Assembly (NCBI RefSeq): GCF_008838325.1
Contig: NZ_CP042829.1
Span: 558,001-622,000 of the forward strand
Direction: 5' to 3'
DNA: 64,000 nt
Origin: Tepidiforma bonchosmolovskayae
Lineage (GTDB): Bacteria; Chloroflexota; Dehalococcoidia; Tepidiformales; Tepidiformaceae
A model generated the notes under the pieces. It made no database searches. It was not told the DNA's origin and worked only from the letters and a program-made list of their open reading frames with translations. Shown piece after piece: positions 1-64,000 of the stretch. Each line of letters starts with the position of its first letter. The first letter of the stretch is position 1. The position numbers were made by a program, and so were the translations under genes.

Positions 1-333
1 GGCGTTGATCTGCTTGCCGGCCTGCTCGATGAGTTCGAGCTCATCGGCGAAGACGGTTTCCGGCTCGTTGGTGAGCGCGGCGAGGACGTGGAGCCAGGAG
101 CGGCAGGCGGCAAGCGCACCGCGCGCCTCGCGGAGGATGGCGGCCTGGGCCTGGCCTTCTCGGGCGCCGGCTTCGGCGATGCGGGCGGCGGCTTCGCCGG
201 CGGCCTCGAAGGCGCGCTCGTGGGCCTCCTGGGAGGCGCGGAGGTTCGAGCCGATCTTGAGGCGGCCGATGGACGCGGCGAGCCGGATGGCCGTGTTCCA
301 GGCCTCGATGTCGTGGTGGTCGGCGGCGGTCAT
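1..333 (-). CDS. four-helix-bundle protein (S23/IVP-like), C-terminus cut by window edge
   Basis: The reading frame starts at an ATG at 333 and stays open to the window edge, giving at least 111 residues. The sequence is almost all alpha-helical and Ala/Glu/Arg-rich: an N-terminal AWNTAIRLAASIGRL-like helix, a long Ala-rich helix, then a helix around WLHVLAALTNEPE. This is the look of the small four-helix-bundle proteins annotated as S23 or 23S rRNA intervening-sequence proteins, whose biochemical role is unsettled. The start lies one base after the stop of the CADD-like gene, so the two are almost certainly cotranscribed and perhaps translationally coupled. The family name rests on overall pattern, not on a decisive motif. 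Confidence 0.6.
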   Translation of the reverse strand, partial: MTAADHHDIEAWNTAIRLAASIGRLKIGSNLRASQEAHERAFEAAGEAAARIAEAGAREGQAQAAILREARGALAACRSWLHVLAALTNEPETVFADELELIEQAGKQINA

Positions 334-334
334 G

Positions 335-1006
335 TCAGGCGGCAGCGGCGTAGCAGCCGTCGAGGAACGCGAGGAGGCGGTCGCAGGCGGTGTCGACGGC
401 GCGGATGACGGCGTCTTCATCGGTGCAGGCCTCGGCGATGGCCTCCATCTCGGCGCCGGAGTGGGCGATATCGGCGACGAGGTGCACGGAGAAGAATTCG
501 AACTGCTTCGGCTCGAAGCCGTAGAACTCCGTGAGGCCCTTGATCTTCTGCCAGGCGATAGCCGGGACCTGCCCTTCGTAGGCGAAGAGGGTGCCGAGCG
601 CCTCCGCGATGGGGGAGGTTGACGCCATGTGGCGGAAGTGGTCGACGAGGGCGCGCGTCTCGGGGCGAAGCTCGGCGGTGATCACCTCGTCAGGTTCGAC
701 GCCGACGGCGCGGGCGAATTCGAGCCAGAGGGCAGGATGGTTCCGTTCGCCATGCTCTTCGTCCCAGAGGTTATCGAGAATGAGCTGACGGATATTGGGG
801 CTTTCGGTGCGGGTGTGGATGGCGGAGAGGAAGCGCGGGAACGCGGCCTCGAAGTGGTAGTACTGGCGGGCGTACTCCTGCATCTTGTGCATGGGGAGGG
901 TGCCCTGCGTCCACTCGACGTAGAAGGGGTGCTTGAGCATGGACTTCGCCTCGAGGACTGCCTTGAGGCGGGCTTCGAACTCGGTGGAGACGGTGAGCAT
1001 GGACAC
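335..1006 (-). CDS. CADD-like dimetal oxygenase, probable self-sacrificing pABA synthase (TenA/PqqC fold)
   Basis: A 223-residue protein that lines up along its whole length with Chlamydia CADD (CT610), as I recall that sequence: FYVEW, AFPRFLSAIH, LDNLWDEEHG and KIKGLTEFYGF match closely. CADD is a dimetal oxygenase that makes p-aminobenzoate for folate by cleaving its own tyrosine and taking the amino group from its own lysine. The matching residues are all here: Tyr29 and Tyr45 (CADD 27 and 43), Lys154 (CADD 152), and metal ligands Glu83, His90, Glu144, His175, Asp179 and His182. The start is a GTG at 1006 with GGAG eight bases upstream; the ATG two codons later is the alternative. The four-helix-bundle gene follows after one base. 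The family is clear; the self-sacrificing chemistry is inferred. Confidence 0.82.
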   Translation of the reverse strand: MSMLTVSTEFEARLKAVLEAKSMLKHPFYVEWTQGTLPMHKMQEYARQYYHFEAAFPRFLSAIHTRTESPNIRQLILDNLWDEEHGERNHPALWLEFARAVGVEPDEVITAELRPETRALVDHFRHMASTSPIAEALGTLFAYEGQVPAIAWQKIKGLTEFYGFEPKQFEFFSVHLVADIAHSGAEMEAIAEACTDEDAVIRAVDTACDRLLAFLDGCYAAAA

Positions 1007-1064
1007 GGCGGATACTCCGGGTGTGGTCTGGGGTGTGGTGCTTTCAGGATAGCTGGCGCGGGCG

Positions 1065-2420
1065 TTAGATGACGGGGAGGTCCTTCATCGCCTCGCGGAC
1101 CTTCTCCTCCGGGTAGAAGTCGTCGATGAGTTTGCCTGCGAGGTAGTCGTCGTAGGCCTGGAGGTCGAGGAGGCCGTGGCCGGAGAGGTTGAAGAGGATG
1201 ACGCGGGAGCGGCCCTCCTCGCGGGCCTGGATGGCCTCGTCGATGGCGGCGCGGATGGCGTGGGAGCTTTCGGGGGCGGGAACGATGCCCTCGGTGCGGG
1301 CGAAGAGGGTGGCGGCTTCGAAGCAGGCGTTCTGGGGGTAGGCGCGGGCTTCGATGTAGCCCTGGTCGTAGAGGTGGCAGATGAGCGGGGCCATGGCGTG
1401 GTAGCGGAGGCCGCCGGCATGGATGCCCGGGGGCATGAAGGTGTGGCCGAGGGTGTACATCTTCATGAGCGGGGTGAGCCCGGCGGTATCACCGAAGTCG
1501 TAGCGGTATTCGCCCTTGGTGAGGGAGGGGCAGGAGGCGGGTTCGACGGCGAGGAAGCGGGTGGAGGTCTTCCCGGCGAGGCGGTCCTTCATGAAGGGGA
1601 AGATGAGGCCGGCCGCGTTGGAGCCGCCGCCGGCGCAGCCGATGACGACGTCGGGGTATTCGCCGGCCATTTCCATCTGGGCGATGGCTTCCTGGCCGAT
1701 GACGGTCTGGTGGAGGAGGACGTGGTTGAGCACGCTGCCGAGGGAGTACTTCGTATCCTCGCGCATGGCGGCGTCTTCGACGGCTTCGGAGATGGCGATG
1801 CCGAGGGAGCCGGAGTTTTCGGGGTCTTCGGCGAGGATTTTCCGGCCGGCTTCGGTGTCGTGGCTGGGGCTGGGGACGACGGTGCCGCCCCAGACCTGCA
1901 TGAGGGAGCGGCGGTAGGGTTTCTGGTTGTAGGAGACGCGGACCATGTAGACCTTGCATTCGAGGCCGAAAATCTGGCAGGCGAATGCAAGGGAGGAGCC
2001 CCACTGGCCGGCGCCGGTTTCGGTGGCGATCCGCTTCACGCCTTCCTGTTTGTTGTAGTAGGCCTGGGCGACGGCGGTGTTGGGCTTGTGGGAGCCGGAG
2101 GGGGAGACGCCTTCGTACTTGTAGTAGATGTGGGCAGGGGTCTGGAGCGTCTGCTCAAGGAAGGTGGCGCGGATGAGGGGCGAGGGGCGCCAGATGCTGT
2201 AAATGCGGCGCACTTCCTCGGGGATTTCGATGTAGCGCTCGGTGCTGACTTCCTGCTTGATGAGCTCCATGGGGAAGAGCGGGGCGAGCGCTTCGGGGCC
2301 GATGGGCTGATGGGTGGCGGGATGGAGAGGCGGAGGGGGCGGGGTGGGGAGGTCGGCCGCGATGTTGTACCAGTGGGTGGGGATGCGGTCGTCGCTGAGG
2401 AGGAATTTGCGGGTTGCCAT
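1065..2420 (-). CDS. trpB: tryptophan synthase beta chain, TrpB2 type
   Basis: A 451-residue PLP enzyme that joins indole and serine to give tryptophan. The PLP lysine is in GSHKPN (about residue 112), the phosphate-cup motif GGGSN is near 264-268, and the ETGAGQWG block is present. The long N-terminal extension with a Pro-rich stretch, and GSHKPN instead of the GAHKTN of ordinary TrpB, put it in the TrpB2 subgroup. The start ATG at 2420 follows GGAGGGG at good spacing; the open frame continues upstream but runs into the T-box leader. No trpA lies nearby, so it may act on free indole or with a distant partner. Expression should be governed by the tryptophan T-box directly upstream. Confidence 0.9.
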
Positions 2421-2461
2421 GGGAGTCCCCTCCATACGGGTGATGCGGGATGCAGGCGGAG

Positions 2462-2770
2462 GCCTGCGAAGCAAAACGACCCCTCGTCAGCCAAAGGACG
2501 AGGGGTCGCTCGCGGTGCCACCTTTGTTCCCCGCGGCTTGCGCCGGCGGGGCACTCTTCAGCCGCCGCGGGCGGGTGCCCGCGAGGGCCATGGCTGTGAT
2601 AACGGTGCCACTCCGCCGCAACCTACTGCCCCGCGGGGTGCGGGGGTTGGGCTGCGGGGCTCCCGGGCCCATTCGCCTGCTGCGCCGCCGCCGGTTCTCA
2701 GCTGCCCCGGCTCTCTGGTGGCTCGCCTTGCAGGGTACTCTTCCCGTTCGTCGCCTGCTCTTCAGTTGAG
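2462..2770 (-). promoter_or_regulatory. T-box riboswitch, probable Trp specifier, upstream of trpB2
   Basis: Read on the minus strand, the leader of trpB2 has the full T-box order. Stem I begins near 2755 with GGGAAGAGTA, then comes the AGAGAGCC..GGGGCAGCTGAGA distal segment. On the 3' side of the specifier loop is GCGAATGGGC, with TGG at 2671-2669 as candidate specifier. An AGTAGG stem II element and CCGTTA follow, then the T-box proper AAGGTGGCACCGCG at about 2523-2510, and last a terminator hairpin. T-boxes bind uncharged tRNA through the specifier codon and the NCCA end and switch the terminator off. TGG (Trp) fits the downstream gene. The specifier frame is read by eye; a one-base shift would give ATG or GGG. 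Confidence 0.9.
2473..2508 (-). terminator. T-box intrinsic terminator
   Basis: Minus-strand stem CGACCCCTCGTC / GACGAGGGGTCG is a 12-bp perfect helix around an eight-base loop and is followed by TTTT. It comes directly after the T-box sequence that would form the competing antiterminator, and it lies about 50 bases upstream of the trpB2 start. Confidence 0.9.
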
Positions 2771-2776
2771 GTGCCC

Positions 2777-2805
2777 AAGGTAGGACGGCGGCGGACGGCT
2801 GTCAA
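2777..2805 (-). promoter_or_regulatory. promoter of the T-box/trpB2 transcript
   Basis: On the minus strand TTGACA (2805-2800), a perfect -35, is 17 bases from TACCTT (2782-2777). Transcription would begin near 2770, just ahead of T-box stem I. The same TACCTT -10 with a 17-base spacer occurs at the XRE gene promoter near 10134. Confidence 0.75.
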
Positions 2806-2818
2806 CGGGAGGGCGGCC

Positions 2819-3667
2819 TCAGGCGCCTTCGGCGAGGAAGGCTTCGAGGGCCTTGCGGGCCTCCGGCTCGACGAGGAGCGGGGCGTGGCCGACGCCGGGA
2901 ACTTCGACAAGGCGGGCGCGGGGGTTCGCCTCGAGCATTTTGCGGGCCGTCTCCGCGGAGAGGACGTCGCTCTGGGCGCCGCGGATGATAAGCACGGGGC
3001 ACTCCATGGCGCGGAAGGCGTCCCACGGGTCGAGGGCCGGGGGTTTCGGGGGGGCGGTGCGGACGGCGGGGTCCATCTTCCAGACGTAGACGCCGGAATC
3101 GGAGCGGCGGACGTTGTAGCGGGCGAACTCGGCGAGCTGGTCGTCGTTGAGGTGGGCGACCATGGGGGCGTAGTGTTCGCGGTAGTAGCGGACCACGGCC
3201 TTGAGGTCGGCGAACATCTCGGGGGCGTTCTGGACGTAGGCAAGGATGCGCTGGAGGCCGGCGGGGTCGATTTCGGGGCCGATATCGTTCAGGACGGCGC
3301 GTGAAACCCGTTCGGGGAAGCGGGGGGCGTACTGCATGGTGATGAGGCCGCCCATGGAGGTGCCGACGAGGGCGAAGCGCTGGAGGCCGAGGGCTTCGCG
3401 GACGGCTTCGAGGTCTTCGACGTAGGTATCGATGTTGTACTGGCCGGGCGGGCCCCATTCGGATTCGCCGCGGCCGCGGACGTCGAGGCAGTAGACGTGG
3501 TAGCGGGCGGCGAGGATGTTGGCGATGCCGTCGAAGGTGTGGGCCTGGCCGGCGAGGCCGTGGATCATGAGGACCACGGGTGCGCCGGGGGCGCCGCGGG
3601 CGAGGAGGTGATGCCGGAGGCCGTTCGCCTGGACGAAGATATCGCGCACGGGGTAGACGGTGGACAT
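2819..3667 (-). CDS. alpha/beta hydrolase
   Basis: A 282-residue single-domain alpha/beta hydrolase. The oxyanion-hole HG is in MIHGLAG, the nucleophile Ser104 is in GTSMGG, the acid is probably Asp234 (GAQSDVL) and the base His261 (GVGHAP). A cap-like helical insert runs from about 130 to 190. No signal peptide is seen, so it is cytoplasmic. Such enzymes hydrolyse esters, lactones or C-C bonds and the substrate cannot be told from sequence. The start ATG has GGGAG at suitable spacing. A TATAAT -10 lies at 3702-3697, so it has its own promoter overlapping the end of the DUF2203 gene. trpB2 lies downstream behind its own promoter. Confidence 0.85.
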   Translation of the reverse strand: MSTVYPVRDIFVQANGLRHHLLARGAPGAPVVLMIHGLAGQAHTFDGIANILAARYHVYCLDVRGRGESEWGPPGQYNIDTYVEDLEAVREALGLQRFALVGTSMGGLITMQYAPRFPERVSRAVLNDIGPEIDPAGLQRILAYVQNAPEMFADLKAVVRYYREHYAPMVAHLNDDQLAEFARYNVRRSDSGVYVWKMDPAVRTAPPKPPALDPWDAFRAMECPVLIIRGAQSDVLSAETARKMLEANPRARLVEVPGVGHAPLLVEPEARKALEAFLAEGA

Positions 3668-3696
3668 GCTGCGGCTCCCGCTGGGAGGTTGGCGGG

Positions 3697-3724
3697 ATTA
3701 TAGGGAGTCCGGGGGAACGGTCAG
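3697..3724 (-). promoter_or_regulatory. promoter of the alpha/beta hydrolase gene
   Basis: A perfect TATAAT (3702-3697) on the minus strand is preceded by CTGACC (3724-3719) with a 16-base spacer. The -35 overlaps the stop codon of the upstream DUF2203 gene. This gives a leader of about 25 bases. Confidence 0.6.
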
Positions 3725-4125
3725 AGCGGCTGGCGCCCGGCGTAGCCGGCATCGATGTCGTGCCAGCTGGTGATGGTGGGTTCGCCGAGTTCGTAGCAGA
3801 GGTAGACGATGCGGTCGCCGCGGCGATGGGGGAAGTCGATGAGGCCGCGGGCCGGGTCTTTGAGTTCGATGCCGCGGGCTTCAAGGGCTTCCATGGCGGA
3901 GCGGATGGCTGCACGGAGGGGGCCGGCGGGGTCGGATTCGGCGGGGGCGAAGGGCGAGGCGAGGTCGTGGCCATCGGCGGTGGCGCCGCGGGCGGCGGCG
4001 GCCCGGGCGGCGGCGATGGCGCGGAGTTCGAGGGAGGCCTGCCGGAGCCGTTCGAGGATGGGGATGACCTCGGGGAGGGCGGCGCGGGCTTCTTCGAGCG
4101 TGAAGAGGCGCATGGCGGGCGGCAT
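3721..4125 (-). CDS. DUF2203 family protein
   Basis: A 134-residue protein with the signature of DUF2203: an N-terminal LFTLEEARAALPEV helix, a low-complexity Ala/Arg middle, then GIELKDPARGLIDFP, YLCYELGEP, WHDIDAGYAGRQPL at the C-terminus. The family is widespread and has no assigned biochemical role. The ATG at 4125 overlaps the TGA of glgC by one base (TGATG), so translation is coupled to glgC. A second ATG at 4113 is possible. Being locked to glgC hints at a link to glycogen metabolism, but nothing in the protein itself shows that. Confidence 0.85.
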   Translation of the reverse strand: MPPAMRLFTLEEARAALPEVIPILERLRQASLELRAIAAARAAAARGATADGHDLASPFAPAESDPAGPLRAAIRSAMEALEARGIELKDPARGLIDFPHRRGDRIVYLCYELGEPTITSWHDIDAGYAGRQPL

Positions 4126-5414
4126 CAGACGAAGAGGTGGAGGGGGATGTGGGTGGGGTGGACGGAAGCGCCGGATTCGAGTTCGGTGAGGTCGGCGAGT
4201 TCTTCGTGGACGCCGGGGCCGACGACGACGTTGCGGCCGATGCGGAGGCCGGAGGGGATGGTGGCGCGCTTGCCGATGATGGAGATGCCCGTGTTGACGA
4301 TATCGGGACGCTCGCGGTTGGGGATGTTCGGGTCGCCGGTGCCGATGACGCAGCCGGCGCCGACGGAGACCTCTTTATCGAGAATGCAGCGGTCGATGAC
4401 GGTGCCGGAGCGGATGACGCAACGGTGCTGGATGATGGATTCGCGGACGACGGCGCCGGGTTCGATGACGACGCCGGGGGAGATGACGGAGCGGTAGACT
4501 TCGCCGTCGATGCGGGCGGAGGGGGAGATGAGCGACTCGGTGACACGGGCGTTCGGGCCGAAGCGCGCGGGCGGGGGGATGGAGCCGGCGGTGCGGAGCT
4601 TCAGGTCGGGGTCTTCGAGGTCGAGCGGCGGGTTGGGCTGGAGGAGGTCCATGTGAGCGGCCCAGTAGGACTCGATGGTGCCGACATCGCGCCAGTAGTC
4701 GTGGTACTGGTAGCCGAAGACCCGGTGGGTGCGGAACATGCGGGGGATGATGTCCTTGCCGAAGTCGTGGGAGCTGGCTTCGCCGAGGTCGGCATCGGCC
4801 TGGAGCTGTTCGACGAGGACGTCTTTGTTGAAGACGTAGATGCCCATGGAGATCCAGGAGCCGCGGGGCTCTTTGGGTTTCTCCTGGAAGTCGATGACGC
4901 GGCCGGAGGGGTCGAGGTCGAGGACGCCGAAGCGGTGGGCTTCGCTGCGGGGGACGCTGTAGACGGCGACGGTGGCGTCGGCGCCCTGGGAGCGGTGGTA
5001 GGCGACGAGGTTGCGGTAGGAGGTGAGGTAGATGTGGTCGCCGGCGAGGATGAGGATTTCGCGGACGCGGGCTTCTTCGATGACGTAGAGGTTCTGGTAG
5101 ACGGCGTCGGCGGTGCCCTGGTACCAGTCGGCATCGGCTTTTCCGAGGTAGGGCTGGAGGATCTGGATGCCGCCCTCGGGGGTGTCGTAGCCCCAGGGGC
5201 GGCCGGCGCCGATGTGGTTGAAGAGCGAGCGGGGGCGGTACTGGGTGAGGACAGCGAGCTTGCTGATATCGCTGTTGGCGCAGTTGGAGAGGACGAAATC
5301 GATGATGCGGTAGTTGCCGCCGAAGACGACGGCAGGCTTGGCGCGCTGTTCGGAGAGGATGGAGAGCCGGTCGCCCTGTCCGCCTGCGAGGATCATCGCG
5401 AGGACGTCGTTCAC
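4125..5414 (-). CDS. glgC: glucose-1-phosphate adenylyltransferase
   Basis: A 429-residue ADP-glucose pyrophosphorylase, the first committed step of glycogen synthesis. The N-terminal nucleotidyltransferase domain carries LAGGQGDRL (usual GGxGxRL), KPAV and WYQGTADAV; the middle has FQEKPKEP and DYWRDVGT. The C-terminal third is a left-handed beta-helix of hexapeptide repeats (ISPSARIDG, VISPGVVIEPG, IGRNVVVGPG). The start is a GTG at 5414 with AGGAGG six bases upstream; the frame stays open further upstream but lacks family similarity there. It is followed, with one-base overlap, by DUF2203. The other glycogen genes are about 20 kb away. Confidence 0.92.
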   Translation of the reverse strand: MNDVLAMILAGGQGDRLSILSEQRAKPAVVFGGNYRIIDFVLSNCANSDISKLAVLTQYRPRSLFNHIGAGRPWGYDTPEGGIQILQPYLGKADADWYQGTADAVYQNLYVIEEARVREILILAGDHIYLTSYRNLVAYHRSQGADATVAVYSVPRSEAHRFGVLDLDPSGRVIDFQEKPKEPRGSWISMGIYVFNKDVLVEQLQADADLGEASSHDFGKDIIPRMFRTHRVFGYQYHDYWRDVGTIESYWAAHMDLLQPNPPLDLEDPDLKLRTAGSIPPPARFGPNARVTESLISPSARIDGEVYRSVISPGVVIEPGAVVRESIIQHRCVIRSGTVIDRCILDKEVSVGAGCVIGTGDPNIPNRERPDIVNTGISIIGKRATIPSGLRIGRNVVVGPGVHEELADLTELESGASVHPTHIPLHLFV

Positions 5415-5456
5415 GGGCTGCCTCCTGCCGCCGGGGTTGGAACCCATTCTACGGAC

Positions 5457-5490
5457 GGCAGCCGGCCCCCGAAACCGGGGGCCGGCTGCC
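5457..5490. terminator. strong GC hairpin between zinc-ribbon gene and glgC
   Basis: GGCAGCCGGCCCCC and GGGGGCCGGCTGCC form a 14-bp perfect stem with a six-base loop. It lies between two minus-strand genes and has no T tract, so it may act as a Rho-assisted or processing signal and not as a classic intrinsic terminator. Confidence 0.55.
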
Positions 5491-5505
5491 TGCGAGGGGG
5501 CCGGG

Positions 5506-5697
5506 CTAGCTGGCGCGCATGGCTGCTGCCTCGGAGCGGAGGACCATCGCGAACGCACAATCTCGACAAATGACGGTCGCGTAGCTGGTCCGGCGTCGGC
5601 CGATGGGCTCGACATCGGCGATGAGGATGCGCGAGTGCGCGCGGGTCTGGCGCCCGCAGAGCGGGCAGGGGCTGAAGGATGTGGTGTTTCGAGTCAT
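5506..5697 (-). CDS. small zinc-ribbon protein
   Basis: A 63-residue protein with two CxxC pairs, CPLC at 11-14 and CRDC at 44-47, separated by 29 residues. That spacing is typical of a treble-clef or zinc-ribbon knuckle binding one Zn. There is no other domain. The ATG at 5697 has GAGG seven bases upstream. It is divergent from nadE and upstream of glgC on the same strand, with a hairpin between. The much longer open frame running upstream through nadE is antisense noise. Function unknown; zinc ribbons of this size bind nucleic acid or act as adaptors. Confidence 0.7.
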   Translation of the reverse strand: MTRNTTSFSPCPLCGRQTRAHSRILIADVEPIGRRRTSYATVICRDCAFAMVLRSEAAAMRAS

Positions 5698-5862
5698 CTC
5701 CCTACCTCGAAACCCCGCCGGGGATGAGGGTGCCAGAGGGGACAGCGGGCGTGAATCGGGAGGAGTGCCTAGGCGAATCCCTGATTCCGGGGAACGGAAT
5801 CCCGGAGGCGCGCACCGGCCCACAGGGTGGCCGGGGCATATACTCGCGGCGAGGAGGCGACG

Positions 5863-7593
5863 ATGAAGGCGCTGCGGCTCGGACTGGCGCAAATCAACAC
5901 AACGGTGGGAGACCTCGAGGGGAATACGGAGAAGATCCGGGCGCAGCTGGCGGCGGCGCGGGCAGCGGGCTGCGATATCGTGGCGTTCCCTGAGCTGGCG
6001 GTCACCGGGTATCCGCCGGAGGACCTCGTGCTGCGGCGGGCGTTCTGCGAGGCGTCGCGCGAGGCGACTGCCGGGCTGGCGGAGGCGACCCGCGGGCTGG
6101 TGGCGGTGGTGGGGTTTGTCGACTGGCGGGACGACGACGCGTACAACGCGGCCGCCGTGTTTGCGGACGGGCGATGGGTGGATACGTACGACAAGCAGCG
6201 GCTGCCGAACTACGGCGTATTCGATGAGGAGCGGTACTTCCGGGCCGGGCGGCGGACGGCGGTGTACCGGGCGGGCGGGGTGCGGTTCGGGGTAAGCATC
6301 TGCGAGGACATCTGGTACCCGGGGGCGCCGCTGGATGCGATGGCGCTGGCGGGCGCCGAGCTGTGCATCAATATCAACGCCTCGCCGTACCACCGAGGGA
6401 AGGCGCGGGAGCGGGAACGGATGCTCGCCACGCGGGCGGCCGACAACAGTATTGCGGTGGCGTACCTGAACGCGGTGGGCGGGCAGGACGAGCTGGTGTT
6501 TGATGGGGCGTCGGTGGTGATGGACGCGGAGGGCCGGACGGTGGCGCGGGCGCGGCAGTTCGCGGAGGAGCTGCTGGTGGTGGACGTGGACCTCGACGAG
6601 GTGGCGCAGCGGCGGCTGCACGACCCGCGGCGGCGGGTGGAGCTGCGGGCGCGGGACTGGGAGACGGGCGCAGAGTTCGTGGACCTCGGGGTGGCGCTGG
6701 AGACGAGCCGTGAGCCCGCGATGGGCGGTGCCATGGCGGCACTCATGGACGAGGAGGAGGAGGTGTGGTCGGCGCTGGTGCTGGCGACGCGCGACTACCT
6801 GCGGAAGACGGGCTTCCGGGAGGCGATCATCGGTCTTTCGGGCGGGATTGACTCAGCGGTGGTGGCAGCGGTTGCGGTCGATGCGATCGGGGCGGAGCGG
6901 GTGATTGGGGTTTCGATGCCGAGCCGGTACTCGAGCGAGCACAGCAAGGAGGATGCGCGGGCGCTGGCGGAGAATCTCGGCATCCGGTTCCTGACGATTC
7001 CGATCGAGCCGGCGCACGCGGCGATGCTGGAGATGATGGCGGACGTGTTCGAAGGATCGGACCCGGGGACAGCGGAGGAGAACCTGCAGGCCCGGCAGCG
7101 CGGGAACGTGCTGATGACGCTTTCGAACAAGACGGGCGCGATTGTGCTGACGACCGGGAACAAGAGCGAGATGGCGACGGGGTACGCGACGCTGTATGGC
7201 GACATGGCGGGCGGCTACGCGGTACTGAAGGACGTGCCGAAGACGCTGGTGTATCGGCTGGCCCGGTGGCGGAACGCGCGGGCGGGGAAGCCGTGGATCC
7301 CGGAGCGGTCGATTACGAAGCCGCCGAGTGCGGAGCTGCGCCCGGGGCAGCTGGACCAGGATTCGTTGCCGCCGTACGAAGTGCTGGACCCGATCCTCGA
7401 GGCGTACGTGGAGGACGACCGGACGGTGGACGAGATTGTGGCGATGGGGTTCGAGCGGGCGACGGTGGAGCGGGTGGTGCGGATGGTGGACCGGAACGAG
7501 TACAAGCGGCGGCAGGCGGCGCCGGGGGTGAAGATTACGCCGCGGGCGTTCGGGCGGGACCGGCGGCTGCCGCTGGCCGCGAAGTACCGGTGA
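5863..7593 (+). CDS. nadE: glutamine-dependent NAD+ synthetase
   Basis: A 576-residue two-domain enzyme catalysing the last step of NAD synthesis. The N-terminal nitrilase-like glutaminase has the Glu44 (FPELA), Lys111 (YDKQ), Cys148 (SICEDIW) triad. The C-terminal ATP-pyrophosphatase domain begins with SGGIDSAVV and ends with the conserved PRAFGRDRRLP. The start ATG at 5863 is preceded by GAGGAGG; an upstream in-frame ATG at 5827 has none. A TATACT -10-like element lies at 5839-5844, giving a very short leader. Divergent from the zinc-ribbon gene. Cytoplasmic. Confidence 0.95.
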   Translation: MKALRLGLAQINTTVGDLEGNTEKIRAQLAAARAAGCDIVAFPELAVTGYPPEDLVLRRAFCEASREATAGLAEATRGLVAVVGFVDWRDDDAYNAAAVFADGRWVDTYDKQRLPNYGVFDEERYFRAGRRTAVYRAGGVRFGVSICEDIWYPGAPLDAMALAGAELCININASPYHRGKARERERMLATRAADNSIAVAYLNAVGGQDELVFDGASVVMDAEGRTVARARQFAEELLVVDVDLDEVAQRRLHDPRRRVELRARDWETGAEFVDLGVALETSREPAMGGAMAALMDEEEEVWSALVLATRDYLRKTGFREAIIGLSGGIDSAVVAAVAVDAIGAERVIGVSMPSRYSSEHSKEDARALAENLGIRFLTIPIEPAHAAMLEMMADVFEGSDPGTAEENLQARQRGNVLMTLSNKTGAIVLTTGNKSEMATGYATLYGDMAGGYAVLKDVPKTLVYRLARWRNARAGKPWIPERSITKPPSAELRPGQLDQDSLPPYEVLDPILEAYVEDDRTVDEIVAMGFERATVERVVRMVDRNEYKRRQAAPGVKITPRAFGRDRRLPLAAKYR

Positions 7594-7685
7594 GGTGATT
7601 ACGCACGGCGGGGTGCGGGCGTGGTAGGATCAGTGCGGCAACGGGTGTATACAATCCGCGGGTTCCGCGGCGAGGGAGTAGGCAC

Positions 7686-8819
7686 GTGACCGAGGTCATC
7701 GCACGGGGGCTCGAAGGCGTCAACGTCACAGCGACGAAGCTGTGCCGGATCGACGGCCAGAAGGGCGAGCTGATTTACGCCGGGTACAACATTTTCGACC
7801 TGGCGGAGCATTCGACGTTCGAGGAAACGGCGTTCCTGCTGTGGAACCTGCGGCTGCCGACGCGGGAGGAGCTGGAGCAGCTGAAGGCGGACCTCCGGCG
7901 TGAGCGGCCGCTTTCGGACCTGAACGACCGGGTGCAGCGGGAGATCGTCGGGAAGATCCGGCCGATGCGGGCGCTGGAGATCTCGGTGATCATCGCGGGG
8001 GCGCTGGACCCGAAGTCGAGCGACCTTTCGCAGGAGCAGCTCAAGAAGACGGCTGCGCTGCTGACGGCGCGGATGCCGACGGTGCTGGCGCAGTACCACC
8101 GGCTCCGGCAGGGGCTCGAGCCGGTGCCGCCGCGGGATGACCTCGGGCACGCGGCGAACTTCCTCTGGATGCTCAAGGGGGAGGAGCCGAACGAGCTCGA
8201 GGCGCGGGTGTTCGACGTGGCGATGATCCTCCACGCCGAGCACGAGATGAACGCCTCGACCTTCTCGGCGCTGGTGACCGCGTCGACGCTCAGCGACATG
8301 TACTCGGCAATCGCCTCTGCCATCGGGACGCTGAAAGGGCCGCTGCACGGCGGGGCGAACGAGGCGGTGTATCGGACGCTGGAGGCGATCGGCACGGAGG
8401 AGAACATCCCGCGCTACGTGGACGACCTGCTGGCCCGGGGCGAGCGGGTGATGGGCATCGGGCACCGGGTGTACAAGACGACGGACCCGCGGGCGATCAT
8501 CCTCGAGCAGCTGGGGCACAAGCTGGCGGCAACGTCGCCGGACCGGAAGTACTACGACCTCTCGCTGAAGCTGCGGGACTACCTCGCCAAGAAGCTGGAG
8601 GGGAAGCCCCTCTACCCGAACGTCGACTTCTTCAGCGCGTCGGTGTACAAGATGCTCGGCATCCCGAGCGACCTGTACACGCCGATCTTCGCCATGTCGC
8701 GGATTGCGGGGTGGACAGCGCACCTGCTGGAGCAGTACGCGGACAACCGGCTGGTGCGGCCGAACGCGCTCTACGAGGGCGCGGACCCGCGGCCGTACGT
8801 ACCGCTGGACCAGCGGTAG
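7686..8819 (+). CDS. gltA: citrate synthase
   Basis: A 377-residue type I short citrate synthase condensing oxaloacetate and acetyl-CoA. Catalytic residues are visible: His221 in LHGGANE, His260 in IGHRVYK and Asp314 in NVDFFS. Length fits the bacterial/archaeal short (dimeric) class and not the 430-residue proteobacterial form. 2-Methylcitrate synthase is a close relative that cannot be excluded from sequence alone; no prp genes are nearby. The start is a GTG with GGGAG upstream. It ends at a perfect palindromic terminator shared with the convergent flavin reductase gene. Confidence 0.92.
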   Translation: MTEVIARGLEGVNVTATKLCRIDGQKGELIYAGYNIFDLAEHSTFEETAFLLWNLRLPTREELEQLKADLRRERPLSDLNDRVQREIVGKIRPMRALEISVIIAGALDPKSSDLSQEQLKKTAALLTARMPTVLAQYHRLRQGLEPVPPRDDLGHAANFLWMLKGEEPNELEARVFDVAMILHAEHEMNASTFSALVTASTLSDMYSAIASAIGTLKGPLHGGANEAVYRTLEAIGTEENIPRYVDDLLARGERVMGIGHRVYKTTDPRAIILEQLGHKLAATSPDRKYYDLSLKLRDYLAKKLEGKPLYPNVDFFSASVYKMLGIPSDLYTPIFAMSRIAGWTAHLLEQYADNRLVRPNALYEGADPRPYVPLDQR

Positions 8820-8841
8820 CTGCGGAATTCCCGAGAAGATG

Positions 8842-8871
8842 GCAGGGCCGGCCGCATGCGGCCGGCCCTGC
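8842..8871. terminator. bidirectional terminator between citrate synthase and flavin reductase
   Basis: GCAGGGCCGGCC and GGCCGGCCCTGC form a 12-bp perfect stem around GCATGC, placed between two convergent stop codons. It has no clear T tract on either side. Confidence 0.7.
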
Positions 8872-8892
8872 GGCGTTCGTGCGGGGAACGGC

Positions 8893-9585
8893 TCAGCCGG
8901 ATTCAGACTGAAGGCGCTGGCGGTAGCCTTCCTCGCCTTCGAGCCGGCGGAGTTCGGCCTCGCGGGCTTCGCGCTCGAGGCGGGCTTCGCGCTCTTCGGG
9001 GGTTTCGACGACGAGGGCGCCATGCTCATCGACGTGGATGACGGCCTCGAGGGGGTCGCCGATGACGGCGTACCGGTTGCCGCCGATGAAGACGAGGGGG
9101 CTCTTCTCACGGGAGGCGAGGAGCCAGTGGGCGGCGTAGGCTTCGTCGTCGGCCTGGACTTTGACCGGCTCGGCCACGAAGAGGGTGTGGTCGCCCGTCT
9201 TGATGGCGTCCTGGACGAGGCATTCGATCCAGGCGAGGCAGTCGCGGATGAGGGGAGCATCGATGACGAGCGGGGCGAAGGTTTCGAGGCCGGCGGCTTC
9301 GAGCTTGTTGGTTTCGAGCCCGGAGAGGGAGCCGAGGAAGGCGGTGTGCTTGAGGAGGGACGGGCCGGGAATGTTGATGGCGAAGGCGCCGCTGAAGCGG
9401 ATCATGGCGGCGGTGTGGCGTTCGGGAGCGACGACGACGCCGAGGCGGGGCGGGTCGATGGAGAGCGGCGTCATCCAGGCGATGGGGGCGGCGTTGGTAT
9501 AGCCGCGCCAGGCGGTGGTGACGATGCCGACAGGGCCGGGGTTGAGGAGGCGGCGGGCATCGGCGGGGTCGCAGAGGCGGCGCAT
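8893..9585 (-). CDS. flavin reductase-like FMN-binding protein
   Basis: A 230-residue protein with the flavin reductase-like split-barrel: PVGIVTTAWRGYTNAAP and the following beta strands, RHTAAMIRFSGAFAINI, and GDHTLFVAEPV. Members reduce FMN/FAD for a partner monooxygenase or act as electron carriers. After about residue 190 there is an unusual tail of about 40 residues, highly charged (EEREARLEREAREAELRR), which should form a single helix or coiled coil; the family normally ends before it. The ATG has GGAGG seven bases upstream. Luciferase-like enzymes elsewhere in the window could be partners, but no adjacent gene supports that. Confidence 0.85.
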   Translation of the reverse strand: MRRLCDPADARRLLNPGPVGIVTTAWRGYTNAAPIAWMTPLSIDPPRLGVVVAPERHTAAMIRFSGAFAINIPGPSLLKHTAFLGSLSGLETNKLEAAGLETFAPLVIDAPLIRDCLAWIECLVQDAIKTGDHTLFVAEPVKVQADDEAYAAHWLLASREKSPLVFIGGNRYAVIGDPLEAVIHVDEHGALVVETPEEREARLEREAREAELRRLEGEEGYRQRLQSESG

Positions 9586-9624
9586 TGGATGGCCTCCGGG
9601 GATGGTGGTGGGCCGGACGGCGAA

Positions 9625-9648
9625 ACAGCCGGGCGGCGGCCCGGCTGT
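9625..9648 (-). terminator. terminator of the XRE regulator gene
   Basis: ACAGCCGGGC / GCCCGGCTGT is a 10-bp perfect stem with a four-base loop. On the minus strand it is followed by TTTC. It lies 30 bases past the stop of the XRE gene. Confidence 0.65.
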
Positions 9649-9676
9649 CGCTGCGGTGTTTTGAGCCGGCGGTCGG

Positions 9677-10060
9677 TTAGTGGCGGCCGGAGCCGTTGGC
9701 GGACATGCGGCGCCAGCGGAGGAAGTTCCAGTACTGGAGGAGTTCGGGGAGGTCTTCGGGATGGCGCTCGAGCTCCTGGATGAGCTGGGCGATTTCGCTG
9801 TCCTTGACGTAGAGCATCTCGCCCTCTTCGCCGAGGAAGTAGTGGAGGGGGCGATTGAGGATGCGGGCGACGTTGAGGAGCATGTCGATGCCGACGGAGC
9901 GCTGGCCGGCTTCGTAGAGGCTGATGGCGCTCTGCGTGGTATTGAGCGCCTGGGCGAGCTGACCCTGGCTCATGCCAGCATCGCGGCGGGCCGCCCGGAT
10001 GCGGCTCCCAAGGCTGGCGGAGACAGGGGGCTTACCGGTTTCGGAGGACGTTCTCATCAT
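9677..10060 (-). CDS. XRE-family transcriptional regulator
   Basis: A 127-residue protein with a classic Cro/C1 helix-turn-helix at about 18-72 (IRAARRDAGMSQGQLAQALN, then TTQSAISLYEAGQR), followed by a short acidic C-terminal helical part (EIAQLIQELERHPEDLPELLQ). There is no enzymatic domain, so it is a simple repressor or activator. The start ATG at 10060 has GGAG upstream; the open frame extends further but into its own promoter region. It is divergent from tsaE. Its promoter contains a 19-bp dyad between -35 and -10, a strong sign of autoregulation. Confidence 0.85.
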   Translation of the reverse strand: MMRTSSETGKPPVSASLGSRIRAARRDAGMSQGQLAQALNTTQSAISLYEAGQRSVGIDMLLNVARILNRPLHYFLGEEGEMLYVKDSEIAQLIQELERHPEDLPELLQYWNFLRWRRMSANGSGRH

Positions 10061-10133
10061 GCGTGCAGGACTCCGTGTAGGGACGGTTAGGATAGGGGGC
10101 GCCGTGGGCGGTGGCCGAGGCGTTTGCAAGGAC

Positions 10134-10162
10134 AAGGTAGCCAGCGGCTACCTAGTGGTCAA
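10134..10162 (-). promoter_or_regulatory. XRE promoter with embedded operator dyad
   Basis: On the minus strand TTGACC (10162-10157) and TACCTT (10139-10134) are 17 bases apart. Between them, and covering part of the -10, is the dyad AGGTAGCC-AGC-GGCTACCT (10135-10153), eight perfect base pairs around a three-base centre. A repressor bound here would block RNA polymerase. The distance to the divergent tsaE -10 (10235) is about 80 bases. Confidence 0.7.
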
Positions 10163-10246
10163 TCAGCGGCATAAGGTTGCGCAATTACGAAGACGCGAAG
10201 GGGTGGCGGCTTAGGGCGTTAGCGAAGGGGGACCTATACTGGCCTC

Positions 10247-10723
10247 ATGGCAGAGGAACTGGCGATCGAACTGGCCTCTTCGAGCGAGGAGGAGACGCGG
10301 GCGCTTGGGGAGCGGCTGGGACGCCACCTGCGCCGCGGCGACGTCGTGCTGCTGAGCGGGGACCTCGGGAGCGGGAAGACGTGCCTCACCCAGGGCATCG
10401 GGCGCGGGCTCGGCTGCCGCGGGCAGGTGAACAGCCCGTCGTTCGTGCTGATGAACGAGTACGTTGGCCGTGAGGTGCTCTACCACGTCGACCTGTACCG
10501 GATTGAGGACGTGGAGGAGCTGGACGAGCTCGGGCTGTGGGACTACGCGGAGAAGGGCGTGCTGGTCATCGAGTGGCCGGAGCGCGGGGCGGAGCTGCTG
10601 CCGGGCGACGGACTGATCATCGAGCTGCGGCCGGGCGAGCAGGGGCCGCGGACGCGGCGGCTGCGCTTCATCGCGCGGGGCGCGCGCGGGCGCGAGCTGG
10701 TGGAGGCGCTGCAGGCCGCGTGA
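10247..10723 (+). CDS. tsaE: tRNA threonylcarbamoyladenosine biosynthesis ATPase TsaE
   Basis: A 158-residue P-loop ATPase; Walker A is SGDLGSGKT at 37-45, followed by NSPSFVLMNEY and the YHVDLYRI block typical of TsaE. It works with TsaB and TsaD to install t6A at position 37 of ANN-decoding tRNAs. A TATACT -10 ends six bases before the ATG and no Shine-Dalgarno is present, so the mRNA is probably leaderless. The tsaB start overlaps its stop (GTGA). tsaD is not in the window. Confidence 0.92.
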   Translation: MAEELAIELASSSEEETRALGERLGRHLRRGDVVLLSGDLGSGKTCLTQGIGRGLGCRGQVNSPSFVLMNEYVGREVLYHVDLYRIEDVEELDELGLWDYAEKGVLVIEWPERGAELLPGDGLIIELRPGEQGPRTRRLRFIARGARGRELVEALQAA

Positions 10724-11322
10724 GCACCATCCTCGCCATCGATTCGGCATCGGACCGTTTTGCGGTCGGCGTTGACCGCGACGGGGAGCGCGTCATCGTC
10801 GTGGCGGATGCGGAGCGGACGCACACGACAGGGCTGCTGGCGGCGATCGAGCGGCTGCTCAGGGACGAGCGGCCGGCGGCGATCCTGGTGGTTACGGGGC
10901 CGGGGTCGTACGCGGGGCTGCGGGTGGGCATCGCCACCGCGCAGGGCCTTGCGCTGGCAACCGGGGCGCCGCTCCACGGCGTGCGGACGTTCGAGGCGAT
11001 TGCGCTGGCCGCGGACGGCGGCGGGACCGTGACGGCCATCCACCCGGCAGGCCGGGGCGAGTGGGGCATGCAGCGGTGGGAGGGCGGCGCGCCGGCCGGA
11101 CCGATCGAGCTGACGGCTTCGCTGCCGGAGGGCGAACGGCTCGCGGGCGAAGGAGCCGGAGCGCTCGGGGGTACGGAGGTCGGACCCGGCGAACGGGTGC
11201 GGGCGCTGCTGGAAGCGCTGGCACCGGCGGCGCGCCGCGGCGAGCTTGCCGCGGGGGCTGAGCCGTTCTACCTGCGCGAACCTGCGATTACGATCTCCCG
11301 GCGGCAGCGCGCGGCCGGGTAA
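10720..11322 (+). CDS. tsaB: tRNA threonylcarbamoyladenosine biosynthesis protein TsaB
   Basis: A 200-residue ASKHA-fold protein, the inactive paralogue of TsaD that scaffolds the t6A complex. ILAIDSAS at the N-terminus and [20 protein letters not shown] are the family hallmarks. The GTG start at 10720 overlaps the tsaE stop by four bases, giving translational coupling. The C-terminal half is degenerate, rich in Gly/Ala/Glu, and shorter than in Escherichia coli TsaB (about 230). ndk follows 14 bases later. Confidence 0.9.
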
Positions 11323-11336
11323 CGAGGAGGACCCTG

Positions 11337-11795
11337 TTGGAACACACGGAGCGAACGCTCTTCCTGGTGAAGCCGGACGCCATGCAGCGGGGGCTCGCCG
11401 GCGAGATTATCGCGCGGCTGGAGCGGCGCGGGCTGAAAATCGTGGGGATGAAGCTGCTGCGGGTTACCCGGGAGCTTGCGGAGCGGCACTACGCGGAGCA
11501 CGTCGGCAAGCCGTTCTTCCCGGGACTGGTGGAGTTCATCACGAGCGCGCCGGTCATCGCGATTGCGTGGGAGGGGAAGGACGCGATCAAGGTCGTGCGG
11601 GCGACGATCGGGGCAACGAACCCGGTGGAGGCGGCCCCGGGAACGGTGCGCGCGGACTTCGGGCTGGACAAGGGCCGGAACCTGGTGCATGCCAGCGACG
11701 GCCCCGAGAGCGCGGCGCGGGAGCTGGCGCTCTTCTTCGCACCGGAAGAGCTGCTGAGCTGGGACCGGGATGTCGACCGGTGGGTCACTGAGTAG
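11337..11795 (+). CDS. ndk: nucleoside diphosphate kinase
   Basis: A 152-residue NDP kinase that equilibrates NTP pools by a phospho-histidine intermediate. The motif NLVHASDG holds the active His118; TLFLVKPDA at the N-terminus and GATNP are typical. The start is a TTG at 11337, chosen because AACGAGGAGG lies seven bases upstream and the family N-terminus begins at this point. It is the third gene of the tsaE-tsaB-ndk unit. The next gene starts 26 bases inside its 3' end. Confidence 0.95.
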
Positions 11796-12351
11796 CCAGC
11801 CGCCGCGCGCCGTGGCGGTGTTCTGCGGTTCGAGCGCAGGGCAGCGCCGGCAGCACCTCGAGGCAGCGCGGGAGGCCGGACGAGAGCTGGCGAGGCTGGG
11901 TGTGACCGTCGTGTACGGCGGCGCCTCGGTCGGGCTGATGGGTGCACTCGCGGACGCATGCCTGGTGGCCGGCGGGCGGGTGGTGGGCGTCATCCCGCGG
12001 CTGCTGGTCGACCTGGAGCTGGCGCACACGGGGCTGACGGAGCTCCACGTGGTGGAGACGATGGCCGAGCGGAAGGCGCTGATGGCGGGGCTGGCAGACG
12101 GGTTCCTGGTGCTGCCGGGGGCGTACGGGACGCTCGACGAGGCGCTCGAGATGGTGACCTGGCGGCAGCTGGGGCTGCATGCCGGTCCGCTGGTGTTCGC
12201 GAATGTGGGCGGGTACTACGACGGGCTGCGGCAGCTCCTCGACCGGGCGCGCGAGGACGGGCTGCTCTCGGCGGCGAACCGGGAGCTGGCCGTGTTCGAA
12301 CCGGATGTGCGGATCGCGATTGCGCGGCTGCTGGCCGAGATAGCCGACTAG
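11770..12351 (+). CDS. LOG/TIGR00730-family nucleoside monophosphate phosphoribohydrolase
   Basis: A 193-residue Rossmann-fold protein: [10 protein letters not shown], then [12 protein letters not shown] and [11 protein letters not shown]-like region carrying the catalytic Arg. The family hydrolyses cytokinin riboside or purine monophosphates to base plus ribose 5-phosphate. The usual PGGxGTxxE signature reads PGAYGTLDE at 116-124, so the second glycine is alanine; the Glu is kept. The ATG lies inside the end of ndk. Its stop codon shares CTAG with the stop of the convergent amidohydrolase gene. Confidence 0.85.
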
Positions 12352-13535
12352 CGCGCGAGGAAGTGTTCGATGATGCGGGCGGCGAATTCTACGCCGATCG
12401 GCAGGGCGTCCTCGTCGATAACGAAGCCGGGGTCGTGGTGGCGGCCGGCGATGCCCTTCGCTTCGTTGCGGGCGCCGAGCCAGAAGTAGCAGCCGGGCCG
12501 GGCTTCGAGGAAGACGGACATGTCTTCGGCGCCCATGGTCGGCACGCCGATGATGCGGTCGGGGCCGAAGTAGCCGCGGGCGAGCTCGAGGACATCGGCG
12601 GTGACGGTCGGGTCGTTGACGAGGGGCGGGCAGGAGGTTTCGTGGGAAAAGGTGAAGGATGCGCCGAAAGCAGCGCAGACGCCGGCGAGGATCTCTTCGG
12701 TGCGGCGGAGCATGAGGTCGCGGACCGGGGTGCTGTAGGAGCGGATCGTGCCGGTCATGACGGCAGATTCGGCGATGACGTTGCCGCGGAAGCCGGCCTG
12801 GATCTTGCCGATGGTGAGGACCGCTTGCTCGGACGGGGGAAGTGAGCGGCTGACGACCGTCTGGAGGGCGGTGACGGCGTGGGCGGCAACGACGACGGCG
12901 TCGACGGACTGGTGGGGGGCCGCGGCGTGGCCGCCGCGGCCGGTGATTTCGATGCGGATTGCCGTGGGGGCGGCGAAGAAGGGGCCCGGGGCGAGGTTGA
13001 TGGCGCCGATGGGGATATCGGCGCTGATGTGCAGGCCGAGGGCGACGGCGACGCGGGGGGTCTCGAGGACGCCATCGGCGATGCAGGCAGCGGCGCCGCC
13101 GGAGGCCTCTTCGGCGGGCTGGAAGACGAAGCGGATGGCACCGGGCAGGCGCCGGCGTTCAGCGTGGGCCCACGCCGCAAGGGCGAGGGCGATGGCCATG
13201 TGGGCATCGTGGCCGCAGGCGTGCATGACGCCGTCGTTCTTTGAGGCGAAGGGGAGGCCGGTCTTTTCGGGCACGGGGAGAGCGTCGATATCGGCGCGCC
13301 AGAGCACGCAGGGACCGGGGCGGCCGCCCTCAACGAGGGCGGTGGCGCCGGTCCGGGCGATGGGACGGACGTCGGCGAGGCCGATCTCCTCGAGACGGCG
13401 GAGGAGGTAGCGCTGGGTTTCGTGCTCCTGCCATGAGCATTCGGGGTGCTGGTGGAGGTGGCGCCGGTCGGCGATGAGCCGGTCGGCGAGGGCGCGGATG
13501 GCGGGGCGGACCGGCGGGAGGCTGGCAGTTGCCAT
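12348..13535 (-). CDS. M20-family amidohydrolase (hippurate hydrolase/IAA-amino-acid hydrolase type)
   Basis: A 395-residue M20D peptidase-like amidohydrolase. Metal and catalytic residues are visible in MHACGHDAHMA, FQPAEEASGG, GLHISAD and MGAEDMSVF; the dimerisation lid (ITGRGGHAAAPHQSVD) is intact. Members cleave N-acyl amino acids or related amides in the cytoplasm. A TAAGCT element ends six bases before the ATG and there is no Shine-Dalgarno, so a leaderless transcript is likely. It is convergent with the LOG gene and the two stop codons overlap. The EamA permease gene ends just upstream on the same strand. Confidence 0.9.
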   Translation of the reverse strand: MATASLPPVRPAIRALADRLIADRRHLHQHPECSWQEHETQRYLLRRLEEIGLADVRPIARTGATALVEGGRPGPCVLWRADIDALPVPEKTGLPFASKNDGVMHACGHDAHMAIALALAAWAHAERRRLPGAIRFVFQPAEEASGGAAACIADGVLETPRVAVALGLHISADIPIGAINLAPGPFFAAPTAIRIEITGRGGHAAAPHQSVDAVVVAAHAVTALQTVVSRSLPPSEQAVLTIGKIQAGFRGNVIAESAVMTGTIRSYSTPVRDLMLRRTEEILAGVCAAFGASFTFSHETSCPPLVNDPTVTADVLELARGYFGPDRIIGVPTMGAEDMSVFLEARPGCYFWLGARNEAKGIAGRHHDPGFVIDEDALPIGVEFAARIIEHFLAR

Positions 13536-13564
13536 GGCGGGAGCTTAGCAGGTACGGGCGAAGG

Positions 13565-14491
13565 CTACTTGCCGAGCGCAGCGGAGCCGGCGGGCTCGGG
13601 CGGGCGGGCGCCGGGCAGGCGGAGGATGCCCTGTACGAGGAGCACGCCGGCGAGAATGACGCCGAGGCCGGCAACGAGGTTCCAGCTGATGGCCTCGCTG
13701 AGGAAGGCCCAGCCGAAGAGGACACCCCACGGCGGGATGAGGTAGGTCACGAGGGTGGAGCGGACGGCGCCGATCTGCTGGATGAGGCCCATGTAGGCGA
13801 TCACGGCGAGGCCGGAGCCAAGGATGCCGAGGGCCGCGGCCGAGGCGAGGACATGTGGGGCCCAGTCGACGCCGGCGAAGGCGCCCGTCGCTGCTGCTGC
13901 AGGGAAGAGGACGGCTGCCGCAGCAGCCACCTGGCCGAAGGCGATGACGGCCGGCGAGAGGTGGCCGAGGGCGCGGCGGATGGCGATGGCGGACGCGGCG
14001 TAGCTGAGGGTAGAGGCGAGGACGAGGGCCACGCCGGCGGCATCGCTGGAGAGGTGCATAAGGGATGCCGGGCCGGCCAGGATGACGATGCCGGAGAAGC
14101 CGAGGACGAGGCCGACGCCCTTCGCGCGGTTGACGCGCTCCTCGCGGAGGAAGGCGACAGCGAGGACAGCGGCCCAGAGCGGGGCAGTGGAGTTGGCGAT
14201 CGAGGCCATGCCGCTCGAAATGTGGTGCTCGGCGAGGGCGATGAGGGTCCAGGGGACGGCGAAGTTGGTGATGCCGAGCGCGGCAAGGAGCGCGGCATCG
14301 CGCGGGGCGGGCCGCGCCCGGCGCACGGCAGCGGCCGCAAAGGGGGCGAGCGCGGCAGCGCCGAGGAGGGTCCGGACGCTGGCGACGCCGAGCGGATCGA
14401 GGCCGGCATCGAGCTGGACCTTGATGAACAGGAAGGAGGCGCCCCAGACGACGGAGAGGACGAACAGGGTGAGGATGTGGCGGTTAGTCAT
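13565..14491 (-). CDS. EamA-family drug/metabolite permease
   Basis: A 308-residue integral membrane protein with about ten hydrophobic segments in two EamA repeats (first VLSVVWGASFLFIKVQLD, second from ALVLASTLSYAASAIAIRR). It ends in a short polar tail. Family members export metabolites or amino acids. The ATG at 14491 opens the first transmembrane helix almost at once. Upstream lies the ykgJ gene on the same strand with a 58-base gap in which I see no clear promoter apart from a TACGCT about 20 bases ahead of the start. Substrate unknown. Confidence 0.88.
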   Translation of the reverse strand: MTNRHILTLFVLSVVWGASFLFIKVQLDAGLDPLGVASVRTLLGAAALAPFAAAAVRRARPAPRDAALLAALGITNFAVPWTLIALAEHHISSGMASIANSTAPLWAAVLAVAFLREERVNRAKGVGLVLGFSGIVILAGPASLMHLSSDAAGVALVLASTLSYAASAIAIRRALGHLSPAVIAFGQVAAAAAVLFPAAAATGAFAGVDWAPHVLASAAALGILGSGLAVIAYMGLIQQIGAVRSTLVTYLIPPWGVLFGWAFLSEAISWNLVAGLGVILAGVLLVQGILRLPGARPPEPAGSAALGK

Positions 14492-14549
14492 ACGCGGAAC
14501 GGGGTGGATCCAGCGTAGAGTGCCGGAGCGGCGCGGGACAGGGCCGCGT

Positions 14550-15134
14550 TCAGGCGAGGTTCCGCTGCAGGTGGTCGGTTTCGCGGAGGAGCTCGAGCCA
14601 GTCGGCCGGGGCGAGGGGCGGGCCGGTGAACCCGGGACAGCCGTCGTGGCCAAGGAGGAGGGGAACGACCGGCCCCGCGACGGCGGCAGCGGCGAGCGGG
14701 GGCGGGGCTTCGTACACGGGGCGCTCCGTTGCGCTGTTCCAGTAGATGACGAAGTGGGGGTAGAGGCGGCAGGCGGTGGGGCGTGCCTCGTAGACGCCGC
14801 AGTGGTGCGCGGGCTGGAGAAAGCGGCAGCGGCCCTCGTCGCGGGCGAGGAGGTAGGGCTGGGCGAGCGGGAGGCGGACCGGCTGGCCCTCTTCGAGCTC
14901 GAGGAACTGGACGGGCTGGAGGCCGGTGGTGCGGGCGAAGTGGTCGACGTCGCGGTCGTGCATGGCGACGGAAAAGACACGGCAGCAGGCGGCCTCGCAG
15001 GCGTCAGTCTTGCAGATAAAGGCGGGCGAACCGGGCAGGATGAGGTGGTAGGCCCGGAATCGGGGGGCGGCAGCCTGCCAGGCGGCGCGCATGCGGGATG
15101 CGAGGGCGGCGGGGTCGATGTCCGGGGCGGGCAC
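14550..15134 (-). CDS. YkgJ-family cysteine-cluster protein
   Basis: A 194-residue protein with the YkgJ-type CxxxxCxxxCC cluster (CKTDACEAACC near 42-52) followed by further cysteines in GRCRF, HHCGVY, TACRLYPH and DGCPGF. Eight cysteines suggest a bound metal or Fe-S cluster; the family function is not established. The GTG at 15134 is chosen because a TACCAT element ends six bases upstream and the family N-terminus begins there; the open frame continues far upstream into the divergent TPR gene, where it is antisense. Probably leaderless. Confidence 0.8.
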   Translation of the reverse strand: MPAPDIDPAALASRMRAAWQAAAPRFRAYHLILPGSPAFICKTDACEAACCRVFSVAMHDRDVDHFARTTGLQPVQFLELEEGQPVRLPLAQPYLLARDEGRCRFLQPAHHCGVYEARPTACRLYPHFVIYWNSATERPVYEAPPPLAAAAVAGPVVPLLLGHDGCPGFTGPPLAPADWLELLRETDHLQRNLA

Positions 15135-15237
15135 GGATCGATGGTACGCCGGGCGGGAGCATGGCGCGGGGGTTTGCCCGTGGGGGCGCGCGGCCGTATC
15201 CTTTCCGCTTCGCCGGGCGGGTAGAAAGCGACGGAAG

Positions 15238-16080
15238 ATGACGAACGAGACAACGCACGACGAGATGACGCCCGAGGAACGGGCGAAGCTGAAGAAGCAG
15301 CTGACAGACCAGGCGGTGAAGCTTGCAGTGAACGGCCGATGGCAGGAGGCCGTGCAGGTGAACCGGGAGTACATCCGGCTCTTCCCGAACGAGGCGGAGG
15401 GGTACAACCGCCTCGGCAAGGCGCTGAGCGAGCTGGGACAGGTGCAGGACGCGCTGGATGCGTACCAGAAGGCGCTGGACCTCGATTCCACCAACCTGAT
15501 CGCCAAGCGGAACATCGACCGGCTGTCCGCGCTGCGGGACCGGCCGGTGGATGCACCGCCGACGCAGGTGGACACGCGGCTGTTCGTCGAAGAGACGGGG
15601 AGCGCGGCGGTCGCTTCGCTGCAGGCGGTGGACCCGAAGGTGGCTGCGGTGCTGGACGCGGGCGACATCGTGCAGCTGGAGGTGCAGGGGAACGCGGTGA
15701 ACGTGCTGACCGTGCGCGGCGAGTACGTGGGGATGATCGAGCCGCGCATCGGGCTGCGCCTTGCGCGAATGATGAAGGCCGGGAACCGGTACAGCGCGGC
15801 GATGGTAAGCACCGGGGAGCACCCGAAGGTCATCCTGCGGGAGACGTTCAAGCACCCGTCGATGATTGACAAGGTGAGCTTCCCGCAGTCGCGCATTTCG
15901 GACATCCGGGCGTACACGCGGCGGGGGTTGCTGCGGCGGGACGAGGACGAGGAGTGGGGCTACGACGAGGACGAGGAGGTCGAAGACGAGGCGGAGACCG
16001 GCTGGAGCGAGACCGGCGAGGACCTCGAGACGACCCCGGACGTCGATGTCGAGAGCGACGACGAGGCGGAGTTCGAGTAA
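15238..16080 (+). CDS. TPR-repeat protein with acidic tail
   Basis: A 280-residue protein. Residues about 20-95 form two or three tetratricopeptide repeats (NGRWQEAVQVNREYIRLFPN, then YNRLGKALSELGQVQDALDA). A middle globular part of about 110 residues resembles small beta-rich domains (DIVQLEVQGNAVNVLTVRGEYVGMIEPR). The last 60 residues are strongly acidic (DEDEEWGYDEDEEVEDE). This suggests a protein-binding adaptor with a flexible negative tail. The start ATG at 15238 is used; an upstream in-frame ATG would overlap the divergent ykgJ gene. Function unknown. Confidence 0.75.
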   Translation: MTNETTHDEMTPEERAKLKKQLTDQAVKLAVNGRWQEAVQVNREYIRLFPNEAEGYNRLGKALSELGQVQDALDAYQKALDLDSTNLIAKRNIDRLSALRDRPVDAPPTQVDTRLFVEETGSAAVASLQAVDPKVAAVLDAGDIVQLEVQGNAVNVLTVRGEYVGMIEPRIGLRLARMMKAGNRYSAAMVSTGEHPKVILRETFKHPSMIDKVSFPQSRISDIRAYTRRGLLRRDEDEEWGYDEDEEVEDEAETGWSETGEDLETTPDVDVESDDEAEFE

Positions 16081-16140
16081 GCTGCCGGCGCGGGGCGGGT
16101 AGGTCGGCACGCAGCTGCGAGCATCGAAGGGAGCAAGCGC

Positions 16141-16602
16141 ATGATTTCGAAGCAGGAACTTGCGGACGGCATCCGGTTTGCGGGGCGGCGTGCGGCAGCC
16201 GCTGCCGAGCGGACGAAGGACTGGGACTACCAGCTCGGCCACCAGTGGACGAGCGGCGACGCGTACCGGCACATCGCGGCGGTGTCGGGCGGGGCCCCAG
16301 GGCTCTACCCGCTGCTGGATGCGGGGGTGCTTTCGGGAATCGGCGCGGAGCGGATTGCGCAGAACAATGCGGCTGCGATTGAGGGGCTGAAGGGGAAGAG
16401 CCGGGAGGAGATCATCCAGGCGATTCTCGACGGCCACGAGGCATCGGCGAAGTTTGTGGAGACGCTGGACGAGGCGGACCTGGCGAAGGTGGTGAAGCTG
16501 GGCGGCTACGAGATGGAGAAGGCGGAGATCGTGGCCCAGATCTGGATTCACCACACGATTGCGCACGCCTACGAGGCGAGCGCGCGCTGGCCCATCACCT
16601 AG
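16141..16602 (+). CDS. DinB/mycothiol-isomerase-like four-helix protein
   Basis: A 153-residue helical protein. SGDAYRHIAAVSGG in the second helix and WIHHTIAHAYE near the C-terminus place histidines as in the DinB superfamily metal site, so a three-histidine metal centre is likely. Members include thiol-dependent S-transferases and isomerases; many have no known role. The ATG has AAGGGAG upstream. It stands alone between the TPR gene and an acyl-CoA dehydrogenase gene on the same strand. The assignment is to a superfamily only. Confidence 0.6.
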   Translation: MISKQELADGIRFAGRRAAAAAERTKDWDYQLGHQWTSGDAYRHIAAVSGGAPGLYPLLDAGVLSGIGAERIAQNNAAAIEGLKGKSREEIIQAILDGHEASAKFVETLDEADLAKVVKLGGYEMEKAEIVAQIWIHHTIAHAYEASARWPIT

Positions 16603-16710
16603 CTGCCTCGCCGGGGGGCCATCCGGGACCTGCACCGGGACCGTTCGCACCACGCATGTGCCGGCGGGCGGGGTAGACTGCGCGCATCGCAACGAACGAG
16701 GAGTGCACGC

Positions 16711-17931
16711 ATGCAGGTTTCACCCGTGCCGACGCTGGACCCGGAGACGAACCGGATCCGGGAGGCGACGGCGAACATCGTCAACCGGTACATCATCCCG
16801 AACGAGGACCGGCTGGGGGACTACCGGAACCCGGAGACACAGCGGCTCCGGCATGAGATCCAGGAGCACGTGAAGGCGGCAGGTCTGTGGGCGCCGCACC
16901 TGCCGAAGGAGTACGGCGGGATGGGCATCGGGTTCATGAAGCACGCCTACATGAACGAGATCCTGGCGTGGAGCCCGTATTCGAACCCGCTGTTCGGCGT
17001 GGTGGCGCCGGATTCGGGCAACCAGACGATCCTGCTGAAGTACGGGACGGAGGAGCAGAAAAAGAAGTGGCTGGAGCCGCTCATCCGGGGCGAAATCCGG
17101 TCGTGCTTCTCGATGACGGAACCGGACGCGCCGGGTTCGGACCCGTACGCCATCCAGACGCGGGCGGTGCGCGACGGCGACGAGTGGGTCATCAACGGGC
17201 GGAAGTGGTTCACGACGGGCGCGGACGGGGCAGCATTTGCGATCGTGATGTGCCGGACCGAGGAGCCGGACGGGCAGGGCGGCCAGAAGGAGAAGATGAC
17301 CCAGATCATTGTGCCGACGGACACGCCGGGCTTCCGCATCGTGCGGAAGATCAAGGTGTGGGGGATGGAGTCGAATCACTGTGAGATCGAGTACCGGAAC
17401 GTGCGGGTGCCGGTGACGAACCAGCTCGGGCGGACGGGCAGCGGCCACCAGGCGGCGCAGGACCGGCTGGGCGCCGGCCGGGTGTTCCACTGCATGAACA
17501 GCGTGGGGCAGATGTGGCGGGCGTTCGACCTGATGGTGCGGCGGTCGATGGAGCGGGAGGTCCGCGGAGGGAAGCTGGAGACGAAGCAGTTCATCCAGGG
17601 GTTCATCGCGGACTCGTACATCGACATCGTGACGGCGCGACTGATGACCATTCACACCGCGGAGGTCATCGACAGCGGGCTCGACCCGCGGACGCTGATT
17701 TCGGCGCTGAAGGTCTACGTGCCGGCGGCGCACGAACGGGTGGTCGACCGGGCGATCCAGGTGCACGGCGCGATGGGGGTGAGCGGGGATACGCCGCTGG
17801 CCGGGATGTACACGGGGGCGCGCACGCTGCGGATTGCGGACGGGCCGGACGAGGTGCACCGGATCCTGATCGCGAAGAACGTGCTGAAGGTGTACCACGA
17901 CGGGGCGAGCTGGGACTTCGGCGTGGCCTGA
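16711..17931 (+). CDS. acyl-CoA dehydrogenase (ACAD11-like)
   Basis: A 406-residue flavoprotein oxidising acyl-CoA to the 2-enoyl-CoA. ACAD blocks are complete: LPKEYGGMGIGF, SCFSMTEPDAPGSD (FAD/substrate loop), WFTTGADGA, QVHGAMGVSGDTPL and the C-terminal GPDEVHRI. The latter motif and overall length match the ACAD10/ACAD11-like group that handles long or modified acyl groups. A TAGACT -10-like element lies at 16674-16679, giving a leader of about 24 bases that contains a GAGGAG Shine-Dalgarno. An APH-type kinase of the kind fused to ACAD11 in animals is encoded at 58495, far away. Confidence 0.9.
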   Translation: MQVSPVPTLDPETNRIREATANIVNRYIIPNEDRLGDYRNPETQRLRHEIQEHVKAAGLWAPHLPKEYGGMGIGFMKHAYMNEILAWSPYSNPLFGVVAPDSGNQTILLKYGTEEQKKKWLEPLIRGEIRSCFSMTEPDAPGSDPYAIQTRAVRDGDEWVINGRKWFTTGADGAAFAIVMCRTEEPDGQGGQKEKMTQIIVPTDTPGFRIVRKIKVWGMESNHCEIEYRNVRVPVTNQLGRTGSGHQAAQDRLGAGRVFHCMNSVGQMWRAFDLMVRRSMEREVRGGKLETKQFIQGFIADSYIDIVTARLMTIHTAEVIDSGLDPRTLISALKVYVPAAHERVVDRAIQVHGAMGVSGDTPLAGMYTGARTLRIADGPDEVHRILIAKNVLKVYHDGASWDFGVA

Positions 17932-17954
17932 GGCGCGGCAGCGGCCTAAGCCGA

Positions 17955-17985
17955 GGCCGGTCCCGTGCCAGCTGCGGGGCCGGCC
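17955..17985. terminator. hairpin between convergent acyl-CoA dehydrogenase and SufR-like genes
   Basis: GGCCGGTCCC and GGGGCCGGCC pair over 10 positions (one G-U) around an 11-base loop in the short gap between two convergent stop codons. There is no T tract. Confidence 0.5.
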
Positions 17986-17992
17986 AAGGCGG

Positions 17993-18634
17993 TCAGCCGT
18001 CGCCGGGTTCGAAAACGTAGGCGCAGACGGGGTCGCCGGCGGGCTGCCAGGCGGTGCGGCGGAGCGGCGTCCTCTTGACGGCAGCGGCGAGGCAGCGCTG
18101 CTCGACCTCGCAGAGCAGCGGGTTGGCGGCTGCCGCCTCGGCGACCGGGCAGTGGTGGAGGACCAGCCGGGTTTCGCCGGGGCGCTCCTCGACCTCGGGC
18201 ATGTAGCCGGCCCCTTCGAAGACGGCGACGACGCCGCGGAGGGGCGACACGCGGGACTCGCGCTCGAGCGTGGCGCGGTAGGTATCGATGACGCGGGCCT
18301 CGAGGCGTTCGAGGATGCGTTCGCGGGTTTCGACGGGCTCGGCGGCGACGGCGTCGAGGAGGTAGGCGAGCGCCTCGTGGTGCAGCCTGGGGAAGAGGGC
18401 ATCGCCGCGGGGGGTGAGGAGGTAGCGGTGGCGGGGCCGGCCGGGGCCGCGGCGCTCGGGCTCATGGTCGATGAGGCCCTGCGCTTCGAGGGTCTGGAGG
18501 TGCTGGCGAGCGGCGCCGACGGAGAGGAAGCAGTGGGCCGCGACCACTTCGGCCGTCGCCGAGTGGAGGCGCTTAAGGGCGACGAGGATGGCCCGGCGGG
18601 TTGGGTCGAGGAGGTCGAGGCAGGACTGGGGCAT
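17993..18634 (-). CDS. sufR: SufR-like Fe-S-sensing transcriptional regulator
   Basis: A 213-residue regulator with an N-terminal winged helix (TRRAILVALKRLHSATAEVVAAH, then a wing GPGRPRHRYLLTPRG) and a C-terminal cysteine module. Cys162 in HHCPV, Cys175 in LLCEVE (CX12C) and Cys204 in GDPVC repeat the HHCPV..LCE..GDxxC pattern of cyanobacterial and mycobacterial SufR, which binds a 4Fe-4S cluster and represses suf genes. The start MPQSC at 18634 is preferred; the longer frame upstream has no family similarity. No suf genes are in the window. It is divergent from queG across a 247-base gap with an AT-rich, Fur-box-like site. Confidence 0.8.
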   Translation of the reverse strand: MPQSCLDLLDPTRRAILVALKRLHSATAEVVAAHCFLSVGAARQHLQTLEAQGLIDHEPERRGPGRPRHRYLLTPRGDALFPRLHHEALAYLLDAVAAEPVETRERILERLEARVIDTYRATLERESRVSPLRGVVAVFEGAGYMPEVEERPGETRLVLHHCPVAEAAAANPLLCEVEQRCLAAAVKRTPLRRTAWQPAGDPVCAYVFEPGDG

Positions 18635-18804
18635 CTCGATGTTATCGTAAACCAGACGGCGGGGTCTCGTGTGCGGACTGCGCGCCGACCGCACCGGCCG
18701 AGGATGTCGCCCGTCCGTGCACCGGAGCGCCGCCCGTCCAGGGGCTGGCGGGAAAGATACGGGGCTGCGAGGCCATGCGATCATCCGGCGGCGCCTGTTC
18801 CGTC

Positions 18805-18828
18805 TTTCGCAATAATTCTCATTGAATT
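18805..18828. promoter_or_regulatory. AT-rich Fur-box-like site between sufR and queG
   Basis: This is the only strongly AT-rich patch in a 247-base divergent gap. Read on the minus strand it is AATGAGAATTATT followed by GCGAAA, which keeps about 13 of 19 positions of the classical ATGAGAAT-n-ATTCTCAT Fur box. AATTC-TCATT-GAATT (18814-18828) is also a short perfect dyad. The rest of the gap (18635-18804) shows nothing I can interpret. Confidence 0.4.
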
Positions 18829-18881
18829 CATAAGAAACCGGGAGGCACGGGGGCCGGGCGCCGGTGCCAGAATGGGCAGGT

Positions 18882-20039
18882 ATGGACGGCGGGCTGAAGG
18901 GCCGGGTGCTGGCGGTCTGCCGGGAGGCGGGCTTCCCGCTGGCGGGGGTGGCGCGGGCCGCGCCGGCGGGAGGAGCGCGCGCGGCGGCGGAGCGCGCGCT
19001 CGCGGCAGGGCTGTTCGGGGAGATGCGGTGGATGGACGCCGACTGGGTTGCACGGGCGACGGACCCGGGGCGGTTCCTCGCGGGGGCGAAGAGCCTCGTG
19101 GTGGTTGCGCTGCCGGCGCACGCTCCTGACCCGCCGCGGCCGGCGGACGGCCGGGCGCGCGGGCTCGTGGCGCGGTACGCGCGGGGGCGGGATTACCACC
19201 GGGTGTTCGAGGCGCGGCTGCGGAAGGCGGTGCGCCGGCTGCGGGAGAAGTTCGGGGCAGAGGCGCGGGCGACCGTGGATTACGGGCCGCTGCTGGAGCG
19301 GCCGTATGCCGCGGCAGCGGGGCTGGGCTGGATAGGGAAATCGACGATGCTGCTTGCGCCGGGGTTCGGGCCGTGGGTGCTGCTGGGGGTGATCGCGACG
19401 ACGCTGGAGCTGGAGCCGGACCCGCCCCTGCGGAAGAGCTGCGGGAGCTGCCGGCGGTGCATCGTCGCGTGCCCGACGGGCGCGATCGCGCCGGACGGCG
19501 GCGTGGTGGATGCGCGGCGGTGCATCAGCTACCTGACGATTGAGCACCGGGGCGTCATCCCGCGGGAGCTGCGGGCGGCGATGGGGGCGCGGGTGTTCGG
19601 CTGCGACGACTGCCTCGATGCGTGCCCGGTGGGGGCGAACCGGTGGGAGGCCGACCCGGAGCTGCAGGCGGCGTCGGCCGAGCGGGCGTGGCCGGAGCTG
19701 GCGTCGTTCCTGGCGATGGACCAGGAAGCGTTCGCGGCGGCGTACCGGGGGACGGCGCTGATGCGGGCGAAGCGGGACGGGATGGCGCGAAATGCGTGCA
19801 TCGCACTGGGGAACGCGGGTTCGGCGGAGGATGCGGAGGTGCTCGCCGCGGCGCTGGAGGATTCGTCGCCGCTAGTGCGCGGGCATGCCGCGTGGGCGCT
19901 CGGGCGGCTGGCGGCGCGGACCGGGGCGGAGGTGCGGGGACGCCTGGCGGGGCGGCTGGCGGCAGAAGATGATCCGTGGGTGCGCGAGGAGCTGGAGCTG
20001 GCGCTGGCGGAGGCTGACGGCCGGGACGCGACGGGGTAG
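18882..20039 (+). CDS. queG: epoxyqueuosine reductase
   Basis: A 385-residue cobalamin and Fe-S enzyme that reduces epoxyqueuosine to queuosine in tRNA. Two 4Fe-4S motifs are visible: CGSCRRCIVACP and CDDCLDACPVG. The catalytic Asp region TVDYGPLLERPYAAAAGLGWIGK is intact, and a C-terminal HEAT-like segment (NACIALGNAGSAEDAEVLAAAL) follows as in family members. The ATG at 18882 is chosen: CAGAAT ends eight bases before it and there is no Shine-Dalgarno. A GTG 18 bases upstream is possible. Divergent from the SufR-like gene, whose regulator senses the same kind of cofactor. Confidence 0.93.
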   Translation: MDGGLKGRVLAVCREAGFPLAGVARAAPAGGARAAAERALAAGLFGEMRWMDADWVARATDPGRFLAGAKSLVVVALPAHAPDPPRPADGRARGLVARYARGRDYHRVFEARLRKAVRRLREKFGAEARATVDYGPLLERPYAAAAGLGWIGKSTMLLAPGFGPWVLLGVIATTLELEPDPPLRKSCGSCRRCIVACPTGAIAPDGGVVDARRCISYLTIEHRGVIPRELRAAMGARVFGCDDCLDACPVGANRWEADPELQAASAERAWPELASFLAMDQEAFAAAYRGTALMRAKRDGMARNACIALGNAGSAEDAEVLAAALEDSSPLVRGHAAWALGRLAARTGAEVRGRLAGRLAAEDDPWVREELELALAEADGRDATG

Positions 20040-20090
20040 GCTATCGGCGCGAAGTTCGACCCCGGAATCGCGGGGAAAGGAGTGACGAGC

Positions 20091-20759
20091 ATGGGTGAGA
20101 TGGTGACCTTCCCGGCAAACGGCGGGACCTGCAGCGGATACCTTGCGAAGCCGGCTTCGGGCACGGGCAAGGGCGTGATCGTGATCCAGGAGTGGTGGGG
20201 GCTGAACGACAACATCAAGGGAATTGCGGACCGGTTCGCGGCGGAGGGGTTTGTTGCGCTGGCCCCGGACCTGTACCACGGGGTGGTGACAAAGGAGCCG
20301 GACGAGGCCGGCAAGCTGCTGATGGCGCTGAACATCCAGCGGGCAGAGGCGGACTTGAAGGGGGCGGTCGCCTATCTGAAGGAGATGACCGGGGGACCGG
20401 TGGGGACGGTGGGCTTCTGCATGGGCGGGGCGCTGAGCCTGTTCGCGGCGTGCAACAGCGACGGCGATGTGGGGGCGTGCGTCGACTTTTACGGCGGGCA
20501 CCCGGCGGTGAAGTACAACTGGGACAACCTGACGGCGCCGGTGCTGGGGATCTGGGCCGAGCACGACGACTTCGTGAACCCGAACATCCCGACCTACAAG
20601 GCCGAGCTGGAGAAGCGGAACATCACGCACGAGTTCATCACCTACCCGGGGACGCAGCACGCGTTCTTCAACGACGAGCACCCGGAGCCGCAGTACAACC
20701 CGGCGGCGGCGAAGGATGCGTGGGAGAAGACGCTGGCCTGGTTCCGGAAGTACCTGTAA
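20091..20759 (+). CDS. dienelactone hydrolase family protein
   Basis: A 222-residue alpha/beta hydrolase of the carboxymethylenebutenolidase type. The nucleophile is Cys in GFCMGG, the acid is in WAEHDDFVNP and the base is His in GTQHAFFND, with the QEWWGLND strand typical of the family. The start ATG at 20091 is preceded by AGGAG at eight bases; the GTG at 20082 overlaps that Shine-Dalgarno and is rejected. Substrate unknown; classical members open dienelactones in aromatic degradation. It ends at a strong intrinsic terminator. Confidence 0.9.
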   Translation: MGEMVTFPANGGTCSGYLAKPASGTGKGVIVIQEWWGLNDNIKGIADRFAAEGFVALAPDLYHGVVTKEPDEAGKLLMALNIQRAEADLKGAVAYLKEMTGGPVGTVGFCMGGALSLFAACNSDGDVGACVDFYGGHPAVKYNWDNLTAPVLGIWAEHDDFVNPNIPTYKAELEKRNITHEFITYPGTQHAFFNDEHPEPQYNPAAAKDAWEKTLAWFRKYL

Positions 20760-20777
20760 CTCCCCGGAGACGCTGGG

Positions 20778-20808
20778 AGCCCCGGCGGCGCGGCCGGGGC
20801 TTTTCGTT
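20778..20808 (+). terminator. intrinsic terminator after dienelactone hydrolase
   Basis: AGCCCCGGC / GCCGGGGCT forms a nine-bp stem with a six-base loop and runs into TTTTCGTTT. It is the clearest textbook terminator in the window. Confidence 0.88.
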
Positions 20809-20828
20809 TGGCGAAGGAGCTTTGCGCC

Positions 20829-21629
20829 ATGGGCATGCTGGACGGAAAAGTGGCGATTGTCACGGGCGGCGCCTCGGGCATTGGAAAGGCGATCGTGGAG
20901 GCGTTCGTGCGGGAGGGGGCGCGGGTGATCGTCGGGGACGTGGACGCGGCGGGCATCGGCCGGGTCATCGGAGAGCTGGGCCACAACCAGGTCGACGGCG
21001 CGGAGGTCGACGTGCGGGACGAGGGCGCGGTCGAGCGGATGGTCGGGCAGGCGGTCCGGCGGTTCGGGCGGCTGGACATTGCCGTGAACAACGCGGGGGT
21101 CGGGGGGTTCGCGCCGATCCAGGCGTACCCGCTGGAGGAGTGGGAGCGGGTCATCGGGATTTCGCTGACGGGGACGTTCCTGTGCATCAAGCACGAGGCG
21201 GCGCGGATGATGGCGCAGGGGCGGGGCGGGAGCATCATCAATATCGCGAGCCTGAACGCGATCCAGCCGGCGGAGGGGTTCGCGGCGTACTGCGCGGCAA
21301 AGGCAGGGGTGGCGATGCTGACCAAGGTGGCCGCGCTGGAGCTGGGCCGGCACGGCATCCGGGTGAACGCCATCGGCCCGGGGCTCATCCACACCCCGGC
21401 GACCGCGCCGATGACTGCGGTGCCGGGAGTGGAGGCGGCGTTCATCGCGGAGACGGCGCTGGGGCGCGCGGGCGAACCGGAGGATGTGGCGGGGCTGGCG
21501 CTCTACCTGGCCTCGGATGTCTCCTCGCTGATGACGGGGCAGACGCTGTACATCGACGGCGGCGCGAGCCTGAAGAAGTACCCGGAGCTGTTCTCGTTCG
21601 TCGGCGGGTCCGGGTCAGGTGCGGGGTGA
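20829..21629 (+). CDS. short-chain dehydrogenase/reductase
   Basis: A 266-residue classical SDR. NAD(P) binding is shown by TGGASGIG, and the Asp in VIVGDVDA after beta-2 favours NAD(H). NNAG, then Ser in NIASLN and the YCAAK pair give the catalytic set. The C-terminal LALYLASDVSSLMTGQTLYIDGG is typical of the 3-oxoacyl or 3-hydroxyacyl type. The ATG at 20829 has AAGGAG nine bases upstream. Its 3' end overlaps the convergent gene at 21615 by 15 bases. Substrate unknown. Confidence 0.9.
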   Translation: MGMLDGKVAIVTGGASGIGKAIVEAFVREGARVIVGDVDAAGIGRVIGELGHNQVDGAEVDVRDEGAVERMVGQAVRRFGRLDIAVNNAGVGGFAPIQAYPLEEWERVIGISLTGTFLCIKHEAARMMAQGRGGSIINIASLNAIQPAEGFAAYCAAKAGVAMLTKVAALELGRHGIRVNAIGPGLIHTPATAPMTAVPGVEAAFIAETALGRAGEPEDVAGLALYLASDVSSLMTGQTLYIDGGASLKKYPELFSFVGGSGSGAG

Positions 21630-21977
21630 GGGCTGGCCTTCCCCGGGCTTTCCGGGCTGGCCAGGCCGGCCGCCGGAACCGTCCCGCCTGAAGACGCGGT
21701 CGACGAGCTGCATCCACTCCTGGTGGGCGACCTCCCAGGGGAAGTCGGGGTCGTCGGTGTGGGGCGGGTCGTAGCGGACCTGGTCCCAGTAGGCGTCGCG
21801 GGGGAAAGGCTGGGCGAACTGGCGGGCGAGGTCGCGGGCTTCGGGGGAGAGTTCGACCACATCGACGGGCTCGGCCGCAGCCGGGGGAGGGTAGCGTACG
21901 AGGGCGCTGCCGTTGCCGGGGAGGAACGGACGGTAGGCAGCGGCGCCGAGGAGGCCGGAGACCGGTCGCGTGTCCAT
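21615..21977 (-). CDS. hypothetical protein, 120 aa
   Basis: I do not recognise this protein. It has an apparently disordered Pro/Gly-rich N-terminus, a motif VVELSPEARDLARQFAQ that resembles the conserved helix seen in flagellar anti-sigma and other small regulatory proteins, a middle with acidic and aromatic residues (DPDFPWEVAHQEWMQLVDRVF) and a Gly/Pro-rich tail. No signal peptide or membrane segment is present. The stop overlaps the convergent SDR gene by 15 bases. Codon use matches the neighbours. The short gap to the VOC gene (21978-22086) shows no feature. Confidence 0.55.
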   Translation of the reverse strand: MDTRPVSGLLGAAAYRPFLPGNGSALVRYPPPAAAEPVDVVELSPEARDLARQFAQPFPRDAYWDQVRYDPPHTDDPDFPWEVAHQEWMQLVDRVFRRDGSGGRPGQPGKPGEGQPSPRT

Positions 21978-22086
21978 CGAGAAGCCCCCGCAGCTGCGCG
22001 GCGGCGCAGATGCTCTACTCAGGTTTTCGCCCTAGGGAAAAACCCGCACGGGGGCAGTTCCGGGAAGGGAGGGTTGCGGGGAGGGG

Positions 22087-22974
22087 TCAGGGGCGGGCGA
22101 CGTACTCGAGGAGCTGCATGGCGAGGCCGCCGAGCTCCGCTGCAGGGATGGCCGTGCGGATGGTGCCGGGAATGACGCCGGGCTCGGGCGGCGGGCAGGT
22201 GAAGCCGCGCTCGCGGGCGAGCGCAGCGGCGACCTCGAGGGGGCCTTCGACCTCCCAGGCGGCAACCGGGAGGAGCGCCGGGGAACGGCCTGCGAGCGGG
22301 CTCCCGGGGCCGGCCGGCGCGAGGAGTTCCAGGATGGCATCGCCGCAGCGCAGCTGGCGGATGACGAGCGCCGGCGTGGTGATCTCGCCGACGGCCTGGA
22401 GCCCGAGGAGGTCGACCCAGGTGCGGGTTGCGGCCTCGAGGTCGGGCGCGAGGACGGCGAGGTGGTCGAGACGGCGCAAGGGGAAGGTGTGCTCGAAGCG
22501 GCCAAGGGCGCGGGAGCGGGCGTAGCGGGCCTCGAAGCCACCGGGGTAGCTGACCAGGAGGAGCGGGAACGGGATGAACGGCAGGCCGCGTACGACGGCG
22601 GCGTCGACGAGGAGGCGACCGTCGTCGGCGCGGACGGCAGAGCGGTCGATTTCGGCGCCGGCGGCGGACAGGCGGACGAGGGCAGCGTCGAGGTCGGCGG
22701 CGGCGAAGGCGACGGAGGCGAGGCCGCCGCCGCGTTCGAGGGTTTCGCGGTAGTGGCGGCGGGCGGGCGGCAGGAGGGCGGGGTCCTCGATGGCGAGGAG
22801 CTCGAGGTAGACGAAGCGGGCGGCATCGGGCCCGATGAAGGCAGCGCGGTTGGCGGTGCCGAGGCCGGCGTGCGCGGTGCGCGCGGTAAGGACGAGGCCG
22901 AGGCGCTCGAAGGCGGCAGCGGCGGCGTTGGGGTCGGCAACGGGCAGGATGAGGTGGTCGATGCGGGTGAGCAC
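22087..22974 (-). CDS. VOC-superfamily (glyoxalase-like) protein
   Basis: A 295-residue protein built from two vicinal-oxygen-chelate modules. The first begins TRIDHLILPVADPNAAAAAFERLGL and the second RRLDHLAVLAPDLEAATRTWVDLLGL. Each starts with the His metal ligand, and a glutamate follows in the ILELLAP strand of the second. Length and the N-terminal pattern match glyoxalase-like domain proteins of unknown substrate. The GTG at 22974 is chosen because TACACT ends six bases upstream; no Shine-Dalgarno is seen. Divergent from treS-maltokinase across 93 bases. Confidence 0.82.
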   Translation of the reverse strand: MLTRIDHLILPVADPNAAAAAFERLGLVLTARTAHAGLGTANRAAFIGPDAARFVYLELLAIEDPALLPPARRHYRETLERGGGLASVAFAAADLDAALVRLSAAGAEIDRSAVRADDGRLLVDAAVVRGLPFIPFPLLLVSYPGGFEARYARSRALGRFEHTFPLRRLDHLAVLAPDLEAATRTWVDLLGLQAVGEITTPALVIRQLRCGDAILELLAPAGPGSPLAGRSPALLPVAAWEVEGPLEVAAALARERGFTCPPPEPGVIPGTIRTAIPAAELGGLAMQLLEYVARP

Positions 22975-23067
22975 CGGTGGAGTGTAGCGGGCCGGGTTGG
23001 TCCGATGGGGGCGGCCGGGGGAAACTGAAACGACGGTTGCGCGTTTTGTGCTATCGGTGGAGGTGCG

Positions 23068-26000
23068 ATGACCCGGCCTGCGAGCGCACGGACTGCGGTG
23101 ACGGCGGCCCTGACCGGGGACCCGCTCTGGTACAAGGACGCGGTGATCTATGAACTGCACGTACGGGCGTTCCACGACGGGAACGGCGACGGCATCGGCG
23201 ACTTCCCGGGGCTGACGCAGAAGCTGGACTACCTGCAGGAGCTGGGGGTGACGGCGATCTGGCTCCTGCCGTTCTATGAGTCGCCGCTCCGGGACGACGG
23301 GTACGACATCGCCGATTACCGGAAGATTCACCCGGCGTACGGGACGCTGCGCGACTTCAAGGACTTCCTGCGGGAGGCGCATGCGCGGGGGCTGCGGGTG
23401 ATTACGGAGCTGGTGATCAACCACACGAGCGACCAGCACCCGTGGTTCCAGCGAGCGCGGCGGGCGCCGAAGGGGAGCGTCTACCGGAACTACTACGTCT
23501 GGAGCGACACGGCGACGGAGTACGCGGACGCCCGGATCATCTTCAAGGATTTCGAGCGTTCGAACTGGACGTGGGACCCGGTCGCCGGGCAGTACTACTG
23601 GCACCGGTTCTATTCGCACCAGCCGGATTTGAACTTCGAGAACCCGCGGGTGCGGCGGGAGATTTTCGACGTGGCGGACTTTTGGCTGGAGCTGGGGGTC
23701 GACGGGTTCCGGCTGGACGCGGTGCCGTACCTGTTCGAGGCGGAGGGGACAAGCTGCGAGAACCTGCCTCAGACGCACGCGTTCCTGAAGGAGCTGCGGG
23801 CGCATGTGGACGCGAAGTTCCCGGGGAGGATGCTGCTGGCCGAGGCGAACCAGTGGCCGGAGGACGCGGTGGCGTACTTCGGGGAGGGGGACGAGTGCCA
23901 CATGGCGTTCCACTTCCCGCTGATGCCGCGGCTGTTCATGTCGGTGCGGATGGAGGACCGGTTCCCGACGACGGAGATCCTGGAGCAGACGCCGCCAATT
24001 CCGGAGACGTGCCAGTGGGCGCTCTTTTTGCGGAACCACGACGAGCTGACGCTCGAGATGGTGACGGACGAGGAGCGGGACTACATGTACCGGGTGTACG
24101 CGGCCGAGGACCGTGCGCGGGTGAACCTCGGGATCCGGCGTCGGCTGGCGCCGCTGCTGGCGAATAACCGGCGGCTGATCGAGCTGCTGAACGCGCTGCT
24201 GTTCTCGCTCAAGGGGACGCCGGTCATTTACTACGGCGACGAGATCGGGATGGGGGACAACATCTACCTCGGCGACCGGGACAGCGTGCGGACGCCGATG
24301 CAGTGGAGCGCGGACCGGAATGCGGGGTTTTCGCGGGCGAACCCGCAGAAGCTGTACCTGCCGGTGATCATCGACCCGGAATACCACTACGAGTCGGTGA
24401 ATGTGGATGCGCAGCAGGCGAACCCGTCGTCGCTGCTGTGGTGGATGCGGCGGCTGATCGGGCTGCGGCGCCGGCACCCGGCGTTTGCACGGGGGCGCCT
24501 GCAGTTTGTGGAGTGCGACAACCACCGGGTGCTGGCGTTCGTGCGGGAGTACGAAGGGGAGCGGGTGCTGGTGGTGGCGAACCTTTCGCGGTTTGCGCAG
24601 GCGGCGCACCTCTCGCTGGGGGCGTACGCGGGTGCGGAGCCGGTGGAGCTGTTCGGGCACGGCCGGTTCCCTCGGGTTGGAAGCGAGCCGTACTTCCTGT
24701 CGCTGGGGCCGCACTCGTTTTTCTGGTTCGAGCTGGCGACGCCGGGGCCGGACGGACGGCCTGAGCCGACGCTGCCGGAGCTGCGGGTGGCCGCGAGTCC
24801 GGAGGAGCTGTTCGACGGGCGGCGGGATGCGCTGGACGCCGTGCTCGCGGAGTACGTGCCGGCGCGGAGGTGGTTCGGCGGGCTGACGCGCCGGCCGCGG
24901 CGGGTGCGGGTCGTGGACCGGGTGCCGCTGCGGGCGCGAGGGGCGCCGCCGACGGTGTTTGCGGTGGTGCAGGTGGAGTACGAGCAGGGCGAGCCGGACC
25001 GGTTCGGGCTGCTGCTTTCGGTGGTGCCGGAGGAGCGCCGGCCCGCGGTGGAGGCAGCGGCAAACTGGGCGGTCGTCGCGCTGGCGGTCTCGGCGGCCGG
25101 CGAACGGTGGGCGGTGGTTGACGGGCTGGCGCTGCCGGAGGTGTGCGCGGCGCTCCCGGGGCTGTTCCGGAGCCGGTCACGGCTGGCAGGGGAGCGCGGC
25201 GGGCTCGTGTTTGTGCCTGAGCCGGGAGTTCGCCTTAACGGAGTGGAAGGCACGCCGGCGGTCAGCCGGGCGGAGCAGAGCAACACGTCGGTGCATTTCC
25301 CGGGTCGGTTCGTGTTCAAGGCGATCCGGAGGATCGAGGCGGGGACGCATCCGCAGGTGGAGCTGGGGGAGCTGCTGGCAAAGACGCGGGCGGCCTCGAT
25401 GGTGCCGAAGCTCGCAGGGCGGGTGGAGTACGTGCAGGAGGGCGTGCGCCCGGCGGTCGTTGGGATCGTCGAGGTGGCGGTGCCGCACCAGTACGACGGC
25501 TGGACATTCGCAACGGGCCAGCTGGAGCGGATGCTCGAGGAGGTGGCGGCAGCGCGGCTGGAGCCGCCCCGGGTGAGCGAGAGCGACCACCCGCTGACCT
25601 GCGGGCCGGAACCGGCCGAGCTGGCGGCGTACGCCGGGCCGTGGCTCGAGTTTGCAGGGACGCTGGGCCGGCGGACCGCGGAGCTGCACGCCGCGCTTGC
25701 GGGCATCGACCACCCGGACTTCCTGCCGGAGCGGTACACGCCGTTCTACCAGCGGGCGCTGGCCCAGGGGCTGCGGGTGCAGGCGCGCCGGGCGCTACGG
25801 GCGCTGCGGCGGTGCATGGACGCGCTGCCGGCGGAGGCGGTCGAGCTGGCGGGGCTGGTGCTGGAAAAAGAGGACGCGTTCGTCGGGCGGCTGCAGCAGG
25901 TGGGCACGAGGAAGCTGGAGGGCCTGCGCATCCGGGTGCATGGCGACCTGCACCTCGGGCAGGTCCTGGTGGCGGGGCGGGAGCCGGTGTTCATCGATTT

Positions 26001-26394
26001 CGAGGGCGAACCGGCGCGGTCGCTGGGGGAGCGGCGGCTGCGGCGTTCGCCGCTGCGGGATGTGGCGGGGATGGTGCGGTCGTTCCACTACGCGAGCCGG
26101 GCGGCGCTGCGGGAGGTCATCGAAGGGCACGCGGCGGGCACAGGCACCGACCTCGAGCGGTGGGCGCTGGGCTGGTACCTGTGGACGGCGCGGGCGTACC
26201 TCGAGGGGTACCTCGCGGTGGCGCGGGCGAGCGGGCTGCCGGGCGGGAGCCCGGAGGAGCAGCGGTTCCTGCTGGATACGTTCGTGCTAGACAAGGCGTT
26301 CTACGAGCTGGCATACGAACTCGACCATCGCCCGGGCTGGGCAGAGATTCCGCTGCGCGGGCTGCTGCTTTCGGCAGCACAGGAGGGACTGTGA
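23068..26394 (+). CDS. treS: trehalose synthase / maltokinase fusion
   Basis: An 1108-residue bifunctional protein. Residues about 15-560 are a GH13 trehalose synthase with nucleophile Asp217 (FRLDAV), acid/base Glu259 (LAEAN) and Asp325 (NHDE); it interconverts maltose and trehalose. Residues about 590-1100 are a maltokinase: the N-terminal cap (PARRWFGG), the Lys region [12 protein letters not shown], the catalytic HGDLHLGQ at 958-965 and the DFEGEP metal site at 977. It makes maltose 1-phosphate, the donor for GlgE in alpha-glucan synthesis. The ATG has GGAGG just upstream. glgB overlaps by four bases. Fusions of this type are known; GlgE is absent here. Confidence 0.95.
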
Positions 26395-28286
26395 GGAAAC
26401 CTGAGACGGATTCGGCGTTCGGGGATTTTGACCTGCACCTGTTCAACGAGGGGAACCACGCCGGGCTGTACCGGCTGATGGGGGCGCATGTCGTGGCCGG
26501 GGGCGTACGGTTTGCGGTCTGGGCGCCGAATGCGAGTGCAGTGGCGGTGGCGGGGGATTTCAACGGGTGGGAGCCGCGGGTGAACGAGCTGCGCTGCCTC
26601 GGCCCTTCGGGGGTGTGGGAGGGCGTCGTGCCGGGAGCGAAGGCGGGCGACCGGTACAAGTACGTCATCCGGAACCGGGACACGGGCGAGGAGCTGTGGA
26701 AGGCGGACCCGTTCGCGTTCCGGGCGGAGCTTCCGCCGGCGACGGCGTCGGTGGTGGCCGGGCTGGAGTACGCCTGGGGCGACGCGGACTGGATGGCCCG
26801 GCGCAGCGAGGTGAACCGGCACGACCGGCCGATCGCCATCTACGAGGTGCACCTGGGGTCGTGGCGGCGCGGCCCGGACGGGGCGATGCTGGGCTACCGG
26901 GAGCTTGCGCCGCTGCTGGCGGAGCACGCGGTCCGGCACGGCTTTACGCATGTGGAGCTGATGCCGGTGATGGAGCACCCGTTCTACGGGTCGTGGGGCT
27001 ACCAGGTGACGGGGTACTTCGCGCCGAGCAGCCGGTGGGGTTCGCCGCAGGACCTGATGTACCTGGTCGACACGCTCCACCAGGCGGGTGTGGGGGTGAT
27101 CCTGGACTGGGTGCCGTCGCACTTCCCGGATGATGCGTTCGCGCTGGCGCGGTTCGACGGGACGCACCTGTACGAGCACGCGGACCCGCGGCGGGGCTAC
27201 CACCCGGACTGGGGGAGCCTGGTGTTCAACTACGGGCGGCACGAGGTGCGGTCGTTCCTGCTGAGCAGCGCAATGTTCTGGCTGGACGTGTACCACGCCG
27301 ACGGGCTGCGGGTGGACGCGGTGGCTTCGATGCTCTACCTGGATTATTCGCGGAAGCCAGGGGAATGGGAGCCGAACGTGTTCGGGGGCCGGGAGGACCT
27401 GGACGCGATCCGGTTCCTGCGGAAGCTGAACGAGACGGTCTACCTGCTGGCGCCGGGCACGCAGACGGTGGCGGAGGAATCGACGGCGTGGCCGATGGTT
27501 TCGCGGCCGACCTCGATGGGCGGGCTGGGGTTCGGCTTCAAGTGGGACATGGGGTGGATGCACGACACACTGCTCTACTTCCGCAATGATCCGGTGCACC
27601 GGAAGTACCACCACAACCTGCTGACCTTCCGGGCGCTGTACGGGTTCACGGAGAACTTCGTGCTGGCGCTTTCGCACGACGAGGTGGTGCACGGGAAAGG
27701 GTCGCTGCTGGCGAAGATGCCGGGCGATGACTGGCAGAAGTTCGCGAATCTCCGGCTGCTGTTCGCGTACCAGTGGACGCTGCCGGGGAAGAAGCTGCTG
27801 TTCATGGGGCAGGAGTTCGGCCAGTGGGCGGAGTGGAACCACGACCGGGAGCTGGACTGGTGGCTGGCGGGCTTCGACCGGCATGAGGGGCTTGCGCGGC
27901 TGGTGGCTGACCTGAACCGGCTCTACCGGGAGTACCCGGCGCTACACGCGACGGACCACGACCCGGCGGGGTTCGAATGGATCGAATGTGACAATGCGGA
28001 CGAAAGCACGCTGGCGTTTTTGCGCCGCTCGCCGGATGGGAAGCGGGAGGTTGCGGTGGCGCTGAACTTCACGCCGGTGCCGCGGGTGAGCCACGTGATC
28101 GGAGTGCCGCACGGGGGGACGTGGCGGGAGGTGCTGAACACCGACGCGGCCGAGTACTGGGGGAGCGGGATGGGGAACCTCGGGGGTGTCGAGGCGGAGG
28201 CGATGCCGGCGCACGGGAGGCCGTGGTCGCTGCACATTGTGCTGCCGCCGCTGGGCGCGGTGGTGTTCGCGCACGAGGAGGGCTAA
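26391..28286 (+). CDS. glgB: 1,4-alpha-glucan branching enzyme
   Basis: A 631-residue GH13 branching enzyme. The N-terminal CBM48 module ([20 protein letters not shown]) is followed by the catalytic barrel: Asp nucleophile in [18 protein letters not shown], Glu in [10 protein letters not shown], and [11 protein letters not shown]. The long extra N1 domain of some GlgB proteins is missing, which is normal for the shorter type. The GTG start overlaps the stop of treS-maltokinase (GTGA) and has GGAGGG upstream, so the pair is translationally coupled. Together they convert trehalose-derived maltose 1-phosphate products and linear glucans into branched glucan. Confidence 0.95.
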
Positions 28287-28299
28287 GGGGCGGGGCGAA

Positions 28300-28338
28300 G
28301 CGTTGCAGATTGCAACGCAGTGGGCGCGGCCGTAGACT
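28300..28338 (+). promoter_or_regulatory. MFS gene promoter with operator dyad
   Basis: TTGCAA (28310-28315) and TAGACT (28333-28338) are 17 bases apart. The -35 lies inside a perfect 19-bp dyad GCGTTGCA-GAT-TGCAACGC (28300-28318). The -10 ends eight bases before the MFS start codon. This is a plausible repressor-controlled promoter for the efflux gene. Confidence 0.65.
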
Positions 28339-28346
28339 GCCGCGCC

Positions 28347-29600
28347 ATGGCGCAGGGGGCAGCGACAGGCGGCGCAGCCGCGCGGCCGGTCTCGCGCAAT
28401 CCGTTCAGCGTGCCGCAGTACCGGGCGTGGTGGCTGGCATCGGTTGCTGCGGGCTCCGGGGTGGGCATCCAGGCGGTGACGGTGCCGCTCTTCATCCGCG
28501 ACCGGGTGGACTCGGAGCGGCTGCCGCTGGCGATTGCGGCGGCGCTCATTTGCCAGACGCTGCCCGGGGCGGCGTTCGCACTCCTGGGCGGGGTGGTGGC
28601 AGACCGGGTGGATCGCCGGCGGGTGCTGATCCGTACCTACCTGGTTGCGGCGGCGGTGTCGCTGGTCTACGTGGTGCTGGCAGGCGCGGATGTCCGGTGG
28701 GTCTGGCCGGTGTTCATCCTGGCTGCGATCGTGGGTTCGGCGGGCGCGTTCACGAACCCGGCCCGGCAGGCGATGATGCCGCAGATCCTGGACCAGGCGC
28801 AGATTCAGAACGGGGCGATTTTCGGGACACTGGCGTTCATGGCGACGCTGCAGTTCGGCGGTCCGACCGCCGGGGGGCTGCTCTCGGACGCGGCCGGGCT
28901 GCCGGTCGCGTTCGCGGCCGAGGCGGCGCTGCTTGGGGCGGCAGCGCTGCTGTTCTGGCGTATTGCGACCGACCGGCCGGTTCCGACGGGGCGGAGCGTG
29001 CGCGCCGACCTGGCGGCCGGGGTTCGGTACGTGGTGCGGGAGCCGACACTGCGGGGCATCCTGGCGCTCGGGACGGTGCCCGGGGTGCTGATCATGGGGC
29101 CGTTCGCGGTAACGGTGGTGCTCATGGTGGGCGCGGAGTTCGGTGCGGCGGACCGGTGGGTGGGGCTGCTGTGGGGATCGTTCGGCGCGGGCATTGTCGC
29201 TGGGTCGCTCCTGCTGAGCGTGGTGCGGGTGCCCCGGCGGGGGCTGCTGCTCGCGGGCTCGCTCGTGGGCGGCCCGCTCTTCACCCTCGGCTACGGACTG
29301 GCGCCGAACACCGGCACGGCGATGGCGTTCCTGTTCGCGGCGGGCATCGCCGGACCGGCGATTTTCATCAACTTTGCCGTTGCGCTCCTGCAGGAGCATG
29401 CGGACCGGGCGATGATGGGCCGGGTGATGAGCATGTACGGCCTGGCATTTACGGCGAGTGTGCCGGTGGGGTACCTGCAGGCGGGTATCCAGGCGAGCCT
29501 GTGGGGCCCGCGGCCGACACTGGTGACGAGTACCGCGCTGTGCACGGCGGTCGGCATGGCGGCTGTGCTGTTCCTGCGGCCGGTGACGCGGCTGCGGTGA
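28347..29600 (+). CDS. MFS transporter (EntS/MFS_3 type)
   Basis: A 417-residue membrane protein with about twelve hydrophobic segments. The first cytoplasmic loop has GGVVADRVDRRRVLIR, the MFS signature between helices 2 and 3; AGAFTNPARQAMMPQ marks the MFS_3 exporter group that includes enterobactin and macrolide pumps. The ATG at 28347 is selected since TAGACT ends eight bases upstream and no Shine-Dalgarno is present (leaderless). An operator-like dyad covers the -35. The stop overlaps a GTG that opens a truncated solute-binding-protein frame. Substrate unknown. Confidence 0.88.
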   Translation: MAQGAATGGAAARPVSRNPFSVPQYRAWWLASVAAGSGVGIQAVTVPLFIRDRVDSERLPLAIAAALICQTLPGAAFALLGGVVADRVDRRRVLIRTYLVAAAVSLVYVVLAGADVRWVWPVFILAAIVGSAGAFTNPARQAMMPQILDQAQIQNGAIFGTLAFMATLQFGGPTAGGLLSDAAGLPVAFAAEAALLGAAALLFWRIATDRPVPTGRSVRADLAAGVRYVVREPTLRGILALGTVPGVLIMGPFAVTVVLMVGAEFGAADRWVGLLWGSFGAGIVAGSLLLSVVRVPRRGLLLAGSLVGGPLFTLGYGLAPNTGTAMAFLFAAGIAGPAIFINFAVALLQEHADRAMMGRVMSMYGLAFTASVPVGYLQAGIQASLWGPRPTLVTSTALCTAVGMAAVLFLRPVTRLR

Positions 29601-30493
29601 GCGCCCGGACGGCCGGCCAGGCGAAGCGGGTAGCGGACTTCTCTGCAAAGCAGGTGAACCTGACCTGGCTGTTCCTGCCGACCGAGCGCGACCAGCTGAA
29701 GGCTGCGCGGCCGGATGCGAAGTTCGAGGAAACGCAGGGGATCGGCGGGTACATCTACCTCCGGACCGACAAGCCGCCCTTCAACGACAAGCGGGTGCGG
29801 CAGGCGATCTACATGGCGCTCAACCGGAAGGCGATCCGGGATGCGATTTCGAAGGGCGAGGGCGTGCCCGAGCAGCTCTACCACGTGGGGTACCCATGGG
29901 CGCGCCAGGTGAAGGACCTGCCCCAGGCGAAGTACTGGGAGTACAACCTCGCAGAAGCGAAGAAGCTGCTCGCCGCGGCCATCGGCGAAGGGAAGACCAT
30001 CGAGACGACGTGGGAGCACGCCGACGCGGCGATCTATACGCAGGCGTACGTGGACACGGCGACGCTGGCGCAGGCGCAGCTGAAGCAGCTGGGGATCAAC
30101 ATCACGGATGTGACGAAGCCGTACGCGCAGTACATCTCCACGACGTACCAGGGGCAGTACGAGGGCATGGGCCACAGCCCGCGGGCCGTGGCCTACTGGC
30201 TCGACTTCGTGACGGAGCGGTTCACGATGAAGCCGCAGCGCGGCCGGATCAACCTCTCCTACGTGAATGACCCGAAGCTGGAAGAGCTGATGGACAAGCA
30301 GCGCGGGCAGTTCGTGTGGGAGGAGCGGCTGCAGACGGTCCGCCAGATTGAGGAGCACGTGGCGGAGGAGCAGTACGAAATCTACTTCTCGACCGACACG
30401 CGCACGTACTTCTGGGATTCGAACATCGAGAACTACCGGCCGACCGCGTGGTTCCCGTACACGCACCTGATGAAGGCCTGGCGCGACGCCTGA
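29597..30493 (+). pseudogene. 5'-truncated ABC peptide/nickel-type solute-binding protein (SBP_bac_5)
   Basis: The frame encodes only the C-terminal 290 or so residues of a family-5 solute-binding protein: ETQGIGGYIYLRTDKPPFND, KRVRQAIYMALNRKAIRDA, LAEAKKLLAAA and a C-terminal WFPYTHLMKAW. Intact members have about 500-600 residues plus a lipoprotein signal; both the signal and lobe I are missing. The frame can be opened by a GTG at 29597 that overlaps the MFS stop (GTGA), so the remnant may still be translated, but it cannot be an exported binding protein. Similarity begins within about ten codons of the MFS stop, which marks the deletion joint. No permease or ATPase genes accompany it. Confidence 0.85.
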
Positions 30494-30517
30494 CGCCTTC
30501 CTGGAAGCCAGCCTCTG

Positions 30518-30546
30518 CCGGGGCGCGCCGAAACGGTGCGCCCCGG
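30518..30546 (+). terminator. hairpin after SBP remnant
   Basis: CCGGGGCGC / GCGCCCCGG forms a nine-bp stem with an 11-base loop, followed by TCTCGTTTCC. It lies between the plus-strand SBP remnant and the convergent ogt gene. Confidence 0.65.
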
Positions 30547-30575
30547 TCTCGTTTCCGCGGCGCGGGGGACGGCAT

Positions 30576-31124
30576 TCAGGGGAGGAGGGAGCGGGGGAGG
30601 GCGCCCTCGTGTTCGAGGAGTCGGCGCTTCAGGGCGAGACCCCCGGCGAAGCCGTGGAGGGAGCCGTCGGCGGCGACGACGCGGTGGCAGGGGAGCCAGA
30701 GCGGCGCGGGGTTGGCGCCGATGATGGCGCCGGCGGCGCGGGCTGCCCCGGACCCGAGTCCGGCCCGGACGGCGAGCCACCCATAGCTCCGGGTTTCGCC
30801 AGGGGGAATTTCGCGGAGGGCGAGCAGGACGCGCCGGGAGGCGCCGGGGAGCCCCGCGGGCAGGTCGACGGGAAAGGCGGCGAGGGCCGCGAGGTCGCCG
30901 CGGGCGTAGGCCTTGAGGCGGGCGCAGGCCTCGCGGAGGGCGCTGGTTTCGGCTTCGGAGCCGCCGAAGGCGCGCAGCTCGCCGAGCGCGGCCTCGCGCG
31001 TGGCGTGGAAGAGCGTGGCGTGGCGGATGCCTTCGGGCGAGAGGGCGACGCCGGCCCAGCCGAGTGCGGTCTCGGCGACGGCGGCGGGAAGTGCGTCAGC
31101 CGGGGCGGGCGCGGGGCCTGTCAT
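30576..31124 (-). CDS. ogt: methylated-DNA--protein-cysteine methyltransferase
   Basis: A 182-residue O6-alkylguanine-DNA alkyltransferase. The acceptor cysteine is in LPCHRVV, and the helix-turn-helix and asparagine hinge are in SYGWLAVRAGL and GAIIGANPAP. It repairs O6-methylguanine by a single self-inactivating transfer. The N-terminal domain is short and Ala-rich. The ATG overlaps the stop of the transglutaminase-like gene by four bases (ATGA), so it is the last gene of the moxR cluster, an unusual partner for a DNA-repair gene. Confidence 0.92.
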   Translation of the reverse strand: MTGPAPAPADALPAAVAETALGWAGVALSPEGIRHATLFHATREAALGELRAFGGSEAETSALREACARLKAYARGDLAALAAFPVDLPAGLPGASRRVLLALREIPPGETRSYGWLAVRAGLGSGAARAAGAIIGANPAPLWLPCHRVVAADGSLHGFAGGLALKRRLLEHEGALPRSLLP

Positions 31125-33406
31125 GGGGCCTGCCGGTTCTTGCGGCCGAAGAGCCGGCCAAGGAGTGCGCTGCGCAGGGAGCGGTAGGACGCGAGGGCTT
31201 CGCCGTCGCCGACGCGGTACTGCCCGGGGCGGGCGTAGCGGGATTCCTCGTAGGCCTGGCCGAGGCGTTCGGCGGGTTCTTCGCGCTGGATGGCCCGGCC
31301 GAGGCGGCGGGACCATTCGCGGGGGGTTTCGGCTTCGCGGGCGCCGAGGCCGGCCCAACCGGCAAGGCGCTGGGTGTGCGCCCAGAGGCGGGCGCGCTGG
31401 TCGAGGCCGGAGAGGCCCCAGTTCCAGGCGACGCGGAGGCCGAGGGCGCCGGCGGCGAGCAGGGAGAGGAGCCCGAGGGGGATGGCGAGGAGGAGCCAGC
31501 TGAAGCGGTCGTTGAGGACCGGCTCTTCGGCGAGGGCGTCTTTCACGGGGTTGGAGCCGCCGGTCGGGTCGACGAAGTCGGGACCGAAGAGGTCTTCGAG
31601 CGAGGGTTCGACGAAGGGATCGGATGGGACGAGGGGCTGGCTGAGTCCGCCGGCGCCGCCTTCGGGGCGGTCGGAGGTGGGGTTGAATTCGACCCAGCCG
31701 TAGGAGGGGAAGAAGACTTCGACCCAGGAGTAGGCGTCGCTCTTGCGGACGGTGTAGAGGGTTTCTTCGCCGGAGCCGGGAGTGAGGACGTAGCCGACCG
31801 CGACGCGGCAGGGGATGCCGGCCGTGCGAAGCATGACGCACATGGCGCTCGCCTGGTAGTCGAAGTAGCCGCGCTTCAGTTCGAAGAGGAGGAACTCGAC
31901 GGCGTCGCGGCCGGGCGGCGGGGCCGGGACAGCCAGATCGTAGGGGAAGGTGCGGAGGTAGGCTTCAATCGCCTTCGCCTGCTGGTACGGGGTGGCGGCA
32001 CCGGCCTCGGCGATGATGCGGCGGGTTTCGTCACGGACCGACTGGGGGAGGGAACCGGGGAGCTGGAGGTAGCGGTCGGTGACCCACTGGGGATAGGCGG
32101 TGCCGGCCGCGTTGAGCTGCTCGGCGGTGGCCCTGGAAATGGAGCCGAAGCTGTTGTAGGTGTCTTCGGCGCCGAGGGCGCGGCGGCTGCGCATCCGCTC
32201 AATATCGGCGGCCTGGCCGGGGGCGACGTCGACGCGGGTGTCGACGTTGGCGGCGAGGGGGACCCCGGGCGTGAGGATGGTGCTTTCGGACGAGAGGAGC
32301 CTGACGCGGAGGATGGCGACGGTGCGGGCCTGGTAGGCGGCGGACTGGGCATCGACGGCGAGTTCGCGGGCATCGACGCGGGAGGAGTCGCGCGGGCCGG
32401 CCTTCCAGCCGGCGCCGGTGTAGACCTCGTAGCTGGTGGCGCGGAGGAGGCCGGGCTCGGCGGCGTTGACTTCGAACAGGCGCTTCGAACCGAGGGTGAC
32501 ATCACCCTGGATGGGGAGGGTGTTGCCGAAGGTGTGGAGGTTGGCGCCGCGGCGAGAGTCGATGTTATGGAAGAGCCGGACGAACTGGTCGGACTGGGAG
32601 GTGAACGGCCGGGCGAGGGTGTTGAAGATAGATTCGACGGCCCGGGCCTGGTTTCCGAGGGGGAGCTGCCAGGCGATGACGACGAGTGCGGCCGCGACCA
32701 CGACGGTGAGCTGGATGAGGCTGACGGAGATGAATTCCGGGTAGTCGATGCCCTCGGCGCGCCAGCGGGCGAGGTGCTTCTGGAGGTGGACGCGGGAGAG
32801 GAGGATGATGGCGCCGAAGAGGAAGACGACGAAGTCGCCGGAGGGCTGGCCATCCAGGAAGGAGATGTTGGTGAGGAGGATGAAGCCGCCGGGCAGGAGG
32901 GCGAGCCAGGCGTTGTGCCAGCGGAAGAGGCACCAGGCGGCGGCGTAGGCGGCGAGCCAGGCGAGGGCCTGGACGAGGGTGACGAAGGGGAGGTTGTCAT
33001 TGCTGATGTCACCGGCGCGGACGACGTGGAACCATTCGACCATGCGGACGCGGAAGTCGGCGAGGCGGTCGGCGAGGGTGGGGCCATCGGCGTACGACTG
33101 GGCGACCAGGACAACGACGGCGGCGCCGAGCGCGAGGCCGACAGGGTGGATGGCCAGCGCATGGAGGCGGGTCCGGGCGGTGAACATGCCGATGGCGAGG
33201 CCGAGGAGGACGGTCGGAATGAAGGGAGGCATGCCCTCGACCCAGTTGGCCTGCTCGAGGGAATGGGCGATGGCGACGAAGGTGATGACAGCGACGGCGA
33301 AGGTGAGCCAGTCCTCCCAGCTCATGACGATGCGGGGCAGGTTGATCGCGACCGAGCCTGCCGTGCGGACAGGGGTCCGCTCCAACGAGGGGTTCAGGCC
33401 TGCCAT
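31121..33406 (-). CDS. TgpA-like transglutaminase-fold membrane protein lacking the catalytic triad
   Basis: A 761-residue protein with six or so N-terminal transmembrane helices (about 25-250), a large extracytoplasmic region with a transglutaminase core (about 470-600), one more membrane helix (near 645-670) and a C-terminal DUF4129-like cytoplasmic part. In active relatives such as TgpA the core reads GYCxxxA...DAHAWVE...DPT. Here the same places read GYFDYQASAM (Phe515), SDAYSWVE (Tyr559) and EFNPT (Asn575). The spacings of 44 and 16 match the Cys-His-Asp triad I recall for TgpA, so all three residues are replaced. The fold is intact, suggesting a binding or structural role. It overlaps the DUF58 gene by 13 bases. 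Confidence 0.85.
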   Translation of the reverse strand: MAGLNPSLERTPVRTAGSVAINLPRIVMSWEDWLTFAVAVITFVAIAHSLEQANWVEGMPPFIPTVLLGLAIGMFTARTRLHALAIHPVGLALGAAVVVLVAQSYADGPTLADRLADFRVRMVEWFHVVRAGDISNDNLPFVTLVQALAWLAAYAAAWCLFRWHNAWLALLPGGFILLTNISFLDGQPSGDFVVFLFGAIILLSRVHLQKHLARWRAEGIDYPEFISVSLIQLTVVVAAALVVIAWQLPLGNQARAVESIFNTLARPFTSQSDQFVRLFHNIDSRRGANLHTFGNTLPIQGDVTLGSKRLFEVNAAEPGLLRATSYEVYTGAGWKAGPRDSSRVDARELAVDAQSAAYQARTVAILRVRLLSSESTILTPGVPLAANVDTRVDVAPGQAADIERMRSRRALGAEDTYNSFGSISRATAEQLNAAGTAYPQWVTDRYLQLPGSLPQSVRDETRRIIAEAGAATPYQQAKAIEAYLRTFPYDLAVPAPPPGRDAVEFLLFELKRGYFDYQASAMCVMLRTAGIPCRVAVGYVLTPGSGEETLYTVRKSDAYSWVEVFFPSYGWVEFNPTSDRPEGGAGGLSQPLVPSDPFVEPSLEDLFGPDFVDPTGGSNPVKDALAEEPVLNDRFSWLLLAIPLGLLSLLAAGALGLRVAWNWGLSGLDQRARLWAHTQRLAGWAGLGAREAETPREWSRRLGRAIQREEPAERLGQAYEESRYARPGQYRVGDGEALASYRSLRSALLGRLFGRKNRQAP

Positions 33407-34644
33407 GCGCCACCTCCTGCGCCGGCGGGGCCGAGCGCGAGGGAGAGGTCGTCGCCGCGGCGGACGACATAGGTAAGGATATCGGACGCAGTGAGCTGTC
33501 CGTAGAGGAGCAGCGGAGAGCGGTCGCTGCCGAAGGAGGAGGGGTCGACCAGGATGACGGCAGCGCGGACGCCGCGCTGGGTGAGCGATTGGATGGCGGT
33601 GAGCCAGTGGTCATCGGTGGAGGCGGTGACGATGACGAGGGTGGTGTGGCGGCCGAATCGGCGCTGCTCTTCGAGGAGGAGGGCGCCGAGGGGGGCATCG
33701 CCGACGGCGCTGGCGGTGGCGAGGGTTTCGAGGATGCGGGTGAGCTGGTTCTGGCCGCGCTCGGGCTCGAGGATGCGGAGGTCGCGCCCGAACTGCATCA
33801 GGCCGGCGGGGCGGTTGGCGACGATGTAGTGGCGGGCGACGCTGGCGGCGATGCGGACGGCATACTCCTCGGTCGAGTCGTCGCCGGAGCCGACGTGGAC
33901 GCGGCGTTCGAGGTCGAGGATGACCCAGATGTCGGAGGCGGGGTCGAGCTCGAAGGTTTTGACCATGAGCTCGCCGGTGCGGGCGGTGGAGCGCCAGTGG
34001 ATGCGGTTGAAGGCATCGCCGGGGGCGTATTCGCGGACGCCGGCGGCGTTCGGTGTGATGTAGTGGGTGCGGCGGCGGAAGCGGCCTTCGCCGGGGAGGT
34101 TAGCGGGAGGCGCCTGGAAGTGGGGGAGGTCGACGACAGGCGGGTAGACGAGGATTTGCTGGGCTTCGCCGAAGGTGCGGGAGCGGCGGAAGATGCCGAA
34201 GGGGTCGACCGCGGTGACGATAAGCGGGCCCCACTCGTAGAGGCCGCGGCGGAGGAGCGGGGTGGTGACGATCCAGTTGCGGGAGCGGCGCGGCGGGATG
34301 CTGACAATGCGGCGGGAGCGGTGGCCGGGGAGGCCGGAGGGGTCTTCGACTTCGAGCCAGATTTTCGGGAGGAAGGCAGTGTTGCGCACCTCGATGACCT
34401 CGAGAGCCTCCTGGCCGACCTGGGCGCGGGAGGTGCGACGGTCGGCTTCGGCCTGGAGGCTGCGGGTGTTCCACCAGGTGAAGAGCCAGGCAAGCGGCAG
34501 GGCGATGGCGATGACGTAGACGAGGCGGAACAGCAGCCAGAAGCCGGTGGCGAAGGCGACGAACATGCAGGCGAGGAGGATGGCGAGGACGAGGGAGAGC
34601 GTCCGGCGTTCGGGGGCGAGGACGGCAGCGATGAGGCGCCGCAC
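33394..34644 (-). CDS. DUF58 domain protein
   Basis: A 416-residue protein with two N-terminal membrane helices (about 17-60), a beta-rich middle, then the DUF58 core GVREYAPGDAFNRIHWRSTARTGELMVKTFE and a von Willebrand A-like C-terminal half (DIWVILDLERRVHV). DUF58 proteins are regularly encoded between a MoxR ATPase and a transglutaminase-like protein, as here. MoxR is thought to remodel the VWA-like partner. The gene starts six bases after moxR and overlaps the following gene by 13 bases. Confidence 0.9.
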   Translation of the reverse strand: MRRLIAAVLAPERRTLSLVLAILLACMFVAFATGFWLLFRLVYVIAIALPLAWLFTWWNTRSLQAEADRRTSRAQVGQEALEVIEVRNTAFLPKIWLEVEDPSGLPGHRSRRIVSIPPRRSRNWIVTTPLLRRGLYEWGPLIVTAVDPFGIFRRSRTFGEAQQILVYPPVVDLPHFQAPPANLPGEGRFRRRTHYITPNAAGVREYAPGDAFNRIHWRSTARTGELMVKTFELDPASDIWVILDLERRVHVGSGDDSTEEYAVRIAASVARHYIVANRPAGLMQFGRDLRILEPERGQNQLTRILETLATASAVGDAPLGALLLEEQRRFGRHTTLVIVTASTDDHWLTAIQSLTQRGVRAAVILVDPSSFGSDRSPLLLYGQLTASDILTYVVRRGDDLSLALGPAGAGGGAWQA

Positions 34645-34650
34645 GGCAGG

Positions 34651-35601
34651 TCAGGCGCGGGCGCGGGCCCCGGGGACGGGGACGCGCTGGAGGCACTGGG
34701 CGATGACGTCGGCCTGGGTGACGCCTTTGACCTTGGCGCCGGGGCTAACGATGACGCGGTGGGCGAGGGTGAAGACGGCGAGGTCTTTGACGTCGTCAGG
34801 GATAACGAAGTCGCGGCCTTCGAGGAGGGCTTTGGCCTGTGCGGTGCGGAAGAGCGCGAGCGAGCCGCGGGGGCTGGCGCCGAGGTAGACGGCTTCGTGC
34901 TCGCGGGTGGCGTTGGCGAGCTGGACGATGTACTGCTTGATGAGCGGGTCGACGTAGATTTCGCGGACGGCGCGCTGGAGCTGGAGGATTTCGTTGGCGT
35001 CGGTGACCTGCTGGAGGGTTTCGATGGGGTGGCGGGTCTGCTGGTTATCGAGGACGAGGACCTCGTCGGTGGGGGAGGGGTAGCCGAGGAACATGCGGAT
35101 GAGGAAGCGGTCGAGCTGGGCCTCGGGGAGGGGGAAGGTGCCTTCGTACTCGATGGGGTTCTGGGTTGCGAGGACCATGAACGGCTGCGGCATGCGGTAG
35201 GTGACGCCGTCGACGGTGACCTGGCGCTCCTCCATGGCTTCGAGGAGCGCGGACTGGGTCTTCGGCGTGGCGCGGTTGACTTCGTCGGCGAGGACGACCT
35301 GGGCGAGGATGGGGCCGGGGCGGAACTCGAAGTCGCCGGTCTTCTGGTTGTAGCTGGAGACGCCGGTGACGTCGGAGGGGAGGAGGTCGGGGGTGAACTG
35401 GATGCGGCGGAAGGAGCAGCCGGTGGAGACGGCGATGGCGCGGGCGAGCATGGTTTTGCCGACGCCGGGGACGTCTTCGATGAGCATGTGGCCGCCGCAG
35501 ATGAGAGCGGTGACGGCGAGGCGGATTTCGCGGGATTTGCCAACGATGACCTTCTCGACGTTGGCGATAATCCGCTCAGCGACAATCCTTGGGTCTTCCA
35601 C
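34651..35601 (-). CDS. MoxR-family AAA+ ATPase
   Basis: A 316-residue AAA+ ATPase. Walker A is EDVPGVGKT, Walker B is VLADEVNRA, sensor 1 is [23 protein letters not shown], and the lid domain ends with [15 protein letters not shown]. MoxR proteins act as chaperones for assembling or activating partner complexes in the envelope or cofactor pathways. The GTG at 35601 has a CCGGAG upstream. A TATAAT lies at 35666-35661 on this strand, so the transcript starts inside the gap to the TetR gene. It is the first gene of moxR-DUF58-transglutaminase-ogt. Confidence 0.93.
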
Positions 35602-35688
35602 GGGCCGACTCCGGAGGGCCGGGGCACGGGGGTGGAGGATGCCCCGGGGTGATTGGCCGGATTATAGCGCCGGCGGATAGGGGGCCGG

Positions 35689-36324
35689 TTAAGTCCCTTT
35701 CTGGCCTGCGGGCGCGAGGTCGGCCGGGAGGGGCTGACCAGGGGCGAGGAGGGCGCGGAGCACCAGTTCGGCGAGGCGGGCTTCGAGCCGGGCCGGGGTA
35801 AGCGGGGGGCAGGCGGCCATGACGACGAGCGGGTCGGCGGCGCCGGCGATGAAGAGGCGGGCCGCGGGGATATCGAGGTCGGCGCGGAAGCAGCCGCAGC
35901 GGATGCCGCGCTGGATGGCGGCGTCGAGGCGCGGGTCGGTGAGCCACGCGAGGACGCGGCCGCGCATGGTTTCGAAGGTAGGGGCGGCCATCATCTCCAT
36001 TGCGAGCGGTGCGGTGGTGGAGAAGGTGCGGAGGAGGGTGGCGATGTGGCGCCGGACCAGCTCGACCGGGTCGTCGATGGCGAAAACGGCCTCGAGCTCG
36101 GCGTCGGTTTCGTCGAGGACGGCGGCGGCAACGGCGGCGATGAGGTCGGACTTGGCGGGGAAGTTGCGGTAGATGGTGCCGACGCCGACGCCGGCGCGCT
36201 CGGCGAGGTGGCGCATTTCGACGGCGGTGCCGTGTTCGAGGAAGAGGCTGCGGGCGGCTTCGATGATGCGCTCGCGGTTGAGGCGGGCGTCGGCGCGTTC
36301 GGAGCGGGGTTCTGATGCTGCCAT
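35689..36324 (-). CDS. TetR-family transcriptional regulator
   Basis: A 211-residue regulator. The N-terminal HTH is RIIEAARSLFLEHGTAVEMRHLAERAGVGVGTIYRNFPAKSDL split over helices 1-4, the usual TetR layout; the C-terminal ligand domain is unassigned. The start MAASEP at 36324 is chosen; the frame extends upstream across the divergent promoter region. It is divergent from an MmpL/RND transporter gene, the common arrangement for a repressor of its own efflux pump. Candidate operators lie in the gap. Confidence 0.9.
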   Translation of the reverse strand: MAASEPRSERADARLNRERIIEAARSLFLEHGTAVEMRHLAERAGVGVGTIYRNFPAKSDLIAAVAAAVLDETDAELEAVFAIDDPVELVRRHIATLLRTFSTTAPLAMEMMAAPTFETMRGRVLAWLTDPRLDAAIQRGIRCGCFRADLDIPAARLFIAGAADPLVVMAACPPLTPARLEARLAELVLRALLAPGQPLPADLAPAGQKGT

Positions 36325-36354
36325 GTTCGATACCAACGATACATGATCCGGGTG

Positions 36355-36404
36355 TTGATCGGAACCGGAGTTCCGCTTCACACTGGATCCTGTCCCGCGG
36401 GACA
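36355..36404 (+). promoter_or_regulatory. RND transporter promoter with candidate TetR operators
   Basis: TTGATC (36355-36360) and CACACT (36379-36384) are 18 bases apart. The spacer holds GGAAC-CGGA-GTTCC (36361-36374) and the start region holds a perfect 14-bp palindrome TGTCCCGCGGGACA (36391-36404). On the other side two CGATAC copies nine bases apart (36329-36334, 36338-36343) flank the TetR start. The gap 36325-36434 contains nothing else obvious. Confidence 0.5.
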
Positions 36405-36434
36405 CCTGCGGGCACTGCAACAGGAGTTTGCGCG

Positions 36435-38645
36435 ATGGCACGACAGGAAGCACGTGACGTGACCGTGATGGAGCGTTGGGCGCGGTTCGTGCACCGCCGG
36501 AAGTGGCTGGTGCTGGCAGCATGGCTGGTGATTCTCGTCGCGGGCGCCGCGGCAGCGCGGGCCTTCGGGGGCGAGTTCCAGACCGAGTTCAGGCTGCCGG
36601 GGTCGGAATCGCAGCGGGCGAACGACCTGCTGAAGGAGCGGTTCCCGGCGCAGGCGGGCGGCGAGGCTGAGATCGTCTTCGAGGTGCCGACGGGCATCGA
36701 CGGTGCGCGGCCGCAGATCGAGGAGGTGCTGGCCCGCATCCAGGCTGAAATCCCGGACGTTGCGGCGATTGAATCGCCGTTCGAGCGGCCGGGCTACATT
36801 TCGCCGGACGGCACGATTGCGCGCGCGGTGGTGCGGTTCACGTTCGATGCGGACAAAGTGCCGCACGAGACGGCGATGCAGCTCATCCGGCTGACGGAGG
36901 AGGCTGCGCGGCCGGGCTTTACGGTGGAGCCGGGCGGCCGGGTCATCCAGTTCAACGAACAGGCGGAGTTCGGCTCGGAGATTTACGGGCTGATCGCCGC
37001 CGTGTTCATCCTGCTCATCGCCTTCGGTTCGGTGGTGGCGATGGGCGTGCCGATCGGGGCGGCGCTCTTCGGGCTCGGCACCGGGCTTGCGCTGATCACC
37101 ATCGCGGCCCGGTGGGTCGGCTTCCCGAGCTTCTCGTCGCAGTTTGCGGCGATGATCGGCATCGGCGTCGGGATTGACTACTCGCTGCTGGTCGTCACGC
37201 GGTTCCGGGAGGCGATCCATGCCGGGAAGCGGGTGGAGGACGCCGTGGTGGAGGCCGTCACGACATCGGGCCGGTCGGTGATGTTCGCGGGGGTCGTAGT
37301 CGCAATCGCGTTCCTCGGACTGTTCGTGATGGGCCTGCCGTTCGTGGCGACGCTGGCCACTGCGGGCGCGGTGGTGGTGCTGGTGGCGGTGGCGATTGCG
37401 CTGTCGCTGACGCCTGCGCTGCTGGCGGTGTTCGGCAGGCGGGTCGATTCGCTGCGGGTGCCGTTCTTCCACCAGTCGGAGGGGGTGGACCCGCGGAGCC
37501 CGTGGTACCGGCTGAGCCGGGCGATCCAGGCGCGGCCGTGGCCGTTTGCGCTGCTCGCGGGCGGGCTGCTGGTGGTGCTGGCGCTGCCGCTGCTCGATAT
37601 GCAGCTCGGATTCACCGACGCGGGCAACCGCTCGCCGAGTTCGCATTCGCGGAAGGCGTATGACCTGATCGCGAAGGGATTCGGGCCGGGCACGAACGGG
37701 CCGCTCCTGATTGTGGCGGATACGCGCAACGGGAACGGCGGCCTCGAGCGGGCGGTGGAGCTGCTTCGGGCGACGCCGGGCGTGGCGAACGTGACCCAGC
37801 CGCTGCTGAACCCGCAGGGCGATACGGCGGTGATCACGGTCATTCCGACAACGAAGCCGCAGGACCACGCGACGACGGAGCTGGTGCACCGGCTGCGGAA
37901 CGACGTACTGCAGCGGGCGGGGACGAACGGCGACCGGTTCTACGTGACCGGAGTGACGGCCGGGCAGATCGACGCGAGCGACCGAATTTCGCAGCGGATG
38001 CCGTACCTGTTCATCGGCGTCATCGGGCTCAGCTTCATCCTGCTGACGGCGATGTTCCGGTCGGTGGTCGTGGCGCTGAAGGCGGCGATCATGAACCTGC
38101 TGTCGATCGGCGCGGCGTACGGCGTGGTAGTGGCGGTGTTCCAGTGGGGCTGGGGCGGCGAGCTGATCGGGGTCGGCACGGGCCCGGTGGAGGTGTTCCT
38201 GCCGATGATGATGTTCGCCATCCTGTTCGGGCTTTCGATGGACTATGAGGTGTTCCTGATCAGCCGGATCCGGGAGGAGTACCTGAAGACGGGCGATACC
38301 GGGCTGGCGGTCGCGAACGGGCTGACGGCAACGGCGCGGGTGATTACGGCGGCTGCCGCGATCATGGTGACGGTCTTCCTTGCGTTCGTGCTGGGGCCGG
38401 AACGGGTGATCAAGGAGTTCGGCATCGGGCTGGCGACGGCGATTCTCGTGGACGCCACGATCGTGCGCATCCTGCTGGTGCCTTCGACGATGGAGCTGCT
38501 GGGACGGTGGAACTGGTGGATGCCGCGGTGGCTCGACCGGATCCTCCCGAACCTGCATGTGGAAGGGCCGCCGGCATCCGAGGGGGAACCCGCCGGGGCC
38601 GCGGGCAGCCGACCGCTGACGGCCGGAGCCGGCCAAACCGGGTAG
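36435..38645 (+). CDS. MMPL/RND-family transporter
   Basis: A 736-residue membrane protein of the MmpL type. One N-terminal helix (WLVLAAWLVILVAGAAAAR) is followed by an extracytoplasmic domain, five helices including the GIGVGIDYSLLVVTRFRE signature, a second periplasm-facing domain and a second five-helix set with FGLSMDYEVFLISRIREEY. The Asp-Tyr pairs in both signatures are the proton-relay residues of the family. Such proteins export lipids or drugs. The ATG at 36435 has AGGAG eight bases upstream. Its TAG stop overlaps the TAGACT -10 of the next gene. Confidence 0.92.
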   Translation: MARQEARDVTVMERWARFVHRRKWLVLAAWLVILVAGAAAARAFGGEFQTEFRLPGSESQRANDLLKERFPAQAGGEAEIVFEVPTGIDGARPQIEEVLARIQAEIPDVAAIESPFERPGYISPDGTIARAVVRFTFDADKVPHETAMQLIRLTEEAARPGFTVEPGGRVIQFNEQAEFGSEIYGLIAAVFILLIAFGSVVAMGVPIGAALFGLGTGLALITIAARWVGFPSFSSQFAAMIGIGVGIDYSLLVVTRFREAIHAGKRVEDAVVEAVTTSGRSVMFAGVVVAIAFLGLFVMGLPFVATLATAGAVVVLVAVAIALSLTPALLAVFGRRVDSLRVPFFHQSEGVDPRSPWYRLSRAIQARPWPFALLAGGLLVVLALPLLDMQLGFTDAGNRSPSSHSRKAYDLIAKGFGPGTNGPLLIVADTRNGNGGLERAVELLRATPGVANVTQPLLNPQGDTAVITVIPTTKPQDHATTELVHRLRNDVLQRAGTNGDRFYVTGVTAGQIDASDRISQRMPYLFIGVIGLSFILLTAMFRSVVVALKAAIMNLLSIGAAYGVVVAVFQWGWGGELIGVGTGPVEVFLPMMMFAILFGLSMDYEVFLISRIREEYLKTGDTGLAVANGLTATARVITAAAAIMVTVFLAFVLGPERVIKEFGIGLATAILVDATIVRILLVPSTMELLGRWNWWMPRWLDRILPNLHVEGPPASEGEPAGAAGSRPLTAGAGQTG

Positions 38646-38655
38646 ACTGCCAGGT

Positions 38656-39837
38656 ATGACGGCGGACTGGGTCGAACGGGCGCGCGTGCTTGCGGAGCGA
38701 TTCGCGGAACGCGCGCCCGTGCACGACCGGGAAGGTTCGTTCCCGTTTGAGAACTTTGCTGAGCTGCGGGAGGCCGGGTTCTACGGGCTGACGGTTCCGC
38801 GACGGTACGGCGGGGTAGAGGCGCCGCTGGCGGTCTACCTGGGGGTGCTGGAGGCGCTGGCGCGGGCGGACGGTTCAACGGCGCTGGCGTTCATGATGCA
38901 CCTGAAGACGTTCGGGCAGGAGCGGGAGGCGCCGAGCTACCCGGAGCGGTGGTTCGCGCACCTGTGCGAAGGGGCGGTGCAGCGAGGGGAGCTGGTGAAC
39001 ACGGTCGCGACGGAGGAGGGGCTGGGGAGCCCATCGGGCGGCGGCATCCCGGATACGGTGGCGCGGCGGGAAGGGGACTGCTGGGTGCTGGAGGGGCGGA
39101 AAACGTTTACGACGCTGGCGCCGGTGCTGCACCACTTCATCGTGCTGGCACGAATTGAGGACGGGCGCAGCGGCGAGCGGCCCCGGATCGGCAACTTCCT
39201 CGTCTGCCGGGGCGAGCCGGGGCTGCGCATCGTGGAGACGTGGGATGCGCTGGGGATGCGGTCGACAGGGAGCCACGACGTGGTGCTGGAGGGAGTGCGG
39301 CTCCCGGCGGACCGGCTGCTGAACGAACGGGAGGCGGGCTCGCCCGACCCGCGGGCCGGGGCGGGCATGGCGTGGTTCGCGCTGGGGCTGTGCGCGGTGA
39401 CGATCGGGGTGGCCTCGGCGGCGCGGGACTACTGCGTGGCGTTCGCGCGGGAGCGGACACCGAGCGGGCTGCGGCCGATCCGGGAGCTGCCGGGCGTGCG
39501 GAGCAAGGTGGCGCGGATCGACCTGCTGCTCCAGCGAAGCCGCGCGCTGATGACCGACGCGGAACGGGCCTGGACGGCGAAGACGGCCGAAGGGATGCCG
39601 CCCATCGACCGGGTTGCGGTGGCCAAGGTGGAGACGCTGAACGCGTGCATCGAGGCAGTCGAGCTGGCGATGCGGGTGGTCGGCGGGGTCAGCCTGCAGC
39701 GGTCGCGGCCGCTGGAGCGGTACTTCCGGGATGTGCGGGCGCCGCTGCACAATCCGCCGCTGGAGGACCGGGCGCTGGAGCAGCTGGCACGGCGGGCGCT
39801 GGACGACGCGTTCGAGCCGCCGCGGGCTGCGGAGTAG
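38656..39837 (+). CDS. acyl-CoA dehydrogenase-like flavoprotein
   Basis: A 393-residue ACAD-fold protein: VPRRYGGVEAPLAVYLGVLEAL, ATEEGLGSPSGGGIPDTVARRE, KTFTTLAPVLHHFIVLAR, and the C-terminal VGGVSLQRSRPLERYFRDVRAPLHNPP. The last block resembles the DszC/SfnB-type group, which are monooxygenases or dehydrogenases; the usual catalytic Glu of straight-chain ACADs is not obvious, so the reaction is open. TAGACT ends seven bases before the ATG with no Shine-Dalgarno, and overlaps the stop of the RND gene. Substrate unknown. Confidence 0.85.
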   Translation: MTADWVERARVLAERFAERAPVHDREGSFPFENFAELREAGFYGLTVPRRYGGVEAPLAVYLGVLEALARADGSTALAFMMHLKTFGQEREAPSYPERWFAHLCEGAVQRGELVNTVATEEGLGSPSGGGIPDTVARREGDCWVLEGRKTFTTLAPVLHHFIVLARIEDGRSGERPRIGNFLVCRGEPGLRIVETWDALGMRSTGSHDVVLEGVRLPADRLLNEREAGSPDPRAGAGMAWFALGLCAVTIGVASAARDYCVAFARERTPSGLRPIRELPGVRSKVARIDLLLQRSRALMTDAERAWTAKTAEGMPPIDRVAVAKVETLNACIEAVELAMRVVGGVSLQRSRPLERYFRDVRAPLHNPPLEDRALEQLARRALDDAFEPPRAAE

Positions 39838-39854
39838 GGCGCCGGGAGCGGGCG

Positions 39855-41288
39855 TCAGGTCCCGGGGACCTTGAAATCGCGGCCGATGGTAACGACGACG
39901 TCGGGCAGGGCGGTGTCGGTGGAGGGGACGACGATGATTTCGGAAGGGGAGATGCCGAGCCACTTTGCGATGTCCTCGGCGAGGACGCGCCGGTCGACGT
40001 GGTAGAGCGTGATGGTGGTATGGGGCTGCTGGGGGGCATCGGGGCCGTAGTAGACGGTAGGGAGGCCCTTGACGTAGGCGAGGTAGCGGCCAAGCGCGGC
40101 GGCGCGGGCGGCACCCTCGGGGCCGTAGCCATTCTGGATTTCGACGTTGCTTTCGCTATAGGCAGCCTTGGTGAAGACCTGGCTGAGCCAGTACTGGACG
40201 TTTTCGGGGTTCCAGGCGAGGACGGCGGCGCCGCCGGCCGTGGTGAAGCCGGTGACGGTCGGGACGTCGTTCACCGGGTCGCCGAGGGAGTAGGTTTTGA
40301 GGCGGCCGTTGGTGGAGCGGAGGAGGTCGAGGTAGCCGGGGAACTTTGCGTAGGGGATATCGGTTTTGACGGTCGAGGCGTAGGCGTTCCAGAGGCCGGC
40401 GGGGTCGCGCAGGATATCGAGCTGGAAGGCCTTGTTGAGGGCAGCCTGGAGGACGAGCTGCTGGCGCTTGACGCGCTTCAGGTCGGAGTCGTATTCGCGG
40501 TGGCGGCCGAAGGCGACGGCGTGGTAGCCGTCGAGGTGGTTGAGGCCGGGCGGGAATTCGACCCAGACGCCATGAATATCGTCGTTGCTGTAAAACCAGG
40601 CGGGGACAGCGAGGTCGGGCGGGATATCGACGTCGACACCGCCGAGAGCATCGACGAGGAGTTCGACGCCTTCGAAGTCGAGAATGACGTAGTGGTCGAT
40701 TTCGATGCCGAAGTTGAGTTTGAGGTCGGCTTTCAGCTCTTCGACGCCGCCGCGGATGGTGCCGGTGGCGCGGACGCCATCGCCGAAGGACTGGTTGATG
40801 CGGCGCTGGCTCTCGGGGGCTTTCGGGTTGGCGACGTCGATCCAGAGGTCGCGGGGGAAGCTGAGGACGGCGGACGTTTTTGCGACCGGGTCGATGGTGG
40901 CGACCATGATGGTGTCGGTGAGGTAGCCGCTGTTGGGGTTGTCTTCGAACTGGAAGCCGGGGCGCTTATCGACGCCGAGGACGAGGAGGTTGATGCGCTT
41001 GCGGAGGACGCTCTCCTTGCCGGGGTCGGTGATCGCGACGAGCGGTGTGTTGAGGCTGGCGAGCGGGCGGATGATGCCGAGTTCGGTGAGCGAGCGGCCG
41101 GGGAAGAGCGCGGGGGTGACGCGGGCGAGGAGGGCGAGGCTGGAATAGAAGGAGGCGAGCGCAAAGGTGAAGAGCGCCAGCACAAAGAGGAGGCGCTGGG
41201 AGGGGGAGAGGAGTGGGCGCGCCGCTCGAGTGGGCCGGGCGACGGCGCGCGCGGGCGGGTAGGGTGAGCGCTCGACGCGGCCTGTCAC
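39855..41288 (-). CDS. LytR-CpsA-Psr (LCP) family protein with LytR_C domain
   Basis: A 477-residue membrane protein. One helix near 35-60 (LFVLALFTFALASFYSSLALL) anchors it; the LCP core follows (INLLVLGVDKRPG, LTDTIMVATIDP, SFPRDLWIDV, then GRHREYDSDLKRVKRQQ), which transfers polyprenyl-linked glycans to the wall or other acceptors. The C-terminal 100 residues are a LytR_C domain (VEIQNGYGPEGAARAAALGRYL). The GTG at 41288 is chosen: TAGCTT ends seven bases upstream; a TTG three codons earlier would overlap that element. A Gram-positive-like or monoderm envelope would fit. Confidence 0.88.
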   Translation of the reverse strand: MTGRVERSPYPPARAVARPTRAARPLLSPSQRLLFVLALFTFALASFYSSLALLARVTPALFPGRSLTELGIIRPLASLNTPLVAITDPGKESVLRKRINLLVLGVDKRPGFQFEDNPNSGYLTDTIMVATIDPVAKTSAVLSFPRDLWIDVANPKAPESQRRINQSFGDGVRATGTIRGGVEELKADLKLNFGIEIDHYVILDFEGVELLVDALGGVDVDIPPDLAVPAWFYSNDDIHGVWVEFPPGLNHLDGYHAVAFGRHREYDSDLKRVKRQQLVLQAALNKAFQLDILRDPAGLWNAYASTVKTDIPYAKFPGYLDLLRSTNGRLKTYSLGDPVNDVPTVTGFTTAGGAAVLAWNPENVQYWLSQVFTKAAYSESNVEIQNGYGPEGAARAAALGRYLAYVKGLPTVYYGPDAPQQPHTTITLYHVDRRVLAEDIAKWLGISPSEIIVVPSTDTALPDVVVTIGRDFKVPGT

Positions 41289-41366
41289 GCTCTTCAAGCT
41301 ACGCGGGCGTTGCGGGGAGGGTCAATGCGCGGGTTTCCGGAGCCTTTGCCGCGCGGACGGGCGTTG

Positions 41367-41741
41367 TCAGCCCATGCCGAGCTCTTCGAGGCGGTCGTCG
41401 TCGATGCCGAAGTAGTGGCCGAGTTCGTGGAGGACGGTTTTGCGGACCTGTTCGCGAACCTCGTCTTCGGAATTGCAGATGGCCTCGATGTGCTCGTGGT
41501 AGATGGAGATCTTGTCGGGGGCGACGAGGTTGTAGTTCTCGCCGCGGTGGGTGAGGGGGATGCCGTGATAGAGGCCGAGGAGGAGGTCGTTGGGGCCGAT
41601 GCCGGCGAGCCTGCGGTCGCGGGCGGTTGGGCGCGGTTCGATGACGATATCGACGTTGTGGACGCGGGCGAGGAGTTCAGGCGGGAGGGAGGCGACGGCC
41701 TCGCGGACGAGGCGGCGGAAGGTTTTGCGGTCGACGCGCAT
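41367..41741 (-). CDS. minigluzincin-type metallopeptidase family protein
   Basis: A 124-residue single-domain zincin. The active site is HELGHYFGIDDDRLEELGM, the HExxHxxGxxD pattern of the small metallopeptidase family (PF06262 type). The N-terminal part MRVDRKTFRRLVREAVASLP and LGLYHGIPLTHR are also typical. No signal peptide is seen, so it is cytoplasmic; natural substrate unknown. The ATG at 41741 overlaps the stop of the upstream gene by one base (TGATG). Confidence 0.88.
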   Translation of the reverse strand: MRVDRKTFRRLVREAVASLPPELLARVHNVDIVIEPRPTARDRRLAGIGPNDLLLGLYHGIPLTHRGENYNLVAPDKISIYHEHIEAICNSEDEVREQVRKTVLHELGHYFGIDDDRLEELGMG

Positions 41742-42190
41742 CAGCGTGGCGAAGGGGAGGCGCTCCAGATGGTGCGGAAGGCGCGCCCGCCGAGGATGGC
41801 TTCGCGCTGGGCGGCGCGTTCGAGGTCGACGAGCCCGGCGAGGGCAGCGTCGGCGGATTCGACGGCCCCCGGGTGGCCGGAAGCGGAGAGGCGGCCGCGG
41901 ACGGCCTGCCATGCGGGGGTATCGGCGAGGGAGGCGACGAACCGCGGCCAGAAGACGGTGACGAGCTTGGGCGGGTCGCCGAGCCGGGGGCGGAGTTCGC
42001 GGAGATGGCGGTAGCGGGCCTCGATCGAGGGGAGGGGGTCGACGGCAGCGACGAGGGGCGGGTCGAGGGGCGTGGAGCGGAAGTCGAAGAGGAGGCGGCG
42101 GTGGACGGTCACGAAGCGGGCGATGACGATATCGTGCGACCGGAGGGTCGCGAGGATGTCATCGAGGTCAACGCTGAAGTCGTTGTCCAC
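41741..42190 (-). CDS. hypothetical protein, 149 aa
   Basis: I do not recognise this protein. It starts with an acidic segment (DNDFSVDLDDILATLRSHDI) and continues as a mixed alpha/beta protein with many prolines and arginines (RFVTVHRRLLFDFRSTPLDPP, YRHLRELRPRLGDPPKLVTVFWPRFV). No signal, membrane segment or metal motif is visible. The GTG at 42190 is chosen because TACAAT ends eight bases upstream. It is translationally coupled (TGATG) to the minigluzincin gene, so a substrate, inhibitor or partner role is worth testing. Confidence 0.65.
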   Translation of the reverse strand: MDNDFSVDLDDILATLRSHDIVIARFVTVHRRLLFDFRSTPLDPPLVAAVDPLPSIEARYRHLRELRPRLGDPPKLVTVFWPRFVASLADTPAWQAVRGRLSASGHPGAVESADAALAGLVDLERAAQREAILGGRAFRTIWSASPSPR

Positions 42191-42295
42191 GAGATGTGAT
42201 TGTAGGGGGCGCGGGAGGGGCTGGCGAGTGACGGTGGCGTGACAGGTTGCGTGGGCCGGGGCGGCGGACGGACGGGGGTGCCGACGATCGGGGTG

Positions 42296-42715
42296 ATGCT
42301 GGGACGATGGCGACGCTGGGGAACACGCCGGCGGGTGGCGCAGCTCATCCGCGACGGGGTCGGCGTTTCGGAGCGCACGTGGACGGTCGAGGGCCCCGGA
42401 GTGGGTGCGGACCTCGCCGGGCGGGTGGCGGCGTGGGCGCGGGAGGAGATGGCAACGATGCGGCGGCCGTTCGGGGTGGACCACGTGGCGCTGGCGCTGG
42501 CGTGCCGGGATGGCGCGGGGCGGGTATTTGCGAGCGCAAGCCTTGGGGTGGTGCGGCCGGGCGCGTTCTACGGCGGCGACGCGGAAGCGCGGCTGGCAGA
42601 GGCGCTCGAGGGCGCGCTGCGGCTCGCACCGGGCGGCAGGGCAGAGGTGCTGGTGGCGCTGGTGCGGCTGGGGGACCTTGCGTTTGAGCTGCAGGGCGCG
42701 CAGCAGGCGGCCTGA
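42296..42715 (+). CDS. hypothetical protein, 139 aa
   Basis: I do not recognise this protein. The N-terminal 20 residues are basic (MLGRWRRWGTRRRVAQLIRDG); the rest is an alpha/beta segment with AAWAREEMATMRRPFGVDHVALALACRDGAG and a C-terminal LVALVRLGDLAFELQG. No membrane segment is seen. The ATG at 42296 is one choice; an in-frame GTG at 42239 would add 19 Gly/Arg-rich residues. Neither has a good ribosome-binding site. Codon usage matches the genome, so it is probably real. Confidence 0.5.
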   Translation: MLGRWRRWGTRRRVAQLIRDGVGVSERTWTVEGPGVGADLAGRVAAWAREEMATMRRPFGVDHVALALACRDGAGRVFASASLGVVRPGAFYGGDAEARLAEALEGALRLAPGGRAEVLVALVRLGDLAFELQGAQQAA

Positions 42716-42754
42716 GCGGTTGCCGGTGACGCGGGAGGGGGTACACTCGCGCCT

Positions 42755-43093
42755 ATGACGAGTGTGGCGAACCCCGCGCGGGCGAAGGAACGGATCCAGC
42801 GGCAGATCGAGAAGATCGGGCGGCTGCGGGGGAGCGGGCCGAACCCGTTCGATTACGACCTCTGGGACGACCGCACGGTAGAGATCCTGACCGCGATTTA
42901 CGGCGAGGGTTCGCCCGAGCTGCGGCGGTACGAGGAGGCGGCGGGCAAGCGGGGCCGGCTGCCGGGCGTTCGCGGGCAGGCAGAGAACATGACGCTGAAC
43001 ATCCACGGGCCGTGGGGGATCCTCGCGCGGCTGGAGCGGGCGGAGCGGGTGCTGCAGGAGCTGGTGCGAGAGCTGGACGCGGCGGCAGGCTGA
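42755..43093 (+). CDS. hypothetical protein, 112 aa
   Basis: A 112-residue, mostly helical protein I cannot place. The N-terminus is a basic helix (ARAKERIQRQIEKIGRL), the middle has PNPFDYDLWDDRTVEILTAIYG, and the C-terminus is an amphipathic helix (LARLERAERVLQELVRELD). It has no cysteines and no membrane segment. TACACT ends seven bases before the ATG and there is no Shine-Dalgarno, so it looks like a leaderless gene. It is convergent with the DHFR-like gene. Confidence 0.65.
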   Translation: MTSVANPARAKERIQRQIEKIGRLRGSGPNPFDYDLWDDRTVEILTAIYGEGSPELRRYEEAAGKRGRLPGVRGQAENMTLNIHGPWGILARLERAERVLQELVRELDAAAG

Positions 43094-43121
43094 GGCACGG
43101 GCCTCCGGCAGCGGGGGAGCG

Positions 43122-43676
43122 CTAGGCGCGTTCGACGGTGTAGCGGAGCTGGACGAACCCGGCGGAGTGTTCGCGCACGCCGGCGAGGCGGAGCGGGGGC
43201 GATGCGATGCGGCGGGGGAGGAGCGGCGCGCCCGCACCGAGGGTGACGGGGGCGACATCGGCGACGATTTCATCGAGCAGGCCGGCATCCCAGAACTGGC
43301 CGACGAGGTCGCCGCCGCCGACGAGCCAGATGTCGCGGCCGCCGGCTGCGCGTGCCATTTCGGCGTGAACCGGGCGGACGTCGCCCTGGACGAAGCGGAT
43401 ATCGGCGCCGGCGGGGGCCGGCCAGGCGCGGTGGGAGAAGACCCAGGCGGGCTGGTCGTAGGGCCACGGTTTGGGGTCGCCGCCGGGCGGCAGGAGCTCG
43501 TGGTTGAGCAGCCAGCTGCAGGTGGTGGCGCCCATGGCGAGGGCGCCGATGCGGTCGATGAAGGCAGCCCAGTCAGGCGGCTCAGCCAGATTGAACTGAA
43601 AGAGCCAATCGAGCGCGTTGTCCGCGTCGGCGATGAAGCCGTCGAGGCTGGCGGCTGTGTAGTAGATGGTTGTCAC
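43122..43676 (-). CDS. dihydrofolate reductase / RibD C-terminal-like protein
   Basis: A 184-residue NAD(P)H-dependent reductase of the RibD_C/DHFR superfamily: YYTAASLDGFIADADNALDWL at the N-terminus, GATTCSWLL, then DIWLVGGGDLVGQFWDAGLLDEI, the family signature. Stand-alone proteins of this kind are often called dihydrofolate reductase family protein without proof of activity. The GTG at 43676 opens at the family N-terminus. It lies 33 bases downstream of rimI on the same strand and is probably cotranscribed. Confidence 0.85.
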   Translation of the reverse strand: MTTIYYTAASLDGFIADADNALDWLFQFNLAEPPDWAAFIDRIGALAMGATTCSWLLNHELLPPGGDPKPWPYDQPAWVFSHRAWPAPAGADIRFVQGDVRPVHAEMARAAGGRDIWLVGGGDLVGQFWDAGLLDEIVADVAPVTLGAGAPLLPRRIASPPLRLAGVREHSAGFVQLRYTVERA

Positions 43677-43708
43677 AGGGCGGGGCTCCCGGGGGCGTAC
43701 TGGCGGCG

Positions 43709-44275
43709 TCAGGCGGTGCGGACGGCCTCGAGGTGGCGAGCGATGTAGCCCCCGGGGAACCGTTCGGCCAGTTCGGCGCGGAGGCGTTCGAGGCGCTGCT
43801 GATAGGCGGGCGAGGCGAGCGCCTCGGTGGTCATGATGATGGCGTCTTCGCGGTTGTCGGCGTAATAGCGCTTGCGGACCCCGACTTCGTAGAAGCCGTA
43901 GCGGCGGTAGAGCGCGCGGGCGGCTTCGTTCGAGACGCGGACTTCGAGCGTGACGGAGTCCATGCCGGCGGCGTGGGCGAGTTCGATGAGTCCGTGGAGG
44001 ACGAGGCGGCCGTAGCCGCGGCGCCGGGCCTCCGGAATGACGGCGACGGTGACGATGTGGGCCTGGTCGACCATCAGCCAGAGGCCGCCGAAAGCGACGA
44101 TGGGGGACGGTGCGGCGGAGTCCTCGCGGACGACGAGGTAGCGGGCCATGGCGTTCGCGGTGAGCTCGCGCTCGAAGGCGGTGGCGGGCCAGCCGGCGGT
44201 GTAGGCCTCCCGTTCGACGGCGATGACCTCGGGGATGTCGTCCGTCAGCATCGGGGCGAGCAGGGGCACGGGCAT
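43709..44275 (-). CDS. rimI: ribosomal protein S18 alanine N-acetyltransferase-like GNAT
   Basis: A 188-residue GNAT acetyltransferase. The acetyl-CoA motif is VIPEARRRGYGRLVL, followed by VRVSNEAARALYRRYGFYEVGVRKRYYADNREDAIIM, the RimI-type end. RimI acetylates the N-terminus of ribosomal protein S18. It is often linked to tsaB, which here is 33 kb away. The ATG at 44275 is preferred: TACGAT ends six bases upstream. About 25 residues follow the normal C-terminus. Divergent from the PilZ gene. Confidence 0.85.
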   Translation of the reverse strand: MPVPLLAPMLTDDIPEVIAVEREAYTAGWPATAFERELTANAMARYLVVREDSAAPSPIVAFGGLWLMVDQAHIVTVAVIPEARRRGYGRLVLHGLIELAHAAGMDSVTLEVRVSNEAARALYRRYGFYEVGVRKRYYADNREDAIIMTTEALASPAYQQRLERLRAELAERFPGGYIARHLEAVRTA

Positions 44276-44345
44276 GGGGAGATCGTACCCGAGGCGGAGC
44301 ATCGCAGTGTGGAAGGGGTGAATCGTTGCCGATAACCGGTATGAG

Positions 44346-44942
44346 ATGGCGCAGTTTCCGGTCCCAGGGACGCCGGTGACGGTGGTGCTTCGGTCGGGTA
44401 CGCCGGCCCAGTGGCCGGGCGAGGTGGCTGCTGTGCGCGAAGGCGGGCTGGCCGTGCGCATCGAGGGCCCGATGCCGGCGTGGGATGCCGGGGCGCAGTA
44501 CGTGCTCGTGGCGCTGGACGGCTCGCGGCGAATGACGCAGCCGGCCGCGTACATTGGGCATACGGAGCGGGCGGTGGCGTTCCGGTCGCTGGGGCCGTGG
44601 CAGCCGGTGTACCGGCGGCAGTACCCGCGCTACCGGGCGGAGTACCGGGTGGAGGTGCGGTCGGTGCTGGGCAGCTCGCGGCAGGATGGGCGGATGGTCG
44701 ATATTTCGATGGGCGGGATGGCGGTGCGGGTTCCGGCGCGCCCGGGCGGCCGGCAGGTGCAGGTACGGGTGTGGGCCGGGGCGTTCAGCAGCGAACTGCT
44801 CTGTGCGGTGGTCGGCGCCGAGGAGCTGGGCGAGGAGGTGCTGCTGCGGCTGCAGTTCGTGGAGCTGCTGCCGGCGCAGCGGGCGTTCGTGCGGCAGGTG
44901 GTGGAGGAGCTGGCCGCGAAGGCGCAGGAACGGGCGTCGTAG
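44346..44942 (+). CDS. PilZ-domain protein (c-di-GMP receptor)
   Basis: A 198-residue protein. Residues about 1-75 look like the beta-rich flagellar-regulator-type (YcgR-N-like) domain; the PilZ domain follows with the RxxxR ligand motif in RRQYPRYR and DISMGGMAV (D/NxSxxG). Both c-di-GMP-binding signatures are intact, so binding is expected. The output is unknown; similar proteins act on motility or exopolysaccharide. The start ATG at 44346 is clear, with no good Shine-Dalgarno. It is divergent from rimI and upstream of a DUF4838 gene on the same strand. Confidence 0.85.
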   Translation: MAQFPVPGTPVTVVLRSGTPAQWPGEVAAVREGGLAVRIEGPMPAWDAGAQYVLVALDGSRRMTQPAAYIGHTERAVAFRSLGPWQPVYRRQYPRYRAEYRVEVRSVLGSSRQDGRMVDISMGGMAVRVPARPGGRQVQVRVWAGAFSSELLCAVVGAEELGEEVLLRLQFVELLPAQRAFVRQVVEELAAKAQERAS

Positions 44943-44993
44943 GGGGCGCAGCCCGGCTGGTGCACGGGCCCGGCCCGGGCGAGAATGCGCGGC

Positions 44994-46856
44994 ATGAACA
45001 TCGACGCGGCGACGGTGCGCCGGTGGCGCGTGGAGTCCGAGGGCGGCGAGCCGGCGGTCCTCGCAGCTGCGGAGTTCCGGACGGGGCAGCCGGCAGCGGG
45101 AGCGGGTCAGCCCCCGGCGCCGCCCGGGGAGCGCGACGGGGCCATATTGTTCCGGCTGGAGCGCGAGGCCGGGTCGCCGGGGTTTATCGTCGAGGCCGGG
45201 CCGGAGCGACTGGTCATCGCCGGAGCGACCCTCCGGGACCTCCTCGACGGCGCGGCGTGGCTGCGGCGGGAGCTTGGGCTGCTCGCGCCAGGTCCGGGGC
45301 GGGAGGCGGCGGGACCTGCGGAAGGGCGGTTCCCCTTTGGGCGCCGGGCGTTCCGCGGGGCGTTCAGGGAGCGCGGGCTGGTGCTCGGGTGCGACGGGCT
45401 GCACGAACAGTGGCGCGAGTGGTTCGCGTTCGCGAGCCGGAACGGGCTGAATACCGTCTTCCTGCACGACACGCCGCCGAGCACGTGGGACCGGCTGCTG
45501 GATGTGCGGGTGGGGCGGCTCTTCGACCTGTGGGACCGGGAAGGACCGGCGATTGCGGCGGAGGCGCGCCGGCTGGGGCTGCAGCTGGAGTTCGGCGGGC
45601 ACCACCTTTCGACGCTCATTCCGCGGGCGGCGTTCGAGGAGCACCCGGAGTGGTTCCCGGAGCGGGGCGGCGAACGGACGGAGGACTTCAACCTGTGCGT
45701 TTCGAACGCGGGGGCCCGGCAGGCGTTGCAGGAGGGGGCACGGCGGTTCTTCGCGCGGTTTGCGGGCTGCGACGTCTACCACCTGTGGGCGGACGACCTG
45801 CGCTGGGGCGGGTGGTGCGAGTGCGACGGATGCGCGGAGCTCACGCCGTCGGACCAGGCGCTGCTGGCGACGAACCTGGTGGCCGAGGTGCTGGCGGAGG
45901 TTGCGCCAGGGGCACGGATTGCGCACCTGGCGTACCACGACACGATTACGCCGCCAACGCAGGTGGAGCCGCGGGCGAACGTCGATGCCCTCTGGGCTCC
46001 GAGGAACCGGTGTTATGCGCACGCGCTTGATGACGAGACCTGCCGGCGGAACCTCCGCCACTCGATGGAGCTGCGGGGACTGATTGCGTGGTTCGGCGGG
46101 CCGGAGCGGGTGCGCGCCTTCGAGTACTACAGCGACGGCATCCTGTTCAAGTGGATGGCGCCGCCGCACCTTGGGGTGCTGCCGCGCGACGCCGCAGCGT
46201 ATCGCGAGCTGGGCATCGGCGGGCTGCTGGACCTCGCGGTTTCGCCGCGGCCGTGGTGGGGACCAAACTGGCACGCGTGGTGGTTCGCGCGGTGCGCGTG
46301 GGAAGGCGACGGGGACGCAGAGGAGGCGCTGACGACGTTCTGCCGGGCGAACTTTGGGGAGCATGCGGCGGCGTTCGCGGAGGCGTACCGGAGGCTGGAG
46401 ACGGCGTGCCTTCAGCTGCTTGAGCGGGGAAACCTGGAGCCGATGAGGCTGGGCGACGTGCTCGACTACAACGACGACCCGTTTGAGGAGCTGCGGGAGC
46501 TGGCAGGCCGGGCAGGGCGGGCGCTGGCGGAGTTCGCGGCGGCGGTCCAGGCCCTGCCGATCGCGGTCGACGGGGCGGGGCTCGAGGCGGTGGAGGAGCT
46601 CGCGCCGACTGTCGCGGCGGGGATGCACCTGGCGGAGCGGGTGATTGGATGGGACACGGTGTTCCAGGGGGACCACGCGGAGGCGATGGCGCACGTACGG
46701 ATGGCAGACGTTCATCTTCGGGCGCTGGGGGACTGGTACCATGCGCATGGAGGGCCGGCGTGGAGCACGCTCGCGGAGCTGATGCTGCGGAGCGCGCGCT
46801 GGCACACGAACCGGGTGCGGGCGATGGCGGGCGGGGAGTGGAATCCTGTACCTTGA
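44994..46856 (+). CDS. DUF4838 / alpha-glucuronidase-like protein
   Basis: A 620-residue protein without a signal peptide. An N-terminal GH20/GH67-like domain (about 50-110, FIVEAGPERLVIAGATLRDLLDG) precedes a barrel-like region with GRRAFRGAFRERGL, a His-rich FGGHHLSTLIP, and the DUF4838 hallmark YHLWADDLRWGGWCECDGC followed by IAHLAYHDTITPP. The WCECDGC cysteines may bind metal. The family is thought to contain glycosidases but I know of no fixed activity. GAGAAT ends seven bases before the second ATG (44994), which is used as start. The next gene's promoter overlaps its stop. Confidence 0.75.
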   Translation: MNIDAATVRRWRVESEGGEPAVLAAAEFRTGQPAAGAGQPPAPPGERDGAILFRLEREAGSPGFIVEAGPERLVIAGATLRDLLDGAAWLRRELGLLAPGPGREAAGPAEGRFPFGRRAFRGAFRERGLVLGCDGLHEQWREWFAFASRNGLNTVFLHDTPPSTWDRLLDVRVGRLFDLWDREGPAIAAEARRLGLQLEFGGHHLSTLIPRAAFEEHPEWFPERGGERTEDFNLCVSNAGARQALQEGARRFFARFAGCDVYHLWADDLRWGGWCECDGCAELTPSDQALLATNLVAEVLAEVAPGARIAHLAYHDTITPPTQVEPRANVDALWAPRNRCYAHALDDETCRRNLRHSMELRGLIAWFGGPERVRAFEYYSDGILFKWMAPPHLGVLPRDAAAYRELGIGGLLDLAVSPRPWWGPNWHAWWFARCAWEGDGDAEEALTTFCRANFGEHAAAFAEAYRRLETACLQLLERGNLEPMRLGDVLDYNDDPFEELRELAGRAGRALAEFAAAVQALPIAVDGAGLEAVEELAPTVAAGMHLAERVIGWDTVFQGDHAEAMAHVRMADVHLRALGDWYHAHGGPAWSTLAELMLRSARWHTNRVRAMAGGEWNPVP

Positions 46857-46880
46857 CGTTCGCGTTAATGTTGCTAGACT
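46853..46880 (+). promoter_or_regulatory. MerR gene promoter with operator
   Basis: TTGACG (46853-46858) is 16 bases from TAGACT (46875-46880). The -35 is the left arm of TTGACG-TTCG-CGTTAA (46853-46868), an imperfect inverted repeat of the kind MerR proteins bind. The -35 also overlaps the stop codon of the DUF4838 gene. A Shine-Dalgarno GGGGAGG follows before the ATG at 46891. Confidence 0.65.
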
Positions 46881-46890
46881 GGGGAGGCTC

Positions 46891-47391
46891 ATGACTGATT
46901 CGACCAGCCAGGAACGGTTTCTCCAGATCGGCGAGGCAGCCGAGCGTGCGAAGCTGACGCAGCGGACGCTGCGGTACTACGAAGAGAAGGGGCTGCTGGC
47001 GCCGCCGACCCGGATGGAAGGCGGGTTCCGGCTCTACTCGCCGGAGGATATGGAGCGGATCGAGCGGATTCGGCAGCTGAAGGAGCTGCTGGGCTTCTCG
47101 CTGGCCGAGATTAAGGAGATGCTGGACGCGGAGGATGTGCGGCTGCAGATCCGGGCGGGCTGGCGGGCGGATGCGGATGCGGCCGAGAAGGCGGAGAAGC
47201 TGCGCCGGGCGCGGGAGGTGACGCTCCACCAGATTCAGCTGATCGACCAGAAGATGGCGAAGATGGCGAGCATGCGGGAGCAGCTGGCGGAGCGGATCCG
47301 GAAGTACGACGAGGCGCTGCTGAAGTACACCGACGCGGGCGCGGGGAGCGAGGGCACGGCGCAGGGTTCGACGGCGGCGACGCAAAGCTGA
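46891..47391 (+). CDS. MerR-family transcriptional regulator
   Basis: A 166-residue MerR regulator. The winged HTH is LQIGEAAERAKLTQRTLRYYEEKGLL, followed by the second RLYSPEDMERIERIRQLKELLGFSLAEIKEML block and a coiled-coil dimer helix (about 85-135). There are no cysteines, so it does not sense metal in the usual way; the small C-terminal part is Ala/Thr/Ser-rich and probably disordered. It likely regulates its own promoter. Its target besides itself is not clear: moaA follows with its own -10 element. Confidence 0.88.
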   Translation: MTDSTSQERFLQIGEAAERAKLTQRTLRYYEEKGLLAPPTRMEGGFRLYSPEDMERIERIRQLKELLGFSLAEIKEMLDAEDVRLQIRAGWRADADAAEKAEKLRRAREVTLHQIQLIDQKMAKMASMREQLAERIRKYDEALLKYTDAGAGSEGTAQGSTAATQS

Positions 47392-47443
47392 GCGTTATGC
47401 CGGTTTGAGCACGACGGAGCCGGGTGCGCTACGCTATCGGGCG

Positions 47444-48451
47444 ATGACACTCAACGACCGCCTTGACCGGCCCCTGCGCGACCTGCGGATTTCGGTGACG
47501 GACCGGTGCAACTTCCGCTGCGTGTACTGCATGCCGCGGGAGGTGTTCGGGCCGGACTACCAGTTCCTGGAGCGCGACGAACTGCTGACCTACGAGGAGA
47601 TCGCGCGGGTGACGCGGGTCCTCGTTGGGCTGGGGGTGGAGAAGGTCCGCATCACCGGCGGGGAACCGCTCGTGCGGCGGGACCTCGACCGGCTGATCGG
47701 GGCGATCCGGGCGATTCCCGGGGTGCGCGACCTGACGCTGACGACGAACGGGAGCCTGCTTCGGGCGCAGGCGAAGCGGCTGGCGGCAGCCGGGCTGCAG
47801 CGGGTGACCGTTTCGCTCGACTCGCTCGACGACGCAGTGTTCCGGGCGATGAACGATGCCGGGGTCGGGGTCGCGACGGTGCTGGACGGGATTGCAGCGG
47901 CGCGCGAGGCCGGCCTGTGGCCGATCAAGGTGAATGCCGTGGTGAAGCGGGGGCTCAACGACCACACGGTGGTCGACCTTGCGCGCCACTTCCGGGGGAC
48001 CGGCATCATCGTGCGGTTTATCGAGTTCATGGACGTGGGGACGACCAACGGCTGGCGGCTGGACCACGTGGTGACGGGGCGGGAGATCGTGGAGATGATC
48101 GGCCGGGAGTTTCCGCTGGAGCCGGCGGAAGCGAACTACCGCGGCGAGGTCGCGCAGCGGTGGCGGTACGTCGACGGGGCGGGCGAGATCGGCGTGATCA
48201 CCTCGATTTCGCAGCCGTTCTGCGGCGACTGCACGCGGCTGCGGCTTTCGCCGGAGGGCCAGCTGTACACCTGCCTGTTCGGAGCGAAGGGGCACGACCT
48301 GCGCGGGCTGCTCCGCTCGGGGGCGAGCGATGCGGAGGTGGAGGCGTTCGTTGCGTCGGTCTGGCGCGGGCGGAGCGATCGGTATTCGGAGGAGCGCACG
48401 GAGGCGACGGCGGGCCTGCCGAAGGTGGAGATGTCGCACATCGGCGGGTGA
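47444..48451 (+). CDS. moaA: GTP 3',8-cyclase (MoaA)
   Basis: A 335-residue radical SAM enzyme for molybdenum cofactor step one. The N-terminal 4Fe-4S motif is CNFRCVYC, the C-terminal cluster is CGDCTRLRLSPEGQLYTC, and the protein ends in the MoaA Gly-Gly tail (SHIGG). It makes 3',8-cyclo-7,8-dihydro-GTP from GTP with MoaC. TACGCT ends eight bases before the ATG and no Shine-Dalgarno is visible, so it is probably leaderless. No other moa gene is in the window. Confidence 0.95.
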   Translation: MTLNDRLDRPLRDLRISVTDRCNFRCVYCMPREVFGPDYQFLERDELLTYEEIARVTRVLVGLGVEKVRITGGEPLVRRDLDRLIGAIRAIPGVRDLTLTTNGSLLRAQAKRLAAAGLQRVTVSLDSLDDAVFRAMNDAGVGVATVLDGIAAAREAGLWPIKVNAVVKRGLNDHTVVDLARHFRGTGIIVRFIEFMDVGTTNGWRLDHVVTGREIVEMIGREFPLEPAEANYRGEVAQRWRYVDGAGEIGVITSISQPFCGDCTRLRLSPEGQLYTCLFGAKGHDLRGLLRSGASDAEVEAFVASVWRGRSDRYSEERTEATAGLPKVEMSHIGG

Positions 48452-48516
48452 GGGTTCGCTGGCGAACGCGGTTCGGACGGCGTAGTCTGCGCGCATCCAG
48501 TTTTCGGAGGCGCGCG

Positions 48517-49413
48517 ATGACGATTCGCGAGGAGTTCACGGTCACGAGGGAGGACGGGGCGCTGGCCGGGCCGCTGCGGCAGCCGGTCAACACCTCACGG
48601 GACGCGAAGGGGTCGATTCACGACGATGCGACCGCGACGCGGCTGGGGTTCCGCGGGGGGACGGTGGCGGGGTCGATCCACATGGAGCTGTTTCCGCCGC
48701 TGCTGCGGGCGGCGTGGGGCAGGCGGTGGTTCGAACGCGGGACGCTCTCGCTCTACTTCCTGAATGCAACGACGGACCGGGAGGCCGTGCGGGCGTTCAT
48801 CCAGGAGCCGCCGGCCGGTGCGGCGGATGCGCAGGTGGAGGCGTGGGTGCTGCGCGACGACGGGATGCAGGTGGCGCAGGGCACGGCGTCAGTCGGCGAC
48901 CCGGGCGTACCGACGGCGCTGCAGGCGCGGCCGCTTGAGCGGTTCGAGCCGGGGGAGCTGCGCATCCTTGCGGGGGTGCAGAAGGGGCACCGGTTCGCGC
49001 CGGTGGACGTCCGGTGCGACCCGGCGGAGCAGGAACGGCGGCTGGCAGTGACGACGGAGCCGATGGACTGGTACCGGGGCGAGGGGTCGCCGTGGGGTGC
49101 GCCGCCGGTGCTGATCGCTCCGCTGGTGCAGATGCTGTACGCGAAGAGCCTGGCGCAGGTGCGGGGCGGATTCGGGGCGGTGGGGCTGTTCGGGGCGATC
49201 GAGGTCCGGAATGTGAACGGCCCGGCACTGGTCGGCGAGACGTACACGTGCACGGGCGAGGTGATCGCCGTGGGGCAGAGCCCCAAGACGGAGTACCTGT
49301 GGTTCGAGACGGGGCTCGACGATGCCGGGGGCCGGCGAGTGGCTGAGATGCGGATGCTGCTGCGGTTCATGAAGGCCTCGAGCAGCCTGTACCCGGAGCT
49401 GCAGCAGGGCTGA
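48517..49413 (+). CDS. MaoC-like hotdog-fold protein
   Basis: A 298-residue protein whose N-terminal half has SIHDDATATRLGFRGGTVAGSIH, the hydratase-type motif of MaoC-like hotdog proteins, and a second hotdog-like region near 200-290 (LVGETYTCTGEVIAVGQSPKTEYLWFE). Double-hotdog proteins of this type hydrate 2-enoyl-CoA or act as thioesterases. The ATG at 48517 has GGAGG upstream and a TAGTCT -10-like element about 30 bases ahead. It is followed by a 12-bp hairpin that is also the body of the candidate small RNA on the other strand. Confidence 0.75.
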   Translation: MTIREEFTVTREDGALAGPLRQPVNTSRDAKGSIHDDATATRLGFRGGTVAGSIHMELFPPLLRAAWGRRWFERGTLSLYFLNATTDREAVRAFIQEPPAGAADAQVEAWVLRDDGMQVAQGTASVGDPGVPTALQARPLERFEPGELRILAGVQKGHRFAPVDVRCDPAEQERRLAVTTEPMDWYRGEGSPWGAPPVLIAPLVQMLYAKSLAQVRGGFGAVGLFGAIEVRNVNGPALVGETYTCTGEVIAVGQSPKTEYLWFETGLDDAGGRRVAEMRMLLRFMKASSSLYPELQQG

Positions 49414-49423
49414 CGCTGCGGCA

Positions 49424-49494
49424 GGAATGGAACGGCCCCGGCCGGCGGAAGGAGGAACACCGGCCGGGGCCCCAGCCACGCCGAGGGGTTCGGC
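49424..49494 (-). ncRNA. candidate small RNA with two C-rich loops
   Basis: Minus-strand transcript predicted to start at about 49494 from the promoter at 49501-49529. Its first bases fold as GCCGA / UCGGC with loop ACCCC (49494-49480). A second hairpin has a 12-bp stem GGCCCCGGCCGG / CCGGCCGGGGCC with a 14-base loop UGUUCCUCCUUCCG (49471-49434), followed by GUUCCAUUCC. The second loop contains CCUCCUU, the anti-Shine-Dalgarno core. The layout, about 70 bases with two C-loop hairpins, recalls C-rich-loop regulatory RNAs such as the actinobacterial 6C RNA. The same stem can serve as terminator for the plus-strand hotdog gene. Not recognised as a named family. Confidence 0.55.
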
Positions 49495-49500
49495 AGCCCT

Positions 49501-49529
49501 ACTGTACCACTAGTGAGATTTCGTATCAA
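49501..49529 (-). promoter_or_regulatory. near-consensus promoter reading toward the candidate small RNA
   Basis: On the minus strand TTGATA (49529-49524) and TACAGT (49506-49501) are exactly 17 bases apart, inside the only AT-rich stretch of this gap (49500-49550). Upstream of the -35 is GGGAAAATTTCTCC (49552-49539), an A/T-rich near-palindrome that may be an UP element or operator. It points away from the LLM gene, so it does not serve that gene. Confidence 0.65.
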
Positions 49530-49602
49530 TAGGTTCCCGGAGAAATTTTCCCGCCGTCCGGGGTGAAGGGCCAGGGTGCGCCAGCCGGCAGCGGGTGACA
49601 CA

Positions 49603-49636
49603 GCACGGGCCCGGGGCGTCTGCCCCGGGCCCGTGC
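49603..49636. terminator. strong hairpin after the LLM oxidoreductase gene
   Basis: GCACGGGCCCGGGG / CCCCGGGCCCGTGC is a 14-bp perfect stem with loop CGTCTG, 21 bases past the stop of the minus-strand LLM gene. It separates that gene from the promoter of the candidate small RNA. Confidence 0.75.
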
Positions 49637-49657
49637 GATGCAGGCAGGGAAGCCGGT

Positions 49658-50932
49658 TCAGGCGCCGCCAACGCCGGCGGTGAGGGGAGAGCGGAGCGGG
49701 CGGACGGGTTCGTCTTTGGGGACGGCGCGGCGCTCGGGCGGGAGCGGCTTCGGGTACCAGCGGTCCTCGAACTCGTTGAACTTGTCACGGAGGTTGGGCA
49801 TGACCTTCTCCGCGAACATCTGGGTGTTGTAGATGGCGACGTCGCGGGGCATGGAGCCCATCTGGAGGAGGAGCATGAGGTGGCCGACGCGGAGGTTGTC
49901 GGCGAGTTCGTTGAGTTTTTCGGTGACGTAGTCGGGGCCGCCGGCGATGACGTAGCCCTGTTCGACGAGGCCTTCCCAGCTCAGGCGGGCCTTGGCGTTC
50001 TGCTGGGCCTGTTCGAACTGGGATTTGATGCCGGCCTTGACGGTGCGGAGGGTGCGGTAGCCGGGGGCGTCGGCGAAGCCGGGGAAGACGTGGAGGCAGC
50101 GGTTGTAGAAATAGTCGATGTGGGGCCAGTAGAGCTCTTTGGCCTCGGCGGCGTTATCGGCGACGCAGACGACCTGGGCGAAGCCGGCGTGGTAGGGGTT
50201 CGGCTCGACGCCCTTGTCGCGCATGCGGGCCCAGAAGCCGTCCATGATGGTCTGGGCGCGCTTGTAGCCGGAGTAGGAGAGGTAGGAGTAGAGGTAGCCC
50301 ATATCAGCGCACCACTCCCAAGTTTCGATGGAGCCGCCGCCGGGGATCCAGATGGGCGGGTTCGGCTTCTGGAGGGGGCGCGGCCAGGGGTTCATGTAGC
50401 GGATCTGGGTGTACTTGCCGTTGAAGTGGCTGACGCCCTCGTTGTGCCAGGCCTGCATGATGAGGTCGTGCGCCTCGTAGTACCGCTCGCGGAGCTGGGC
50501 CCCGGGGACGCCGTAGGCGAAGTTGGTGTCCATGCTGGTGCCGACCGGGAAGCCGGCGACGAGGCGGCCGCCGGAGAGGATATCGAGCATGGCGAACTCT
50601 TCGGCGACGCGGAGCGGCGGGTTGTAGAGGGCGATTGAGTTGCCCATGACGACGATGGCGGCGCGGTTGGTCCTGCGGGTGAGGGTGGCCGCCATGATGT
50701 TCGGGCTCGGCATGAGGCCGTAGGCGTTGGAGTGGTGCTCGTTGACGCAGATGCCGTCGAAGCCGACCTTCTCGGCGAATTCGAGTTCGTCGAGGTACTC
50801 GTGGTAGACGTGGTTGGCCTTTTCTTCGTCGAAGAGGCTGTAGTCGACGTCGACCCAGACGGAGCGGTGCTTCTGCTGGAAGTCGTCCGGCAGGTAGGGC
50901 CAGGGCATCAGATGGAACCAGTGGAACTTCAT
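49658..50932 (-). CDS. LLM-class flavin-dependent oxidoreductase
   Basis: A 424-residue luciferase-like monooxygenase. The N-terminal FHWFHLMPWPYLP, the substrate helix NEHHSNAYGLMPSPNIMAATLTRRT and LRVAEEFAMLDILSGGRLVAGFPVGTSMDTNFAYGV are family blocks; GGGSIETWEWCADMGY lies in the C-terminal barrel. It uses FMNH2 or reduced F420. Length is above the usual 330-360 because of an N-terminal insert and a C-terminal tail. The ATG has GAGGAGG nine bases upstream; a TATACT at 51006-51001 gives a leader of about 65 bases. Confidence 0.9.
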   Translation of the reverse strand: MKFHWFHLMPWPYLPDDFQQKHRSVWVDVDYSLFDEEKANHVYHEYLDELEFAEKVGFDGICVNEHHSNAYGLMPSPNIMAATLTRRTNRAAIVVMGNSIALYNPPLRVAEEFAMLDILSGGRLVAGFPVGTSMDTNFAYGVPGAQLRERYYEAHDLIMQAWHNEGVSHFNGKYTQIRYMNPWPRPLQKPNPPIWIPGGGSIETWEWCADMGYLYSYLSYSGYKRAQTIMDGFWARMRDKGVEPNPYHAGFAQVVCVADNAAEAKELYWPHIDYFYNRCLHVFPGFADAPGYRTLRTVKAGIKSQFEQAQQNAKARLSWEGLVEQGYVIAGGPDYVTEKLNELADNLRVGHLMLLLQMGSMPRDVAIYNTQMFAEKVMPNLRDKFNEFEDRWYPKPLPPERRAVPKDEPVRPLRSPLTAGVGGA

Positions 50933-51046
50933 GGCAGGGGCCTCCTCGAGGGTGAGCTGCGCGAGCGGCCGGCGTTTCGCCAGTCCCGAACGATTGCGGG
51001 AGTATAGCAGGCCTGCGGCGCGGGGAGAGGCGAGGGCCGGGGCACT

Positions 51047-51733
51047 TCAGGGGAGGTCGACGTTGATGACGACGAGCTCGGGCTGGCTGCCGATGGTGTA
51101 GCCGGAGGGGAAGTAGCGGCCTTCGACGAGGACGCCGATGACCGCGCCGACGCGGTTCGCGCAGGATTCGCCGCCGGAGTAGAAGTCGATGCCGTAGCCG
51201 CCGTCGACGTTGAGGCGGGACGGGCCGGGCACGCCGTCGAAAGTGACGAAGACTTCGAGGGTGCCGGCCGGGACGGGAACGCCGCCGCGGGTAAGCGCCC
51301 CGGCGACGCGGGCCGTGGGCAGGGTGCCGGGACCGAGGGCCCCGGGCGGGCAGTAGGGGCGGGCCGCTGCGGGCGGGGGCGTGGGCGTCGGCGTCTGCGC
51401 AGGGGCTGAACCGGACTGGCCGCCCGTGGAGCCGCCCCCGGAGCCGGGGCCGCCCACGGCGGGGCGGGGGGTCGCCGTTGCGGTCGGGGTCGGCGTGGCC
51501 GGCGCGGCCGTCGGGGAGGGCGATGGGGTCGGTGTGGCGGTGGGTGAGGGCGAGGCGGCCGACGTGGGGGTCGGGGTGACGACAACGCCCGGCGCGGCGG
51601 GCGGGGCGTCGCCGCCGCCGCGGATGAGGAGCCATGCGCCGATGGCGGCGAAGATGACGCCGAGGATGCCGAGGGCCGTCCAGGCGAGGGCCTGGCGGGC
51701 GGGGGTGGCGAAGAGGGCAGCAAGCCGGCTCAT
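51047..51733 (-). CDS. membrane-anchored protein with Thr/Pro linker and C-terminal domain
   Basis: A 228-residue protein: a short basic N-terminus, one membrane helix (ALAWTALGILGVIFAAIGAWLLI, about 15-37), then about 75 residues of TPTPT/SPSPT-type linker and a Gly/Ser spacer. A compact C-terminal domain of about 100 residues follows (VAGALTRGGVPVPAGTLEVFVTFDG, VGAVIGVLVEGRYFPSGYTIG) with two cysteines that could form a disulphide. The topology puts the domain outside the cell. Such Thr/Pro linkers are common in Chloroflexota surface proteins. The domain is not recognised; it resembles small beta-sandwich modules. Confidence 0.7.
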   Translation of the reverse strand: MSRLAALFATPARQALAWTALGILGVIFAAIGAWLLIRGGGDAPPAAPGVVVTPTPTSAASPSPTATPTPSPSPTAAPATPTPTATATPRPAVGGPGSGGGSTGGQSGSAPAQTPTPTPPPAAARPYCPPGALGPGTLPTARVAGALTRGGVPVPAGTLEVFVTFDGVPGPSRLNVDGGYGIDFYSGGESCANRVGAVIGVLVEGRYFPSGYTIGSQPELVVINVDLP

Positions 51734-51766
51734 GCGTGGACAGGGTACGGGAGCAGGCGGATGCCG

Positions 51767-52828
51767 TCAGGTGGCGGGGGCGCCGAGCCAGTGGTCGATG
51801 GCTCGGGGGGCGCTGCTGGCGAACGGGAGAGCGACCGGGCAGCCGGTCCGGGCTGATTCGTAGGCGGCGCAGATGATTTCGAGGACGCGGAGGGCATCGC
51901 GGCCGGTGAATCGGGGCGCTGCGCGGCCGGCGACGGCATCGGCGAAGTTTTCGAGCTCCTGCGGGAAGCCGAACTGCCAGGCCTCTTCGTACATGACGTG
52001 GTGCCAGCCGGAGGGGCCGGCCGCAGGGCCGGGGCCGGGTTCGCGGTAGAGGTCGATGGCGGGGCCGCGGTCGAGGTTGGCGACAAGGCGGCCGCGCGGG
52101 CCGACGACTTCGAGGAGGTCGGCGCCGCCGGGAGTGGCCCAGGACGCCTCGACGGTTGCGAGGGCGCCGCCGGGGAAGCGGAGGTGAACGACGGCGTGGT
52201 CGTCGGCCGGTGTGCGGGCGGCGTGGCGGAAACGCCCGAGGACCGCGGAGATTGACCCGGGCCAGGCGTCCAAGACCCGGCAGACGACAGCGATGCCATG
52301 GGCGCCCATGTCGATGAGCGCGCCGCCGCCGGTGCGGTCGATCTGCCAGAACCAGTCGGCGTAGGGGCCGGCGTGGGCCTGGACCTGGCGGACGAGGTAC
52401 GGCTGCCCGAGCTCGCCGCGGCGGACGAGGGCGGCGGCGCGTTCGTACATGGGGGCGAAGAGGAGGTTTTCGGCGCAGGCGAGGAGGACGCCGGCGCGAT
52501 CGCAGGCGTCGACCATGTCGCGCGCGGCGGGCAGACCGTGGGCGAGCGGTTTCTCGCAGAGGACGTGCTTCCCGGCAGCTGCGGCGGCGATGGCGACGGG
52601 TGCGTGGAGGTCGTTGGGGGCGGCGATAGCGACGGCGTCGATCGGCGCCTCGGCCAGCAGGCGGCGCCAGTCGTCGAAGGCATGGGGGATGCCCCAGCGG
52701 CGGGCGAACTCAGCGGCGGAGCGAGGCGAGGCGACGGCGGTGAGCTGGACGGCGGGGACGCGGGCCGCTGCGTGGGCGTAGACGCCGGCGATGAAGCCGG
52801 CGCCGACCAGGCCGAGGCGGAGGGCCAT
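51767..52828 (-). CDS. Gfo/Idh/MocA-family oxidoreductase
   Basis: A 353-residue NAD(P)-dependent sugar or inositol dehydrogenase-like protein. The Rossmann start is LRLGLVGAGFIAGVYAHAA, the catalytic Lys is in CEKPLAHG, and the C-terminal domain has GGGALIDMGAHGI with the expected Asp/His. Substrate unknown. CACAAT ends six bases before the ATG and no Shine-Dalgarno is seen. It lies between the HAD gene upstream and the Thr/Pro-linker gene downstream on the same strand. Confidence 0.9.
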   Translation of the reverse strand: MALRLGLVGAGFIAGVYAHAAARVPAVQLTAVASPRSAAEFARRWGIPHAFDDWRRLLAEAPIDAVAIAAPNDLHAPVAIAAAAAGKHVLCEKPLAHGLPAARDMVDACDRAGVLLACAENLLFAPMYERAAALVRRGELGQPYLVRQVQAHAGPYADWFWQIDRTGGGALIDMGAHGIAVVCRVLDAWPGSISAVLGRFRHAARTPADDHAVVHLRFPGGALATVEASWATPGGADLLEVVGPRGRLVANLDRGPAIDLYREPGPGPAAGPSGWHHVMYEEAWQFGFPQELENFADAVAGRAAPRFTGRDALRVLEIICAAYESARTGCPVALPFASSAPRAIDHWLGAPAT

Positions 52829-52872
52829 GGGGGGATTGTGGGCGGGCCGGGAGCGGGGTGTCGAGGGCGGGG

Positions 52873-53547
52873 TCAGCCGCCGAGGAGGACGGCGAGGGCG
52901 CGGTCGAGGTCGGTGAAGCCGGGGAGGACGTGCCCGGCGCCGGCGGCGCGGAGCTCGGCCTCGGTGTAGCGGCCGGTGGCGACGCCGACGGCGCGGGCGC
53001 CGGCGGCAAGGGCAGCGGCGACGTCGAGCGGGGTATCGCCGATGACGACTGCGCTGGCCGGGTCGGCGGGGACGCCGACGGCTGCGGCGAGCGCGTCGAT
53101 GGCGGCGGCGACGATGCGGCTGCGGTCGGCGTGGTCGTCGCCGAAGCCGCCGGCGGCGAAGCAGTCCCAGAGGCCGAAGTGGCCGAGCTTCCGGCGGGCG
53201 CCTTCGCGGAGGTTGCCGGTGGCGAGGCCGATGCCGGGGAGTTCCCGCTGGAGGGCATCGAGCAGGGGTTTGACGCCGGGCAGGACCTGCCCGCCCTTTT
53301 CGGCGAGCGCGGCAGGGAGGTGGGCGAGATAGGCGTCGCGGACCTCGGCGAAGCGGGCAGCGGGGTGCCCGTGGCGTTCGAGCACCTCGGTGATGATGGC
53401 GCGGTCGGTTCGGCCGTCGAAACGGACGCCTTCGGTGGCGGCAGGGACGGCGATGACCTGTTCGAAGGCGCGGTCGAGGGCGGTCCGGCCGGCGCCGCTG
53501 GTGGCGATGAGGGTGAGGTCGATATCGAAGAGGAGGAGCGGGGGCAC
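52873..53547 (-). CDS. HAD-superfamily hydrolase (phosphoglycolate phosphatase-like)
   Basis: A 224-residue HAD phosphatase. Motif I is LLFDIDLTL (DxDxT with Leu before the Thr), motif II Thr is in GLATGN, and motif III/IV is VVIGDTPLDVAAA. A four-helix cap lies between. This is the Gph/PGP-type arrangement. TACACT ends six bases before the GTG at 53547, so the transcript is probably leaderless. Substrate unknown; small sugar or glycolate phosphates are usual. The Gfo/Idh/MocA gene follows 44 bases later. Confidence 0.88.
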   Translation of the reverse strand: MPPLLLFDIDLTLIATSGAGRTALDRAFEQVIAVPAATEGVRFDGRTDRAIITEVLERHGHPAARFAEVRDAYLAHLPAALAEKGGQVLPGVKPLLDALQRELPGIGLATGNLREGARRKLGHFGLWDCFAAGGFGDDHADRSRIVAAAIDALAAAVGVPADPASAVVIGDTPLDVAAALAAGARAVGVATGRYTEAELRAAGAGHVLPGFTDLDRALAVLLGG

Positions 53548-53630
53548 GGCTGGAGTGTAGGGCGCGGCGGGCGGGCGGGCGGTAAGGGGCCCGGACAGGA
53601 AGCGGGCCGCGGCCGACGAGCGGGCACTTT

Positions 53631-53656
53631 CGAACCGGGTTCGGTTTTGTTAGCAT
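53631..53656 (+). promoter_or_regulatory. P450 promoter region with 13-bp dyad
   Basis: CGAACC-G-GGTTCG (53631-53643) is a perfect dyad placed over the expected -35 of a promoter whose -10 would be TAGCAT (53651-53656). A Shine-Dalgarno GGAGGG precedes the ATG at 53688. The regulator is not encoded next to the gene. Confidence 0.45.
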
Positions 53657-53687
53657 GCGGCGAAGCAGTGGATGGAGGGACAGCGCC

Positions 53688-54917
53688 ATGACCGAGACCG
53701 CAACGAACGAGGTTCCGCTGGGCATCCAGCTGACGCCGCTCAACCCGGAGTACCAGCGAGACCCGTTCAGCCTGCTGGACCGGGTGCGTGAAGCGGGCCG
53801 GGTGATCTGGGACGAACAGTTCGGCCGGTGGCTGGTGGCCCGGTTCGAGGATGTGCACGCGATTTTGAACGACCGCGACCTCCTGGTGGACCCGCGGAAG
53901 GCGAACGAGAAGTCGTTCAACGCGATGTTCCGTCAGCGGCTGCTGGGGGAGGACCGGGAGCCGAGCATGCTGTTCCAGGACCCGCCGGCGCACACGCGGC
54001 TGCGGGGGCTGGTATCGAAGGCGTTTACGCCGCGGGCGATCGAGCGGATGCGGCCGCGGATCGAGGAGATTGCGCACGAGCTGTGCGACCGGGTGGAGGG
54101 GCAGGAGCGGTTCGACCTGATGGCCGCGTTCTGCCAGCCGTACCCGACGATCGTGATCGCCGAGATGCTGGGGGTGGACCCGAAGGACCAGGCGAACTTC
54201 AAGCGGTGGACCGACGACAGCGTGGCGGCCGGGTTCGATCCATTCGCGAGCGAAGAGGTGCGGCAGCGCGCGATGCGGGCAGGGGAGGAGCTGCAGGCGT
54301 ACCTGCGGCGGGTGATCGCGGAGCGGCGGGCCGAGCCGCGGGACGACCTGATCACGGCGATGCTACGGGCCGAGGATAACGGGGATTTCCTCAACGACGA
54401 GGAGGTGCTCTCGATGATCGGGCTGCTGCTGGCGGCCGGGAATGTGACGACCACGGACCTGCTCGGGAACGGGATGAAGAACCTGCTGCAGCACCCGGAC
54501 CAGGCGCAGCTGCTGCGGGAGCGGCCGGAGCTCATCGAGAACGCGGTGGAGGAGATGCTGCGGTACGAAGGGCCGGTGACGTTCAGCGGGCGGATCGTGC
54601 CGGACGACCGGGTGATTGCGGGGTGCCCGATGCAGAAGGGCGACTCAATCACGGTGGCGCTGGGCGGTGCGAACTACGACCCCCGGCTGCACAGGGACCC
54701 GCACAAGTTCGACGTGACCCGCGAGGACATCGACCATGTGGCCTTCGGCGGCGGGCGGCGGTACTGCCTCGGCGCGCCGCTGGCCCGGCTGGAGGCGCAG
54801 ATCGGGGTGCGGGTGCTGCTCGAACGGTTCCCGAAGATGCGGCTGGCGCAGCAGGAGCTGAAGTGGAAGCGGGTGCCGGGCTTCCGCGGGCTCGAGGAGC
54901 TGTGGGTCGAGGTGTAG
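53688..54917 (+). CDS. cytochrome P450
   Basis: A 409-residue soluble bacterial P450. The heme-thiolate loop is FGGGRRYCLGAPLARLE (Cys360), the K-helix ExxR is in VEEMLRYEGP, and FQDPPAHTRLRGLVSKAFTPR is the C-helix region that contacts heme propionates. The I-helix reads LLAAGNVTTTDLL, so the usual acid before the conserved Thr (AGxE/DT) is Val253. The start ATG at 53688 has GGAGGG upstream; an in-frame ATG at 53655 lacks one. Redox partners are not nearby. Substrate unknown. Confidence 0.92.
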   Translation: MTETATNEVPLGIQLTPLNPEYQRDPFSLLDRVREAGRVIWDEQFGRWLVARFEDVHAILNDRDLLVDPRKANEKSFNAMFRQRLLGEDREPSMLFQDPPAHTRLRGLVSKAFTPRAIERMRPRIEEIAHELCDRVEGQERFDLMAAFCQPYPTIVIAEMLGVDPKDQANFKRWTDDSVAAGFDPFASEEVRQRAMRAGEELQAYLRRVIAERRAEPRDDLITAMLRAEDNGDFLNDEEVLSMIGLLLAAGNVTTTDLLGNGMKNLLQHPDQAQLLRERPELIENAVEEMLRYEGPVTFSGRIVPDDRVIAGCPMQKGDSITVALGGANYDPRLHRDPHKFDVTREDIDHVAFGGGRRYCLGAPLARLEAQIGVRVLLERFPKMRLAQQELKWKRVPGFRGLEELWVEV

Positions 54918-56138
54918 TCAGCCGACGCCGGGGTTGACGGGGGCGTTGCCGATGACGCCCTCGCGGCGCAGTTCTTCGACCTGTTCGGCGGAGAGGCCGA
55001 GGAGGCCTCGCAGGATTTCGTCGTTGTGTTCGCCGAAGAGCGGGGCGTGGCGGCGCGGCCAGGGGTCGGCTTCGCGCAGGCGCCAGGCGGTGCGCGGCTG
55101 CTTCCACGGGTGCATCCGGGGGTGGGGGAGTTCGACCCAGTAGCGGCGGGCAGCCAGGTGGGGGTCCTCGTGGATGGTGACGGTGTCGAGGACGCGGCCT
55201 GCGGGGATGCCGGCGCCGGCGAGCAGTTCGAACACGTCCTGGGGGTCGCGGTCGGCGAGGGCGGCGCTCAGGCGGGCGTCGATGAGGTCGTGGTCGGCGG
55301 GGCCGCCGGGGAGGGCGGGGTCGATGCCGAGGAGGGCGGCGGCGCGCTCCCATTCGCCGCGGGTGCGGAAGGTCACGGCGAGCCACTGCTCTTCGCCAGC
55401 GCAGCGGTAGACGCCCTGGGCGAACCAGCGCGGGTCGCGGTTGCCGCGGTGGACGGGCCGTTCGCCGCGGAGCGAGGCGGCGACGAACGCCTCGCCGATG
55501 AGCGAGGAGAGGACCTCGCGCTGGGCGAGGTCGATGCAGGCGCCGCGGCCGGTGCGGCGGCGGGCGATGAGGGCGAGGGCGACGGCTGCGGCGGCGGCCT
55601 TGCCGGCAACGGGGTCGCCGTAGGAGATGCCGGTTTTGAAGGGGACGCCGTCGTCGCCGTAGCCGGTCATCGAGGCGAGGCCGCTCATCTGCTCGATAAT
55701 CGGGCCGAAGCCGACGTGGCTGCGCTCGGCGCCGGTCTTCCCGTAGCCGGCCATCGAGACGAGGATGATGTCGGGCCGGGCCTGGCGGAGGACATCGTAG
55801 CCGAGCCGGAGGTTATCGAGGACGTCGGCGCGGTAGTTCTCGATGACGACGTCGCAGTGGGGGACGAGGCGGAGGAAGGTTTCCCGGCCGAGCGGGTGAG
55901 CGAGGTCGAGGGTAAGGGACTTCTTGTCGCGGTTGTAGTCGTTGAAGTAGTAGGACGCGTTCCAGGGCTCGTCGACACCGGGCAGGGGGATGAGGGTGCG
56001 GATGTTGTCCCAGGCCCGGGGTGATTCGATCTTGATGACCTCGGCGCCCATTTCGGCGAGGATGCGGGTGGCGTAGGGGCCGGCCCACATCATGGTGAGG
56101 TCGGCGACGCGGATGCCTTCGAGCGGGAGGCGCTTCAT
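54918..56138 (-). CDS. CaiB/BaiF family CoA transferase (first of tandem pair)
   Basis: A 406-residue family III CoA transferase. The N-terminal LPLEGIRVADLTMMWAGPYATRILAEMGAEVIKIE, then NRDKKSLTLDL and the catalytic Asp in GISYGDPVAGKAAA are all present. Such enzymes move CoA between carboxylic acids with an aspartyl-anhydride intermediate. The ATG at 56138 overlaps the stop of the second CaiB gene by four bases (ATGA). It ends one base after the convergent P450 gene. Substrate unknown. Confidence 0.9.
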   Translation of the reverse strand: MKRLPLEGIRVADLTMMWAGPYATRILAEMGAEVIKIESPRAWDNIRTLIPLPGVDEPWNASYYFNDYNRDKKSLTLDLAHPLGRETFLRLVPHCDVVIENYRADVLDNLRLGYDVLRQARPDIILVSMAGYGKTGAERSHVGFGPIIEQMSGLASMTGYGDDGVPFKTGISYGDPVAGKAAAAAVALALIARRRTGRGACIDLAQREVLSSLIGEAFVAASLRGERPVHRGNRDPRWFAQGVYRCAGEEQWLAVTFRTRGEWERAAALLGIDPALPGGPADHDLIDARLSAALADRDPQDVFELLAGAGIPAGRVLDTVTIHEDPHLAARRYWVELPHPRMHPWKQPRTAWRLREADPWPRRHAPLFGEHNDEILRGLLGLSAEQVEELRREGVIGNAPVNPGVG

Positions 56139-57217
56139 GGACGGGGGCTCCACCGGGGGAGGATCTGGGCGGCCGGAACGGGGTCGGCGAGGGCGCCGGG
56201 ACGCCAGCCAAGGCCGAGGAAGGGCCTGCCGGGGATGCGCGCCTGGCCGGCGGGGGTATCGACGGTATCGAAGAAGCCGCGTTCCAGAAGCGCGGGGTTG
56301 TCGAGGAGTTCGAGCGGGGTGACGACGGCGCCGATGGGAACGCGGTGGCGGACGCCGAGTTCGAGGAGTTCGGCTTTCGTGCGTTCGCCGAACCAGGCGT
56401 AGAGCTTTGCCTGGAGTTCGTCGTCGTGGTTGGGGCGTTCGAGCGGGTCGCGGAAGCGGGGTTCGTCGAGTTCGGGGTCGCCGAGGAGGGAGAAGAGGGC
56501 GGGCACCTGGCGCTCGAGGGCGCAGACGCCGGCGTAGCCGTCAGCGCAGGGGTAGAGGCCCCAGAGGGCGCGGACGTGGTTGCCGGAGCGGATGGAGACG
56601 GCGCCTTCGTAGGCGCCGCGGGGGCCGTAGAGCTCGAGCATGCCGGCCATGCATTCCTGGAGCGAGATATCGACCCAGTCGCCTTCGCCGTGGACGAGGG
56701 CGCCGAAGTACGCCGTGACGGCGGCGCCGGCGGCATCGAGCCCGCCGAGGTAGAGGGCCTGGCTGCCGCCGGTGACGAGGGGCTCGCGCTGGTGCATCCC
56801 GGTGAGGGACATGATGCCGCCCATGGCGAACGCGGTGATGTTGGTGGCGGGGCAGGCCGCGTATGGGCCGTCCTGGCCGAAGGGGGTGATGGAGACGACG
56901 ACGAGGGCGGGGCGCTCGGCGCGGAGGGCGGCGGGGTCGAGCCCGCGGGCAGCGAGGGCGCCGGGCGGGCCGTCCTCGATGATGATGTCGGCGGCACGGG
57001 CGAGGGCGGCAAGTTCGGCGGCGTCGGCGCGGACGCGGCGCTTGCCGGGGAGGAGGTAGACGGCTTCGTCGGGCGAGAGGGATTCGACGTCGGGCTCGAC
57101 ACGGACGACATCGGCGCCGAAGCCGGCGAGCCAGCGGGCGGCGAAGGCTGCGGAGATGCCGCCGCCGATTTCGAGGACGCGGACGCCATCGAGGGGAAGG
57201 GAGGGGGATGCTTCCAT
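56135..57217 (-). CDS. CaiB/BaiF family CoA transferase-like (second of tandem pair, shorter)
   Basis: A 360-residue CaiB/BaiF-fold protein: LPLDGVRVLEIGGGISAAFAARWLAGFGADVVRVE, SITPFGQDGPYAA, and GSQALYLGGLDAAGAA, which keeps an Asp where the catalytic residue belongs. It is shorter and more divergent than its neighbour. The NRxK-type block between the Rossmann half and the middle is reduced (LLPGKRRVRAD). Adjacent unequal CaiB genes with ATGA coupling look like the two halves of the double-domain CoA transferases found in Actinobacteria and Chloroflexota. TAGAAT ends nine bases before the ATG. Confidence 0.85.
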   Translation of the reverse strand: MEASPSLPLDGVRVLEIGGGISAAFAARWLAGFGADVVRVEPDVESLSPDEAVYLLPGKRRVRADAAELAALARAADIIIEDGPPGALAARGLDPAALRAERPALVVVSITPFGQDGPYAACPATNITAFAMGGIMSLTGMHQREPLVTGGSQALYLGGLDAAGAAVTAYFGALVHGEGDWVDISLQECMAGMLELYGPRGAYEGAVSIRSGNHVRALWGLYPCADGYAGVCALERQVPALFSLLGDPELDEPRFRDPLERPNHDDELQAKLYAWFGERTKAELLELGVRHRVPIGAVVTPLELLDNPALLERGFFDTVDTPAGQARIPGRPFLGLGWRPGALADPVPAAQILPRWSPRP

Positions 57218-57251
57218 CGCCGGCGGATTCTACCGCCGGCAGCGCGGCGCG

Positions 57252-57683
57252 TCAGTCGAGGTAGACGTCGCCGAGCGGCTCGCGGGGGACGTCGTCGTGG
57301 GCGTTGATCATGTGGCGGGCGAGGACGGCGAGGCGCTCGAAGATGGGGTCCTGGAGTTCGCGGGGGACGCCGGCCTCGGTCCAGGCTTCGCGCATGAGGC
57401 GGAGCCAGCGGCCGGCGGCGCGCTCGTCGATGACGAAGGGGAAGTGCCGGCGGCGGAGGCGCGGGTGGCCGTAGCGGTCGCTGTACGAGGTGGGGCCGCC
57501 GAGCCACTGCTCGAAGAACCAGGCGAGCTTTTGCCTGCCGGGTTCGAGGTCTTCGGGGTAGAGGGGGCGGAGGATGTCGTCGGTCTCGACGCGGCGGTAG
57601 AAGGCTTCGACGATGCGCCAGACGGTCGGGGCGCCGCCGAGCTGGTGGTAGGGGGTGGGAGCGGCGGATTCGGCGGGGTTCAC
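57252..57683 (-). CDS. truncated hemoglobin, group II-like
   Basis: A 143-residue 2-on-2 globin. YHQLGGAPTVWRIVEAFYRRV is the B/C-helix start, and WFFEQWLGGPTSYSDRYGHPRLRRRHFPF carries the E-helix region and the proximal His in HFPF. Group II members (trHbO, YjbI) bind O2 or detoxify NO and peroxide. The GTG at 57683 is preferred since TATCAT ends seven bases upstream. It is the first gene of the minus-strand run leading to the CaiB pair, but with its own promoter-like element. Confidence 0.88.
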   Translation of the reverse strand: MNPAESAAPTPYHQLGGAPTVWRIVEAFYRRVETDDILRPLYPEDLEPGRQKLAWFFEQWLGGPTSYSDRYGHPRLRRRHFPFVIDERAAGRWLRLMREAWTEAGVPRELQDPIFERLAVLARHMINAHDDVPREPLGDVYLD

Positions 57684-57768
57684 GGGATCGATGATAGCCG
57701 GGCGGCGGGGCGCGAGGGTGGGCGAGCGGGTAAGATGAGGGTGGCCGGGTGTCCGGCGTGTGCGGTGC

Positions 57769-57845
57769 GCCCTCGTAGCTCAATCGGATAGAGCAGCTGA
57801 CTTCGGATCAGCAGGTTGTGGGTTCGAGTCCTGCCGAGGGCGCCA
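57769..57845 (+). tRNA. tRNA-Arg(TCG)
   Basis: A 77-base cloverleaf: acceptor GCCCTCG / CGAGGGC, D-arm with GCTCAATCGGATAGAGC, anticodon stem GCTGA / TCAGC with loop CTTCGGA (anticodon TCG, reads CGA), and T-loop TTCGAGT. Discriminator base G and CCA are encoded (57843-57845). It stands alone, not next to rRNA or other tRNA genes. Confidence 0.95.
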
Positions 57846-57871
57846 GTTTTCATTTGCGCGAGGCGGGCGGC

Positions 57872-58366
57872 CTACCAGCGTTCTTCGTGGACGAGCTCTT
57901 CGAGGGGCTTGCGCTTGCGGGCGACGGCCGGCGGCGGGCCAGCGCGCTCGGGGTCGAGGTAGCCGAAGCCGATAACGCGATTGATGAAGACCCCGGGCGG
58001 GATGCCGAGGAGTTCGCGGACGCGCTCTTCGGGCAGGTGGGCCGGGCAGGAGCCGATGCCGTCGTTCCAGGCGGCGAGCATCATGTTCTGGGCGCAGCGG
58101 CCGGCATCGAAGGGGTGTTCGTTGACCTGGGCGATGACGATGACGACCGCTGCATCGGCGAGCCAGCGGGCCATGGGGCTGAGGTCGGCAAGGGCCGGTT
58201 TGCCTTCGGGCGAGCGGACGACGATGAAGCGGTTCGGCTCGGCGTTCTTGGAGGAGGGGGTCATGCGGCCGGCCTGGAGGATGCGCCGGAGGGATTCTTC
58301 GGGGATGGGCTGCGGGAGGAAGGCGCGCCGGTCGCGCTTGGAGATGGTGCCGCGGTAGAGGTCCAT
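57872..58366 (-). CDS. nitroreductase family protein
   Basis: A 164-residue FMN-binding nitroreductase. The family signature is RRAFLPQPIPEESLRRILQAGRMTPSSKNAEPNRF split over helices A and B, with GRCAQNMMLAAWNDGIGSCPAHL and the C-terminal GFGYLDPERAGPPP. It reduces nitro or quinone compounds with NAD(P)H. TACAAT ends seven bases before the ATG at 58366, so it is probably leaderless. It is convergent with the tRNA gene. Shorter than the 200-220 residues of typical members. Confidence 0.9.
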   Translation of the reverse strand: MDLYRGTISKRDRRAFLPQPIPEESLRRILQAGRMTPSSKNAEPNRFIVVRSPEGKPALADLSPMARWLADAAVVIVIAQVNEHPFDAGRCAQNMMLAAWNDGIGSCPAHLPEERVRELLGIPPGVFINRVIGFGYLDPERAGPPPAVARKRKPLEELVHEERW

Positions 58367-58494
58367 GAGCCGGATTGTACGGGAGGGGGCGGGGCGGATG
58401 GTTGACGGCGAAGGCGGGCCCGGCAAGACTCAGCGAGCCCCTCACTGCCGGCGCGGGTGTGCCGGGGGCATTCCGAGGATGCGGAGGGAACGCG

Positions 58495-59535
58495 ATGGCC
58501 GAGACGCCCCCGGGCGAACTGGTCGACCTCGCAGCGCTGGAACGGTTCGTGAACGAGCATGTGCCGGGCGAGCCGGGGCCGATCACCGTCGAGAAGCATG
58601 TGGCGGGGTTTTCGAACGAGACCTTTTATGTCACCCGGGGCGAGCAGCAGTGGGTGATGCGGCGGCCGCCGCGGGGGCCACTACTGCCGACGGCGCACGA
58701 CGTCATCCGGGAGTACCGGTACATCGCGGCGCTGTACGGGCGGGCGCGGGTGCCGCGGCCGGTGGCGGTGTGCGAGGACCCATCGGTCGTCGGGGCGCCG
58801 TTCTACCTCATGGAGCGGCTGGAGGGGGTGGTGATCCGGTCGGAGGTGCCGGCGGCGTACGACACGCCGGAGGGGCGGCGGAAGGTGGCGGAGGAGCTGG
58901 TGGACGCGCTGGTGGAGCTGCATGCGGTGGACTGGCAGGCCGCGGGGCTCACGGGAAAGGGCGAGACGTACCTGCCGCGGCAGGTGGAGCGGTGGGCGAA
59001 GCAGTGGGAGCTGACCCGGCCGCGGACGAGGGAGCTGCCCGGGCTGGACGAGGCGACGGCGTGGCTGCGGGCGCGGATCCCGGCCGAGGCCGATGTCTCG
59101 GTGGTGCACGGCGACTACAAGCTGGACAACGTGATCTTTGCGGCGGATGAGCCGCGGCTGCTGGGGATCCTCGACTGGGAGATGGCGACGATCGGCGACC
59201 CGCTGGCGGACCTCGGCTGGCTCCTTTCGACGTGGGGCGACCAGGGCGACCCGCCGGGGACGCGGCAGCTGAACAACCGGTCGACGCTGACGGAGCTGGA
59301 AGGCTTCCCGGGCCGGGAGGAGATGGCTGCGCGGTACGAGGCGAAGAGCGGGCGCTCGATGAAGCACTTCGGCTTCTACAGCGTCCTGGCGGTATACAAG
59401 ATGGCGATCATCCTCGAGGGGCTGTACATGCACTACCTCGAGCGGACCGCCTCGAACCCGGGAGCTGCTGATTTCGAGTGGTATGTGCCGGTCCTGATCG
59501 ACCGGATGCATCGACTGATGGGGGAGTCGAACTAG
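58495..59535 (+). CDS. APH-family phosphotransferase (ACAD10/11-type kinase)
   Basis: A 346-residue aminoglycoside-phosphotransferase-fold kinase. GFSNETFYV is the P-loop-like turn, QWVMRRPP holds the Lys, the catalytic loop is HGDYKLDN (Brenner motif) and the metal loop is LDWEMATIGDPLADLGW. The group is that of the N-terminal kinase domain of human ACAD10/ACAD11, which acts with an acyl-CoA dehydrogenase on 4-hydroxy acyl groups. An ACAD11-like dehydrogenase is encoded at 16711. The ATG has GGAGGG upstream. The LLM gene starts on the next base after its stop. Confidence 0.88.
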   Translation: MAETPPGELVDLAALERFVNEHVPGEPGPITVEKHVAGFSNETFYVTRGEQQWVMRRPPRGPLLPTAHDVIREYRYIAALYGRARVPRPVAVCEDPSVVGAPFYLMERLEGVVIRSEVPAAYDTPEGRRKVAEELVDALVELHAVDWQAAGLTGKGETYLPRQVERWAKQWELTRPRTRELPGLDEATAWLRARIPAEADVSVVHGDYKLDNVIFAADEPRLLGILDWEMATIGDPLADLGWLLSTWGDQGDPPGTRQLNNRSTLTELEGFPGREEMAARYEAKSGRSMKHFGFYSVLAVYKMAIILEGLYMHYLERTASNPGAADFEWYVPVLIDRMHRLMGESN

Positions 59536-60552
59536 ATGGCAAGGAAGCGCCTTTCACTCTCGGTCCCGCTGGACGGGGTGTCGCTCCGGGAGCACCCGGA
59601 GGTGTGCCAGGAGGCGGAACGCCTGGGGTACACCGACGCATGGTCGTACGAAGTGGACGCGATCGATGCATTCACGCCGCTGGCGGTCATCGGGCTGCAC
59701 ACGAACCTCCGGCTGGGGACGGCGATTGCGAACGTCTACACGCGGGGGCCGGCGACGCTGGCGGAGACCGCGGCCGGGGTGGCGGAGGTGGCGCCGGGGC
59801 GGTTCAACCTGGGCATCGGCTCGGGGTCGCAGCCGATTGTGGAGCTGTGGAACGGCGGGAAGTTCCGGAAGCCGGCGACGCGGGTGCGGGAGATGGCGCT
59901 CTTCCTGCGGAAGGCCTTTGCGGGCGAGCGGGTGGTGTTCGAGGGGGAGACGTTCCGGGTCGACGGGTTCCGGATGGCGAAGCCGCCGAGCGAACCGATT
60001 CCGATCCACATCGCGGCGCTGCGCGAGGGGATGCTTCGGGTGGCGGGGGAAGTGGGCGATGGTGCGATCATCAACTGGCTTTCGGCGGAGGACGTGAAGA
60101 AGAGCGTCGCGGTGGTTCGCGAGGCGGCGAAGGCGGCGGGGCGGAACCCGGACGACGTGGAGATCACGGCGCGGCTGATGGTGTGCATCGACCCGCTGAC
60201 GCCGGAGGTAGCGATGCTGCAGCGGCGGCACCTGAACGCCTACCTGAACGTGCCGGTGTACAAGGAGTTCCACCGCTGGCTGGGGCGGGAGCCGCTCCTC
60301 TCGGCGATGTGGACGGCGTGGGACAGCGGCGACCGGAAGGCCGCGCTGGCGGCGGTGCCGGACGTGGTGGTGCAGGACCTGTTCGTTGCGGGCACGGCCG
60401 AGGAGCGGAATGCGCACGTGCAGCGCTACCTGGAGGCCGGGGTCGACACGGCGTTCCTGCAGTTCATTTCGTTCGAGCCGGACCCGGCGGTGCGGCGGGA
60501 GCGGGTGCTGCAGGCGATGCGGGAGATGTCGCCGAAGGCGGCGGGGATGTAG
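59536..60552 (+). CDS. LLM-class oxidoreductase (F420/FMN-dependent type)
   Basis: A 338-residue TIM-barrel flavin enzyme: VPLDGVSLREHPEVCQEAERLGYTDAWSYEVDAIDAFTPLAVI, then LRLGTAIANVYTRGPATLAETAAGVAEVAPGRFNLGIGSGSQ. The layout matches the F420-dependent LLM group. It starts directly at the base after the APH stop, so the pair is a tight operon. The reaction is unknown; the kinase partner suggests a pathway for a hydroxylated or phosphorylated carboxylic acid. Confidence 0.9.
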   Translation: MARKRLSLSVPLDGVSLREHPEVCQEAERLGYTDAWSYEVDAIDAFTPLAVIGLHTNLRLGTAIANVYTRGPATLAETAAGVAEVAPGRFNLGIGSGSQPIVELWNGGKFRKPATRVREMALFLRKAFAGERVVFEGETFRVDGFRMAKPPSEPIPIHIAALREGMLRVAGEVGDGAIINWLSAEDVKKSVAVVREAAKAAGRNPDDVEITARLMVCIDPLTPEVAMLQRRHLNAYLNVPVYKEFHRWLGREPLLSAMWTAWDSGDRKAALAAVPDVVVQDLFVAGTAEERNAHVQRYLEAGVDTAFLQFISFEPDPAVRRERVLQAMREMSPKAAGM

Positions 60553-60579
60553 CGCAGGCCGGCCGGCTGGGGGGCGGCT

Positions 60580-61677
60580 TCAGACGTTGAAGAGGATGTG
60601 CAGGACGTCGCCGTCCTGGACGACGTACTGCTTGCCTTCGGTGCGGAGGAGGCCGCGTTTTTTCGCCTCGGCCTCGCTGCCGGCGGCGAGGAGGTCTTCG
60701 CAGCGGACGACTTCGGCGCGGATGAAACCGCGCTGGAGGTCGCTGTGGATTTTGCCGGCAGCCTCGGGGGCGGTAGCGCCGGCAGGGATGGTCCAGGCGC
60801 GGCACTCATCGGGGCCGGCGGTGAGGAAGGAGATAAGGCCGAGGAGGCGGTAGCTGGCGCGGATGGCGCTGGCCATGCCGCTTTCAGTGACGCCGGCGGC
60901 GGCGCGGAACTCGGCGGCTTCCTCCTCGGAGAGTTCGTTGAGGTCCATTTCGAACTTGCCCGCCATGACGGCGACATCGCGGCCGGGGCCGGCGTACTTC
61001 GCGCGGTAGGCGGCTTCGAGTTCAGCGCGGCGCGGGAGGTCCTCCTCCCCGATGTTGATGAGCAGGAGGAGCGGCTTTGCGGTGAGGAACTGGGTGCCTT
61101 CGAGGAGCTGGCGGTCGTCGTCGGAGAGCTCCTGGGCGCGGATGGGGATGTCGTTTTCGAGGCCGGCTTTGAGCCGTTCGAGGAGGGCCTTGAGGCGGAG
61201 CGGGCGTTCGCGTTCGCCGGCCTTCATGGAGCGGATTTCCGTTTCGAGGCGCTGGAGGCGGCGCTCGATGATGGCGAGGTCGGCGAAGGCGAGTTCGAGG
61301 TCCATGGTTTGGATGTCGCGGTCGGGGTCGACCGAGCCCTCGGGATGGGGGACCGAGTCGTCGCGGAAGGCGCGGACGACATGGATGAAGGCGTCCATGC
61401 GGGCGAGGTCGTTGATGAACTTCCCCGCCGGACCCTCGCCTTTGCCGAAGGACTCGCCGGCGGCCGGGAAGTCGACGTACTGGATAGTCGCATAGGTGAC
61501 CTTCTTCGGCTTATAGAGCCGGGCGAGGGCGTCGACGCGCTCGTCGGGGACGTTGACGACGCCGATGTTGGGCTGGCTGGAGGAGGAGTAGGCGCCGACC
61601 TGGGCGGAGCCGCGGGTGACGGCGTTGAAGACGGTGGTCTTGCCGGAGCGGGCGAGGCCGATGATGCCGAGCTGCAT
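60580..61677 (-). CDS. ychF: YchF-type GTPase/ATPase with TGS domain
   Basis: A 365-residue OBG-family protein. The G1 loop is GLARSGKTT, a change from the usual GLPNVGKST of YchF; G4 reads LLLINIGEEDL (the NxxE ATP-type signature). A coiled-coil middle (ERRLQRLETEIRSMKAGERERPLRL) and the C-terminal TGS domain (AAGKIHSDLQRGFIRAEVVRCEDLL, VQDGDVLHILFNV) are intact. YchF binds ribosomes and hydrolyses ATP. The ATG at 61677 lies five bases after the stop of the upstream mug-like gene. Confidence 0.85.
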   Translation of the reverse strand: MQLGIIGLARSGKTTVFNAVTRGSAQVGAYSSSSQPNIGVVNVPDERVDALARLYKPKKVTYATIQYVDFPAAGESFGKGEGPAGKFINDLARMDAFIHVVRAFRDDSVPHPEGSVDPDRDIQTMDLELAFADLAIIERRLQRLETEIRSMKAGERERPLRLKALLERLKAGLENDIPIRAQELSDDDRQLLEGTQFLTAKPLLLLINIGEEDLPRRAELEAAYRAKYAGPGRDVAVMAGKFEMDLNELSEEEAAEFRAAAGVTESGMASAIRASYRLLGLISFLTAGPDECRAWTIPAGATAPEAAGKIHSDLQRGFIRAEVVRCEDLLAAGSEAEAKKRGLLRTEGKQYVVQDGDVLHILFNV

Positions 61678-61682
61678 GGGTT

Positions 61683-62291
61683 TTAGGGTGAAGCGGGCGC
61701 TTCCAAGGGGGAAGTGGGGCGGGAGGGCGGGTCGAGCGGCGGGAGGGCGTCGCGCAGCCGGTGGAGCCACTCGAGGCGGAGGGCGTGCCAGCGGGAGGCG
61801 AGGCCGCTCGAACTCGGGATGACCCAGGGGATGGTGCGGCCGATGCGCTCGGGCTGCTCGCCGTACGGCCGGCGGGCGAGCTCGGCGGCCGAGATGCCAA
61901 GGGCGTGGCGGGCGAAGTGCTGGTAGATGCCGCGGCCGCTGAAGCAGGCGATGGCGGGCTGGAACTGGAGGAGTTCGCCATGCAGGCGGAGGGCCCCGGC
62001 GCGGACCTCCTCGGCGGTGAGGTGCTCGGCGCGGACGGTCGGGCGGCAGCAGAGGTCGGTGAAGCCGATGCCGGCCTCGTCGGGGAGGAGGCGGTCGTCT
62101 TCGGGGCGAACCGGGCGGCCGGCGATGCCGGACTCGGAAAGGTGGACCCAGAAGCGGTTGCCGGGGCGGGCGTAGTAGTGGCCTGCCCGGGCGGAGTAGA
62201 TGGCCGGGTTGTAGCCGATGAAGACGAGGCGCAGGCCGGGACGGAGGAGATGGGGGAGGGAGCCGGGATAGCTGCAGGGGAGTTCGGTCAT
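61683..62291 (-). CDS. mug: mismatch-specific uracil/thymine-DNA glycosylase (Mug/TDG type)
   Basis: A 202-residue uracil-DNA-glycosylase-fold protein. Motif A is GYNPAIYSARAGHYYARPGNRFW (Mug: GINPG..S..GFPFAHPGNRFW) and motif B is VIPSSSGLASRW in place of NPSGL. It removes U or T mispaired with G. The tail is Pro/Ser-rich and disordered. The ATG overlaps the stop of the upstream membrane-protein gene (ATGA) and the ychF gene follows five bases after its stop. Confidence 0.88.
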   Translation of the reverse strand: MTELPCSYPGSLPHLLRPGLRLVFIGYNPAIYSARAGHYYARPGNRFWVHLSESGIAGRPVRPEDDRLLPDEAGIGFTDLCCRPTVRAEHLTAEEVRAGALRLHGELLQFQPAIACFSGRGIYQHFARHALGISAAELARRPYGEQPERIGRTIPWVIPSSSGLASRWHALRLEWLHRLRDALPPLDPPSRPTSPLEAPASP

Positions 62292-62833
62292 TCGAGGGCG
62301 AAGCGGACGCGGGGATTGGCGAGGTGGAGCGCCTCGAGGCGGAGCGGTGCGGTTTCGCCGGCGGGGCGTTCGACGACGAAGCGGAGCTCGACGGTGGAGG
62401 TTTGGCCCAGCGGAGGAGCGAAGCCGGGCTGGCCATCGGTGGTCGCGGAGGCCGCGGGGATCCAGTTCTCGATGCCGGCGACTTCGAGGGTCCAGTCGGC
62501 GAGGGTGGCGTCCCAGGTTTTGTTGTTCGTGATGCGGAGGCGGAGGGCGACATCGGCGCGCTGCATGCCGGGGGAGGGTTCGCCAAGCGGCTCGGAGGCG
62601 ATGCCGACGGCCTCGACGGCGATGATGCGGCCGTCGCCTTCGAAGAGCTCGCCGGCTGCGACCTTCTTTTCGCCGTAGATGCTCTTGAGGATGGGCGGGA
62701 GCGCGTAGAGGCCGACCATCAGGCCGACGAGGACGCCGATGACGGCGCCGGCGGCGATGCAGCCGGTCCGCCCCTGGCGATCGGGAGAGGGGGTTTGGAG
62801 GACGACCCGGCGCCCGGGTTGCGAAGGGTTCAC
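62288..62833 (-). CDS. single-pass membrane protein with FxLYD-like domain
   Basis: A 181-residue protein: a polar N-terminus, one helix (CIAAGAVIGVLVGLMVGLYALPPIL) and an extracytoplasmic domain with a beta-sandwich look (LRLRITNNKTWDATLADWTLEV, VELRFVVERPAGETAPLRLEAL), similar to FxLYD or DUF4352 domains. The GTG at 62833 is a reasonable start; the open frame continues upstream into the divergent promoter. It is first in an operon with mug and ychF. Function unknown. Confidence 0.7.
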   Translation of the reverse strand: MNPSQPGRRVVLQTPSPDRQGRTGCIAAGAVIGVLVGLMVGLYALPPILKSIYGEKKVAAGELFEGDGRIIAVEAVGIASEPLGEPSPGMQRADVALRLRITNNKTWDATLADWTLEVAGIENWIPAASATTDGQPGFAPPLGQTSTVELRFVVERPAGETAPLRLEALHLANPRVRFALE

Positions 62834-62913
62834 TGGAGACAACCGTACGGCGGGCTGGCGGTTCGGTTCAACGACGGTGCGGCGACGGCGGGGCGGCCGT
62901 AGAATCGGGGCCC

Positions 62914-63393
62914 GTGAGTGAGCAGCTGAGCCGCGAGGAGATCCTGGAGCAGGCGTACCGGCTGGGGCTGGACCAGTTGGGCGGGACACTTGCGACCACG
63001 CATGCTGAGGACGGGACGCCGTACGTCACGTTCGTGCTGTTTCACCTGCGGCCGAACGGGGAGGTGCTGTTCGGGAGCGGCACGCGGCCGCAGCACACGC
63101 GGAACATCCGGGCGACGCCGGAGGTGTCGTTCCTTATCGACAACCGGGAGGTGATCCGCTCGGACTGGACGGCGTTCAACCGGGTGGTCATCGAGGGGCG
63201 GGCGGAAGAGGTGGCGCGGGAGTCGAAGGCGTACACGCCGCTGCTGCAGGAGCTGGAGGCGAAGAACAAGATGGCGGCGGTGTTCACGGACCGGGGCATC
63301 CTGTTCCGCATCCGGCCGCGGCGGCTGATCTTGATGCGGGGATTCGAGGCGGCGCGCCACATCGTCGACTTTGGGTCCGACGAGGCGGAGTGA
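62914..63393 (+). CDS. pyridoxamine 5'-phosphate oxidase-like (split-barrel FMN/F420) protein
   Basis: A 159-residue split-barrel protein: GGTLATTHAEDGTPYVTFVLFHL and a SGTRPQHTRNIRATPEVSFLIDN block are the family core. Stand-alone members bind FMN, F420 or heme. The PNPOx activity itself is not implied. TAGAAT ends eight bases before the GTG at 62914 and there is no Shine-Dalgarno. It is divergent from the membrane-protein/mug/ychF operon and followed by folC with its own -10-like element. Confidence 0.85.
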   Translation: MSEQLSREEILEQAYRLGLDQLGGTLATTHAEDGTPYVTFVLFHLRPNGEVLFGSGTRPQHTRNIRATPEVSFLIDNREVIRSDWTAFNRVVIEGRAEEVARESKAYTPLLQELEAKNKMAAVFTDRGILFRIRPRRLILMRGFEAARHIVDFGSDEAE

Positions 63394-63416
63394 CGGCCGC
63401 GAGCTAGAATCGGGGG

Positions 63417-64000
63417 ATGGAGTACCCGGAGGCGATCGCGTACCTGCTCTCGCTGAGCGACATGGAGCGGGGATACCAGGCGTCGGCGAACCCGACGATG
63501 AGCGTGGCGTCGATGCGGTCGCTCCTCTCACGGCTGAACGACCCGCACCTCGGGCGGCCGACAGTGCACATCACCGGCTCGAAAGGAAAGGGCACGACCT
63601 CAGCCATGATTGCCGGGGTCCTGCGGGAGGCGGGATATTCGACCGCGCTGTACACGAGCCCGCACCTGCATTCGTTCACCGAGCGGATCGCGATCGGCGG
63701 GGAGCCGGTGAGCCCGGAGGAATTCGCGGCGGGACTTTCGGCGATCCAGCCGGCGGTGGAGGCGGAGCGGGAGAGCGTCCACGGGGACGTTTCGACGTTT
63801 GGGGTCCTGACGGCGCTGTTCTTCTGGCTGGTGCGGGCGCAGCTGCCCCCCGTGGACTGGCAGGTGGTGGAGGTCGGGCTGGGCGGGACGTTCGACGCAA
63901 CGAACGTGTTCGAGGCGACGGACGTGGCGGTGATCACGCCGATTTCACTGGAGCACACGCAGATCCTGGGGAGCACGACGGTCGAAATTGCGCGGGATAA
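63417..64000 (+). CDS. folC: folylpolyglutamate synthase/dihydrofolate synthase, 3' end beyond window
   Basis: The first 194 codons of a FolC protein. The P-loop is HITGSKGKGTTSAM, followed by YTSPHLHSFTERI, LTALFFWLVRAQ and VGLGGTFDATNV, which carries the metal-binding region. FolC adds glutamate to folates and, in many bacteria, also makes dihydrofolate. TAGAAT ends six bases before the ATG. The open frame runs to the window edge. It is 62 kb from the CADD-like gene but both belong to folate metabolism. Confidence 0.95.
   Translation, partial: MEYPEAIAYLLSLSDMERGYQASANPTMSVASMRSLLSRLNDPHLGRPTVHITGSKGKGTTSAMIAGVLREAGYSTALYTSPHLHSFTERIAIGGEPVSPEEFAAGLSAIQPAVEAERESVHGDVSTFGVLTALFFWLVRAQLPPVDWQVVEVGLGGTFDATNVFEATDVAVITPISLEHTQILGSTTVEIARD

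Follow-up and report, generated by a model that had tools for sequence, protein, structure and literature searches.

A putative small RNA gene of Tepidiforma with a Fur-family-type operator in its promoter and an anti-Shine-Dalgarno loop in its terminator hairpin

What occupies the 244 bp between two convergent genes of Tepidiforma bonchosmolovskayae, a hotdog-fold gene and an LLM-type gene ending at position 49658? Positions are those of the window, the whole stretch of 64,000 nucleotides that was analysed, which belongs to a chromosome assembled as a single contig of 2.75 Mb. The gap holds a unit on the minus strand in which a promoter is followed by two hairpins (Table 1). The first-pass annotation of this DNA had read the unit as a small-RNA (sRNA) gene that has a promoter to itself and displays an anti-Shine-Dalgarno loop, a reading now supported by conservation in two genera, and we consider it very likely that the sRNA gene is real. 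What the annotation overlooked is a metalloregulator-type box in the -35 region, common to the sRNA and a znu-type metal-uptake operon, and it is this shared operator that gives the sRNA its likely signal.

The near-consensus promoter TTGATA-17-TACAGT was found as annotated, at 49529-49501, and is the sole sigma-70-like match in 4 kb (shuffled sequences give a mean of 0.1). Also as annotated, two hairpins follow from the predicted start, the first with the loop ACCCC, at 49494-49480 and 49471-49434. The 5' end of the predicted sRNA, which would be about 61-70 nt long, is placed from the promoter, the +1 being predicted seven bases behind the -10 hexamer in all eight homologues. A 75-nt RNA of the minus strand folds with -47.2 kcal/mol against -33.3 in shuffles (z -4.6), beating every shuffle, while the plus strand of the same stretch folds with z -2.9. 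A separate terminator had been posited for the LLM-type gene: the GC-rich inverted repeat is indeed there, at about 49604-49636, but it lacks a T-run. Rfam 15 at gathering threshold places no family at the locus, its only match being a tRNA elsewhere in the window, and permissive thresholds yield weak, chance-level matches at the locus, headed by ar14 (RF02344). A peptide-coding role was dismissed on account of a 1-nt indel within the stem among Tepidiforma species.

Table 1. Features in and around the minus-strand unit of the gap (positions in the window).
Feature	Position	Strand	Basis or remark
Hotdog-fold gene	48517..49413	+	convergent; adjoins the sRNA in Tepidiforma only
Weak U-tract GUUCCAUUCC, 3' of the stem	49424..49433	-	sequence; homologue G011 has a true U7
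Predicted sRNA transcript, from inferred +1 (49494) to end of terminator stem	49434..49494	-	sequence and folding
Terminator hairpin, 14-bp GC stem, loop UUCCUCCUUC	49434..49471	-	stem covaries between genera
Anti-Shine-Dalgarno loop UUCCUCCUUC, proposed target-pairing seed	49448..49457	-	kept across two genera
5' hairpin GCCGA-ACCCC-UCGGC, 15 nt	49480..49494	-	sequence kept in Tepidiforma only
-10 hexamer TACAGT	49501..49506	-	17-bp spacing from -35 in 8/8 homologues
Putative Fur-family-type operator TTGATACGAAATCTCAC	49513..49529	-	overlaps -35 box and spacer
-35 hexamer TTGATA	49524..49529	-	same in 8/8 homologues
Inverted repeat behind LLM-type gene, likely its terminator	about 49604..49636	-	GC-rich; outside the stretch conserved with the sRNA

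When the 244-bp gap was used as a query against 60 relatives, the stretch with the promoter and hairpins matched four of the five other Tepidiforma species at 87-93%, and the remainder of the gap did not. All aligned Tepidiforma species share one -35 hexamer, the 17-bp spacing and the predicted +1. An alignment of five of them shows no variation, or next to none, in 59 of the 61 transcript columns, the 5' half of the sRNA being invariant. The neutral level is far lower: in the adjacent hotdog gene, a constant convergent neighbour within the genus, only 45% of the fourfold-degenerate sites are invariant in the same-genus comparison.

A covariance model built from the transcript alone (R1) gave a weak match in G011, a member of a sister genus (E 0.009), and nothing convincing outside Tepidiforma across 294 genomes of the class; weak matches at L038-L042, with neither promoter nor loop, were set aside. 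The sRNA strand of G011 reads TTGATA-17-TAGCGT, six bases, a G, then the hairpin GGGCGGCGGGCAG-UUCCUCCUUC-CUGCCCGCCGCCC and TTTTTTT. A model that includes the promoter (R2) matches G011, which was in its training set, with E 6e-20, and recovers G023, an independent second member of the sister genus, with E 7e-7; the loop of the latter is UUCCUCCUCCUUC, with a 3-nt insertion. Among the weak R2 matches, L089, L090 and L091 sit on boxes of other genes, and L088 and L092 lack an sRNA-like unit. That the unit persists in a sister genus and in four further genomes of Tepidiforma excludes a chance origin.

The comparative check suggested by the first-pass annotation, run on these relatives, found that the promoter and loop persist and that the terminator stem varies by compensatory pairs. 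Between genera 8 of 12 stem pairs are altered on both sides with 97% of cells still paired, a value from few sequences, while slid controls drop to 27-67%; the pair count rests on three sequences because the 3-nt insertion in the G023 loop was wrongly placed by MAFFT. The annotation had also compared the two C-rich loops with the design of several regulatory RNAs, but this pair of loops is not the conserved design: the C-loop of the first hairpin is kept in Tepidiforma only, and the 5' hairpins possible in the sister genus have the loops AUGGCAG and AGGU, the fold in G023 appearing in one prediction and being absent from another. What the compared sequences keep across genera is the loop, the stem pairing and the promoter; the stem sequence and the C-rich loop in the first hairpin are not universal.

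The conserved -35 block of the sRNA promoter, TTGATAnnnnATCTCA, is a Fur-family-type operator by sequence. A family-wide search for the upstream block TATTGATAnnnnATCTCA, with one mismatch allowed, found it in 12 genomes of 6 genera, against one genome for the reversed control, and several of the box matches come close to a perfect 7-1-7 palindrome (TTGATACTnAGTATCAA), an arrangement characteristic of Fur-family boxes. The asymmetrical boxes of Tepidiforma were overlooked by a palindrome search with three mismatches, and the degenerate pattern TGAKAYNNNNTMTCR was used instead. This Tepidiforma form occurs at four places in the organism's own 2.75-Mb chromosome (reversed control: none): one site lies in the sRNA promoter, two precede the sole importer gene of the ZnuA/AztC type, and the fourth falls within the rnpA coding sequence. 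All six Tepidiforma genomes contain a single ZnuA-family gene, whose promoter carries two boxes. Among relatives, boxes precede further ZnuA-family binding-protein genes (L043, L051, L053, L054), some with His/Asp-rich stretches, as well as genes for the zinc metallochaperone AztD (L090, similarly L052); the L053 gene fuses a binding-protein part to an AztD part, and at L044 two boxes are flanked by a ZnuA-type gene and, in divergent orientation, a Fur-family gene. Control of the predicted sRNA by a Fur-family protein appears highly probable from this distribution of sites.

Other genes carry the box in some of the genomes only. A CDF exporter gene, whose closest equivalog is ZitB, has it in G001, G002 and G003 and lacks it in G000, the organism's own genome, and in G004. 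Where present (L187, L199, L209, as opposed to L215 and L216), the box sits upstream of the likely -10, so positioned that the exporter could be activated, not repressed, through it. A small Crp-like regulator gene, adjoining a gene that resembles chelatase/VWA genes, is preceded by a box in G001 and G002 and by a diverged one in G004 (L177:1501, L183:1501, L206:1539), and is a possible further member of the regulon. G004 alone has a box a short way upstream of an operon for a FecCD-type permease and a FecB-like binding protein (L208:1553, L218). Also in G004 (L207, about 1700-1850), an element resembling a cobalamin riboswitch was seen by eye before a BtuC/FecCD-type permease gene.

Which metal the operator would report is addressed by the regulator and the importer. 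Of the three Fur-family paralogues in the genome, the closest to the znu-linked regulator of G013 is a 139-aa protein encoded at about 182.7 kb of the chromosome, with 46% identity; the other two reach 29% and 24%. NCBIfam cannot tell whether this regulator is a Zur or a Fur, its best named matches being Fur models, far below cut-off; a different paralogue in the genome is a more typical Fur. The products of the importer operon include a binding protein with an HDDHGHDHGEG loop and with a histidine at what we take to be the third ligand position, and a permease with a His-rich tail. The best named family of the importer is AztC (zinc), at 272 bits against a cut-off of 350, followed by MntC (manganese) at 257 bits, 15 bits less and also below cut-off. 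The AztD and CDF genes beside boxes would favour zinc and, given control by a metal, zinc is rather likely to be the one.

The best-surviving alternative keeps the same sRNA and mechanism and has iron or manganese as the signal, with a Fur/Mur-type regulator and a RyhB/FsrA-like iron-sparing or manganese RNA. It retains some probability because Zur and Fur are inseparable in NCBIfam and the FecCD-type operon of G004 has a box, which weakens a zinc-only reading; the Fur models are the regulator's best named matches, though far below cut-off, and the importer also resembles MntC. Zinc is nevertheless indicated by the matches to AztC and AztD, by the importer's His-rich loop and His-rich tail, and by a CDF exporter that is closest to ZitB, and the presence of a separate, more typical Fur paralogue also speaks against iron or manganese, which we consider unlikely overall.

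Under the preferred zinc reading, the locus would encode a trans-acting sRNA of about 61-70 nt whose promoter is covered by a Fur-family operator, and the repressor would be a Zur-like protein, most likely the 139-aa paralogue. Loaded with metal, this regulator would bind the -35 and spacer and shut the promoter, as it would that of the znu-type operon for metal import; once the metal, most likely zinc, becomes scarce, it would leave the operator and the sRNA would be made. The terminator-hairpin loop UUCCUCCUUC would then pair with ribosome-binding sites of the AAGGAGGAA type, blocking translation and so sparing metal. The sequences themselves show the architecture, its conservation, the stem covariation and the shared operator; we infer repression by the 139-aa protein, the zinc signal, the pairing and its targets, and rate the whole combination of an sRNA gene, Fur-family control, anti-Shine-Dalgarno action and a zinc signal as slightly better than evenly balanced. 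Counting against the zinc and anti-Shine-Dalgarno reading are the weak U-tract of Tepidiforma, the unselective Shine-Dalgarno pairing, the box before the FecCD-type operon of G004 and the margin of only 15 bits between the importer families.

Comparable architectures are known from iron control. IsrR of Staphylococcus is a Fur-repressed iron-sparing sRNA whose C-rich single-stranded loop regions pair with Shine-Dalgarno sequences and block translation, and the Fur-controlled FsrA of Bacillus subtilis likewise directs a C-rich motif against Shine-Dalgarno sequences (PMC9410917). The Tepidiforma sRNA would resemble IsrR in its putative Fur-family repression and in a C-rich loop that could pair with Shine-Dalgarno sequences. 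However, IsrR answers iron and has three stem-loops and a terminator, with no sequence relation shown between the two, whereas in the Tepidiforma sRNA no conserved seed is seen apart from the terminator loop itself, and a znu-type importer shares the operator. FsrA differs in responding to iron and requiring the FbpABC chaperones, and has no detectable sequence relation to the Tepidiforma sRNA; the proposed likeness is one of mode of action, and homology is not claimed. Small RNAs tied to non-iron metalloregulators include s-SodF (Nur, nickel) and RsaC (MntR, manganese) (PMC9294342, PMC3919588). Whereas s-SodF arises by processing of the sodF mRNA, from its 3' UTR, the predicted Tepidiforma sRNA has a gene to itself, complete with promoter and operator. 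RsaC answers manganese via MntR. The alphaproteobacterial sRNA ar14 scores 17.8 bits at the locus against a gathering threshold of 58.8 and comes from another phylum, with no common operator shown. It carries anti-Shine-Dalgarno motifs in hairpin loops. On the preferred reading, the sRNA would be a counterpart of RyhB, FsrA and IsrR, probably for zinc.

Cognate sRNAs are known for iron, manganese and nickel; a review from 2022 lists none for Zur and regards further metal-sparing RNAs, including one for zinc, as very likely (PMC9294342). Our search of the open-access literature found no Zur-controlled sRNA published after that review, and a literature search found no work on metal-responsive sRNAs in Chloroflexota. 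Whether the locus holds the first sRNA directly under the zinc sensor Zur, a Chloroflexota 'zinc RyhB' whose terminator loop is the anti-Shine-Dalgarno seed and which shuts off zinc-using proteins in zinc starvation, is in our estimate evenly poised. The locus is a concrete, conserved and testable candidate for a Zur sRNA in a genus with cultured species, and suggests an economical design in which a single hairpin is both terminator and target-recognition loop. If the reading is right, the sRNA would probably let these hot-spring bacteria silence selected proteins during a shortage of zinc or a similar metal.

Action of the loop on Shine-Dalgarno sequences is probable; the 10-nt UUCCUCCUUC is complementary to GAAGGAGGAA. 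The loop pairs with almost any strong Shine-Dalgarno sequence, and well with that of znuA itself. Perfect AAGGAGGAA sites number 15, 12 and 5 in three genomes and lie mostly off ribosome-binding positions. Those at ribosome-binding positions that recur in more than one species belong to a protein with a CZB zinc-binding domain and a plastocyanin-like lipoprotein, the others being an MgtE-like gene (G001) and biotin-carrier and lipoprotein genes (G000). The CZB gene has the perfect loop complement at its ribosome-binding site in G000, G001 and G004; in G003 it has AAGGAGGAT, and pairing past the Shine-Dalgarno core is not fully conserved at this gene. As candidate targets these sites are suggestive. 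About 45 bases before the start of the CZB gene, GCCGAAACGATCGGAGGA is kept in five species (L200-L204); it resembles a sigma-28-type -10 and is followed by a second GGAGG site.

A metal-regulated sRNA that instead pairs with the hotdog mRNA, binds a protein or acts through its 5' half would suit the convergent position beside the same hotdog gene throughout Tepidiforma and the invariance of a 5' half with no known role, yet the neighbours differ in the sister genus, where a VOC-type gene and a membrane-protein gene, not the hotdog gene, flank the copies of G011 and G023, and the anti-Shine-Dalgarno loop is the sole transcript element kept across genera, which leaves this reading improbable beside that of an anti-Shine-Dalgarno RNA. 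That the stem is merely a terminator, perhaps bidirectional, of the hotdog gene, with promoter and loop incidental, is very improbable indeed: the stem does follow directly on the stop codon of the hotdog gene and would form in a plus-strand RNA as well, but conservation extends to promoter, spacing and loop, the 5' hairpin does not vary within the genus, and elsewhere the unit occurs without the hotdog gene and with a U-tract on the sRNA strand. The comparison thus argues that the candidate is an sRNA gene and not merely this terminator, because it recurs beside other genes with its promoter spacing and loop, a compensatory stem and one true U-tract.

By the covariance-model and the box and loop tests, the sRNA is present in 2 of the 18 genera of the family. 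A scan for the box with the loop across 84,980 species genomes gave 53 matches. In only six of them is the loop enclosed by a stem of 9 or more pairs: three in Tepidiforma-type genomes, two in the sister genus and one on a contig of a 'Bryobacteraceae' MAG. This last contig (L124) carries sRNA, hotdog and LLM genes 99% identical to those of the window and is probably a misbinned contig of Tepidiforma.
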